NCBI GenBank assembly: GCA_021802105.1
Contig: JAKAAW010000005.1
Location: 1 to 41,454, forward strand
DNA from: Nanobdellota archaeon
GTDB lineage: Archaea; Nanobdellota; Nanobdellia; Parvarchaeales; Parvarchaeaceae
Reading direction: 5' to 3'
Length of the DNA stretch: 41,454 bases
Both the position numbers and the translations under genes were made by a program. Shown here one piece after another: positions 1-41,454 of this stretch. Positions within the stretch are counted from its first letter, which is position 1. Every line of letters begins with the position of its first letter. A model generated the notes under the pieces. The model made no database searches, was not told the origin of the DNA, and worked only from the letters and a program-made list of their open reading frames with translations.

Positions 1-189
1 GCAAAAGAATTTAATTTGGACACTTCAAATATAAAACCAGTGAAATTGGATGATTTCAAACTAGCGGCTAGAAGACCAAAGAAAACTTTCTTAAATGTAG
101 AAAAAATATCTAATTTATTTGAAATAGCTAGTATAAAAGAAAACCTTAACAAAATAAAGAGTGAATATGCAGATTATCTTAGCTTTTAA
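1..189 (+). CDS. rmlD: dTDP-4-dehydrorhamnose reductase, C-terminal end (partial)
   Basis: The reading frame is open from the first base of the window and stops with TAA at 187-189, giving 62 residues of a protein whose start lies outside. The tail contains 'KLAARRPKKTFLNVEKI', which resembles the RmlD C-terminal pattern in which an 'aRPxns.Ld..K' stretch precedes the last helices. RmlD reduces dTDP-4-keto-L-rhamnose with NADPH in the last step of dTDP-L-rhamnose synthesis. The assignment is supported by the convergent rmlA-like gene, whose 3' end overlaps this one by 11 bases. The fragment is too short to exclude another extended short-chain dehydrogenase. Confidence 0.6.
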   Translation, partial: AKEFNLDTSNIKPVKLDDFKLAARRPKKTFLNVEKISNLFEIASIKENLNKIKSEYADYLSF

Positions 190-904
190 TAAGTCTATCC
201 TTTATTATTTTTGAGGACTCATATAAGCTTTCAAAAGTGCCTGCGTCCAACCAGGGCTCTTTTAATATAACATAATTTAACTTTCCATCCTTTAGATATA
301 GATTATTTAAATCGGTTACTTCTAATTCCCCGCGTTCTGATGGTTTTAATGACTTTATCTTGTCGAAGACAGTAGAGTCATAAAGATAGAGACCTGTAAC
401 AGCGTATTCTGATTGTGGCTTATTAGGTTTTTCTTCTATCCTGAGTATTTTCTTGCCAGAGTTATCAAAAACTGGTACTCCAAAGCGATTTGGATCCGAC
501 ACTTCTTTAAGAAAAACGGTTGCACCCGATTTAAAATCTTTAGTATACTCTGATATATCATCTAATATTATATTATCCCCTAATATCACTAGGACGCTCT
601 CATTACTTATTATACCCTCTGCTAGACCAATGGCTTGAGCTATCCCACCCGCCTCATCCTGTAAAACATAGTAAAAATGAGCTCCAAAATCTGCACCTGA
701 CCCTAATAAATTAAGGAAGTTTCCTGCATGTTCTTTGCCAGTAACTATGATAATATCTTTTATCCCGGCCTCTATTAAAAGCTCTATAGGGTAATATACC
801 ATAGGTTTATTGTACACTGGCAATAAGTGCTTATTAGTAACTTTTGTAAGAGGACTCAATCTTGTACCATGTCCGCCTGCCAGTATAATTCCTTTCATAT
901 ACAT
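179..904 (-). CDS. rmlA: Glucose-1-phosphate thymidylyltransferase (short type)
   Basis: This 241-residue sugar nucleotidyltransferase makes dTDP-glucose from dTTP and glucose-1-phosphate, the first step toward dTDP-rhamnose. The N-terminus has the nucleotide-binding signature 'GIILAGGHGTRLSPLT' followed by 'NKHLLPVYNKPM', and 'LGDNII' provides the metal-binding Asp. 'EEKPNKPQSEYAVTGLYLYD' is the usual sugar-binding region. It lacks the extra C-terminal part of bacterial RmlA of about 290 residues, as is common for short archaeal forms. An alternative start, M3 at 898, leaves 'MKGIILAGG', the usual beginning, and is probably correct. The gene converges on the rmlD fragment. dTTP versus UTP specificity is inferred from context only. 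Confidence 0.8.
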   Translation of the reverse strand: MYMKGIILAGGHGTRLSPLTKVTNKHLLPVYNKPMVYYPIELLIEAGIKDIIIVTGKEHAGNFLNLLGSGADFGAHFYYVLQDEAGGIAQAIGLAEGIISNESVLVILGDNIILDDISEYTKDFKSGATVFLKEVSDPNRFGVPVFDNSGKKILRIEEKPNKPQSEYAVTGLYLYDSTVFDKIKSLKPSERGELEVTDLNNLYLKDGKLNYVILKEPWLDAGTFESLYESSKIIKDRLIKS

Positions 905-930
905 TAAACCGTGATTTGGTACAATTTAGG

Positions 931-1950
931 CTATACCACCCCACTTTTCCTGTACAGCTTCACCATAGTTTTATGATATACCTTTATATATAAGCGCCAG
1001 CTAAAAAAGCGCAGGAGCAAACCTATCAGATTTTTCCACTTCTGATTATCGTTTTTTATTATGTCAAAGAAACGCCAAAAGAAAAGTTTTAATGGTATTC
1101 TTTTATCACGCAGCGCCAAGATACTGAAATTCCAACGTTTTTTGTAAATTTCGCAGTATTTTATTACAAGACTACTATGTGGAAACGTATCCTTTACATA
1201 TTTTAAAAATGTTTCTACGCCATAAATGCTGTTTTTCTTAAAAACACTTTTAGCATCGAAATAGCCTTTCAGATTATTGTTTATATTCATACTAGAACTC
1301 TGATGTCTTCGCCATAGTGTAAGTTTTTTATTATCTATTATAAGTTCTTTGTTCATCGCTAAAGCAAGGAAAAACATCGCTGAATCCGCAAAAGTAACAA
1401 GGCTTCTCAAATTAATGAGGTGATCAATGTATTTACTTTTACGGATGGTTATAGAACTATTATTCACGTCAGATCCATAGAACAAAAGTTTCTTTAACAA
1501 TGAGTCATTGATATTTGACTGGATAATCAACCGTTTAGGAGTTTGTCTTCTCTTTATCTGTATTCTCTTAAGATTGGCATCAACATCTATGGAATTATTA
1601 TGGTAGAAAACCAAATTTTTATTTTTTCTAAATAGGTTGTTAACCGTATTTAACTTTTTACTATCAAATAGATCATCATCCTCCAAAAAACATATTATAT
1701 CGCCACTGCTATGCTTCATTCCCAAATAAAATTTTTCCATAAGTCCTGATTTTTTAGTATAGAAATTTTCAACTTTTTCATTAGCTAATATCTTGTCTAT
1801 TGCGAAGTCTCTAAAGTTCTTAACGACTATTATTTCATATAAATTTTTGTTAAAAGACTGTTTGAGAACAGAGTTCACCGCTTCTAATAAAAACTGCTTT
1901 CTTTTATGTGCAACTACTATTACAGATATTGATTTAGTTTTGGCTTTCAT
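931..1950 (-). CDS. Family 2 glycosyltransferase
   Basis: The 339-residue protein begins with a GT-A fold: 'ISVIVVAHKRKQFLLEAVNS' is the nucleotide-binding start and 'CFLEDDDLFD' near residue 90 holds the DxD-type metal/nucleotide site. It should transfer a sugar from a nucleotide-sugar donor to a glycan or lipid-linked acceptor on the cytoplasmic side of the membrane; donor and acceptor cannot be read. The C-terminal third is rich in Arg, Lys and aromatic residues without a clear membrane span, so it may sit on the membrane surface. Its ATG overlaps the stop of the upstream glycosyltransferase by 4 bases, so the two are translationally coupled. The DNA is clearly AT-richer than the genes after 3160. 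Confidence 0.82.
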   Translation of the reverse strand: MKAKTKSISVIVVAHKRKQFLLEAVNSVLKQSFNKNLYEIIVVKNFRDFAIDKILANEKVENFYTKKSGLMEKFYLGMKHSSGDIICFLEDDDLFDSKKLNTVNNLFRKNKNLVFYHNNSIDVDANLKRIQIKRRQTPKRLIIQSNINDSLLKKLLFYGSDVNNSSITIRKSKYIDHLINLRSLVTFADSAMFFLALAMNKELIIDNKKLTLWRRHQSSSMNINNNLKGYFDAKSVFKKNSIYGVETFLKYVKDTFPHSSLVIKYCEIYKKRWNFSILALRDKRIPLKLFFWRFFDIIKNDNQKWKNLIGLLLRFFSWRLYIKVYHKTMVKLYRKSGVV

Positions 1951-3083
1951 AAATTAGTTGTAGATTCTGAAATAATTTTCTTAATCAAAGACATACGTCT
2001 TTTCATTGAAAACTTACCGCTCCTAATCAATTCCTCATTTCTTTTTCCCATTTTATAACGAAGTTTTCCGCTCTTTAATAAGCGGTCCATTCTATTCATA
2101 AGAAAAGAAGATATACCTTTAGGGTTATACGTCTTAAAATCGGTATTTGTTTCAACTCTTATCATCTTCTTTTTATCCCAAAAAAGCGAGGGTAGTGGTA
2201 TTATAAAACCATTATAACCATCCCTTATTTTATCCCTTAGTGGTGGGAGATCTGATGCTATTATTGGTAGACCTGCTCGCATTGCCTCATATAAAATATT
2301 TGAGTTTGTATCAACAAATGATAGATTTACAAATATATCTGACATTGCAAACAAATCCTTGAGTTGATTTTCATTAAAATTGCCTTTAATTATATGAACG
2401 TTATAATCCTTCATAAAATCGATGTCTTCTTTTAATAGACTATCATTGGTTTTAATTATCCAATTGACCTTGTATTTTCTCTTTAATTCCGGGTAGATAT
2501 TCTGAATAAGCTTTAATCCACGTTCATAGATACCATTATTTGCTATCATAAGTATAGTTACTCCACTGTGCCGCTTCTTTTTTATCTTCTGATATTCCAC
2601 TGTAGTATACACTACAGATATCTTTTTCCTTATTTCGGAATCTTTAAATTCCCTTTCCATTGATTTCTTGGCGGAGTCTGTAACTACAACAATCCTTCTA
2701 CAATACTTACTTTTAAGGAAATGACTAGTTATAGCCTTTTGTATAGGTTTCCAAAGTTTGTACTCCATACCTACAAACCCATATGGATGTTCTACCTCCA
2801 CTACCCATGGTTTTCTATTTAGAGGTAGTACACCTCTAGTAGAATAGATAATGTCCGCACCTGTTCTATAATAAGTTATCCTAGGCAAACATAATAATTT
2901 AGTTACCATAACCGATACAAAGCGCAGAGAAAAGAACCTTTTTAGACTCGCTCCTGTACGCGCAGGACTGTAATACTTGTTCACATCCGGGTTGCCGGAG
3001 ATTTCATACTCAAAGCCTTCCGGCAGGTAGTCTATGAACCTCTTGTACCTGGGATGAACCCCTACCGCAATAAACACTTTCAT
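1947..3083 (-). CDS. Family 4-type (group 1) glycosyltransferase
   Basis: The 378-residue protein resembles GT-B glycosyltransferases. The C-terminal half carries the donor-binding signature 'NSNILYEAMRAGLPIIASDL' followed by 'GYNGFIIPLP', with the conserved Glu in 'YEAM'. The N-terminal half has the looser Rossmann acceptor domain. It likely adds one sugar during assembly of a surface glycan. It is the first gene of a two-gene unit with the downstream GT2 enzyme (4-base overlap) and is transcribed divergently from the sulfoquinovose synthase gene, with 83 bases between the starts. Substrates are not deducible. Confidence 0.8.
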   Translation of the reverse strand: MKVFIAVGVHPRYKRFIDYLPEGFEYEISGNPDVNKYYSPARTGASLKRFFSLRFVSVMVTKLLCLPRITYYRTGADIIYSTRGVLPLNRKPWVVEVEHPYGFVGMEYKLWKPIQKAITSHFLKSKYCRRIVVVTDSAKKSMEREFKDSEIRKKISVVYTTVEYQKIKKKRHSGVTILMIANNGIYERGLKLIQNIYPELKRKYKVNWIIKTNDSLLKEDIDFMKDYNVHIIKGNFNENQLKDLFAMSDIFVNLSFVDTNSNILYEAMRAGLPIIASDLPPLRDKIRDGYNGFIIPLPSLFWDKKKMIRVETNTDFKTYNPKGISSFLMNRMDRLLKSGKLRYKMGKRNEELIRSGKFSMKRRMSLIKKIISESTTNL

Positions 3084-3134
3084 GTCGTATATTATGCACT
3101 GTTATTTTAATAATTGATGCTCCTGGCTAACGCT

Positions 3135-3146
3135 AAAAATATAAAG
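3135..3146 (+). promoter_or_regulatory. TATA box of the sulfoquinovose synthase gene
   Basis: An A/T-rich box (aaaaatataaag) is centred about 26 bases before the ATG at 3167, so transcription would begin at or next to the start codon. There is no ribosome binding site in between, which fits a leaderless archaeal mRNA. Confidence 0.5.
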
Positions 3147-3166
3147 CCAGACCTGCATAAGCAGAT

Positions 3167-4330
3167 ATGCGAGTGATGATAGGTGGCATAGACGGATATA
3201 TAGGATGGGCTTTAGCACTGCATCTTGTCTCCAAGGGACACGAAGTCTCGGGGATAGACAATTTCTACACGAGAAAACGCGTGAAAGAAGTAGGTTCGTG
3301 GTCGGCGACACCGATTTCTACCATGGCAAAAAGAGTGGAAGCTGTGAAGAAGCTTACTGGCAGGAAGATAAATTTCATCAAAGGTAACCTGACGGATTAT
3401 GACACCGTCAAAAAATCGATACGGAGGTTCAAACCTGATACCTTCATACATCTAGGCGAGCAGCGTTCTGCACCTTATTCTATGATAGACGTGAAGCATG
3501 CCGTCGAGACGCAGGTGACCAACCTTACCAGCTCGTTAAATCTAGTCTACGCCGCGAAAGAGGCTTCTCCAAAAATGCATATAGTCAAGATGGGAACGAT
3601 GGGAGAGTATGGCACCCCAAACGTCGATATACCCGAGGGATTCTTTGATATCGAATACAACGGCAGAAAAGACAGGCTTCCCTTTCCAAGAACAGCCGGC
3701 TCGTGGTATCACTGGAGCAAGATTTACGACACAGGAGACATGATGTTCGCCAATAAGATATGGAGACTCAGCATCACAGACGTAATGCAGGGGGTAGTTT
3801 ATGGAACCCGCACGCTGGAGATAAACGATGAAAGGCTACACACTCGTTTCGACATAGACGAGGTGTGGGGAACCGCTCTGAACCGTTTCTGCGCGCAGGC
3901 TGTGATAGGCATGCCTCTGACTGTCTATGGAAAAGGCGGTCAGACGAGAGGTTTCATAAGTCTTACAGACAGCGTGCAGTGCCTTAGACTGGCTATCGAG
4001 AACCCTCCTAAAGAAGGAGAGTACAGAGTATTCAACCAGTTTGACGAACCCTACTCCGTGCTCAGTCTGGCAGAGCATGTTAAGAGTGTGGCCAATAATT
4101 TCGGACTGGATACTCAGATATCACACACCGAAAACCCTAGAATAGAAGCCGAAGAGCACTACTATAACCCGATACACGAAAACCTGAAGAAACTCGGTTA
4201 CCGCAGAACAAAAATGCTTGATGAGGAATTGAACGATATAATACGAGACCTAACGCGCTATAAGCAGAGGATAAAAGCCAAAAAATCGAAACTTCTTCCA
4301 AAGACAAACTGGAGAAAAGCCTCTAATTAG
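3167..4330 (+). CDS. agl3: UDP-sulfoquinovose synthase (Agl3/SQD1 family)
   Basis: This 387-residue extended short-chain dehydrogenase-type enzyme makes UDP-sulfoquinovose from UDP-glucose and sulfite. The NAD-binding motif GxxGxxG is at residues 7-13. The highly specific family stretch 'HLGEQRSAPYSMID' is at 95-108. The catalytic trio would be T144 (in 'MGTMGEYG'), Y181 and K185 (in 'YHWSK'), almost the numbering of plant SQD1 (T145, Y182, K186). In Sulfolobus, Agl3 supplies sulfoquinovose for the N-glycan, and plants use it for sulfolipid; the same role here is inference. The gene converges with and overlaps by 8 bases a GalU-like gene that could provide UDP-glucose. Confidence 0.9.
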   Translation: MRVMIGGIDGYIGWALALHLVSKGHEVSGIDNFYTRKRVKEVGSWSATPISTMAKRVEAVKKLTGRKINFIKGNLTDYDTVKKSIRRFKPDTFIHLGEQRSAPYSMIDVKHAVETQVTNLTSSLNLVYAAKEASPKMHIVKMGTMGEYGTPNVDIPEGFFDIEYNGRKDRLPFPRTAGSWYHWSKIYDTGDMMFANKIWRLSITDVMQGVVYGTRTLEINDERLHTRFDIDEVWGTALNRFCAQAVIGMPLTVYGKGGQTRGFISLTDSVQCLRLAIENPPKEGEYRVFNQFDEPYSVLSLAEHVKSVANNFGLDTQISHTENPRIEAEEHYYNPIHENLKKLGYRRTKMLDEELNDIIRDLTRYKQRIKAKKSKLLPKTNWRKASN

Positions 4331-5183
4331 GCGGATTCATTCTCGTCGCATCGAAAGCTTTAAGATAACCTTCTATGCTCCCGACGCTGAGCCACTGGTT
4401 ACTGTCCTGGTTAAGCGGCATTGCGTAGATCTTACTGCCGGAGGAGAGGAGACTTCTAATCCCGTCGGTCAGCTCCAGCTCCTTGGTCCTTTCATTTGGG
4501 CTGTTGGCGTGCAACTCTCCGAATATCGACCTGTTAAACGCGTAAACGGCTATGAGCGCCTTGTTCGAAGGGGGGTTAGGTGACTTCTCAACTATATCGC
4601 CTATGTCCAATACTGTGTCTCCTGAGACTTCCTTTTCTACCCCGTTCACCACTCCATAGCGGGTCGCATCCTTCACTTCTCTTGATATGAGCGTAGCGCC
4701 GGGCTTAGAATCAGAATGTATTTTTATAAGCTTTCTCAGGACCTCCTCTCCACTCATTACGTATCCGTCTCCGGCATGCACGATGAAATCCTCGTCTTTC
4801 ACGAACCTCTCTGCTTTCGCTACGGCGTCGCCGAAACCCTTTGGCGTCGGCTGGTACGCAAAACCTATCTCAGAATCATCTATCATCTTCTTCAGCCTCT
4901 CTATGTCTTCATATGATTTTCCCTTCTCTTTAATCCTGGTCATGTATTCGTCGTTTAGCGCCAGATAATTCTTCCATGTGTTCTCGCCTTTCCTGAGCAC
5001 GAAGCAAAAGCGTCTTATCCCGACGGAGTAGAGCTGCTCGAATATCATGTTCAGGAGGGGTTTCAGGGTAATGCCTCCGTTAACGCTCCTGGCGCACAGA
5101 GGGAGCAGCTCTTTTCTCATCCCTCGAGTCAGGGGTAGCAGCCTGGATCCTTCGCCAGCGGCCGTTACAACAGCTGTTTCCAT
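4323..5183 (-). CDS. galU: UTP--glucose-1-phosphate uridylyltransferase (GalU-like)
   Basis: The 286-residue nucleotidyltransferase begins 'METAVVTAAGEGSRLLPLT' followed by 'RKELLPL', the GalU signature with the catalytic Lys. 'QPTPKGFGDAVAKAERFV' matches the 'GLGHAV..A' nucleotide-binding stretch and 'VHAGDGYV' contributes the metal Asp. GalU makes UDP-glucose from UTP and glucose-1-phosphate. UDP-glucose is the substrate of the convergent sulfoquinovose synthase, so the pair makes metabolic sense. Length is usual for the family. Thymidylyl versus uridylyl specificity is inferred from these motifs. Confidence 0.85.
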   Translation of the reverse strand: METAVVTAAGEGSRLLPLTRGMRKELLPLCARSVNGGITLKPLLNMIFEQLYSVGIRRFCFVLRKGENTWKNYLALNDEYMTRIKEKGKSYEDIERLKKMIDDSEIGFAYQPTPKGFGDAVAKAERFVKDEDFIVHAGDGYVMSGEEVLRKLIKIHSDSKPGATLISREVKDATRYGVVNGVEKEVSGDTVLDIGDIVEKSPNPPSNKALIAVYAFNRSIFGELHANSPNERTKELELTDGIRSLLSSGSKIYAMPLNQDSNQWLSVGSIEGYLKAFDATRMNPPN

Positions 5184-5285
5184 AGTAGCCTAACGACTTC
5201 GAAGCATTAATCGTTTTGCTGGGGAGGGTTTACACAGTTTAAAGACTATAGTCAATCACAGCAGATTCAATGTTTTAGACAGGAT

Positions 5286-5349
5286 CTGTAAAATAAGTCC
5301 AAATCCCTTCAAAAAGTGATTAAACTGTACAATAAGTCCCAATTACTTC
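5286..5349. repeat. Two imperfect 25-bp direct repeats
   Basis: Copies at 5286-5310 and 5325-5349 share 21 of 25 bases, with the common core 'aataagtcc', and start 39 bases apart. They lie in a 223-base gap (5184-5406) that has no gene. Function unknown; remnants of a mobile element end or a protein-binding array are possible. Confidence 0.5.
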
Positions 5350-5366
5350 ACAACACCGATGCTGCT

Positions 5367-5380
5367 GGCTTTGTTGCAAA
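5367..5380. mobile_element. Possible IS6-like terminal inverted repeat remnant
   Basis: The 14-base string ggctttgttgcaaa resembles the terminal inverted repeats of IS6/IS26-group elements, which typically contain GGnnnTGTTGCAAA. No matching partner end or transposase was seen nearby, so at most this is a relic. Confidence 0.25.
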
Positions 5381-5406
5381 ACTGACACTTCTACAACAAA
5401 ATAATA

Positions 5407-5829
5407 TTAATCTTCTAAATGTCTTGTTCCGTCCCCGTCTCTTTTCCCTACTATTAGATTAAATTTATCCAGAAAATCCTTACCTAAGAGAGATGGTATT
5501 GGTGGCGGTTGCATATGCACATTTGCTAACGCACTCCCGTAAATTTTTCCTTCCAATTCAATAAACTTAGAATTTACATCCCTTATCTTTAGTTTAGCAT
5601 TCTTAATCTCAAATAGATTCAAAACTATTGAACCTAATTCGATGGGCTCACTAGAACTGATACGTGGAAAACGCAGTTTTCTTGTATCTAGGGGAGAGAT
5701 AAATGTCTTAGTTGAACCAGTATCGACTACAAAATTAGTCGTGATCATACTATTGTTAACTAACACATACGCAGGAAAAACATATCTTTCGCCTCCCTAA
5801 ATATTTCGTTCTTCTAACCGAACCTTCAT
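5407..5829 (-). pseudogene. Retropepsin-like aspartyl protease interrupted by an in-frame TAG
   Basis: The frame encodes a single-domain aspartyl protease: 'FVVDTGSTKTFIS' carries the catalytic D-T-G and 'PSLLGKDFL' is the second hydrophobic-Gly element of the retropepsin fold. Such one-domain proteins act as homodimers. Upstream of the first usable in-frame GTG (5766) the same frame continues to look like protein ('GERYVFPAYVLVNN'), reaches a TAG at 5797-5799 and, beyond it, ten sense codons beginning with ATG at 5829 ('MKVRLEERNI'). That ATG is 10 bases after the stop of the upstream DUF5678-like gene, the expected operon position. The simplest reading is a nonsense mutation at codon 11; readthrough or restart at GTG 5766 are alternatives. 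TAG is an ordinary stop elsewhere in the window. Confidence 0.65.
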
Positions 5830-5839
5830 ATTCCGATTT

Positions 5840-6091
5840 CTAGAAAAGTACCGTTACAAACTTAGAAGGAATAAATTCAACCACACTGGTGGTCAAATTT
5901 ATTTTTAGCCGCTCAGCTTGTTTTTCTATGTCCTCGAAAGAATCACCATCCGCTGCTATCTTTTTATTTTGGACTAAAACGTATTTATTTTTATAATCTT
6001 CAATTAGTCGTTTCAAATTTGATTGCAACCATGCGCTATCGGAATCAAATTGTTTCAAAACAGCCAACTCCTCTGCACTCTCTACTTTCAT
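5840..6091 (-). CDS. DUF5678-like small protein
   Basis: The 83-residue protein has the pattern of DUF5678: a helix with 'WLQSNLKRLIEDYKNKYVLV', then 'NKKIAADGDSFEDIEKQAER' and a final strand 'VEFIPSKFV'. In many archaeal and bacterial genomes such proteins lie next to small retropepsin-like aspartyl proteases, as here; their molecular function is not known to me. A Shine-Dalgarno-like AGGTG sits just before the ATG. The gene is AT-rich and is followed after 10 bases by the protease frame. Start and strand are well supported; function is not. Confidence 0.65.
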   Translation of the reverse strand: MKVESAEELAVLKQFDSDSAWLQSNLKRLIEDYKNKYVLVQNKKIAADGDSFEDIEKQAERLKINLTTSVVEFIPSKFVTVLF

Positions 6092-6225
6092 AACACCTCG
6101 CTTTGCTCACTCGGACCTTTCTAATGGTGCTAAACTTTTATGATATTTATACCTATTAAACTCTTTCTGTTTTAAGATTTAAAGAGATCCACTACCAATT
6201 AGTTCATAACATTTTTTAGACCTAA

Positions 6226-6239
6226 AGATATTTATATCT
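6226..6239. promoter_or_regulatory. Palindrome overlapping the TATA box of the MNT-HEPN pair
   Basis: The sequence agatatttatatct has 6-bp perfect arms around a 2-base centre and lies 19-32 bases before the ATG at 6258, covering the likely TATA element (tttatat). The first gene has an N-terminal ribbon-helix-helix-like segment, so this is a candidate autoregulatory operator. Confidence 0.45.
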
Positions 6240-6257
6240 AAAGATACAATAATAGCT

Positions 6258-6782
6258 ATGAAAGGCTTAAAAGTGTACATCCCGGATGAGCTTGACATTG
6301 GATCCAGAGAGCTTGCGATGAAACGGTTCGGATTCAGGAAGGGCTCGCTCAGCAACGCAGTCGAAGAAGCGCTTACGCAGTGGCTCAAAAAGGAGAGGAA
6401 GATAGAATCTAAACTTAACTCTATAGTATCCGCTGCCGGCTCAGATGTTGATGTAATCGCCGTGGTTGTATTCGGCAGCTACGCTAAGATGGATCCCTCA
6501 TACAACGATGTAGATATAGCACTGATACTCAGAGACGAAGCCGACTTTTGGGGTAAATACAAAAAATACTCCGTTCTCTTGGAGGACAGGTTCGCAAACA
6601 TTGACCCTCTTTTTGATCTTTCAATCTTCAATGAATTACCCTTGAATATAAGGCACAGAGTATTCTCAGGAGGAAAGGTGATATACGTGTCCGACAAAGA
6701 TGAGCTATATGAAAGGGCCGTTAAGACCGCGTTAGAGTGGACCGATTTCAAGCCCATCTTCGAGGAGGTAACGGCGCAGTGA
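6258..6782 (+). CDS. Minimal nucleotidyltransferase (MntA-like antitoxin) with N-terminal RHH-like region
   Basis: The 174-residue protein combines two parts. Residues 1-45 ('KVYIPDEL', then 'GSLSNAVEEALTQWL') look like a ribbon-helix-helix DNA-binding unit. Residues 65-130 form a minimal nucleotidyltransferase domain with 'VFGSYAKMDPSYNDVDIAL': G73-S74 and the D84/D86 metal pair (GSX9DXD). In characterised MntA-HepT systems the nucleotidyltransferase adds AMP to a Tyr of the HEPN toxin to silence it. The HEPN gene follows after 7 bases and has the target motif. The fused DNA-binding region suggests that it also represses its own operon (inference). Confidence 0.8.
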   Translation: MKGLKVYIPDELDIGSRELAMKRFGFRKGSLSNAVEEALTQWLKKERKIESKLNSIVSAAGSDVDVIAVVVFGSYAKMDPSYNDVDIALILRDEADFWGKYKKYSVLLEDRFANIDPLFDLSIFNELPLNIRHRVFSGGKVIYVSDKDELYERAVKTALEWTDFKPIFEEVTAQ

Positions 6783-6789
6783 TATAGCT

Positions 6790-7209
6790 ATGGAAAGAAT
6801 AAATTCTAAATTAAGGGATCTGGCCTCGCTGATGGAGGAGGTTAGGGGAGCCTTAAAGGCGAAGAGCGTAGCAGCGTACGCCAAAGAGGATTATATCATC
6901 AAACGCACAATCGAAAGAGACATGCAGCTGATAAGCGATGTACAGTTGGATATCTTGATCCAGCTGTACAAGTCACTTAACCTCGCCGCACCGGGAGAAG
7001 AAGAGTCTATAATAACCGCTATGGATAAAGTGATGGATAAAAATCTAGTTGAAAAGATAAAAGCCAGGAGAAGCCTGCGTAACGAGCTAGTACACGCCTA
7101 CAAAGATGCAAATGATAAGGAAGTCTTCGAACTAGCAGACGACTTGAAAGATCTGGAAAGATTTATCGCAGACACTAAAAAATTAGTGAGCAAAATGGAA
7201 AATCGATAG
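6790..7209 (+). CDS. HEPN domain protein (HepT-like toxin, DUF86 family)
   Basis: This 139-residue all-alpha protein carries 'RRSLRNELVHAY', that is R97-X4-H102-X-Y104, the RX4HXY motif of HepT ribonuclease toxins; R and H are catalytic and Tyr is the residue AMPylated by the partner antitoxin in characterised systems. It is expected to cleave RNA (tRNA in known cases) when free of its antitoxin. It is co-transcribed with the nucleotidyltransferase 7 bases upstream. The motif is intact, so the toxin is probably active. Whether the pair serves phage defence, stress response or element maintenance cannot be told. Confidence 0.82.
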   Translation: MERINSKLRDLASLMEEVRGALKAKSVAAYAKEDYIIKRTIERDMQLISDVQLDILIQLYKSLNLAAPGEEESIITAMDKVMDKNLVEKIKARRSLRNELVHAYKDANDKEVFELADDLKDLERFIADTKKLVSKMENR

Positions 7210-7242
7210 TGAACCTATGCAAGTTTGTTATTAGCGGTTGGT

Positions 7243-8445
7243 TCATATCTCGGATTCTTTTATCTTTGCCTCTTTCTTCTCTTTGAGGTCCCTTAAGGTT
7301 ATCTCTCCTGCGGAGAGGTCCTTGTTCCCGACTATGACGGCATATCTTATCCCTTTGGAGTTGCAGTAATCAAGACCCTTTGAGAGGGGGCCTATGTCGA
7401 TCAGAAGGTCCGTTGTCTGGCCCTTCTTCCTTAGTTTCTGCGCTATCTCTATCGCCTTGTCAGAATTGTCTACGTTTATTACGCAGTAGCTCTCGCTGAA
7501 ATTCTCAGTTGGTCTGCTTTTAAGTATCTCCATGATCCTCTCGAACCCTATGGCGCAGCCGACCACCGGAAGCGTGACTCCGAACTTTTTGCTGAGCTTG
7601 TCGTATCTCCCTCCGCCGGCTATCGTACCCTTGTATTCCGGCGTGTCTATCACAAATTCGAATATGTTCCCGTCATAATAATCCAGGCCCCTCACTAGCG
7701 AGTTATCGATCACTGTGTCCTTTATGCCGTACGAATCAAGATAGTTCACAAGCTCCCGCACCTCCGTGCTGCCTTCGCTCTTCAGCTGCAGTCTTCCCTC
7801 TAAGAAATCTCTGACACCGTCCATTTGGTGTTGGTCTAGAAACTCTGAGAGAGATTTCATCACCGCATCCATTCCTACCTTGTCTATCTTATCCAGTTCC
7901 CTCAGGACCTTGTAGCCGCTGTCTACAGGTATCACGAGCTCATCCAGGAGGCTTTGAAGCACTTTCCTGTTGTTTATGTGCACGGTGTAGTTTCCGAGAC
8001 CGAGCCTTTTCAGCGTGAAATCTATGCACGCGACTATCTCCGCATCGCTAGCTGCGCTGGACGAGCCATATATGTCTATATCTGCCTGCAGGAATTCCCT
8101 GTAGCGCCCTTTTGCGACGTCCTCATATCTCCAGACATTGCCTATCCCGTACGCCTTCAGCGGTTTGGTTATCGACCTGTTCTCGGACACGACCCTAAGT
8201 CTCGACACCGTGTGCTCCGGCCTTAGGGCGAGTTTCTCGCCTTTTTTGTCTTCGAAAGCATAGAGCTGATTCTCTATCTCCGGCCCGGATTTCTCCGTGA
8301 AAAGCGACAGGTATTCCAGTATAGGCGTCTCCAGTGGCTGGAATCCGAAAAGTTCATATGACTCTCTTATCTTCTGTATCACTTCCTGCCTAAGGACTGC
8401 TTCCTTTCCTGTGAAGTCTCTGACGCCTTTTACTCTTTCAGCCAT
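7243..8445 (-). CDS. hisS: Histidyl-tRNA synthetase
   Basis: The 400-residue class II synthetase charges tRNA-His. Visible motifs are motif 2 'LALRPEHTVSRLR' (residues 72-84) with 'WRYEDVAKGRYREFLQADID', the His-specific 'VRGLDYYDG', and motif 3 'AGGGRYDKL' followed by 'CAIGFERI'. The last 90 residues form the anticodon-binding alpha/beta domain. Length is normal. It lies 49 bases downstream of the SpoVR gene on the same strand and may be read from that operon or its own promoter. Confidence 0.95.
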   Translation of the reverse strand: MAERVKGVRDFTGKEAVLRQEVIQKIRESYELFGFQPLETPILEYLSLFTEKSGPEIENQLYAFEDKKGEKLALRPEHTVSRLRVVSENRSITKPLKAYGIGNVWRYEDVAKGRYREFLQADIDIYGSSSAASDAEIVACIDFTLKRLGLGNYTVHINNRKVLQSLLDELVIPVDSGYKVLRELDKIDKVGMDAVMKSLSEFLDQHQMDGVRDFLEGRLQLKSEGSTEVRELVNYLDSYGIKDTVIDNSLVRGLDYYDGNIFEFVIDTPEYKGTIAGGGRYDKLSKKFGVTLPVVGCAIGFERIMEILKSRPTENFSESYCVINVDNSDKAIEIAQKLRKKGQTTDLLIDIGPLSKGLDYCNSKGIRYAVIVGNKDLSAGEITLRDLKEKKEAKIKESEI

Positions 8446-8494
8446 AATTTTATTAGCATCTAGGGTAATTTATGCATTATCTGAAAGACGCCCT

Positions 8495-10054
8495 CTATTT
8501 TAAGCTGGTTCTGCCGACTTTACCTGCCGGAGTGGCCACCACCCTTATCGGATCGCCATGAACGTCAATGGTGTCTAGGAAGACCGAGTTGTCCCACAGC
8601 TTCGCTATCCTGACCAGAGCCCTGGACGTCCTGTCATTATCAAGGCTTATGAAGGGCGCGACATCCGCCAACACCTGGTCGTAAGACAGGCCATCGCCGG
8701 TCATTTCCACGTACTTCCTTATGAAATCAGTGTCCTGGACGAGGCTCAGCTTGCCGCCGCTGAAATTGGCTCCTCCCCTTGGTATGTACACCATAGGGAA
8801 GTATGTTTCCAAGCCGAAAAGAAGGCCTACCTTGAAGTTAACTACGTCCTCATTCGTTATCTCCTTTATCTGCTTTGCGAACTCTTCCACGTCCGCGGGA
8901 TCGAGACCCAGCCACGTCATGAACTCCTTATCCTTATCGCTGAGTTCTTCGACCTTTTCCTGTAGGAACGACCTGACGAAGTTCTTGTCTGCGTACAGGA
9001 ACACGAAGTCAAAGTCCGTCTTGAATTTAGTGACGTCAAGTATCTTCTCCAGTCCTTTCATTGCTTTAGAATCGAATTGTTCCTTCTCCGACTCCGGAAG
9101 CTGCTCGTAGAGGAACCCGAACCTGCCCTTGTTCCATTTGTCCTCTATGTACTTGAACAGCCTGAACCCCAGCGCGTACGGCAGCTGTCCGTCGTGCTTC
9201 GGGTTTCCGATCGAATATATCATCTCCAGCATCTTTAGGGACACAGCCTTGTCCTTCTCCCCGTAAATGGCGTACTTTTCCTGTACGAACGTGGCGAAAC
9301 CCTCGTGCATTATTTTTACCCGGGAGGTCCTGTTTATCTGGGAGATATCATACACCATGTCGAACACCTCCTTTTTCCAGTCGCCCATCTTGACGTTTTC
9401 CTTTAGGAAACCGAATACGTCGTATTCGTTGTTCGGAGGTTTGTCCTTGGAGATGGAATAATAAGTGTCCTCATCGCTTGGTTTCAGGTCAGGATACATG
9501 TTTATCAGAGTCGACAGCGTCTTGGCCATATCGTATTCCTTGTCGACTATCGACTCCATGCCATTCTTCCTCAGGTTCCTTGAGTTTATGATCTCCTCTA
9601 GGTTCTTGTACCGCCTGCTGAAAGCGTTAAGCCTGTCCAGATCGTAATCCGCAGTCTTGGCTATGAAGTTTACGTCGTCCATGTGGAGATGGCCGAAGAC
9701 GTGCGCCATGACGCTCTTTATCTCTTCGTCCGTGTCTGACTTGCTTATAAGCGCGATTGTGTAGTTTTTGTCGTCTATAGGATTATAATACTTGTGAAAG
9801 ACCATCTCGTACAGCTTGCCGAGGTTCGACGAGAAGCTCTCCTTCTCCACCCTGTAGGACTGGTAACCGTACCACGTAGGCAGAGGCTCGCTGTATCTCG
9901 CCGCGAACTGGGCCAGCTCGTCTGTGTCTACAAGCCTGAATTCTACGTCACCGAATTCGAGTCCCATATCCTGCATGAACTTGCCAATGTCCCTGGCCAC
10001 GCCGGTGTAGTACTCATGTATATTGCCGTTTTCCCTCGTTATTATCTCGACCAT
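8495..10054 (-). CDS. SpoVR family protein
   Basis: The 519-residue protein has SpoVR hallmarks: 'MAHVFGHLHMDDVNF' (HVFGH at 118-122), 'IMHEGFATFVQEKY' (H250, E251) and 'PYALGFRLFKYIEDKW'. The clustered His and Glu residues suggest a metal site, but the biochemical activity of SpoVR is not established. In bacteria spoVR (ycgB), yeaH and yeaG/prkA form a stress or stationary-phase group. Here it is the last of four genes packed with 2-10 base gaps, starting 2 bases after the YeaH-like stop. Length agrees with the family (about 500 residues). Confidence 0.9.
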   Translation of the reverse strand: MVEIITRENGNIHEYYTGVARDIGKFMQDMGLEFGDVEFRLVDTDELAQFAARYSEPLPTWYGYQSYRVEKESFSSNLGKLYEMVFHKYYNPIDDKNYTIALISKSDTDEEIKSVMAHVFGHLHMDDVNFIAKTADYDLDRLNAFSRRYKNLEEIINSRNLRKNGMESIVDKEYDMAKTLSTLINMYPDLKPSDEDTYYSISKDKPPNNEYDVFGFLKENVKMGDWKKEVFDMVYDISQINRTSRVKIMHEGFATFVQEKYAIYGEKDKAVSLKMLEMIYSIGNPKHDGQLPYALGFRLFKYIEDKWNKGRFGFLYEQLPESEKEQFDSKAMKGLEKILDVTKFKTDFDFVFLYADKNFVRSFLQEKVEELSDKDKEFMTWLGLDPADVEEFAKQIKEITNEDVVNFKVGLLFGLETYFPMVYIPRGGANFSGGKLSLVQDTDFIRKYVEMTGDGLSYDQVLADVAPFISLDNDRTSRALVRIAKLWDNSVFLDTIDVHGDPIRVVATPAGKVGRTSLK

Positions 10055-10056
10055 GT

Positions 10057-11130
10057 TCAGCCCTCCAGCAGCGCGGTTATCGCCGCCTCTATATCGTCTT
10101 TCGTGGCGTCGGCTCCGACGTTGGCAAGCCTTACCTTGTCGCTCTTTTTCGAGTTTATGTATTGCACGTATGAAGACATCCTGGACATATCGTTCAGGCT
10201 GCTGCCTGTCGAGTAGCCTATGTTAAGGTACATGAACTTTGTAGAGTCGGCTATTATGCCGTCGAGTCTCCTGAACAGTTCGGTGTTCTCGCCCTCGAAA
10301 TTATCACCGTCGGATATCTGCAGTACGTAGAGATCGTTCTCGCGCAGGTCTATGCTCTTGAAGAAATTGAGGTCTGTCGGATAAGCCACTCCCATCACCA
10401 TAGAATGTATTATATCCAGAGCCGGCTTGAAGAAGGTCCCTCCGTTCTCGCTGAGGCTAAAGAAATTCTGCTCACCGACTTCCTTGGCACCGTTTGTGTG
10501 GGCTATGTACACCCTGTGAACCTGGTTCTTGTAAGACTCCTCGAGCCATATCGTTATGTAAAGAGATGCTATGTTTGCGATGTCTCCTTTGCCCATCATG
10601 GAACCGCTCGTGTCTTTTACTATGACGAAATAGGCGCTCTTGTCCGGGATCACCGTGTCTTTGGCTATGTTGTACCTTATGTCTTCTTCCTTCACGTCCG
10701 GCCTGAAACCGTACTTTTGATACTCGCCGGATAATAGCTGTCTCTCGAGCATGGAACGCATGGTCTCTTCCTGGTTCTCGTCAAATCCCCTCTTTCCTAT
10801 CATGTATTCTAGCTTCGTGCCAGTCTTCTTTCCCGGTTTAGTGAACAGGAGTCCCCACTTCTTCATCTTGTCAATTATATACTGTTTCGTTATGCCGTAC
10901 GTTACCTGACCGTTTCCCTGGCCCCCCGGGCCTCCCCCGGATCCGTTTCCTCCACCGCTTCCGAAACCATAGGAGTATGATATCACAGGATTCTCCTTAA
11001 CAGGTATGCTCTTGTACACCGTTCCGCCGTTTGCCAGATCGATCAGATTCACCGCATCAATGTCCAGATCGTCGTCTTCGGCTATCTTCTGCTTGTATTT
11101 TCCTTCTGCCGTGTCAAGTTCGCTCGACAT
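10057..11130 (-). CDS. YeaH/YhbH family protein (DUF444, von Willebrand A-like)
   Basis: The 357-residue protein has a Gly-rich linker at about 55-75, characteristic of YeaH/YhbH, followed by a von Willebrand A-like domain whose MIDAS motif 'DTSGSM' is at 173-178. It is somewhat shorter than bacterial YeaH (about 420 residues), mostly at the N-terminus. The family is a conserved partner of PrkA kinases and SpoVR; a metal-dependent adaptor role is inferred from the fold. It sits between the second PrkA-like gene and SpoVR with 2-base gaps on each side, implying coupled translation. Confidence 0.88.
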   Translation of the reverse strand: MSSELDTAEGKYKQKIAEDDDLDIDAVNLIDLANGGTVYKSIPVKENPVISYSYGFGSGGGNGSGGGPGGQGNGQVTYGITKQYIIDKMKKWGLLFTKPGKKTGTKLEYMIGKRGFDENQEETMRSMLERQLLSGEYQKYGFRPDVKEEDIRYNIAKDTVIPDKSAYFVIVKDTSGSMMGKGDIANIASLYITIWLEESYKNQVHRVYIAHTNGAKEVGEQNFFSLSENGGTFFKPALDIIHSMVMGVAYPTDLNFFKSIDLRENDLYVLQISDGDNFEGENTELFRRLDGIIADSTKFMYLNIGYSTGSSLNDMSRMSSYVQYINSKKSDKVRLANVGADATKDDIEAAITALLEG

Positions 11131-11132
11131 AT

Positions 11133-12950
11133 TCAGTTCATATCTCCTATCTCTGGATAATACGCGGGGCCTTCTCTGTATATATTTATCGCTTCCTCTG
11201 TCAGACTGTCCCAGTAGCCGTATTTCTTGCCAAGGAATCCTGAGACGTACTGGTAAAGGTCTGATTTCTTATCACCGAGTCCGTCGAATATCCCCTCATC
11301 CCTTATGACGAATTCCCCCATCGGATTTTTGAAGTAGGAATATCTCAGCAGAGGGTCGAGCTTTACGTTGAACTCCTCACTCGGTATCGCTCTGTCGTCT
11401 TTATAGTACGGCAGGTACTCGTTCAGGACTTCGACATCCATGTACTCCTTCAACTTTATGAGCGCGTGGTCCTCCTCAGGGGTCGTTTTTATCCCCACAT
11501 TGTCATCCAGAGCCTGATTAAGCGTCTTTTCAAGCACGCTCACAGCGGTGCCATAATCTATCCCGTTCTTCTCCGCCAGGAACGACATGACAGCGCTGTC
11601 TACGTCCGTGTTCACGTCGGACACCACCATTTTCCTTATGTAGTCCTTAGCCGTGGCAAAGGCGTCATCAGCCCCGTCGAAAGCGCTCTCATTATTGTTT
11701 ATGAAAGAAAAGATGTCCGTATACCTCAGGTCTGACTTCTCCGAATCCTTGAGGAGAGATGTTATCCTCCTGAAAGACATCCCTTTGGACCAGCCGCTCA
11801 CGTAGGTATCGCCCTCCATTATCAGCGACAGTATTGTATCCTTTACCTGTCTGCTGTAGTTCATGTCTGTCAGGTAAGTCTCAAGAGACCTAGGTATCTT
11901 CGAGAAATCAAGACTGTCCAGTTTGCCGGAGTCGTAAATATCCAGCGAGTCAAGGACGTATCTTACGCTCTCGTGATTGTAGTCGAGTTCCGTGTCTGTT
12001 ATCCTTGACAGTATGCTGAAGGTGCTGAGGTATCTGAGACTGTTCCTCGCCATTTTCATGAACGGCAGATTGACCCTTTTGTAAAGCTTCTCCTCCTCAC
12101 TGTATGAAAGGATTCTCCTGACCTGCACAGGTATCATCCTTTCCTTAAGCGGCCTGGAGAAGTCCCTATCATCGCTCTTGAGCCTTTCCATGAACTCCTC
12201 ATTACCGTGCAGTATTATCAGCATGTCGAGCGGAATGTTTCCGCCGTTCCTGTCCGATAGCATGTTATCATACAGGTTTATCAGCAGCTGGTAGCTCGCC
12301 TCCGATATGTTTTCTATGTTGCTCTTGTCAGCGCTGAGTATCAATATGCCCCTGTTTGACTTGCTAAGGATCGAGTACAGCCTGTCCTGCAGTTTTTTGT
12401 CCCCAAGCTCTATGTTGTTTGATATGTCCGGAAAGAACTGCTTCACCCCGAGCATCCCGTCCGTATTCTTGTCCGTGCTTACCGCCACTTCGAGCGCGCT
12501 CCTGCATGCATCGCACATCGTGGGCCTAGTCTTCACACCACAGTCGCGCGTTTCGGATATGCCCAGGCTCTCCAGTTTCAGAGGTATCTTTGACCTGAGT
12601 ATGTTGTGCGGGTTTTCTTTGTACTGACACCTTGTACCGTTCACAGACAGGGTGTAGATTCCTCCCGTTTTTAGGACAGCGTCGTAATAGGAGTCTATCA
12701 GGGAGTTTATTATCTCGGTCTTTCCGCTGCCGCTTGGTCCGGTAAGCACAAGTATAGGGATATACCCCAGGCTGGCAGCAAACTTCGCCTTGAAGAGGGC
12801 TTTCTTGACATTCTCCCTTACCTCCTGCAGCCCGAGAATGTTATTGTCGAGCCTGTTGTCCTCGTTTGAGGACAGGTAAGAGTACAGTATCCCAGAGACT
12901 GTCGTCTCCTCCTCATTCAGCATGTCTGTAAGACTCTTTTCTTTTGTCAT
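11133..12950 (-). CDS. PrkA-like AAA+ protein, second paralog
   Basis: The 605-residue P-loop protein has Walker A 'GPSGSGKT' at 71-78 and a Walker B-like 'RGILILSADKSN'. A cysteine set C108, C137, C146 and C149 ('CDACRSAL') falls where bacterial PrkA has 'CPmhe' and 'LCPxCR' stretches, and may bind zinc. 'MLIILHGNEEFMERL' and 'RPLKERMIPVQVRRI' match the AAA+ sensor and Arg-finger regions of PrkA ('NteEw', 'DR'). Bacterial PrkA was described as a Ser/Thr kinase, while some work describes an AAA+ protease-like role. It is distinct from, and lies 10 bases after, the longer PrkA gene; both probably work with YeaH and SpoVR. Confidence 0.82.
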   Translation of the reverse strand: MTKEKSLTDMLNEEETTVSGILYSYLSSNEDNRLDNNILGLQEVRENVKKALFKAKFAASLGYIPILVLTGPSGSGKTEIINSLIDSYYDAVLKTGGIYTLSVNGTRCQYKENPHNILRSKIPLKLESLGISETRDCGVKTRPTMCDACRSALEVAVSTDKNTDGMLGVKQFFPDISNNIELGDKKLQDRLYSILSKSNRGILILSADKSNIENISEASYQLLINLYDNMLSDRNGGNIPLDMLIILHGNEEFMERLKSDDRDFSRPLKERMIPVQVRRILSYSEEEKLYKRVNLPFMKMARNSLRYLSTFSILSRITDTELDYNHESVRYVLDSLDIYDSGKLDSLDFSKIPRSLETYLTDMNYSRQVKDTILSLIMEGDTYVSGWSKGMSFRRITSLLKDSEKSDLRYTDIFSFINNNESAFDGADDAFATAKDYIRKMVVSDVNTDVDSAVMSFLAEKNGIDYGTAVSVLEKTLNQALDDNVGIKTTPEEDHALIKLKEYMDVEVLNEYLPYYKDDRAIPSEEFNVKLDPLLRYSYFKNPMGEFVIRDEGIFDGLGDKKSDLYQYVSGFLGKKYGYWDSLTEEAINIYREGPAYYPEIGDMN

Positions 12951-12960
12951 TACGAGCCAC

Positions 12961-15156
12961 CTACTTCTTACTTGTGTATACAGATATCGCTACGTTCGCG
13001 CATTTCTCACAGTAACCGAATTTGTTCTTTAGAGTGTCTTTCAGACCCGAGTCCGACATCATTATGGCGGCGCTCGAAGCCGACTTGGGCTTTACGCTCG
13101 CGATTATTCCGTCTATAAGGTGGGGGAACTCCTCGAGTAAGTTGTCCCCGACTTTCCTCAGCGTTTCAGGGTCCGTCTTGCCACTGTAATTGTACTTTAT
13201 ATGGTTCTGTATAGCCTTCTTTATCCCATCCGGCGGGACCTTGGCCACTAGATTCACCTGATCTAGGAAGTCCTTGTCCACGTTCTCGAACACGCCGTTG
13301 AGAAGGAACCTGTCTTTGTTTTCGGCAAGCATGTACGAATGTATCACGTAGGTAGACACGAGTCTGTTGAGAGTCTCCTCGCTGTTTGTGTAAGCTATAG
13401 CGACGTCTTTGAACAGCTCTAGCCTGTACTTCTCAAAGGCTGAGTTTATTATTGCTTTGCCGTCCTCGGATGCGGAGGATATCCTCTGCTTTGTAAGGTC
13501 CTGAAGACCCTCCATCGTGTTAAGAAGATCCTGCACGTATTCCGTTCCTCCTCCGCCCAGTATCGAGTCAAGGCACGGTTCAGAATAGGCTTGTTTCTTC
13601 ACACCGTCGGCAGCTTCGGCCTTCCTAGAATAATTAAGAAGGGTTATCACTGAGTCCCTGACCGCTCTGTATGGAAGGCCGAACCTCACGCCCTCCGTTA
13701 TCTCGAGAAGGGATTTTGAATTGGCTTTCCTCTGAAGCTCCTCGGCCGTCAGCTGGTTGTCACCTTTCTTGTTTCCATTGTACATCTCCGCTTTCTCCAC
13801 CAATGGTATATTTGGCTCCTTGTCGAGGCCGGCCATCACCCATATATATTTCATAAGCGTCAGAAACCTCGGCGAATAGTGGAAGCCCAGGTTGTCGCTG
13901 TTCCTGCTGAAAATGGAGTCGAGGGCCTTCTCCGCGTCCGAAAGCCTGAGTATTGACTTGTACAGTATCGGATACGTTCTTCCCATAAAGTAATCCTTTA
14001 TGTTCGTGGCTATCTTTGAATAGTCGTCGAGGTTTGTGGTCCCCATGAACACGGAGTCTATCGGCTCAGTGAAACCGTTTGGAAGGTGTATCTGCCTGTC
14101 CTGTATGAGGTCCAGGAATGTATTCAGGAAAGATTCGGGCGCCTTCTGCACCTCACTGAACACCACCATCCCTCCAGCGGGAGAAGGCATGTTCTGTCCT
14201 CCTGCTATTCCGTAGTTTATGACAAGGGGGCTGTCCGTATCCGCGTCCACGAACTTTATGAGTTTGTAGCTGACTTTTCCGCCGAAGACCGCCTGGTAAT
14301 CAAGGTTCTTCTCGCTCACGGCGACCTGCGGCCTCGAGCGCATGAGCACCTCGTTGTTGCTGGCCTCCTCTACGACCACCGCCTTCTCCATGAAAGAGCG
14401 TATCTTCTTCTCGTCCGGCGTGCCTTTTGATGTCACGAATATCTCACGAAGAGAGTCAAGAAGGGCGTTCTTGACCTTGTCTATGGAGGAGCTCTCAAGT
14501 CTCTTCTCGAGCTCTATCTTTCTCCACTTATCATTCTTTCCGGTCAGTCCGCCGTTTATCTTCTCTATCGTTTCTTCTAGTTTCTTTTCGCCTTGGCTCT
14601 TGCTGCCCTCGGGCCCTTTCACGAACAGGTATATTGCCTGTCCTATATTCGTACTGTATCCCAATCTTATCTCGTTCAGCGAACCGAGGTAATAGTCCCT
14701 GCTCATGTCGCTGGTATCGTTCGTGAGGGAGGTTATCCTGGCCTTGAATTTCTCGAACTGGTCCTCATCATCAAACAGGTTCTTCACGTTATCCGAGAAA
14801 GGGTACAGTTTGAGCTTGTAAAGGGCGCCTTCCTCCGTCTGCCTGTATTCTATAAGCGGTTCCACAAGGATATTCGTGGTCTCTGTCTTTCCAGTACCTG
14901 TCTGGCCTATTAGAAGAGCCATCTTGCTCCTGAATTCTGGATCGTGCGTGCCTGCTTTTATTATGTCCATCAGCATGTTAACGTTCTCGTCAAGACCAAA
15001 GAGCCTGTCTTTTACAAAATTCCATTTTCCGTCTTCGTCCCTGCCTTTTCTATCGACAGCGGCGTATAGAGCCTGATGCGCGTTAAAGAACCACGAAGGG
15101 TGCTTTACAGCCTCGTCTAAGAACTCCTCTAGGGAAAACCTCTTCTTCAATGCCAT
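12961..15156 (-). CDS. prkA: PrkA family AAA+ serine protein kinase, long paralog
   Basis: The 731-residue protein opens the four-gene operon. Walker A 'GQTGTGKT' is at 84-91; the Walker B region is 'GGMVVFSEVQKAPESFLN', followed by 'LIQDRQIHLPNGF' and 'DSVFMGTTNLDDY', all corresponding to PrkA AAA+ elements. A C-terminal 'CEKC' pair (716/719) could be half a metal site. It lacks the central cysteine cluster of its neighbour, so the two paralogs have diverged. The predicted role is ATP-driven phosphorylation or remodelling of stress targets. A strong Shine-Dalgarno GGAGGT sits 8 bases before the ATG, downstream of a TATA box at about 15205. Confidence 0.88.
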   Translation of the reverse strand: MALKKRFSLEEFLDEAVKHPSWFFNAHQALYAAVDRKGRDEDGKWNFVKDRLFGLDENVNMLMDIIKAGTHDPEFRSKMALLIGQTGTGKTETTNILVEPLIEYRQTEEGALYKLKLYPFSDNVKNLFDDEDQFEKFKARITSLTNDTSDMSRDYYLGSLNEIRLGYSTNIGQAIYLFVKGPEGSKSQGEKKLEETIEKINGGLTGKNDKWRKIELEKRLESSSIDKVKNALLDSLREIFVTSKGTPDEKKIRSFMEKAVVVEEASNNEVLMRSRPQVAVSEKNLDYQAVFGGKVSYKLIKFVDADTDSPLVINYGIAGGQNMPSPAGGMVVFSEVQKAPESFLNTFLDLIQDRQIHLPNGFTEPIDSVFMGTTNLDDYSKIATNIKDYFMGRTYPILYKSILRLSDAEKALDSIFSRNSDNLGFHYSPRFLTLMKYIWVMAGLDKEPNIPLVEKAEMYNGNKKGDNQLTAEELQRKANSKSLLEITEGVRFGLPYRAVRDSVITLLNYSRKAEAADGVKKQAYSEPCLDSILGGGGTEYVQDLLNTMEGLQDLTKQRISSASEDGKAIINSAFEKYRLELFKDVAIAYTNSEETLNRLVSTYVIHSYMLAENKDRFLLNGVFENVDKDFLDQVNLVAKVPPDGIKKAIQNHIKYNYSGKTDPETLRKVGDNLLEEFPHLIDGIIASVKPKSASSAAIMMSDSGLKDTLKNKFGYCEKCANVAISVYTSKK

Positions 15157-15164
15157 ACAACTTG

Positions 15165-15213
15165 ACCTCCACCACTAACTCCTAATAAGATATATACAAG
15201 GCAGATATAAATA
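15165..15213 (-). promoter_or_regulatory. Promoter and ribosome binding site of the prkA operon
   Basis: On the minus strand a TATA box (atttatatc, 15213-15205) is followed by a leader and a GGAGGT ribosome binding site (15170-15165) 8 bases before the ATG at 15156. A leadered start with a strong binding site contrasts with the leaderless promoters seen elsewhere in the window. Confidence 0.55.
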
Positions 15214-15309
15214 AGTTTGCTTTTATTCGAAAAAACCAGCTAGAAAATTGGAATTATTATAAATAATACCTGGAATTTCCCAAAATATCCCTATTCGAAA
15301 GGATCAAAA

Positions 15310-15393
15310 CGCCCGGAGCCGGATTTGAACCGGCAAAGGGTTTCCCCAACAAGAGTTCCAATCTTGCGCGATGCCAGGTTACGCGATCCGGGC
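15310..15393 (-). tRNA. tRNA-Ser(GGA)
   Basis: The acceptor stem GCCCGGA/TCCGGGC closes at 15393 and 15311, with discriminator G at 15310. The anticodon stem CAAGA/TCTTG encloses loop TTGGAAC, giving anticodon GGA. The variable arm is long with a GGG-GAAA-CCC hairpin, as required for tRNA-Ser, and the T arm is GCCGG-TTCAAAT-CCGGC. There is no intron and CCA is not encoded. Confidence 0.95.
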
Positions 15394-15423
15394 AGTTTGA
15401 TTCATTATTTATTGCTTTACGAG

Positions 15424-15433
15424 ATTTATATAT
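15424..15433 (-). promoter_or_regulatory. TATA box of tRNA-Ser
   Basis: An atttatatat block lies about 31-40 bases upstream of the mature 5' end of tRNA-Ser on the minus strand, which places initiation a few bases before the tRNA. Confidence 0.5.
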
Positions 15434-15488
15434 GATTTATTTTTATCTGCCGTTTGGAAAAGACAAAAAGCTCACGTTAAAAAGAATG

Positions 15489-15495
15489 TTTATAT
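15489..15495 (+). promoter_or_regulatory. TATA box of the GINS-helicase operon
   Basis: tttatat lies about 60 bases before the ATG at 15554. A GAGGCGG ribosome binding site near 15535-15541 fits a short-leader transcript. The 397-base gap 15157-15553 otherwise holds tRNA-Ser and its promoter. Confidence 0.45.
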
Positions 15496-15553
15496 TCGAG
15501 AGATACATAGCGTTGTTGAGTGAGGATATATTCCGAGGCGGATTCCATTTGAT

Positions 15554-16126
15554 ATGATAACTTATAGCGAGTTCATAAGGATAAGAAGGCTGGAGCAGGA
15601 GGATGGAAGGATGCTCACGAAGCTGACAAACGAGACTCTCGACGAAATGAAGGATTACATCGCCATCAACAAGAAATCACTTGAAGAAGCCAGAAAGATG
15701 GATGATCCCAAGAGAGTGGACGAGATCAGCACGCAGATAAAAAATGCGATAAACACGATGGACCAGATAATAACTATGAGGATGAATAAGCTTGCGAATA
15801 TGGCCATCTTGGGAACCAAGATAGACCAGGCCAGGAACAACATGACATCAGAGGAGGTAGTCCTTTTCGATGAGATGGTCAGGCTGGTGATGGAGCACAA
15901 GAATAAGATAATAACAGAGATGAAGAACGTACAGGCAAAGGAACTGCGCGTAGAAGAGGAGGATTCCGATATTGATAAGATGGTGATAAAGATAATAGCG
16001 GACGTGCCGAAATTCATATGGAGAAACAACAAGTCGTACGGCCCGTTCAATTTCCCTAACGTCGTTGAGATAGACAAGGACGTAGCTGAGATACTGATAA
16101 AAGGCGGCAAAGCCGTGAGTGCCTGA
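15554..16126 (+). CDS. Archaeal GINS subunit (Gins51/Gins15 type)
   Basis: The 190-residue protein has the two-part plan of the archaeal GINS subunit: an alpha-helical A domain (residues 1-115, starting 'YSEFIRIRRLEQEDGRML') and a C-terminal beta-rich B domain with 'VPKFIWRNNKSYGPF' and 'KDVAEILIKGGKAVSA', which corresponds to the 'LI..GkA' end of the family. GINS bridges MCM and the Cdc45/RecJ-like protein in the replicative helicase complex. The stop codon overlaps the next ATG by one base, so it is coupled to the Hef-like helicase gene. The A-then-B order indicates the Gins51/15 type rather than Gins23. Confidence 0.8.
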   Translation: MITYSEFIRIRRLEQEDGRMLTKLTNETLDEMKDYIAINKKSLEEARKMDDPKRVDEISTQIKNAINTMDQIITMRMNKLANMAILGTKIDQARNNMTSEEVVLFDEMVRLVMEHKNKIITEMKNVQAKELRVEEEDSDIDKMVIKIIADVPKFIWRNNKSYGPFNFPNVVEIDKDVAEILIKGGKAVSA

Positions 16127-17655
16127 TGTTCATAAAAGAAGGGAGGGTAGAGGAGAGAGAATACCAGAAAAATATTTTTGACAGCGCAAAGGATTCGAAT
16201 ACCTTGGTGATCCTGCCGACCGGACTTGGAAAGACTATAATAAGCGTCCTGATGACGGATTACAGGCTCGGCAAGTTCGCTGGTTCCAAAGCCTTGTTTC
16301 TCGCACCAACTAGGCCTCTAGTCAACCAGCACTACAAGACTTTCTCGGGGATAATGAACCTTGATATGGGCGCGGTCAGCGGCAGCACTAAAAAGAGCGA
16401 CAGAAAAAGTCTTTACGAGACTTCCCAACTAATATTTGCGACACCGCAGACTATAGACCATGACATCGACAGTGAGATAATAGACTTCTCAGATTTCAGC
16501 TTACTGGTGGTGGATGAGGCGCACCATACTATAGGAAACTATGCATACGTAAAGATAGCGAAGAAATTCATGGCGTACTCCAAGCACGCGGTTATACTCG
16601 GACTGACCGCATCGCCCGCTTCGGATAGGGAGAAGATAAAGGTTATCTGCGACAATCTCGGCATAACAAACATAGAGATAAGGGGAGAGGACGACCCAGA
16701 CGTGAAACAATACGTAAAGACGAAGCTTGTGCGTGAGATCCGCATTGTGCTGCCGAAAGAGTTACAGGAAATAACCAAATCCGTAAGATCTCTAATACAG
16801 GGGCAGATAGAATCGCTGCAAGATATCGGATTGCTAAAGAACGCAGCGACAAGCAAGATAAACAGGGTGACGATACTTATGCTCCAGAAGAGCCTGCAGA
16901 AAAGAATGTTCGCAGGGAACAGGACAGGCTATACCATAAGGGGCATAATAACGACGTCGAAGATACTCAAACTGTATCACGCACTTAACCTCGTGTCTAC
17001 GCAAAGCTTAGAATCATTCAACAAGTTCATTGAGAGAATAATAAAACATGGAACGGCTAAGACCGACAAGGAGCTTGCAAAGACTCCTCAATTTGTAGAG
17101 CTGTACGAGACGTCCTCCAATCTTCTTGAACAGGGAGTCGAACACCCAAAACTAGAAAAAGTAGTGTCCATACTCAAAGAATCTCTCGGCAGGGACAAGA
17201 GGGCAATAATATTCACGCAGTACAGGGACAGTGTCGACACCATCTTCTCCCACCTCCGCGGAATTGATGGTGTAAGGCCCATTAAATTCATAGGCCAGGG
17301 AAGAGGTGGGCTCTCACAGAAGGATCAGATAAACATAATAAAGGATTTCGAAGTGGGCGTCTATAACGTACTTGTATCAACCAGCGTGAGCGAGGAGGGC
17401 ATATCAATAAAAGGTGCAGATGTTGCCATATTCTACGAGACGATACCGAGCGGCATACGTGCCATACAGAGAAGGGGTAGGGTCGGCAGATTCGACGCAG
17501 GAAAGATCTTTATACTCATAACTGAAAACACTAGCGATGAGGGGTATTATTGGGTTGCAAAAAGAAAGGAGAGCCGGATGAAAAAGATAATAAAGGACAT
17601 CAAGGCAAACCCAGAGTCCCTGAGAAACGACGGGACCCTCAAGGGATTCATCTGA
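16126..17655 (+). CDS. Hef/FANCM-type DEAH helicase without nuclease domain
   Basis: The 509-residue superfamily 2 helicase shows 'REYQ' (Q motif), Walker A 'PTGLGKT' (31-37), 'APTRPLV' (Ia), DEAH at 130-133, 'LTASP' (160-164), and in domain 2 'IIFTQYRDSVDTI', 'STSVSEEGI' and 'QRRGRVGR' (motif VI). The DEAH-HH and TASP forms are typical of Hef/MPH1/FANCM, which process stalled forks and Holliday-like structures. Euryarchaeal Hef continues into an ERCC4 nuclease domain, but this protein ends after the helicase, so a nuclease partner would be separate. It is co-transcribed with GINS, consistent with replication-fork work. Its 3' end abuts the convergent membrane-protein operon with no gap. Confidence 0.88.
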   Translation: MFIKEGRVEEREYQKNIFDSAKDSNTLVILPTGLGKTIISVLMTDYRLGKFAGSKALFLAPTRPLVNQHYKTFSGIMNLDMGAVSGSTKKSDRKSLYETSQLIFATPQTIDHDIDSEIIDFSDFSLLVVDEAHHTIGNYAYVKIAKKFMAYSKHAVILGLTASPASDREKIKVICDNLGITNIEIRGEDDPDVKQYVKTKLVREIRIVLPKELQEITKSVRSLIQGQIESLQDIGLLKNAATSKINRVTILMLQKSLQKRMFAGNRTGYTIRGIITTSKILKLYHALNLVSTQSLESFNKFIERIIKHGTAKTDKELAKTPQFVELYETSSNLLEQGVEHPKLEKVVSILKESLGRDKRAIIFTQYRDSVDTIFSHLRGIDGVRPIKFIGQGRGGLSQKDQINIIKDFEVGVYNVLVSTSVSEEGISIKGADVAIFYETIPSGIRAIQRRGRVGRFDAGKIFILITENTSDEGYYWVAKRKESRMKKIIKDIKANPESLRNDGTLKGFI

Positions 17656-18087
17656 TTATCCGCACGGAAGAGCTACAGATGATGCGCCGCCGGCGGTGTA
17701 ATAGTAACCTCCTACCGAAGAATTCGCGCCCGTTGTGTTGCACATGAAGAGAACGCTCCCTTTCGACAGCGTGAAGTTGGAGGTGTATGCGCTTTCACCT
17801 GCTACGTAACTGCCTAGCCTGCCGGAAATGTTGTTGAAAACGTTGTAGCCTAATCCTGGGCTTCCACTTGATGCGGTTACGGTATACAGGCACTTTCCAG
17901 GAATGCTGTAGTTTATATAAGTCAGAGCGCAGACAGCCGGCGCGGATGTAAGTCTAGGTATGCCTCCTCCCAACCCGAACAAGGAGAAATGAAAAACCGT
18001 ACTTATTATAAGAAAAGCCATCCCAAGGAAAATGATCAGTATTATTATTGTCTTGACCTCTTCAGCCGTCGTTCCCTTTCTGTTCAT
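17656..18087 (-). CDS. Membrane-anchored exported protein, prepilin-like N-terminus
   Basis: I place the start at 18087, where the upstream stop and this ATG form TAATG; codons further upstream in frame belong to the neighbouring gene read in another frame. The 143-residue protein begins 'MNRKGTTAEEVKTIIILI', with K-G before a stretch containing Glu and then one hydrophobic span (residues 12-35), similar to class III signal peptides. The outer part has about four Cys and several NxS/T sequons ('NYS', 'NIS', 'NFT', 'NTT'). It is the last gene of a five-gene operon. Function unknown; an export-side pilin-like or envelope component is inferred. Confidence 0.7.
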   Translation of the reverse strand: MNRKGTTAEEVKTIIILIIFLGMAFLIISTVFHFSLFGLGGGIPRLTSAPAVCALTYINYSIPGKCLYTVTASSGSPGLGYNVFNNISGRLGSYVAGESAYTSNFTLSKGSVLFMCNTTGANSSVGGYYYTAGGASSVALPCG

Positions 18088-19562
18088 TATGTCACCGCGC
18101 AAACGTATATCTGATTTCTGCCCAAGAAATTGCTCTTTGCGAGCCCCAGCTCTGAAGGTGCCTGAGATATCGCGGTGAGTATAGACTCGCCGCACTGAGA
18201 CAATCCCGTCGTGGTAAGCAGCGCAGTGGACACGTACTGCATACCTGTTGGCGCTATGTACTGGTTGCAGAGGGAATTTGACGTGCATCTGCCGTAAAGA
18301 TATCCAGCAAGTGCCGATGAACCAAGACCTACCAATCCTGGATTTTTACCGAAGGGAGTCCTTAGTCCGAGCGCACCATATGTGAGCAGGGCCCTGCTGC
18401 ACTCATATTCTATACCACTCGTAGGGTAATTATTCAGGAAAGACTCTGGAGCACATTCGCTCGGCAGGTTTATCCACTGCGGAGGAAGCCGGCTCCCCAC
18501 GAAAGAATTGAGATAAACGATGTATAGCTGTGCCTTGTTTATTCCTTTGGTAGAGTTTGGAAGAACCAGACTGGCTTTACCACTAGTCTGGTTTTTGTAA
18601 CTGTATATCATGTTTATGCCAGGGGCAAGGTAATCGAAGTACGAAACGCTCACAACGGAATCGTTGTTTACTGGTTCTGTAAGGGTACATGACGGAGGAG
18701 AGACATAGGATTGAGTAGTAGGATCGTAATTGACATTGCAGACGTAGTCTCCGCTGAGGTTCTTCGCGCAGAAATTGGTGTATGACTGTGTGCAGCTGCC
18801 TATCTGTCCGGTGCTGTTAGTGCATGCCCCTACAGCGCTGTTGAATGAACAGCCCTGTGCAGAATCACACAGGTAAGGCTGCAGAAGATTGGCCGCGGTT
18901 GTCTGCGTCGTACTACTTGTAAGAGGTATGCTATCTGGAGAATAACCGGAGTACGTCTTTGAGTACCCTGCCTGCGTAGAACACTTAAAATAATTGCTGC
19001 TGCTCGCTATGCACGTGTTTGGTGCGTTAAGATTGCACGTGAACCCTTCCTGATAATTAGGACATGCCTCCTGCGCCGTATGGTTAAGGCAGCTGACCTG
19101 CGTAGTATAGGCAGTGCTCTGAAGATAACTTGTAAGGTTAGCTATGGTTATGTTCTGTTTTGTGTCTATGTTGACTATTCCGCACAGGCCAGGGGAATTT
19201 TGAAGCACGTCAAGTCCTTCGTTGGCCCCGTACTGGTACCAGCAATCTGCCAGTGAGGTAAGGGTCCCTGAGAATATCTGACTACTGGTCGATCCGGAGG
19301 TATAGGTCTGCGCCGAAGCAGAACATCCCAAAAGAGGCGGAGTACCTACGGTCTGGGAGATGCTTGAGGATAAGCAGAAAAACTGGGTCACACATAGGCC
19401 ATTATAAAAGAAATTTCTTATCTGAGAACTCAAATAACACGTGGACGAGTTTGTAAAGCCGAATCCGAAGAGCAGAAAATACGCGAACACGAGGACTATG
19501 GTGAAGATGAATATTACTGAGAGTATTATGAATACAAACTCCTCGCCAGCGGTCTCTGCCAT
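18087..19562 (-). CDS. Large Cys-rich exported protein with N-terminal anchor
   Basis: The 491-residue protein has one hydrophobic span at about 10-36 and a long outer domain rich in Ser, Thr, Asn, Tyr and Gln with 24 cysteines, many in sequence runs such as 'CDSAQGCSFNSAVGACTNS'. There are many N-glycosylation sequons. An even, high Cys count with an extracytoplasmic location implies extensive disulfide bonding. The C-terminus 'NQIYVCAVT' resembles the end of the neighbouring 19597-20505 product ('DRVFVCVTN'). I do not recognise a family. It overlaps the next gene by one base and follows the previous one by 34 bases. Confidence 0.75.
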   Translation of the reverse strand: MAETAGEEFVFIILSVIFIFTIVLVFAYFLLFGFGFTNSSTCYLSSQIRNFFYNGLCVTQFFCLSSSISQTVGTPPLLGCSASAQTYTSGSTSSQIFSGTLTSLADCWYQYGANEGLDVLQNSPGLCGIVNIDTKQNITIANLTSYLQSTAYTTQVSCLNHTAQEACPNYQEGFTCNLNAPNTCIASSSNYFKCSTQAGYSKTYSGYSPDSIPLTSSTTQTTAANLLQPYLCDSAQGCSFNSAVGACTNSTGQIGSCTQSYTNFCAKNLSGDYVCNVNYDPTTQSYVSPPSCTLTEPVNNDSVVSVSYFDYLAPGINMIYSYKNQTSGKASLVLPNSTKGINKAQLYIVYLNSFVGSRLPPQWINLPSECAPESFLNNYPTSGIEYECSRALLTYGALGLRTPFGKNPGLVGLGSSALAGYLYGRCTSNSLCNQYIAPTGMQYVSTALLTTTGLSQCGESILTAISQAPSELGLAKSNFLGRNQIYVCAVT

Positions 19563-19596
19563 AATTAGTTAAACCATCCTTTTCTTTTATAGCCTC

Positions 19597-20505
19597 TTAT
19601 CTGGATGTGGAGTTGGTCACGCACACAAAAACCCTGTCCTGTGAAAGCATCATTGAATTCAGCAGAGTGCCGCAGAAATGAACGAAGTAATCTCCGCACA
19701 CGCCTATCGTGCCCTGCGTCTGCAGACCCGCGTTCCCATTTGAAAGTGAGCTTACTGTGTTGTACGCCGCCTGTGAAGTCTGGTTCTGATAGCTGCATGT
19801 TTGTCCTGCTGCAGGCTGCTGGAACTGCGAGACGTACCCGCATTGGGACTGGAATGAGAGTGAGCAGTATGCGCCGGTCGGAGGAGACTTTGAAGGGTAA
19901 CCGAAATATTCTATTATGTAAGTCGAACCGTTCAATACACTGGAGGATGGTTCAGAGTATCTGGCCGTGCCGCCGCTGCCGTTTGTTATGAAAACCATCT
20001 GCATGGCATTTCCGTTGTTAGGATAGTTTTTATTTATATAATCTATTATCTTGCTGTAGTTTATCAGACCAGACGTGTATATTGTCCCGGAATAGCACTC
20101 GAAGACCCCGTTTACGCTGCTGCTTTTCAGTATCTCATCTCCCGCGTTTGCATTAGCACCCTGGAAAAGATTAAAACACGATGCCGCCTTCGCGTATATC
20201 TGCGCCGATACGGACGATACCGCCTGGCCATTCACGTTTGACGGCTGTATGCACGCGCTCTGGACCTGTGACGACGCCTGAGGGCTGTTCACGAATGGAT
20301 TAGTGCCGAGTATCGGCTGGATAAAGTACGTCACGGGAAACAGGAAATTGTTCACGACGTTGTACTCTGCGAACGCGAAATAACACTTAGCGCCGAAGGT
20401 GGCGGCTCCTATGGATGAGATGAACGCACCGCTAAATACGACGAGTATAACCCCTGCTATTACCGCCAGCATCACATCAACTATGGTCAACAGCATCCCT
20501 TGCAT
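19597..20505 (-). CDS. Cys-containing exported protein with N-terminal anchor
   Basis: The start is placed at the ATG at 20505 ('MQGMLLTIVDVM'), which overlaps the stop of the upstream 53-residue gene as TAATG and has GGAGGCGG nearby. The longer in-frame extension upstream overlaps that gene and is Arg/His-rich, unlike a signal. The 302-residue product has a hydrophobic segment at about 5-35 and an outer domain with 10 Cys and several sequons. The last 45 residues ('IGVCGDYFVHFCG' then 'SQDRVFVCV') parallel the end of the 18087-19562 product, suggesting a shared C-terminal module. No known family recognised. Confidence 0.72.
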   Translation of the reverse strand: MQGMLLTIVDVMLAVIAGVILVVFSGAFISSIGAATFGAKCYFAFAEYNVVNNFLFPVTYFIQPILGTNPFVNSPQASSQVQSACIQPSNVNGQAVSSVSAQIYAKAASCFNLFQGANANAGDEILKSSSVNGVFECYSGTIYTSGLINYSKIIDYINKNYPNNGNAMQMVFITNGSGGTARYSEPSSSVLNGSTYIIEYFGYPSKSPPTGAYCSLSFQSQCGYVSQFQQPAAGQTCSYQNQTSQAAYNTVSSLSNGNAGLQTQGTIGVCGDYFVHFCGTLLNSMMLSQDRVFVCVTNSTSR

Positions 20506-20666
20506 TATACACCGCCTCCGAATATGTTCGAGAAGAATTGGAAAGGAGAGCCTCCGGCAGAGCTTGCGTAGTATAGCAGATATATTATGAGGATAGCGAC
20601 TATCGCGGATGCCATGACTATTATCATCCAGATGATTCTCCACTCAACGCTTCCTTTCTTGTTCAT
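20505..20666 (-). CDS. Small single-span membrane protein (53 aa)
   Basis: This short gene starts at ATG 20666, one base after the upstream stop, and ends TAA at 20507-20505, sharing a base with the next ATG. The product begins 'MNKKGSVEWRIIWMIIVM', has one hydrophobic span (residues 11-31) and a Gly/Phe-rich tail ending 'FSNIFGGGV'. The K-K-G start followed by Glu and a hydrophobic stretch resembles a minimal prepilin, and its first residues echo the 'NRKGTTAEE' start of the last gene in the operon. Perfect overlaps on both sides support it as real. Confidence 0.72.
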   Translation of the reverse strand: MNKKGSVEWRIIWMIIVMASAIVAILIIYLLYYASSAGGSPFQFFSNIFGGGV

Positions 20667-20667
20667 A

Positions 20668-21189
20668 TCATTGACCTATGCAAGGCGGACACCATGGTGC
20701 ATCGCCGGCTATACAGTATGGTACACTTAAATCACAGTTCTGTATCTGCGTTGCATTGTTTGCTACTATTGTGCTATCGGAGCAGCTCATCAGATCGGCT
20801 GTGTTTGATGGGGAGACCACGGCGCAGTTCTGGACAACTTTTGGATAAGCGGACGGATTGGCTATACACGCCTGAACTGCCTGCTGGTTCCCGACACCGT
20901 CCTTGAAGTTAATATAATAACACCAGTTTGTTATGCATGTCTGGTTCGCAGTGGCCTGATTGTAACAAGCGTTAGTCAGGTAGCACCTGAAGAGAGGAGT
21001 CCCTTCCAGCTTGTTTGGGTAACCATATCTGGCCTGCGTGAACTGGTTATAAAGAAGCCCTCCGTTGGTGCTATCGCATCCGACCGGGAAGATAGATGAG
21101 AAGTTCTGGTAAAAAATGAAGAATATTACCAGTGCGACCACGAGCGAAAAGACAACCTCGAACCATATAAATTCTTCCGCACTAGCCAT
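20668..21189 (-). CDS. Cys-rich exported protein, first gene of the operon
   Basis: The 173-residue protein begins 'MASAEEFIWFEVVFSLVV' with one hydrophobic span at about 10-30, then an outer domain with 12 Cys arranged in pairs ('CYLTNAC', 'CITNWC', 'CIAGDAPWCPPC'). The start resembles that of the 18087-19562 product ('AETAGEEFVF'), so these proteins may be exported by one route. It opens the operon 20668-17656 and lies 61 bases downstream of the L15e stop. Function unknown; disulfide-stabilised surface protein is inferred. Confidence 0.74.
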   Translation of the reverse strand: MASAEEFIWFEVVFSLVVALVIFFIFYQNFSSIFPVGCDSTNGGLLYNQFTQARYGYPNKLEGTPLFRCYLTNACYNQATANQTCITNWCYYINFKDGVGNQQAVQACIANPSAYPKVVQNCAVVSPSNTADLMSCSDSTIVANNATQIQNCDLSVPYCIAGDAPWCPPCIGQ

Positions 21190-21250
21190 ACAGATTATAA
21201 GATGCGGATAGATTTAAGTGTGATTCTACACTTTAAGAATTTTGCTTAGA

Positions 21251-21655
21251 CTATCTGTTGCCTGCAAGAACAGGGTCTCTCATTATTATCTCAAACCAGT
21301 CATACTGACCGTTCTTTATGAGGAAATATGCACCAAGAACATCCATGTTCTTATATACTCTCCTAGCGCGTCCTTCCGCTATCTTCTTCTTGTCTACGCT
21401 GAGATTGAAATAAAGACCTGTCTTGCTCGGCCTTCTCGCGTGGTTTGGTCTTGGTCTCCTATAGCTTCCCTTGGACACCCTGACTCTAACGATCGCGTAA
21501 CCCTGCTTAGCCTTGTAACCTAGGCTCTTGGCCCTTGTCAGCCGGGTAGGCCTTTCAATCCTCTTTATGGCAGGTTCTCCCTGCACGGATATTAGCAGCG
21601 TCTTGTCCTTGAAGATTTTTCTCTCATTATCTCTTATATATTTAAATGAACCCAT
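21251..21655 (-). CDS. rpl15e: Ribosomal protein L15e
   Basis: The start is placed at ATG 21655 ('MGSFKYIRDNERKIF'), 25 bases downstream of a TATA box. The 134-residue product has the conserved core 'RPTRLTRAKSLGYKAKQGY' and 'RVRVSKGSYRRPRPNHARRP', plus 'VYKNMDVLGAYFLIKNGQYD', matching L15e of the large subunit. The family is usually near 185-195 residues; the shortening appears in the N-terminal linker before 'EPAIKRIERPTRL' and at the C-terminus after 'RDPVLAGNR'. All the RNA-binding core seems kept. It sits between a pilin gene and the Cys-rich operon. Confidence 0.93.
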   Translation of the reverse strand: MGSFKYIRDNERKIFKDKTLLISVQGEPAIKRIERPTRLTRAKSLGYKAKQGYAIVRVRVSKGSYRRPRPNHARRPSKTGLYFNLSVDKKKIAEGRARRVYKNMDVLGAYFLIKNGQYDWFEIIMRDPVLAGNR

Positions 21656-21679
21656 AGGAAATAAGTATGCGATTTTGAC

Positions 21680-21687
21680 TATAAATA
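21680..21687 (-). promoter_or_regulatory. TATA box of L15e
   Basis: tatttata on the minus strand ends 25 bases before the ATG at 21655, implying a leaderless transcript and supporting the chosen start. Confidence 0.5.
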
Positions 21688-21726
21688 GCTTAGCCTCCGG
21701 AAAATCGTGGTAAGCGCTCCTAAAAA

Positions 21727-22164
21727 CTAACCTGAGACAGAACCTGTTATTGTTATAAGAGGATGCGTCGACGTGTTTGAAGGGGTATAGACTATGTTGA
21801 CCGAGGCTGAGTACGGTTCGCCGAGGGTTATGGAGAGGTTGCACTCGCTGAACTCCAGCGTAGGTACGTAACGTGAAGAGCACACGAAGCCGCTGTCGTT
21901 TATGGCGCCCTGTATGAAATATATGCTCGAGACGTTTATGTTCTCGTTCAGTAGGTTCTGGAATTTTATGTAATAGATGTTAAGGTTGCCGTCATAGCCC
22001 TGCCCCATTACTCTCAGGCCGGCGAAACCGGAGTAGGTTGTCGTCGGGGTCGACACAAAAAGAGAAGGGTACAAAAGGAAAAGAATCGCGAGAGCTGCGG
22101 CTATAAGTATAAGCACTATGCTGTATCCAAGCAGCAGTTCAAGAGTCGCCTGTCCCCTCCGCAT
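21727..22164 (-). CDS. Type IV pilin-like protein (class III signal peptide)
   Basis: The 145-residue protein starts 'MRRGQATLELLLGYSIVL', an archaeal prepilin signal: basic residues, a cleavage site after Gly, Q at +1 and Glu at +5 of the mature chain, then a hydrophobic helix. The outer part has two Cys and sequons ('NVS', 'NLS', 'NTS'), and predicted strands. It should be processed by a PibD/FlaK-type peptidase and assembled or anchored at the membrane. It lies 36 bases downstream of tRNA-Thr and 72 bases upstream of the L15e gene. Confidence 0.8.
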   Translation of the reverse strand: MRRGQATLELLLGYSIVLILIAAALAILFLLYPSLFVSTPTTTYSGFAGLRVMGQGYDGNLNIYYIKFQNLLNENINVSSIYFIQGAINDSGFVCSSRYVPTLEFSECNLSITLGEPYSASVNIVYTPSNTSTHPLITITGSVSG

Positions 22165-22199
22165 AAGTCTTTCTCGTAATGGGGATATTAATACGCTAT

Positions 22200-22270
22200 A
22201 GCCTCTAGGGGGAGTCGAACCCCCGTCACATGCTTACGAAGCAGGTGCTCTACCGCTGAGCTATAGAGGC
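22200..22270 (-). tRNA. tRNA-Thr(CGT)
   Basis: The acceptor stem GCCTCTA/TAGAGGC runs from 22270 to 22201, with discriminator T at 22200, as expected for archaeal tRNA-Thr. The D arm is GCTC/GAGC, the anticodon loop TTCGTAA gives CGT, and the T arm is GGGGG-TTCGACT-CCCCC. The anticodon stem CCTGC/GCATG has one C-T mismatch at the second pair. No intron and no encoded CCA. Confidence 0.93.
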
Positions 22271-22300
22271 AATCTAAGGGACTGTCTTAATATGATATTT

Positions 22301-22323
22301 ACGATTTATATTTTATAAATCGT
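22301..22323. promoter_or_regulatory. Perfect AT-rich inverted repeat upstream of tRNA-Thr
   Basis: Two 10-base arms (acgatttata and tataaatcgt) flank ttt. The repeat sits between the zinc ribbon gene end (22338) and the tRNA start (22270), at the distance expected for the tRNA TATA box. It could be a promoter element, a terminator hairpin for the upstream operon, or both. Confidence 0.45.
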
Positions 22324-22337
22324 TAACGCGATTTAAA

Positions 22338-22505
22338 TCATTTGAATTCGACTTCTTTGTCCATCTGCCTAAGGTAAAACGCCTCGCTGACGATGTGCTT
22401 TTTCACGTCGAATGACTTTCCGCAGAAGAAGCACTTCACGTTTTTTAAGGCGTTTGTTTTTCTGAACTTGCCGCAGTGTGGACACCTGACGGTTCTAACC
22501 ACCAT
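22338..22505 (-). CDS. Small zinc ribbon protein (55 aa)
   Basis: The frame begins at ATG 22505, three bases after the stop of the MinD/ParA-like gene, and stops with TGA at 22340-22338. The product 'MVVRTVRCPHCGKFRKTNAL' continues with 'CFFCGKSFDVKKH', giving two CxxC knuckles 14 residues apart, a typical zinc ribbon, followed by a charged helix. It is probably cytoplasmic and may bind nucleic acid or protein. The tight spacing implies co-translation with the ATPase. Confidence 0.75.
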   Translation of the reverse strand: MVVRTVRCPHCGKFRKTNALKNVKCFFCGKSFDVKKHIVSEAFYLRQMDKEVEFK

Positions 22506-22508
22506 AGT

Positions 22509-23246
22509 CTAATCACTGATGATGTCTCTGGCGAGCTTAAGGAACGCCCTAGATGACACGCTTCTACTGTTGTATAGAACCATCGGTATCCCGTGCTGCA
22601 GGGCATCAAGTGCAGAGTGATCCTCAGGTATCTTCCAAATGGTCTTGAACGAAACTATCTTCTTTATCTCTGAGTCCTTCATAGTGCCCCTTATCTTGGC
22701 GTTTACCCTGTTTAGAACAAGACCATCCACCATCAACGCTGATCTTGTGCCATCCTCCTCCAATTTCTTAGCTTCTATAAGCGATGTTATCTCGGGGGCG
22801 GCGACCACTATGATGTGCACGTTCCCTATCAGTTTTATAAATTCCATGTTGGTTGACGGCTTTGAGTCCAGCACTATAAAATCGTAAGCGTCTAAGAGCT
22901 TCTCAAGGTGATGAAACATGTTTATTATCCTGTATTTGGCGTTGCCGTCCCAGCTCTGTTTGAAGACCCTTGAAGGCAGTATATCCATGTTCGGTTCATC
23001 TGTCCTGTATATTGTGTCCTTTACCGGCACTACCCCGTTCAGGGCGTCCTCAAGAGAGTATTTGAAACCTGCAAAACCGCAGTAAACAGCAACGTGCGGC
23101 GTCTCCAGATTAGTGTCTACTATCAGCGCCCTTTTGCCCAGCGAGGCTATCGCCGCTGCCAGGTTAATAGACACTGTCGTCTTACCAACCCCTCCCTTCG
23201 GGCTAACCACTGCTATGATTTTTGCGGCCATAAACTGGTTATACAC
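22509..23246 (-). CDS. MinD/ParA family P-loop ATPase
   Basis: The product (245 residues, or 240 if started at M6, position 23231, just before 'AAKIIAVVSPKGG') has the deviant Walker A motif 'KGGVGKTT', 'LIVDTNLETPHVA' (switch I/A') and 'YDFIVLDSKPS' (Walker B region). MinD/ParA proteins dimerise on ATP and act in cell division, plasmid or chromosome partition, or positioning of surface machines; archaeal MinD4-type proteins help place archaella and pili. Given several pilin genes nearby, a positioning role is possible but unproven. It is followed by a zinc ribbon gene and is divergent from the TtuA-like gene. Confidence 0.85.
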   Translation of the reverse strand: MYNQFMAAKIIAVVSPKGGVGKTTVSINLAAAIASLGKRALIVDTNLETPHVAVYCGFAGFKYSLEDALNGVVPVKDTIYRTDEPNMDILPSRVFKQSWDGNAKYRIINMFHHLEKLLDAYDFIVLDSKPSTNMEFIKLIGNVHIIVVAAPEITSLIEAKKLEEDGTRSALMVDGLVLNRVNAKIRGTMKDSEIKKIVSFKTIWKIPEDHSALDALQHGIPMVLYNSRSVSSRAFLKLARDIISD

Positions 23247-23287
23247 AGATAAAAAGTATCTGATACCATATATATCTGATTACTCGT

Positions 23288-23809
23288 ATGGACGATAAAA
23301 ACAAGTGCCATGTGTGCGGGAGGGATGCCTTCTTCTATTCAGAGTACATGAAAAAAGAGCTCTGCCTTAAACACTTCGAAAGGATGCTTATAAGCAGGGC
23401 AAGAAGCACTGTTAAATCGGAAGAGTATAAAAAAAGGACATTCAGGATAAGAGACGACGGTTCAGCGGCATCTGTTTTTCTAAAGTTCATTTTCAGGGAG
23501 GACGGCAAAAGCTCCCTGACACTTTCCAATCTTACTGTAGAAGATTTCACCATAGACGTGCTCCGGTATTTTATAAGAGGCAAAAAACCACGTGACAGAG
23601 TGGCGACAAAAAATACATTCAATCCGCTTTACACGACCTCGGAGAGCGAGCTGGAGGCGTTCATGTCAGCTAAGCAGTTAGCGTACAAAAAAAGAAAAAG
23701 GAGCGAGGATGATTCATACCTGCTCGGTATCGCAGATGACGTCGAGAAGAGAAGACCAGGGGGTATGATCTCAGCGGTAAGGATAGGCAGAAGGATGGGG
23801 ATAATCTGA
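23288..23809 (+). CDS. TtuA/Ncs6-related protein lacking the PP-loop core
   Basis: The 173-residue protein starts with a zinc finger-like 'CHVCGRDAFFY' and 'LCLKHFERML' (C8, C11, C26, H29), closely like the N-terminal finger of TtuA/Ncs6 tRNA 2-thiolation enzymes. Its C-terminal half ('NPLYTTSESELEAFMSAKQL' and 'DDVEKRRPGGMIS') resembles their C-terminal part ('PL..i.EkEv..Ya', 'ELEEk.PGtk'). The middle should hold the PP-loop 'SGGKDS' but has only about 65 residues with none of it, and the C-terminal zinc finger is absent. It could be a non-catalytic subunit or a decayed enzyme with an open frame. The resemblance is read by eye and needs a profile search. Confidence 0.5.
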   Translation: MDDKNKCHVCGRDAFFYSEYMKKELCLKHFERMLISRARSTVKSEEYKKRTFRIRDDGSAASVFLKFIFREDGKSSLTLSNLTVEDFTIDVLRYFIRGKKPRDRVATKNTFNPLYTTSESELEAFMSAKQLAYKKRKRSEDDSYLLGIADDVEKRRPGGMISAVRIGRRMGII

Positions 23810-24058
23810 TCAGTTTATCCTGGTGTAATATTTTTTGTTCGCGAACCCCCCCCAGCTGTATTTACCTTCTTCTGATACTGTCTCCACTGTTACCTGCCCA
23901 TGCTCGAGCGCTACGGATAGATAGTGATATACCAGCCTCTTTGATAGGGAGGGGTACTTCGATTTTAGCAAGGAGAAGAGTTGAGAGCCAGTAAGTTTTT
24001 TCCCGGACAGCTCGTTAAGTATATCCGACATAAGGTCCTCGTTCAGCCGTTTTACCAT
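23810..24058 (-). CDS. Winged-helix DNA-binding protein
   Basis: The 82-residue protein has helix-turn-helix-like segments ('LTGSQLFSLLKSKYPSLSKR', then 'LVYHYLSVALEHGQVTVE') followed by a wing-like 'EEGKYSWGG'. Its ATG directly follows the stop of the thioredoxin-like gene (TGA-ATG, no gap), so it belongs to that operon and may regulate it. It ends abutting the convergent TtuA-like gene. No closer family is evident. Confidence 0.65.
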   Translation of the reverse strand: MVKRLNEDLMSDILNELSGKKLTGSQLFSLLKSKYPSLSKRLVYHYLSVALEHGQVTVETVSEEGKYSWGGFANKKYYTRIN

Positions 24059-24595
24059 TCAAACGCCTGCACAGGTCGGTGCGACATCATTTATAGACCT
24101 ACAGATGTAAGTTTTGAGCTGCTGCTCCGCAGTGGCTATGCTGGTAAAACCGCCTATCTTGTAGTACTGTGAATAGATTCCACCTATAAACACCATTGGG
24201 ACTCTGTCTGAAAGAGACGAGAACAGCTGTATAGAACCGGCCGGTGCCTGCACGGAAGAAGGGTCTATATTGTACTGGCTGACATTGAACTTATACGCAC
24301 AAAAATACGGCCCATAGAACTTATTCCCTATCCACGAACCGCCGAAAGCACTTGTGACATTTGTGAAAGCGCTGAGCTCTGACATGCAGCTGGCACAGTT
24401 GTTCCCATAGAACAGTATGTTAGCCGATTTATTCTGGGAGCACAGACCAGATATGTTCTGGAAGGTCTGCTTGAAAGAGTAAAGGTTGTCCAGTGAGTAT
24501 ACCCTTATAAGAAGATAGACACTGAGCACTGCAAAAACCACTATCACGGCTATATAGACATACAGGAGCCTCTTAGCGATCCTAACTCTGTTCAT
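24059..24595 (-). CDS. Membrane-anchored thioredoxin-fold protein
   Basis: The 178-residue protein has an N-terminal span (residues 10-31) and an outer domain with 'NILFYGNNCASCMSELSAF', that is C67-A-S-C70 after a beta strand, as in thioredoxin-like oxidoreductases, and 'RVPMVFIGG' containing the likely cis-Pro. It probably acts outside the membrane in forming or isomerising disulfides. That fits the many Cys-rich exported proteins encoded in this window. It overlaps the upstream secreted-protein gene by 14 bases. Other Cys residues (C52, and in 'YICRSINDVAPTC') may be structural. Confidence 0.72.
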   Translation of the reverse strand: MNRVRIAKRLLYVYIAVIVVFAVLSVYLLIRVYSLDNLYSFKQTFQNISGLCSQNKSANILFYGNNCASCMSELSAFTNVTSAFGGSWIGNKFYGPYFCAYKFNVSQYNIDPSSVQAPAGSIQLFSSLSDRVPMVFIGGIYSQYYKIGGFTSIATAEQQLKTYICRSINDVAPTCAGV

Positions 24596-25475
24596 AAAAC
24601 GAAAAGTTGAACTCCTTCATTACCTGTCCTGTGCACCTGTTATTGCTGCTGTTTATGCACACGTTTGTTAAGTCTGAACCAAGCGCGCTGTAAAGCGATG
24701 TGTAGATAGGATTGCTAAATTCCGTTATGTTTGATACGAGGTTAAAAACACTGCCCGCACACGACTGTTTGAACGGGAAAACCAGAGAATGGAACCTGAA
24801 AGGAACATCCAGGTAGAATGGGTCTACCACGGTGCTGTCGTTGTAGTTGAAAACGTACTGTGGTATCGGAACAAGAGATATGAGGGATTTTAGTACGGAG
24901 CTCTTATTGGCGAACGTCGCATTTATTATCTTAGTGTCATTGAAAACGGGGTAGAAGAAAGACGAATTCCTAAGCGTTGAATTCTGGGCTACAGCATACG
25001 TGGCGTACATAAGTGTCTTGGTCTGTGATAGAAGAGTAATTACTGTTGTTGTGTTCATAACCAGCGTTGATAGGTTGTATATGTTACGCCCCACGACTGA
25101 ACAACCTGAGAGATTATCGTTGAACCCGCACGCAGTAAACAGTCCTATGTCATAAACGAATGATGAGTACTCTGAATAAGCAGTACTGTTCTCCACCTCC
25201 TGCAGTAGAGGTATGCTCATATATGCAGGTTTTATTCCATAGTTGCAGCTCATGATTATTTCGTTTGTTCCATTCTGTACGTTGTAGAATGATGCAAGGT
25301 TTGTGCCGTTCTTGAATCCGTAAGCGCTGAAAAACTTGCTCAATGATGCGGAGTTAGCGCTTACCTCGGCGGCATGTGCCGTGTTGCTTAAGGGGAATAT
25401 ATAAAGCAGGGAAGTTGCGATGGCAATAAAAACCAACACCGCAAGAAGCACTGCCGTCGTACCTTTATCTCTCAT
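24582..25475 (-). CDS. Exported, sequon-rich protein of unknown function
   Basis: The 297-residue protein begins 'MRDKGTTAVLLAVLVFIA' with one span (8-30), echoing the K-G-T-T start of the 17656-18087 product. The outer domain has six Cys and more than a dozen NxS/T sites ('NGT', 'NTT', 'NSS', 'NES'-like), so it is likely glycosylated. No family was recognised. It overlaps the GalT-like gene by 11 bases upstream and the thioredoxin-like gene by 14 bases downstream; the tight coupling suggests that it is a substrate or partner of the thioredoxin-fold protein. Confidence 0.7.
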   Translation of the reverse strand: MRDKGTTAVLLAVLVFIAIATSLLYIFPLSNTAHAAEVSANSASLSKFFSAYGFKNGTNLASFYNVQNGTNEIIMSCNYGIKPAYMSIPLLQEVENSTAYSEYSSFVYDIGLFTACGFNDNLSGCSVVGRNIYNLSTLVMNTTTVITLLSQTKTLMYATYAVAQNSTLRNSSFFYPVFNDTKIINATFANKSSVLKSLISLVPIPQYVFNYNDSTVVDPFYLDVPFRFHSLVFPFKQSCAGSVFNLVSNITEFSNPIYTSLYSALGSDLTNVCINSSNNRCTGQVMKEFNFSFYEQS

Positions 25476-26262
25476 ACACCTTAGCGTCCCTAAACTCTTT
25501 TGCTAAGACGGACGGGTTTATCCTGACTCTTGATACTCCGAGAAGCTCAAAGGCGTTCCTGCTGCCGCCTACAACACTCATCTTAAAATGTCCGTCCTGA
25601 CCCTGGATAATTGCCATTGTAAGATCTACCTTCTGTGATTCGAGTGTTTTCTTTACCACTGCGGCCAGATCGAAAAGAACGGTGTTATCGCAGTCTTTGA
25701 ACTGCCTGTGCGTTCTGGGAGAGATGACAAGCTCAAAATCGTACTTCGGTGCAAACGGAGTGTACACCACAAAATTCTCCGTCTTGCATACTTCCCTGTC
25801 CCCTATGTTCTGGATCGCCTCGCACTCCATGCATGATTTCCTCTCATTTTTTGGTATGGGAAGGATGAACACATCGAAAAATCCATGTCCATCGGTTTTT
25901 CTTGTTATCACAATGTTTCCTCCGAGGCCGTACTTTTCTATCTCTGCGACCCTCTCGGCTACTATAGACAGAAGCTGCTCGATCTCCTCATTGGTATATT
26001 TTCTTATCCTGTTTTCGTGTTCCTTGTTCTCTATTATTATCTCCTCATAACCGTGTGCGACAGACGATTTGAAAAGGCTCCCAGTAAGTTCATACTTGGA
26101 AGGTTGCACGTCCCTCTTTATCTCGTAAACTTTTGTGAAACCCCTGTCGAACGGGATAGAGGCGATCTCTTCTCCGTTATCCACGCATGCCTTGCATTCT
26201 TCCTTCGCGTCGGTGACTATAGTAAAAGTCATCGTGTCCGGATCCAGTCTAAACTCGTTCAT
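25465..26262 (-). CDS. GalT-like (HIT superfamily) protein with altered active site
   Basis: The 265-residue protein resembles galactose-1-phosphate uridylyltransferase: 'CKAC' (C23/C26), 'AHGYEEIIIENKEH' (compare 'GxnEVIVEtpeH'), a second pair 'CMEC' (C144/C147), and 'APKYDFELVISPRTH' (compare 'fPfEv.i.P..H'). In the catalytic place, where GalT has HPHxQ, this protein has 'TDGHGFFDVF', so the nucleophilic His triad is largely lost. It may bind nucleotide sugars without uridylyl transfer, or do different chemistry. It begins a four-gene unit with secreted, thioredoxin-like and winged-helix genes, 67 bases after secD. Confidence 0.68.
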   Translation of the reverse strand: MNEFRLDPDTMTFTIVTDAKEECKACVDNGEEIASIPFDRGFTKVYEIKRDVQPSKYELTGSLFKSSVAHGYEEIIIENKEHENRIRKYTNEEIEQLLSIVAERVAEIEKYGLGGNIVITRKTDGHGFFDVFILPIPKNERKSCMECEAIQNIGDREVCKTENFVVYTPFAPKYDFELVISPRTHRQFKDCDNTVLFDLAAVVKKTLESQKVDLTMAIIQGQDGHFKMSVVGGSRNAFELLGVSRVRINPSVLAKEFRDAKVYER

Positions 26263-26329
26263 ATTATTTCCCTTGTATGAAGTAAAAGTACTGGCTATCT
26301 TTAAGCTTTTCAGTATACCTCTCTTAATG

Positions 26330-27934
26330 TTATTTCACACCTTTGACAATGCTTATCAGCTGCGCGAAAGCAGGTCTGGTTATAAGAAGCCCTACGAGGG
26401 AAGCGAGTATCGTTGTCAGGGCAAAGCCAGTAAACAGGCTTGCGGTTGAGAACAGCAGTGGGAACATTATCGCTGCGAAAGAGAAGAACGAGACGACTAT
26501 TATGAAGAACGCCCTAGTTATCCTCTTCCTTATCGCGGTGAATTCCTGCTGTGAGGACCCTCTGATTATCTCATCGGTTATTATTATCTGGTCGTCCACC
26601 GATATACCTATGCTTGCTATTATTCCAGCAAAGCTTGGTATGTCAAGAGTCCAGTGTATAAGAGCAGCGACTCCTATGACTATGAATATCTCCGCTATAC
26701 TGGTAAGCAGTATAAGGGCGGATACCTTATAATCCCCGTACCTCAAGAATATCACGATGCTGACCGCAACGAAAGCAGCGAACAGGAGCAGGAATATCTG
26801 GTTAAGGAACTGCGATCCCGAGGTTGAAGAAACGGACTGGATGGACGTTATCTTTATAGGAGTTGGGAGGCTGCCGCTTTCGAAAGTGGACTGAAGAGTC
26901 TTCATCTGAGCGTAAGCCTGCTGGTAAGTAGGAGCCGAACCTGTTATAGATATTGTCTGGACTGCAGAATTCTTAAGGCTTGGCGATATAGATAATGATG
27001 ATATCTGCTTCCCATTAAGGAAAAGGACTATAGGCTTGCTGAGGAAGCTGCCGCCGTTAGACTGCACTATGGACAGGTTCTTCGTGGCGTTAGCGAAATT
27101 CGCAGCGGCCTGGTGACTTATTTCTATGCCAAAATTGAACTGATATACTCCCTGTATAAGAGTAGGCGGCGACTCCCCTCCATAAGGACAGCTGGAGGTG
27201 AGACAGACCTGCAGTATGCCCTCATTCTTGTTTGTGCTATTGAATATCGTATTGTTGCCTATCTTAGCGTAGAATATGCCCTGACTCTGTATCAAGGAAA
27301 GAGCTTGACTCTCCCCCACATTCGGCATGCTGATTAACAGGAAAGCTCCAGAGGCGATAGTGTGCACTACGCTTATTGATATGCCGCTTATGCCGTACGT
27401 GTTGAGACGCGTCTGGAGCACCCTCTGCAGGTTACCCACCACTGTTGAATTAAATCCAGTCGTAGCGTTGGTTGAATTTGGTTCGACGGTTATCTGGGTA
27501 CCTCCGATTATGTCGAGGCCGTAATTGAGTTTAGTGAAAGGTACATCCTGCACTTGTATATAGGACGAGTTCATCGGCTGCGAGCCTGTGACCTCTATCG
27601 TTACGCTGCTGCCACTGTATATGTACGGGAAAACCTCATTCTCGTAGTGTATCGTGAGCGTTGAGTTTGGAATCGCAGTCCTGTTCAGCGCAGAATAAAA
27701 CTGCTGAGAGTTCGACACGTGGATCCCATTGAGCGCTGTTATTATCGAGCCGGTTGAAAGAGTCGTAAGACCCTGCGCGCTCAGATTACCCAGAAATGAG
27801 TTGGTCGACAGATATATTACCTGTGCGCCGTTCACGCCAGTCAAGTTGAATTCTATTGATAGGAAGGCGACTACTATGACTAAAAGCATCAGGATGACTC
27901 TCCAGTCCTTCAGCATGGATCCTATTCTTGTCAT
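26330..27934 (-). CDS. secD: Protein translocase subunit SecD
   Basis: The 534-residue protein has an N-terminal span, a large outer domain beginning with 'NYGLDIIGGTQITVEPN' (the D1 signature) and five C-terminal spans with 'IIASIGISVDDQIIITDEII', the conserved SecD D4/D5 motif. SecD works with SecF and the SecYE pore to pull exported proteins out using the ion gradient. Its ATG overlaps the secF stop by 4 bases, and secF comes first, as is usual in archaea. Supports substantial export traffic from this genome. Confidence 0.93.
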   Translation of the reverse strand: MTRIGSMLKDWRVILMLLVIVVAFLSIEFNLTGVNGAQVIYLSTNSFLGNLSAQGLTTLSTGSIITALNGIHVSNSQQFYSALNRTAIPNSTLTIHYENEVFPYIYSGSSVTIEVTGSQPMNSSYIQVQDVPFTKLNYGLDIIGGTQITVEPNSTNATTGFNSTVVGNLQRVLQTRLNTYGISGISISVVHTIASGAFLLISMPNVGESQALSLIQSQGIFYAKIGNNTIFNSTNKNEGILQVCLTSSCPYGGESPPTLIQGVYQFNFGIEISHQAAANFANATKNLSIVQSNGGSFLSKPIVLFLNGKQISSLSISPSLKNSAVQTISITGSAPTYQQAYAQMKTLQSTFESGSLPTPIKITSIQSVSSTSGSQFLNQIFLLLFAAFVAVSIVIFLRYGDYKVSALILLTSIAEIFIVIGVAALIHWTLDIPSFAGIIASIGISVDDQIIITDEIIRGSSQQEFTAIRKRITRAFFIIVVSFFSFAAIMFPLLFSTASLFTGFALTTILASLVGLLITRPAFAQLISIVKGVK

Positions 27935-28869
27935 ACCGTGGCTGCCGGTTTAGGCTCCTCCTTGTATCCTATGGCGGCCAGCTGTATAGAGCCGTTGAGT
28001 ATCCATACCGCGAAGTCGTCGAATATGACTCCAAATATCAGTATTATCGCTATGTTGTGTATTATGCTGTTCGATGAACCGAAGAAGAGCACGAGGAACG
28101 TGATCAGGGCTGCCGCATCCATAGTAAGCGACGTCTTTATGGTGTGAGTGAGCCTGTACTTCATGCTGGCTTCCTTTCTCTTGAGTATATTTGTTGCGAG
28201 TATGATGTTCCTGTCAGCAGAATAACCCATTACCATAAGGATTCCTGCTATAGATGCCGTGGAGAAGTGCAGTCCGATGATATCCAAAAGACCTACGACG
28301 TTTATAACGTCGCTTACTATGCTGATGACATTTGAGAATGCCTGTGCGAAGTTCCTAAAGTAGAACAGCGAAACTATTGCCACTAGGATAAACGCTATGC
28401 CCAAGAGAAGCGCGGAATCGTAAAGAGCGCTCTGCGCTAGCGAAGCCCCGACGAAATTTACGCTGGAATTTGAAGATGTGAGGGAGATACCGAATAATTT
28501 TGACACGGCGTTTGACAACGCAGTAGAGTTGACCCCTGTACCCGCCGTTATCGTGTAACCGGTCACTGCATTTGACAGTGGCGAGTGAAGCACGGAGACA
28601 GACACTGGTGTGCCCAGAGCCGATGTCAGATTGGTAGTTATAATCTCAGGGGATACAATATTAGTGGTCGATAGCGACAGAGATATGCCTCCGGAGAGGG
28701 ATATGCCCTCATTAATCAGCTGGCCGTGCGTTATGTAGTGGTAGCCTATTGAGGCGGAGAAGAACACTATCAACATTATAGGTATGAAAACCATCTTCCT
28801 GTAGTTTCTCAGGTAATAATCAACGAGGTTGTCTATAGTCCTGCTTATAGTTTTCCTGATGCCTTCCAT
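27931..28869 (-). CDS. secF: Protein translocase subunit SecF
   Basis: The 312-residue protein has a first span at about 28-48, the outer signature 'EGISLSGGISLSLS' (compare 'GiDFtGG') and a C-terminal cluster of spans with 'SIAGILMVMGYSADRNIILA', the SecF motif. It pairs with SecD encoded directly downstream with a 4-base overlap. Length is normal for archaeal SecF. Confidence 0.93.
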   Translation of the reverse strand: MEGIRKTISRTIDNLVDYYLRNYRKMVFIPIMLIVFFSASIGYHYITHGQLINEGISLSGGISLSLSTTNIVSPEIITTNLTSALGTPVSVSVLHSPLSNAVTGYTITAGTGVNSTALSNAVSKLFGISLTSSNSSVNFVGASLAQSALYDSALLLGIAFILVAIVSLFYFRNFAQAFSNVISIVSDVINVVGLLDIIGLHFSTASIAGILMVMGYSADRNIILATNILKRKEASMKYRLTHTIKTSLTMDAAALITFLVLFFGSSNSIIHNIAIILIFGVIFDDFAVWILNGSIQLAAIGYKEEPKPAATV

Positions 28870-28923
28870 TCGAGTCTATAGAATCGATAATAGTATAAAA
28901 AGTTGAACTCTTGAATAAAAGAC

Positions 28924-29649
28924 CTATTTGAACCAAAATAGAGGATATACTTTGTAGGAACCTGCAGATATGTTAACCCGCATATTACTATAGGATTTTA
29001 TCAGTTCGTCTCTCAGAGGAGAGAACCATTCGTTTTTAGCTGGATATCCCCTCTCAAACTTGTCTAGGATGTTTGCACTCAATGATGCGCTGTAGAAATT
29101 ATAATCCTGGAGCAGGTACACATTATGGTACTTAAATCCCTTACTTTTAGGCATGTTATTGAACCTGTATCTGAACTGGTTCACGAAATGTTTCTGCGTT
29201 TCAGCATCAAGGCCATTGGCATCCATTGCTATGGAAAACCTGATTTCATCAATGTCATTCAATAAGCCGTTGAGTCCCCTATCTTTTGATATCTCCCCTA
29301 CCTTCCTTGATTTCAGCCATATCGACTCAAATCTCTCCCAGAATGCGAATAGGTTTATCGTCTCGACCTCTACTATCTCACACACCTTTTTTTCCGCTTC
29401 CTTATAAGTTATAACAACATCCGCTGGCCACTTGGATATTTCCGTCCTAGTATTCTTCGGAGACCTGTACAGGTCTTTTGCTCCCATATACTTAAGCTCA
29501 CACTCTATCTCTATATCTTCTATCGGTTTTGTCTTCTCAAGATAGGATGCAGTTGACAGCTGCATAAGAAGGTGTTTAGTAGTAGTAAAGCTCTTCACAT
29601 CCGAAAGGAGTACGTTCTCAAGATTCTTGTTATTTGGGGAAGGTGACAT
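28924..29649 (-). CDS. Uncharacterised soluble protein, possible nuclease-like fold
   Basis: The 241-residue protein has no signal or membrane span. A central 'PADVVITYKEAEKKVCEIVE' run followed by 'VET' has the shape of a PD-(D/E)XK core (acidic residue on a strand, hairpin, then E-x-V/E on the next strand), but the Lys is not in place, so activity is doubtful. Aromatic-rich segments follow ('LFAFWERFESIW', 'NVYLLQDYNFYSA'). It is upstream of secF on the same strand with a 54-base gap and divergent from a pilin-like gene. I do not recognise the family. Confidence 0.55.
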   Translation of the reverse strand: MSPSPNNKNLENVLLSDVKSFTTTKHLLMQLSTASYLEKTKPIEDIEIECELKYMGAKDLYRSPKNTRTEISKWPADVVITYKEAEKKVCEIVEVETINLFAFWERFESIWLKSRKVGEISKDRGLNGLLNDIDEIRFSIAMDANGLDAETQKHFVNQFRYRFNNMPKSKGFKYHNVYLLQDYNFYSASLSANILDKFERGYPAKNEWFSPLRDELIKSYSNMRVNISAGSYKVYPLFWFK

Positions 29650-29761
29650 GCCGGATCACAATTTAGAATAGAAGCATCATCCTATTTATACTCGTTCTAG
29701 CAGGACAAACAATATCTGTAAGCGTAATAAAGTATTTAGCGGTATAAAATTACTATAGACT

Positions 29762-30424
29762 ATGCGCGCACAGTTCTCCATAGAGTTCGTGATAGATGTA
29801 AGCATAATACTGGTCCTTGTTATATTCCTTATAGTCTTCTTTAGCACTTTTGGAAACACGCACTATAATGCGGCGGTCATGAACTCTGTCTGCTCCGAGA
29901 TAGCACAGGGGATAAATCTAGTCACCTCATCCGGAAGTTTCCCTGTGGTGCAGTACGTTCCTCTGCTGAATGATACTGCTTTCAACAGCTATAATATAAG
30001 CGTCTCAGACGGGATCATAATAATATACTTGCAGCCCAGCGGCGGGAGACCTGCTTCCTTGATAGCAAATACAAACGTAGTGTCGTGTGGAGCGAACACA
30101 AGGAACACGGACAACGAATCCTTCGGACTCTCAAATCTCGCGATATATAAGAATTCTACTGGTATAGCCATTGCCTACCTATACAGCAACAGCACTAACA
30201 ACACCTTTCCTACAACAGTCTACGGGGGAGGTTTCCCCGGCGGTGCTGTGCTCTATCTAAAATCTCCGGGTGGTATAATGACCACGCTGGCCTACGAACT
30301 TTCATCTTTTGTCTATACTAATGCGACGTACATAGAGACCTTGTCTGCTGGATCATACAAATTCTACGCCCAGAGTGAGCAAGATCCATCTATAAAGGTT
30401 GCGCTGCCATTCACTAAATCTTGA
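29762..30424 (+). CDS. Type IV pilin-like protein
   Basis: The 220-residue protein begins 'MRAQFSIEFVIDVSIILV', a class III signal peptide: short basic start, A then Q-F-S-I-E with Glu at +5, and a hydrophobic helix. The outer domain has two Cys and many sequons ('NIS', 'NES', 'NST', 'NNT', 'NAT') and is strand-rich, ending 'SIKVALPFTKS'. Probably a minor pilin or pilin-like anchor. It precedes the two closely related pilins at 30504 and 31133 on the same strand. Confidence 0.75.
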   Translation: MRAQFSIEFVIDVSIILVLVIFLIVFFSTFGNTHYNAAVMNSVCSEIAQGINLVTSSGSFPVVQYVPLLNDTAFNSYNISVSDGIIIIYLQPSGGRPASLIANTNVVSCGANTRNTDNESFGLSNLAIYKNSTGIAIAYLYSNSTNNTFPTTVYGGGFPGGAVLYLKSPGGIMTTLAYELSSFVYTNATYIETLSAGSYKFYAQSEQDPSIKVALPFTKS

Positions 30425-30447
30425 TTGTATCTGTGAAAATCTTTTTA

Positions 30448-30463
30448 TACAATATATATTGTA
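30448..30463. promoter_or_regulatory. Perfect 16-bp palindrome upstream of the major pilin gene
   Basis: tacaatatatattgta is a perfect palindrome, 41-56 bases before the ATG at 30504 and just upstream of the TATA box. Position and symmetry suggest a binding site for a dimeric regulator of pilin expression. Confidence 0.5.
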
Positions 30464-30473
30464 CTTGACAAGC

Positions 30474-30483
30474 TTTAAATATA
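30474..30483 (+). promoter_or_regulatory. TATA box of the pilin gene
   Basis: tttaaatata lies 21-30 bases before ATG 30504 with no ribosome binding site between, so a leaderless transcript is expected. This supports the start at 30504 over an upstream in-frame ATG. Confidence 0.5.
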
Positions 30484-30503
30484 CGCAAAATGTTCATAAT
30501 CTC

Positions 30504-30980
30504 ATGAAAAGAAAAGCACAGTCAGCTTTGGAGTACATGATGACGTATGGTTGGGCCATACTGATCATCGTAATCGTAGCTGCTGTCCTGTACTCGATGG
30601 GTATTTTTAACCCTTCGAGTAGTACTGGAACAACCGCGACGGGCTTCTCGCCTTTCACGGTTCTGGCGCAAACTTGTAACGGGCATGGTTTGCAGATACA
30701 GCTTGGTAACAATGCCGGTGCATCTGTTGCGTTAACCGCTACACCTGCAACTGTAACTACCCAAACTGGGATGTCTGGAACTGGTAGCTTAACGTTGCAG
30801 GGAGGCGCTGCGACCATAACTAGTGGCGGTTCGTTTATATTGAACGGTACCACTTCAGTGAACTGCATAACATCTGGTGCAAGGTATAGTGCTGCTATAA
30901 CTATAGACTACAGTGAAACCACTGGTTTAGGTTCAGAAAGTCTTCAGGCGACAGGTACAGTAGCAGGATCAGCAAGCTAA
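30504..30980 (+). CDS. Type IV pilin (class III signal peptide)
   Basis: The 158-residue product starts 'MKRKAQSALEYMMTYGWAIL', a textbook archaeal prepilin: cleavage before Q-S-A-L-E-Y, Glu at +5, followed by a hydrophobic helix ending 'LYSMGIFNP'. The head domain is small, Ala/Thr/Gly-rich with two Cys (in 'AQTCNG' and 'SVNCIT') and ends 'ESLQATGTVAGSAS'. It has its own TATA box, an upstream palindrome and a T-rich terminator, so it may be strongly expressed as a major pilin. Codons upstream of 30504 in the same frame are not pilin-like. Confidence 0.88.
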   Translation: MKRKAQSALEYMMTYGWAILIIVIVAAVLYSMGIFNPSSSTGTTATGFSPFTVLAQTCNGHGLQIQLGNNAGASVALTATPATVTTQTGMSGTGSLTLQGGAATITSGGSFILNGTTSVNCITSGARYSAAITIDYSETTGLGSESLQATGTVAGSAS

Positions 30981-31010
30981 ATTTTAACTTTTTATTTTTT
31001 TAATTTTTAG
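30981..31010 (+). terminator. T-rich terminator after the pilin gene
   Basis: Immediately after the stop are runs of 5, 7 and 5 T separated by one to three A. Oligo-T tracts terminate archaeal RNA polymerase, so this would end the pilin transcript. Confidence 0.55.
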
Positions 31011-31132
31011 TAAAAAAGCTCAAATCAGTAAGTTTCTTTCGTTATAACTGTAAATGGTGATTGAACGTTCAGATAGGCTGAAGGAACATTACACTTAAGA
31101 CTTGAAAGCGCATTATTTTAATACATCAGAAT

Positions 31133-32716
31133 ATGGCTTTAAAGTCACAATCCACTCTCGAATACGTGATGATATATGGATGGGTCATCCTAATAATAGT
31201 CATAGTGGCTGCACTTCTGTATTCCATGGGTATTTTCACGCCAACCGCCGGTGTGGAAAGCACTATAACCGGTTTCGCGCCTTTGCTTGTAACTACACAG
31301 AGCTGCGGCAACGGCGGCATGGAAATCCTCATAGCAAACACACTGGGTTATCCAGTGGAGATTCTTAACGCCACCATTGTCTCCGCGACAGGTCTGCAGC
31401 AGAGTTCCACGGGCAGCATCAACCAGACAATAGGCTTAAACGGGCAGGGGACGCTGGTGTTCTACAACAGCACATGTGATAATTTCGGCGCATTCTATTC
31501 ATCGATAATATACGTTTGGTATTCATACAGCAGCGGTTTCGGAACACAGATTTTAAAGGCTACGGGATCGGTTACAGGCAAAGCGGCTTTACAGGAAACT
31601 GTGAATTTTATTGAGGTAGGTCTGCCCGCCGGAACGCAATGGTACATAAACTACCAGGGGCACACGAAATCATCTACAGCATCGCAGATAACGTTCCTTT
31701 TCTCTGGACTGTCAAGCTTTTACGCTGGAAACGTATCCGTTAACGAGGTAGGTTATTTCCCATCGTTGTTTACAGGTGATGCCGAGAATGCCTCAACGTA
31801 TTACATAGATTACATCCCTGTCCGCGATGTCTATGTCGCAAACGGTGGCAGTAGCACCGTATCCGTTCTTGATCCTTTGACGAGCACTCTCGTTACTAAC
31901 ATAAGCGTATCAAGCAACCCAATAAGTCTAAGTGTGACACCTGACGGCAAGCTGGTATACATTTCTAGCCATGGTTCCGGCAGCGTGATAGCCATAAACA
32001 CTTCGAACAATCTCATAGCCGCAAATATAAGTGTTGGAGTGAACCCTACTGGAATAGCTACAAACTTAATTGGAAGCACGGTGTATGCACTCACTCTCGG
32101 CAACGGGGGGTTATTGCTAAAGATAAACGCATCGACTTATTCCATTATAAGCTCTACAAAGATAGGGGGCAGCCCGCAGGCCCTGGCTATATCTCCTGAT
32201 GACAGCTTGCTGTATGTCGCGGAGCCTGGCACAAATAGCCTTCTAGTAGCCAACGCTTCCAGCATGCAGGCTATACTTTCCATACCAGTCGGAACATATC
32301 CTGACTCCGTAGCTACGTCGCCCGATGGGAGATTCGTATTTGTGGCAAACAACCTGTCAAACACCATATCTGTGATATCTTCACCCTCAGACAGGGTTAT
32401 AAAGAACATATCCGTCGGAACGGGTCCGCGGGCGCTTGCCGCTTCGCCTAATGGGAAGACATTGTTGGTTTCAAACTATTACTCGAATACTATATCAGTG
32501 ATAAACACTACTAGCTTTTCCGTCATAAAAACCGTGCATGTGGGCGCGAATCCTACAGGGATAGCCATACTTCCAGACGCCGCGGAGATCTACGTGGCTT
32601 CATTCGGCTCCAATCTTGTGTCGGTAATGTACTCAGCTAACTACACGATAAAAACGAACATAACGAATTTGAAGAACCCTATGGGTATAGCCGACGCAGC
32701 ATCGAGCAGCATCTAA
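31133..32716 (+). CDS. Pilin fused to a seven-bladed YVTN beta-propeller
   Basis: The 527-residue protein has three parts. Residues 1-155 are a full pilin closely related to the preceding gene: 'SQSTLEYVMIYGWVILIIVI', 'LYSMGIFTP', and an end 'GFGTQILKATGSVTG' matching that gene's terminus. Residues about 158-225 ('VNFIEVGLPAGTQWYINYQG') are a small beta domain seen in surface proteins of acidophilic archaea. Residues about 229-527 hold seven repeats of the YVTN type, such as 'DVYVANGGSSTVSVLDP', 'FVFVANNLSNTISVIS' and 'EIYVASFGSNLVSVMYS', enough for a closed propeller. It is likely a tip or adhesive pilin. Many sequons suggest glycosylation. Confidence 0.85.
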   Translation: MALKSQSTLEYVMIYGWVILIIVIVAALLYSMGIFTPTAGVESTITGFAPLLVTTQSCGNGGMEILIANTLGYPVEILNATIVSATGLQQSSTGSINQTIGLNGQGTLVFYNSTCDNFGAFYSSIIYVWYSYSSGFGTQILKATGSVTGKAALQETVNFIEVGLPAGTQWYINYQGHTKSSTASQITFLFSGLSSFYAGNVSVNEVGYFPSLFTGDAENASTYYIDYIPVRDVYVANGGSSTVSVLDPLTSTLVTNISVSSNPISLSVTPDGKLVYISSHGSGSVIAINTSNNLIAANISVGVNPTGIATNLIGSTVYALTLGNGGLLLKINASTYSIISSTKIGGSPQALAISPDDSLLYVAEPGTNSLLVANASSMQAILSIPVGTYPDSVATSPDGRFVFVANNLSNTISVISSPSDRVIKNISVGTGPRALAASPNGKTLLVSNYYSNTISVINTTSFSVIKTVHVGANPTGIAILPDAAEIYVASFGSNLVSVMYSANYTIKTNITNLKNPMGIADAASSSI

Positions 32717-32734
32717 TTGAAATCTTACTATAAC

Positions 32735-32743
32735 GTTTTTATA
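32735..32743 (+). promoter_or_regulatory. TATA box of the hexosamine gene cluster
   Basis: gtttttata lies 24-32 bases before ATG 32767, consistent with a leaderless transcript for the mutase, nucleotidyltransferase and acetyltransferase genes. Confidence 0.45.
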
Positions 32744-32766
32744 CCCTAACCCTTCATATATACGCT

Positions 32767-34173
32767 ATGCATAAAACCAAGGAAACTAGCAATAATACGC
32801 CATATACGTTGACCCAGGAAGTGAAGAACGCGTTCCGTGCCTATGATATCAGGGGAATCTACGGCGAAAACCTTGATGAGGAGGTGGCCGAAAGGACTGG
32901 AAAATCGGTAGGTACGATGCTGGGTCCTGGAAAAACTGTGGCTGTGGCCAGAGACGTGAGGCTCAGCAGTGACTCTTTGCGTGACGCTTTAGTAAAGGGG
33001 ATATTATCAACGGGGTGCAAGGTCATAGATTTTGGCAGGGTTCCTACTCCTCTTCTTTATTTTAGCACGTGGTATAACAAGCTCGATGGAGGAGTAATGA
33101 TCACCGCTTCTCACCTTCCGCCGGAATGGAACGGCTTCAAGATAAGCGGAAAAACTGGTGTCCTTCTGTCAGATGGTACCGGACTCGAAGTAGTCAAGGA
33201 CATATTTTTTAAGGGAGAATTCGCAAAAGAGGAAGCAGGAGAAGTGGTGTATAAGGATGTAATAGGGGATTACATAGATTATGTCAGCTCGAAGACGACC
33301 ACTAACAGGAAATTCAAGATAATTTTTGACTTTGGAAACAGCGTCACTTCACTTGTAGTGCCAAGTCTTATGAAAAAACTCGGGCACGAGGTTTACGGCA
33401 TAAACGTAGAACTTGACGGAACTTTCCCTAATAGGACATCAGAACCGACTGAAGAAGCACTGCAAAACTTAAGAAAGAGAGTCCTCGACGAAGGAGCCGA
33501 TATAGGGATAGGTTACGATGCAGATGGGGATAGAGTGGCTTTCGTGGACGAGAAAGGAAGGATCTCCGCATCTGGGAATATAACAATACCACTTCTCGCC
33601 AAGTATTTCCTGCGTGGTAAGAAAGGCGGAAAGATAGTGTATGACGTTACCTGCTCGTCCTCTGTGGGTGATTATATAAGAAAACTTGGGGGAGAGCCTA
33701 TAATAGTCAGAGTAGGGCACAGCTACTGTGCTACAGAAGTATTGAATCAGAAAGCTCTTTTCGGCGGACAGTATTCCGGTCACACCGCATTCCCCGACGT
33801 AAACTGCGCTGACGACGCCATATTCGGCAGCCTGAAATTAATAGAGGCTATGTCCGCGTACAGCAAAAGGATGTCGGAATTAATAGAAGACATCCCAGCT
33901 TATTTCATAAGCAAATTGAAGGAGATAAGTTGTGACGATTCGACGAAGTTTGATATCGTTGAGAGAGTCAAAAAGAAGGCCGAAACTATGCCGTACAAGC
34001 TTATAGGAATAGACGGCGTCCTGCTGCAGAATGACAGCGGACAGGTGCTGATAAGGGCATCCAATACGTCTCCTATAATAAGAGTAAACGCCGAAGGCAA
34101 GACAGAAGAGGATAAGGACTCATTCCAGAGGCTTGGGGAGAGTCTAGTCGAAGAGGCAATACACAATGGCTAG
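32767..34173 (+). CDS. Phosphomannomutase/phosphoglucosamine mutase family enzyme
   Basis: The 468-residue alpha-D-phosphohexomutase has 'FRAYDIRGIYGE' (start of domain 1), the phosphoserine loop 'ITASHLPPEWNGFK' with S115, the metal loop 'GYDADGDRVAFVDE' and sugar-binding 'GGQYSGH', then a C-terminal 'RASNTSPIIRVNAEG' phosphate site. The usual loop is TASHNP; here Leu replaces Asn. It moves phosphate between C6 and C1 of a hexose or GlcNAc. The neighbouring nucleotidyltransferase (8-base overlap) and GNA1-like gene suggest GlcN/GlcNAc phosphate as substrate, though mannose or glucose phosphate remains possible. Confidence 0.88.
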   Translation: MHKTKETSNNTPYTLTQEVKNAFRAYDIRGIYGENLDEEVAERTGKSVGTMLGPGKTVAVARDVRLSSDSLRDALVKGILSTGCKVIDFGRVPTPLLYFSTWYNKLDGGVMITASHLPPEWNGFKISGKTGVLLSDGTGLEVVKDIFFKGEFAKEEAGEVVYKDVIGDYIDYVSSKTTTNRKFKIIFDFGNSVTSLVVPSLMKKLGHEVYGINVELDGTFPNRTSEPTEEALQNLRKRVLDEGADIGIGYDADGDRVAFVDEKGRISASGNITIPLLAKYFLRGKKGGKIVYDVTCSSSVGDYIRKLGGEPIIVRVGHSYCATEVLNQKALFGGQYSGHTAFPDVNCADDAIFGSLKLIEAMSAYSKRMSELIEDIPAYFISKLKEISCDDSTKFDIVERVKKKAETMPYKLIGIDGVLLQNDSGQVLIRASNTSPIIRVNAEGKTEEDKDSFQRLGESLVEEAIHNG

Positions 34174-34885
34174 GGAAGCTGTTATACTAGCAGGAGGAGA
34201 AAGCAAGAGGATGAAGAGAGGTACGACCGACCCTGTGCTAATAAACACGCCAAAACCGCTATTGGAAATAAACGGTAAATCCATAATAGCCAGAAAGATA
34301 GAAAAACTCTTGGAAGCCGATTTCAGCGTCAATATCATAATAAGCGAGAAGGATAAGCCTATTTTTGAAGAGAGACTTAAGGACTACCCTGTGACCTACT
34401 CAGTACAGGGACAGGAAAAAGGTACCGCGGCAGCCCTTTACGCCGCTAAAGACTGGGTGAAAGATGATCTCTTCCTGGTAGAGATGGGCGACGATCTTTA
34501 TAATTTCGACGTCAAATCACTGCGGGATTACAAAACACCTGTAGTTTTCGGCTTTGAGGTGGACGACGTAAGCAGTTACGGTCTGCTGATCACAAACGAT
34601 GACGGAGACGTGACTGACATCCTTGAGAAACAGGGGAGCGGCAGAGGACTCGCCAATACGGGAATGTACGTGATGCACAAAGATTTCTTTGATGTGTATA
34701 ATGATATACCCTCGGATGAGAAGAGCGGAGAACGCTTCCTTACGCACGCCGTAAAAATCCTGCGTGGCAGAAACATAAATTTCAAGGTCAAAAAGATAGA
34801 CTTCTGGTTCGGAGTCAACACCCCTGAACAGCTAAGACAGGCCGATTTGCTCATAAACGGCGGGAAAAACGAACGGTATGGATAG
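34166..34885 (+). CDS. Sugar-1-phosphate nucleotidyltransferase (GlmU N-domain-like)
   Basis: The 239-residue protein has 'AVILAGGESKRMKRGTTDPV' with 'PKPLLEINGKSII', the signature of NDP-sugar pyrophosphorylases, 'QGQEKGTAAALYAAKDWV' as the nucleotide/sugar loop, and 'VEMGDDLYNF' with the metal Asp. It lacks the left-handed beta-helix acetyltransferase domain of GlmU. With the mutase upstream (overlap 8 bases) and the GNA1-like gene downstream (14 bases), it most plausibly makes UDP-GlcNAc. Glucose or mannose specificity cannot be excluded. Confidence 0.82.
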   Translation: MAREAVILAGGESKRMKRGTTDPVLINTPKPLLEINGKSIIARKIEKLLEADFSVNIIISEKDKPIFEERLKDYPVTYSVQGQEKGTAAALYAAKDWVKDDLFLVEMGDDLYNFDVKSLRDYKTPVVFGFEVDDVSSYGLLITNDDGDVTDILEKQGSGRGLANTGMYVMHKDFFDVYNDIPSDEKSGERFLTHAVKILRGRNINFKVKKIDFWFGVNTPEQLRQADLLINGGKNERYG

Positions 34886-34888
34886 ATC

Positions 34889-34895
34889 AGGTGAT
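34889..34895 (+). promoter_or_regulatory. Ribosome binding site deciding the acetyltransferase start
   Basis: aggtgat is 4 bases before ATG 34900. The in-frame GTG at 34891 lies inside this site, so 34900 is the better start. Confidence 0.5.
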
Positions 34896-34899
34896 AATT

Positions 34900-35349
34900 A
34901 TGACATACAATAACATAAGGGCAGCCTGTGCTAAGGACTTGGAAGAACTGCTGCGAATACTCGATCAGCTGAGCCCTAGGAATGCAGATGATAAAAGTGT
35001 CTCCAAGGAAAAGCTTACAAATGTAATGAATACGATGGCAAGCAGCGGAAACCACTATTTAGCTGTCTACGACGACGGCGGTAGAATAGCAGGTACGGCT
35101 ATGCTTGTCGTTCAGTACAACCTGTCACACGGCGGCAGGCCTTACGGTCACATAGAAAACGTGGTCATCGACGAGAAATACAGGGGAAAAGGCATCGGAA
35201 AAGCACTGGTAGATTATCTAGTTGAAGAGGCGAGAAAGGGAAACTGCTACAAAGTCATACTAAACTGCTCGGAGGACAACATCTCCTTCTATAAAAAGTG
35301 CGGCTTCAACCAAAATGGGAAAATAGAGATGAGGATTAACTTAGATTGA
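34900..35349 (+). CDS. GNA1-like glucosamine-6-phosphate N-acetyltransferase (GNAT)
   Basis: The 149-residue GNAT protein has 'HIENVVIDEKYRGKGIGKAL' (acetyl-CoA loop RGKGIG) and 'CYKVILNCSEDNISFYKKCG' then 'F', strikingly like eukaryotic GNA1 ('CYKvILdC...n..FYekCGF'). GNA1 acetylates glucosamine-6-phosphate. Combined with the mutase and nucleotidyltransferase this suggests the eukaryote-type order (acetylation before mutase) for UDP-GlcNAc, needed for N-glycans. Length matches GNA1 (about 150-160). I start at ATG 34900 because of the ribosome binding site. Confidence 0.8.
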   Translation: MTYNNIRAACAKDLEELLRILDQLSPRNADDKSVSKEKLTNVMNTMASSGNHYLAVYDDGGRIAGTAMLVVQYNLSHGGRPYGHIENVVIDEKYRGKGIGKALVDYLVEEARKGNCYKVILNCSEDNISFYKKCGFNQNGKIEMRINLD

Positions 35350-35452
35350 AACTGCCTGCCATAAACTTTAAAGACGGAGTTGCACCTATAACAGGTAATA
35401 TCATACCGCTGACTTCTGTGAAAAATCTCAAAGGATAACTATTGCTGCCAGC

Positions 35453-37393
35453 TTACATCTTTTCTATCGGTATAATCCCAAGTATTGACATGGAGCTCCT
35501 AATTATTTTTCCCACAGAATCAAGAAGCCACAGTCTAAACTGGAACATTTCCCCTTCTGCGTTGAGCACGTTAACGCTGTTGTAAAAAGAGTTTATCGAG
35601 ATTGCAGTGCTTGATAGGTAATTCGCCAGATATGACAAATCCAAAGAGGCTGAAGCGGTCTCTATGGCATCTGGAAACATTAACAGCTTACCTACCAAAT
35701 CCTGTTCATAGCCGTTGAGATTAAGGTTATCTGTATTTGGTTTCAAGATCTTATTTTCTCCCGCTTTCCTTAGTATGTTTATGAGCCTTGCGTATGTGTA
35801 GTTTATGTATATAGCATTCTTGCCCTCAAGCTTCAGTGCTTCATCCACATCAAAGACAAGCATTTTCCTTGGGTCTGTCTTTATAAGTTCATATCTCAGC
35901 GTCGAGATAGCCAGAGCCTCCGCGACTTTCTTCTGTTCTTCTTCAGAAGTTATGGCTTCTCTCGATTTTGTCTCTTCATATATCTTATCTTTAAGGCTGT
36001 TAAGGAAATCCTCTGCGTTTATGTAAACGCCTTTTCTACCGCTCATCTGGAACATCTCCTTATCCTCTTTTACCTCGAGCCCGAGTTTCTTAGCGGTGTT
36101 CGGAGATAGAGCTACAACTTCGTAATCGTAGTGTATGTATTTTATATCTTTTGACTTGCCAAGCTTTTCCACAGCGGCTTTCACGACCTCTTGTTCGTAT
36201 GTCTGTCTTACATCCACTATGTTGATTGATGTGTCTACAGCGTTGAATTTTGGGTGACTTGTATCAGCCCTTTCATCCAGAGTAGTTGCCCAAAGAACCT
36301 CTCCATTTTTCTGTTCGTACAATTTTACGTATCTAAAATCGCTGTCGAGTAAACCGTGTTTCCACATGGCGTACGCTATGTCTTTACCCGCGTATACTAC
36401 CGTTCCGTCTGATCTTACAATTATCTTGTCTTCTTCTGGATTTTGACCGTTTATCGGGAACACCCAGCATCCCTTTTTCTTCCCTTCGGTTTCGAGCTTT
36501 ATTGCGTTTATGCTCTTCATTTGATTGAATGCCGTTTCCCAGAATTTGTAAGTTAGTATGTGAGATTCATAGTTGATTAGATTATAAAAGATACCAAACC
36601 TCCCAAGAGTTTTCAGCTGGGATTCCAGAACCCTATTTACCATTTCCTGTGTGAAATCTGCAATTTCGTTATTTCCCTTCTCTATTGCTTTTAGCACTTC
36701 CGCTCTCTTCTCGAGGAGCGAAGGATCTTTCTCATACATGCTGTTTACTTTTACATAAACTTCATCGCCAAGATATTTGTCAATTCTAACGCCATCTTTC
36801 CCGTACGGCATCCCCAAAAATTTAACCCCGACGACATTGTCTGCCACTTGCGCACCCGTGTCGTCTATATAGTTTGTAACTGTGACGTTCTTACCAGAGA
36901 ACTTGAGAAGCTTAGAGAGCGAGTCACCTATCACAGAATTCCTTATGTGCCCCAGATGAAGCGCCTTGTTTGGATTTACAGAGGTGTGCTCTATCATTAT
37001 CCTTTCATTTGTTTCCTCACCACGCCCATATACATCGGTAGCCGCGTTACACAGCCTATCTACGACATAACTGTAATTATAACTACAGTTCACGTAGCCA
37101 TTGACGACTTCTGCTTTCGCTAAAAATGGCAGACTTGAAAGCTTCTGTTTTATATCACCTGCCATCTGGTCGATAGGTGTGCCTGTCCGCTTACTTTCCC
37201 TGAGAGCGAAACTTATTGAAAAGTCGCAGGAGTGTTCGTGTAATTCTATTTTAAAATACCTTTTTGCCTCAGCGATAGTGCTTAGTCCAAGTTTTTCTCT
37301 TATGCTATCAAGCATGTCCGCTAAGATGTTAGTCTTATCCATTTTCATATTTTTACGCTTATGCTTACTGTCGGTATAACGCGAAGCACGCAT
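35453..37393 (-). CDS. argS: Arginyl-tRNA synthetase
   Basis: The protein (646 residues from the first ATG; more likely about 631 from ATG 37348, 'MKMDKTNILADML') is a class I synthetase. The HIGH motif is 'NPNKALHLGHIRN' (HLGH), with 'TNYIDDTGAQ' following; the KMSK site is represented by 'FQMSGRKGVYI', as in many ArgRS that lack KMSK. The N-terminal Add1-like domain and the C-terminal anticodon-binding DALR domain ('YINYTYARL', 'FRLWLLDSVG') are present. Its gene marks the boundary between core genes and the accessory tail. Confidence 0.94.
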   Translation of the reverse strand: MRASRYTDSKHKRKNMKMDKTNILADMLDSIREKLGLSTIAEAKRYFKIELHEHSCDFSISFALRESKRTGTPIDQMAGDIKQKLSSLPFLAKAEVVNGYVNCSYNYSYVVDRLCNAATDVYGRGEETNERIMIEHTSVNPNKALHLGHIRNSVIGDSLSKLLKFSGKNVTVTNYIDDTGAQVADNVVGVKFLGMPYGKDGVRIDKYLGDEVYVKVNSMYEKDPSLLEKRAEVLKAIEKGNNEIADFTQEMVNRVLESQLKTLGRFGIFYNLINYESHILTYKFWETAFNQMKSINAIKLETEGKKKGCWVFPINGQNPEEDKIIVRSDGTVVYAGKDIAYAMWKHGLLDSDFRYVKLYEQKNGEVLWATTLDERADTSHPKFNAVDTSINIVDVRQTYEQEVVKAAVEKLGKSKDIKYIHYDYEVVALSPNTAKKLGLEVKEDKEMFQMSGRKGVYINAEDFLNSLKDKIYEETKSREAITSEEEQKKVAEALAISTLRYELIKTDPRKMLVFDVDEALKLEGKNAIYINYTYARLINILRKAGENKILKPNTDNLNLNGYEQDLVGKLLMFPDAIETASASLDLSYLANYLSSTAISINSFYNSVNVLNAEGEMFQFRLWLLDSVGKIIRSSMSILGIIPIEKM

Positions 37394-37400
37394 AGATAAT

Positions 37401-37416
37401 ATTGTGCCAACACAAT
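37401..37416. promoter_or_regulatory. Inverted repeat upstream of argS
   Basis: attgtg-ccaa-cacaat has two perfect 6-base arms, 53-68 bases before the likely argS start at 37348. A regulator site or hairpin is possible; no family can be named. Confidence 0.3.
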
Positions 37417-37441
37417 TTAAAGATTTTAAAAACGCTGTTGT

Positions 37442-37631
37442 TTATCCTAAGAAAAAGGCGAATGTACCCTTATCAATTGATCTCTCTGTTCTAAGCATTC
37501 TCTTGGCGAATGCGAGCTGCTTCTTGAGGTCCGCTCGTATGTATTTAGGGATGACTTTAATGTAGTGCCCGCCCATCTCAAGGAGAGCCCTGCGCAAGGT
37601 CTCGATAAATTTCCTCTTATTTAATTTTTAT
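37442..37631 (-). pseudogene. Transposase fragment A (IS630-like)
   Basis: The open stretch between two stops encodes about 60 residues including 'RKFIETLRRALLEMGGHYIK' and 'DLKKQLAFAKRMLRT'. The last part is nearly identical to the second fragment at 38511-38729 ('YLKKQLAFAKRTLRT'), with 31 identical bases. It has no start codon in a sensible place and no catalytic residues. I read it as the decayed remainder of a transposase copy. Confidence 0.55.
37500..37530. repeat. 31-bp direct repeat, copy 1
   Basis: Identical to 38680-38710 (ctcttggcgaatgcgagctg, continuing to ttgaggt). The match extends about 9 bases leftward with two mismatches. Both copies lie in transposase remnants that bracket the RelE-type toxin-antitoxin pair. 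Confidence 0.8.
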
Positions 37632-37646
37632 ATACAAATCACAAAA

Positions 37647-37970
37647 TTAGAATCCGAATAGCCTTTCGTAGTCTTTGTGGTCCATCCAATCAAGAATAGC
37701 AGCGATTATCTCGATTTCGCCATCAGACGTAACAGAATACAATAATCTCCAGCCATTTGGTAAATTGTAGATCCATAAATTGTTTATTTTGTATCTTTCA
37801 ATTAGTTTTTTAGGAATCAGCTTCTTTTTTACATTTCTTCCGCAAAATACGTCTTTTTCTATATTATTGAAAGCTCTTTTCATTGCGCTCTTAATTGGAT
37901 CATTGTTAGGCACTTGATTAAAGCTTCTCTGTAAAGAATCATCTATAAATACGACTTTGCTTGCTTTCAT
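37647..37970 (-). CDS. RelE-superfamily toxin
   Basis: The 107-residue protein resembles archaeal RelE-type toxins: 'NVKKKLIPKKLIERYKINNL', 'WIYNLPNGWRLLYSVTS' and the ending 'ILDWMDHKDYERLFGF' match the strand-helix layout and the typical basic and aromatic C-terminal residues. Such toxins cleave mRNA on the ribosome. The ATG overlaps the stop of the upstream helical gene by 4 bases, the standard antitoxin-toxin arrangement. The locus is flanked by transposase remnants and is AT-rich, consistent with lateral transfer. Confidence 0.75.
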   Translation of the reverse strand: MKASKVVFIDDSLQRSFNQVPNNDPIKSAMKRAFNNIEKDVFCGRNVKKKLIPKKLIERYKINNLWIYNLPNGWRLLYSVTSDGEIEIIAAILDWMDHKDYERLFGF

Positions 37971-38272
37971 ATTTTAATTGCAGGTCTATTCTTTATTTTC
38001 TTAAAGAAAACTGGATTCCATATGTAAACTACATATCCGGTTTTATCATAGCCTATTTTATGTATGCTTTCAAGATAGTCCACTATTACTTGAAAAGTTT
38101 GCCACATTACTTTGTGTGGTAGTTTGTGGAATAATTCAGTTTTCTTATATTCTCCACTATTTTCATTTATAAAATCTTCCACCATTAAGACCGTTTGAAG
38201 CGTTGGAGATCTGGCAAAAATGCTAAATTTTCTATCCTTTTCATTTAAACTTTTTTGTGTCTGTTTTTCCAT
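37967..38272 (-). CDS. Probable antitoxin with winged-helix-like region
   Basis: The 101-residue protein has 'RSPTLQTVLMVEDFINENSG' followed by 'KKTELFHKLPHKVMWQTFQV' and 'YDKTGYVVYIWNP', the layout of a winged helix with a wing near 75-88. It is translationally coupled to the RelE-like toxin (4-base overlap), so it is probably the antitoxin and an autorepressor. A perfect 18-bp palindrome just upstream of its start is a natural operator. Antitoxin identity is from context; no family name is certain. Confidence 0.65.
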   Translation of the reverse strand: MEKQTQKSLNEKDRKFSIFARSPTLQTVLMVEDFINENSGEYKKTELFHKLPHKVMWQTFQVIVDYLESIHKIGYDKTGYVVYIWNPVFFKKIKNRPAIKI

Positions 38273-38277
38273 ACTAC

Positions 38278-38295
38278 TAATATCAATTGATATTA
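38278..38295. promoter_or_regulatory. Perfect 18-bp palindrome, operator candidate
   Basis: taatatcaattgatatta reads the same on both strands and lies 6-23 bases before the antitoxin ATG (38272), overlapping the start-site region downstream of a likely TATA box (ctttaataat near 38290-38303). Confidence 0.6.
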
Positions 38296-38510
38296 TTAAA
38301 GCTTTTTCTTTTTTGGAATTATAGCAATCCTCAAAAGTAATCCTATACTCCGTTCTTTAATATCTTTCTGAGAGGCTCAAGTGAGCAGACACTAATAACT
38401 TACTGCGGCGATACGGATCTTACGAACTTTGCGGGTGCAAGCGTCATCTGCCTTGTAGAGCGAAAGAAGCGGTTGTTCAACAGCTTCCGGCGGAGATATC
38501 ACCACTAGTA
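38296..38510. other. Gene-poor stretch before transposase fragment B
   Basis: No credible gene was seen. Plus-strand frames around 38400-38545 read as short protein-like pieces interrupted by stops, possibly a decayed exported protein, but nothing firm. Together with fragment B and the bases up to 38813 this forms the longest non-coding stretch in the window. Confidence 0.4.
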
Positions 38511-38729
38511 TTACTGTGGATTCAGCCGTGGAGAGTAAGGCGGCACGAACCTTACTTTTATGTTCGAGTGGTGTTTTAGGAAGCGCTTTATCTTCTTGGA
38601 GTTGTGGACTCGAAAGTTGTCCATGGACAGCAGGACCTTCCTTCCCGGGAACTTGTCGGCTATCTTCGTCCTAAGCGTCCTCTTGGCGAATGCGAGCTGC
38701 TTCTTGAGGTATGCTTCATCGCTAAGACT
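38511..38729 (-). pseudogene. Transposase fragment B (IS630-like, DDE region)
   Basis: Between two stops the minus strand encodes about 70 residues: 'KIADKFPGRKVLLSMDNFRV', then 'HNSKKIKRFLKHHSN' and 'VRFVPPYSPRLNP'. The 'xDNxRxHxS' block with the second catalytic Asp and the 'PPYSPxLNPiE' block are signatures of IS630/Tc1-type transposases. The final NPIE Glu is missing: the frame runs NPQ then stop. No start codon or N-terminal HTH remains, so it is a remnant. Confidence 0.72.
38680..38710. repeat. 31-bp direct repeat, copy 2
   Basis: Identical to 37500-37530; it encodes the 'LKKQLAFAKR' segment in both transposase remnants. Confidence 0.8.
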
Positions 38730-38813
38730 TTAAACAGATTATACAGAAGACAGTAGACCAACACATAGGGATCTGTACATATGCTAGCCTTAAAGCTTAA
38801 ATAGTTACTCTAT

Positions 38814-39323
38814 ATGAAGGTAAATATGCAGACTGAAGAGCGATCTAGAAAAGAGATGAAATCAAGGCTATATTCTCTTCTAGCAGAAAAACAAAAAGAA
38901 GATAAATTTGACAGCTATGGTTGTTTCCTCCCAGAAAAATATTATTCATTTGACGTCAAATTACAAGAACCTGTTAACTTTTATGGAGCAAGCAATATCT
39001 TAGGAAAGGTAGCCAATGCATTAGACTTGGGGTATGCAAGACTCGGTTTCATTTCTAACAACGCAGAGTTTGCGGTTGTTTACATTAAAAAACCGAAAAA
39101 ATATAGTTATATTGATAAATTATTCAATCCTTTCAGTTATAGCATTCTCAGGAATAGTTTCATGAGAACCGAAATTTACCCAAAAGACAGGGAACTTTCA
39201 AGTATATCCATAAGCTGTGAAAGTCCAAAAGCCAATAGCGAAAAATTTATAGACTTCTTCTTTACTCTGTATCGAATACTTTATCCTAACAGAAACCTTC
39301 CAATAGATGAATTCATAAACTGA
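38814..39323 (+). CDS. Hypothetical protein
   Basis: The 169-residue protein (or 165 from M5 at 38826) is soluble and mixed alpha/beta, starting with a charged helix ('ERSRKEMKSRLYSLLAEKQK') and ending 'FFFTLYRILYPNRNLPIDEF'. It has one or two Cys, no signal and no recognisable motif. It is AT-rich and lies between transposase fragment B and a truncated transposase, 9 bases from the end of the latter, so it may be mobile-element cargo. Function unknown. Confidence 0.5.
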   Translation: MKVNMQTEERSRKEMKSRLYSLLAEKQKEDKFDSYGCFLPEKYYSFDVKLQEPVNFYGASNILGKVANALDLGYARLGFISNNAEFAVVYIKKPKKYSYIDKLFNPFSYSILRNSFMRTEIYPKDRELSSISISCESPKANSEKFIDFFFTLYRILYPNRNLPIDEFIN

Positions 39324-39332
39324 TTATTACGT

Positions 39333-39758
39333 CTATACTCTAGACATTCCTCCGTATTTGGAATGCCCGTAGCTTCCCGTACGGCAGACTGACATCCCGG
39401 ATGCGTCTATAGCCAGCAGTCTTCCCTTCTTATGTTTCCTTCTGACGGTCCATTTGACGTCCAGGCGGTAAAGCCTCCTGCTTATCGTGGTGTGGTCTGG
39501 AGACTCTCCATAAATCCTCCTCGCCAGGGCTTCCATAGGTATCAGCTTGTCGCAGAATACGAACCTCAGTGCGCTTATCCTGAGGATAAGCTCATCGGAA
39601 TAAGAGAAGGGTCTTCCCTCCTTGTCTTCGTTCATGGAAAGGAGCGCTTTGTGCTCCTTCTGCTTCCAGTCGACTATATTATCTATCACTGCCTCATATT
39701 TTTTGAGGCGATGATCCCTTACTATATGATCTACCTTGTTTGTCAAGGTAGCCTCCAC
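39333..39758 (-). pseudogene. Truncated DDE transposase (IS4/IS5-type N-terminal part)
   Basis: The 141-residue frame has the N-terminal part of archaeal IS4/IS5-type transposases: 'EGRPFSYSDELILRISALRF', 'DHTTISRRLYRLDVKW' and the first catalytic block 'GRLLAIDASGMSVC' (compare 'lAiDstGi') followed by 'SYGHSKYGG'. It stops with TAG soon after the first Asp, while full proteins are about 250-300 residues, so the second Asp and Glu are missing. No inverted repeats were identified. A remnant, probably inactive. Confidence 0.7.
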
Positions 39759-40003
39759 TTTCTACTAGGCTAGCGCAATTAGACGCCATATACAAAGGCA
39801 TATGCACTCCTAGAACAAGTAGTATGCACAGGCGTATTATTTTGGCGCCGGTTTATTTCTGCGGAGAGCTATAATTATAACACTGGGCTTAATAATTTGA
39901 CAGGGTATGGAAAATCAAAACTTATATTGCTTTATCAGCCCTTTAGCATTTCCATGAAGTATATCCTCCTTTTCCATTTCTGATATTCCTGCTTTTTTTT
40001 ATC

Positions 40004-40438
40004 TCAAGCATTATTTTTTATGCTGCTGTCAACGGCCTTTTTACATGTCTCTACGGCTTTTTTGGATGCTTCTAAGTATTTTACCGCGAGTTTCTCCAGG
40101 TCCTTCTGGTTTATGTTGTAATTAAATGTATATCCGCTTAACTGCCTGTTTCGTAGAAGTTCTGGTAATAGAGACCTTGTGATTTCTTTTAATTCCTCTT
40201 TATATTTTTTAGGAACGTTATTTGAGTTCAGCACATTGGCTTCCACACTTTCTATTATGTTATGAACCTTTGGTGGTTCTGTGCCGGCGGACAACATCAC
40301 AGCTTTTAGAGCTATCTCAACGGCCATTTCTTCGCTATACAAGGCAGTGTTGTAAACTTTTTCCCCAAGCATCGTTTCTGCCGTCTTGATCCAGCTTTCT
40401 GCGGTTCGGATTGCTTCGTCTGCGATCTCTATCCCCAT
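40004..40438 (-). CDS. HEPN domain protein (COG1895/2250 type)
   Basis: The 144-residue helical protein has 'AESWIKTAETMLGEKVYNTA' and 'SEEMAVEIALKAVMLSAGTE' then 'PPKVHNI', the typical beginning of the HEPN domain (compare 'A...le.g.y..a...aqqAvEkaLKAll...g..p...H'). No clear RX4-6H catalytic motif is seen, so it may be a non-nucleolytic or atypical member. The start overlaps the end of the upstream nucleotidyltransferase by 10 bases, so it is the second MNT-HEPN pair in the window. Confidence 0.78.
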   Translation of the reverse strand: MGIEIADEAIRTAESWIKTAETMLGEKVYNTALYSEEMAVEIALKAVMLSAGTEPPKVHNIIESVEANVLNSNNVPKKYKEELKEITRSLLPELLRNRQLSGYTFNYNINQKDLEKLAVKYLEASKKAVETCKKAVDSSIKNNA

Positions 40439-41007
40439 GTTAAGATTTGACCGGATGCGGTATTGATTCTTTTGTGTTTGATTTTTTCCAGTGATTCAAA
40501 AAAATTAGAGACCGTGTTTTCCCGCTGATACAGCACTATGCCGTCGTCTGCTATGTCAAAATATATAGGATTGAGTTTTTGAATGTCTTTTTTCGTTATT
40601 ATAAGAGGATTGATGTAGAGCGACAGTCCTTTCTTGATCAACCTGTCCTGATAGTTCTCTATTTCTTTTATCTCTTCGTTTAGATATTCCAGATAGTCCA
40701 AAAAATTGGAGTCGGTTATCACAGCGATGTCTATGTCGCTGAACTTTGTAAATGTGCGTTTCGCCACGGAACCGAAAAGTATGATTCCCGATGTATGCCG
40801 ATTCAAAGTTATTTTATCCACGAACGCTGCTATGTAGTCTCTTATATCCGCATCGAGTCCTAACATAACAAGCTGCTTTCCGACGAACCGCTGTACGACT
40901 TCTGTGAACGAGACACTCCTTCTAGTAAGTTTCTCGAGGATTTCCTTTGCTTCTTTAAGCTGGTAATATGCTTCTTCAGTCAGTAACGTCTGCTTAAATT
41001 TTTTCAT
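40429..41007 (-). CDS. Minimal nucleotidyltransferase with N-terminal RHH-like region
   Basis: The 192-residue protein has an N-terminal region ('FKQTLLTEEAYYQLKEAK' and 'SFTEVVQRFVGK') resembling a ribbon-helix-helix antitoxin domain, then a nucleotidyltransferase core 'ILFGSVAKRTFTKFSDIDIA' with G79-S80 and D91/D93 (GSX10DXD). It would modify or neutralise the HEPN protein encoded with a 10-base overlap. The same RHH-plus-MNT layout occurs at 6258, but the HEPN partners belong to different branches. A 15-bp palindrome precedes the gene. Confidence 0.78.
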   Translation of the reverse strand: MKKFKQTLLTEEAYYQLKEAKEILEKLTRRSVSFTEVVQRFVGKQLVMLGLDADIRDYIAAFVDKITLNRHTSGIILFGSVAKRTFTKFSDIDIAVITDSNFLDYLEYLNEEIKEIENYQDRLIKKGLSLYINPLIITKKDIQKLNPIYFDIADDGIVLYQRENTVSNFFESLEKIKHKRINTASGQILTWG

Positions 41008-41454
41008 ATAATATGTATGTATTATACATATATAAGTCTTTATGTATGTAAATACTTATTGCAGTTATTATTAAAACGAAGGGACGAAAGAGAAGTATAA
41101 CTCTTAAAATAGCTTAACAAATAAAAATTATGGATCTGAGGGGAACTCCAAAGGTTTGCGTTATATTCAATAATTATGGCTACAATAATGTGGATTTTTT
41201 CTGAAATTTTATTATTAGCATCAGTGTTTGCCGATAAAGATGACGAAGAGGAAGCGCAGACACTTGTAATATTATACAGTCTAGCTAGCTTTTTTGTTTA
41301 CTAGCTTTGGTCATAGTTGTAGCTTTACCATTCGCCTCCACTATAACCTAACAAAAAGTTCTGCAACTTTGAATATATCTTTAGAATCTTCTGCTTTTCC
41401 TTTTTGGTATGGACTCCTGCTCTTCTTCCTCATCGCTCTTCTTTGCCCCGACCG
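41008..41454. other. Window end, mostly without a recognisable gene
   Basis: Beyond the promoter of the MNT-HEPN pair only two weak frames were seen: a 42-codon plus-strand frame at 41176-41304 with a hydrophobic start and an acidic middle ('FADKDDEEEAQ'), and a minus-strand frame open at the window edge (41341-41454) ending 'DIFKVAELFVRL'. Neither has a convincing start signal or family. Confidence 0.35.
41016..41030. promoter_or_regulatory. Palindrome at the promoter of the second MNT-HEPN pair
   Basis: tatgtattatacata has perfect 7-base arms around one base, 9-23 bases before ATG 41007, next to a TATA-like run (41029-41038 on the minus strand). A further half-site (tatgtatgta) follows near 41042. 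Candidate operator for the RHH-like part of the first gene. Confidence 0.5.

Follow-up and report, generated by a model that had tools for sequence, protein, structure and literature searches.

A window of 41,454 nucleotides from a Nanobdellota archaeon, the whole stretch of DNA analysed here, harbors a five-gene operon whose products we read, with a probability of roughly 0.6, as disulfide-stabilised pilins and minor-pilin-like subunits of a Nanoarchaeota type IV pilus-like machine, encoded apart from the motor genes. The window derives from a 669-kb assembly of a tiny, probably host-dependent organism. All five genes lie on the minus strand and, named after the length of their products in amino acids, follow each other in the transcription order g173 (20668-21189; 12 cysteines), g53 (20505-20666; no cysteine), g302 (19597-20505; 10 cysteines), g491 (18087-19562; 24 cysteines) and g143 (17656-18087; 4 cysteines). 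The successive junctions are a 1-base gap, a 1-base overlap, a gap of 34 bases, which is the largest, and a further 1-base overlap. Coordinates and translations thus confirm the initial annotation in the co-directional arrangement, the lengths, the cysteine counts and the tight packing, and one N-terminal hydrophobic span was found in each of the five products. The proteins had also been described as lacking a recognised family, and profile searches of all five against Pfam, NCBIfam and PHROGs indeed returned no significant match. Elsewhere in the window, a PrkA/YeaH-type operon of this reduced archaeal genome is located on the minus strand at 8495-15156, comprising two PrkA-like AAA proteins and a DUF444 protein beside a possibly SpoVR-like protein of 519 aa.

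The N-termini divide the operon into two groups. A class-III-like prepilin site, K(G/A)-S-V-E-W, precedes the helix of g53, with glutamate at +3 and none at +5; the pattern of [KR][GA] followed by hydrophobic residues is seen in 20/20 orthologs. The pilin-like g143 carries a K-G-type site ([KR][GA]) ahead of the helix in 16 of 18 orthologs, and in 12 of these 16 sites a glutamate occupies exactly position +5 of the mature helix. Judged from these motifs, both products would be cleaved as prepilins. None of the 66 orthologs of g173, g302 and g491 has a K or R ahead of the span, so that these genes have no recognisable prepilin site and the ‘A-E-E’ start does not represent a known one. The earlier statement that several starts are prepilin-like therefore holds for g53 and g143 (K-G/K-A) and fails for the other three, whose helix is either used uncleaved or no longer part of a pilus. 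N-glycosylation sequons are clearly enriched in g143 only (4.4 versus 2.0 in shuffled sequences), which is a weak indication. A further class-III prepilin-like N-terminus (KS-QSTLEYVMIYGW) was noticed on the plus strand at 31133-32716, where it precedes a YNCE-like beta-propeller in the same protein (Pfam, 1.8e-17); this product is a possible pilus-borne propeller adhesin.

Structure prediction for g143 yielded a model with a mean pLDDT of 83.6, consisting of a 33-residue helix (residues 8-40) and nine strands that form an all-beta head. Foldseek matches of this model were mostly generic beta-sandwiches of the Ig/FN3 type with low TM-scores and a best E-value of 6.8e-3. The model agrees with the two-domain archaeal pilin fold described in PMC7347861, a compatibility that falls short of proof. 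The g491 model is of low confidence (mean pLDDT 62.7) and matched none of the solved folds in Foldseek, and a PDB sequence search with the profiles of g143 and g491 gave nothing credible.

The second characteristic of the operon is its cysteine content. An even number of cysteines was counted in 83 of 83 unmasked alignment rows of g491, g302, g173 and g143 orthologs; one g491 row (L143, 12 cysteines) contains a masked stretch and was excluded from this count. The number varies in steps of two (2, 4 or 6 in g143, 12 or 14 in g173, 24 or 26 in g491), the 10 cysteines of g302 are conserved in every row at genus and family level, and at least 14 are invariant over twelve g491 homologs from several families. 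An odd count appeared once among the 19 g143 sequences of a looser ortholog set; the other 18 were even. Since orthologs are related, such counts are not independent, and the evidence lies in the contrast with cytosolic neighbours used as controls, in which even numbers occurred in 8/21 (helicase), 8/16 (galT-like) and 8/17 (p173b) sequences. This pattern suggests actual disulfide bonds in g173, g302, g491 and g143. VKOR is a disulfide-generating enzyme, and its gene is present in the window genome and in nearly all genomes sampled from the same genus.

The link to a pilus-like motor comes from other families of the phylum, where homologs of g173, g302 and g491 are located directly downstream of a TadA/PilB-type ATPase and a nine-span TadC-like protein. 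Two genomes (G056 and G053) show, on one strand, ATPase, TadC, g173-like, g302-like and g491-like genes followed by pilin-like genes of the ‘MKAQGLP’ type, which come after the homologs at several of these TadC loci; in a third (G043), the contig ends early, after ATPase, TadC, a g173-like gene and the start of another superfamily-like gene. HMMs were built from the genus and family of the window alone, with the transmembrane part removed. The trimmed g173 HMM found its top match in the gene right after TadC in L052 (1.2e-12), L055 (3.7e-11) and L104 (2.1e-9), and that of g302 ranked first the gene between the g173-like and g491-like genes in L052 (1.0e-4) and L055 (1.7e-4). First-ranked matches of the trimmed g491 HMM were obtained in L052, L055, L053 and L054 (5.0e-32 to 6.3e-13), together with one in L109 (3.9e-6). 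Because the trimmed HMMs rank genes of the TadC loci first, the homology signal does not stem from the hydrophobic helix. Iterative HMMs of g53 and g143 drifted on that helix and were discarded.

Iterative searching with the g491 family reached the majority of TadC loci with one-span genes downstream; a cysteine soon behind the span and a motif of the C(W/Y)xxxG type recur in most of the sequences added. The protein g491 thus belongs to a phylum-wide superfamily with this core motif. A profile (A9) was built from nine superfamily members of other families, with the genus of the window left out altogether. It detected members in 75 of 141 genomes (66 of 87 genera) and recovered g491 of one same-genus genome (8.6e-5); comparison of helix-free profiles from the g491 side and the other-family side gave 94.6% (E 6.7e-8). 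After the nine training genomes had been set aside, a superfamily member was located within 10 kb of TadC in 40 of 65 genomes, where chance would yield an estimated few per cent (genomes of about 0.4-2 Mb). Within the phylum sample, a member is present in 44 of 60 genomes. Members from other families show a K/R-G/A site in 15 of 23 cases, compared with 8 of 43 background multi-span proteins. For the contig scan, a genus-level alignment was used in place of the phylum-spanning one (A3), whose sequences diverged too far, and tblastn of g491 against plasmids found no match. Paralogy of g302 and g491 was considered, since both have a C(W/F)xxxG-like motif and their C-termini are similar, and since an inclusive iterative HMM pointed the same way; it was dropped, because it was not significant in the profile comparison once the sequences were trimmed and inflated inclusion was avoided. 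Very large one-span proteins, none of them assigned to a family, were also observed at TadC loci of other families (L105:8093-11167 with 1024 aa and 75 cysteines; L108:1340-5083 with 60 cysteines).

The five genes also stay together in relatives, all of which were sampled from one class; the phylum sample brings in no second one. Gene order had been proposed as a check on the unit, and it is kept in the same-genus genomes with examined flanks (Ca. Parvarchaeota MAGs) and largely so in sister genera with different surroundings. Within the genus, the flanks generally comprise SecDF, a CxxC protein, a MinD/ParA-like ATPase, a prepilin-like gene and ribosomal protein L15e. One genome of this genus (L046) has altered flanks and all five genes; in sister genera the flanks have changed, and most of the unit is retained (L045, L048) or the unit is split in two (L044). 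As the unit outlasts changes of its flanks, the linkage of the five genes is more than regional conservation. Runs of four small one-span proteins (about 46-80 aa), many with K-G starts, were observed upstream of a GINS-like gene in several relatives (L049:8223-8868, L051:11341-12016, L033:13293-14026) and between the GINS-like and g143-like genes in L048 (4128-4769); at this site, neither the window nor L032, its closest relative, showed such a run.

Two neighbours on the minus strand of the window are syntenic with the operon. A prepilin-like gene (21727-22164; MRRG-QATLELL) is associated with it and is, by its start and position, at most a candidate part. The product of the second gene (24059-24595) had been taken for an exported thioredoxin fold, a designation that the searches did not back: the exported protein has no match in Pfam, and what it offers is a CxxC motif in 14 of 17 orthologs. 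It is nevertheless a possible oxidative-folding partner.

The window genome itself encodes the parts of a suitable machine on other contigs. Contig C11 carries a TadA/PilB-type ATPase (G000:C11:34047-36275; Pfam T2SSE, 4.6e-18), a TadC (G000:C11:36359-38353; profile E-value 7.4e-180, Pfam T2SSF below the cut-off at 0.0037) and a prepilin peptidase (PF01478, above the cut-off) at G000:C11:15307-15645. The pair of ATPase and TadC is located on a different contig from the operon and has no Cys-rich one-span genes downstream, and therefore the operon is separated from motor genes relative to the arrangement in other families. The same genome has another type IV pilus-like ATPase at G000:C8:6120-9621 (L166), accompanied by two short TadC-like genes. 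With the C11 pair not adjacent and a second ATPase on C8, either motor may serve the operon.

On this basis, the following mechanism can be proposed. The prepilin peptidase would cleave g143, and probably g53, after K-G/K-A, and the TadA-type ATPase with its TadC platform, encoded on the other contig, would lift the cleaved proteins out of the membrane. The products of g173, g302 and g491 would act as disulfide-stabilised accessory subunits, such as minor-pilin-like tip, base or decorating components, whose N-terminal helix stays in the membrane or filament and whose Cys-rich domain is exposed; their disulfides would probably be made by VKOR and the exported CxxC protein. The likeliest role would be to attach the cell to a host or a neighbouring cell, or to make contact with it. 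We infer the assembly into one complex, the use of this particular motor and the host contact. The multi-subunit surface structure held by disulfides that the initial annotation envisaged gains support from the ATPase/TadC linkage of distant homologs, from the even cysteine numbers relative to controls and from VKOR, and loses some by the restriction of prepilin-like starts to two of the five genes.

Separation from the motor genes could also mean that the proteins, anchored in the membrane and rich in disulfides, make up a surface complex of their own (an adhesin or receptor) of pilus descent, for which this lineage gave up the use of ATPase and TadC after the separation. The missing K/R ahead of the span in g173, g302 and g491, set against the sites in most other-family members, would fit such a history; yet g53 and g143 of the same operon still have prepilin sites, and the genome retains ATPase, TadC and prepilin peptidase, and we regard this reading as clearly less probable than the first. 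The operon products could instead be subunits of a pseudopilus-like secretion machine that exports proteins toward a host rather than serving adhesion: ATPase/TadC-type machines are able to drive pseudopili, and several very large Cys-rich one-span proteins, such as the 1024-residue protein of L105, occur at loci of the class. No secreted cargo, outer channel or secretion-specific gene was found, however, and this explanation appears unlikely. That the genes are unrelated exported orphans, adjacent by accident, would agree with the lack of known families and is highly improbable, given that the gene order persists within the genus and in sister genera with rearranged surroundings, and given the renewed grouping of g173, g302 and g491 homologs beside TadC in other families.

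The preferred reading, pilus-like subunits apart from their motor genes, extends earlier work on archaeal pili. Makarova, Koonin and Albers 2016 (PMC4858521) reported a type IV pilus ATPase in nanoarchaea whose cognate pilins were not identifiable, and multiple conserved cysteines in components of one Thermoproteales system. The archaeal type IV pili treated there likewise combine an ATPase and a TadC-like platform with several neighbouring one-span prepilin-like genes and a genomic prepilin peptidase, whereas the operon subunits fall outside every Pfam, NCBIfam and PHROGs family. Uncharacterised signal-peptide proteins beside TadC in DPANN were predicted as diverse pilins in 2019 (PMC6393860, Fig. 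2A), and these ‘dark matter’ islands resemble our loci in that unknown exported proteins next to TadC are read as pilins; the prediction is a general one, the text of that article mentions no cysteines, and the passages compared here name neither such a superfamily nor a relocated cassette. The type IV pilus of Pyrobaculum arsenaticum shares the N-terminal helix, the Ig-like beta head and an intramolecular disulfide, but has one disulfide in one pilin compared with 10-24 cysteines in three accessory proteins here (PMC7347861). For Parvarchaeales, PilA-family pilins have been reported and pili discussed as a route of host contact (PMC10134863, 2023). Within the collection of articles searched, no report of cysteine-rich pili in DPANN was found. 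The idea of DPANN pilins is thus known; to it we add a specific superfamily, linked to TadC across the phylum and marked by a disulfide signature, and a five-gene cassette separated from the motor genes.

The means by which DPANN archaea attach to their hosts and exploit them are a main open question. A Nanoarchaeota-wide contact filament or needle, crosslinked by disulfides, built from a new Cys-rich pilin-like superfamily, driven by TadA/TadC and gripping or breaching the host, is a doubtful extension of our findings. The motor-linked superfamily with even cysteine numbers does provide concrete proteins to be sought in co-cultures, and it may serve as a marker for the annotation of many ‘hypothetical’ genes.
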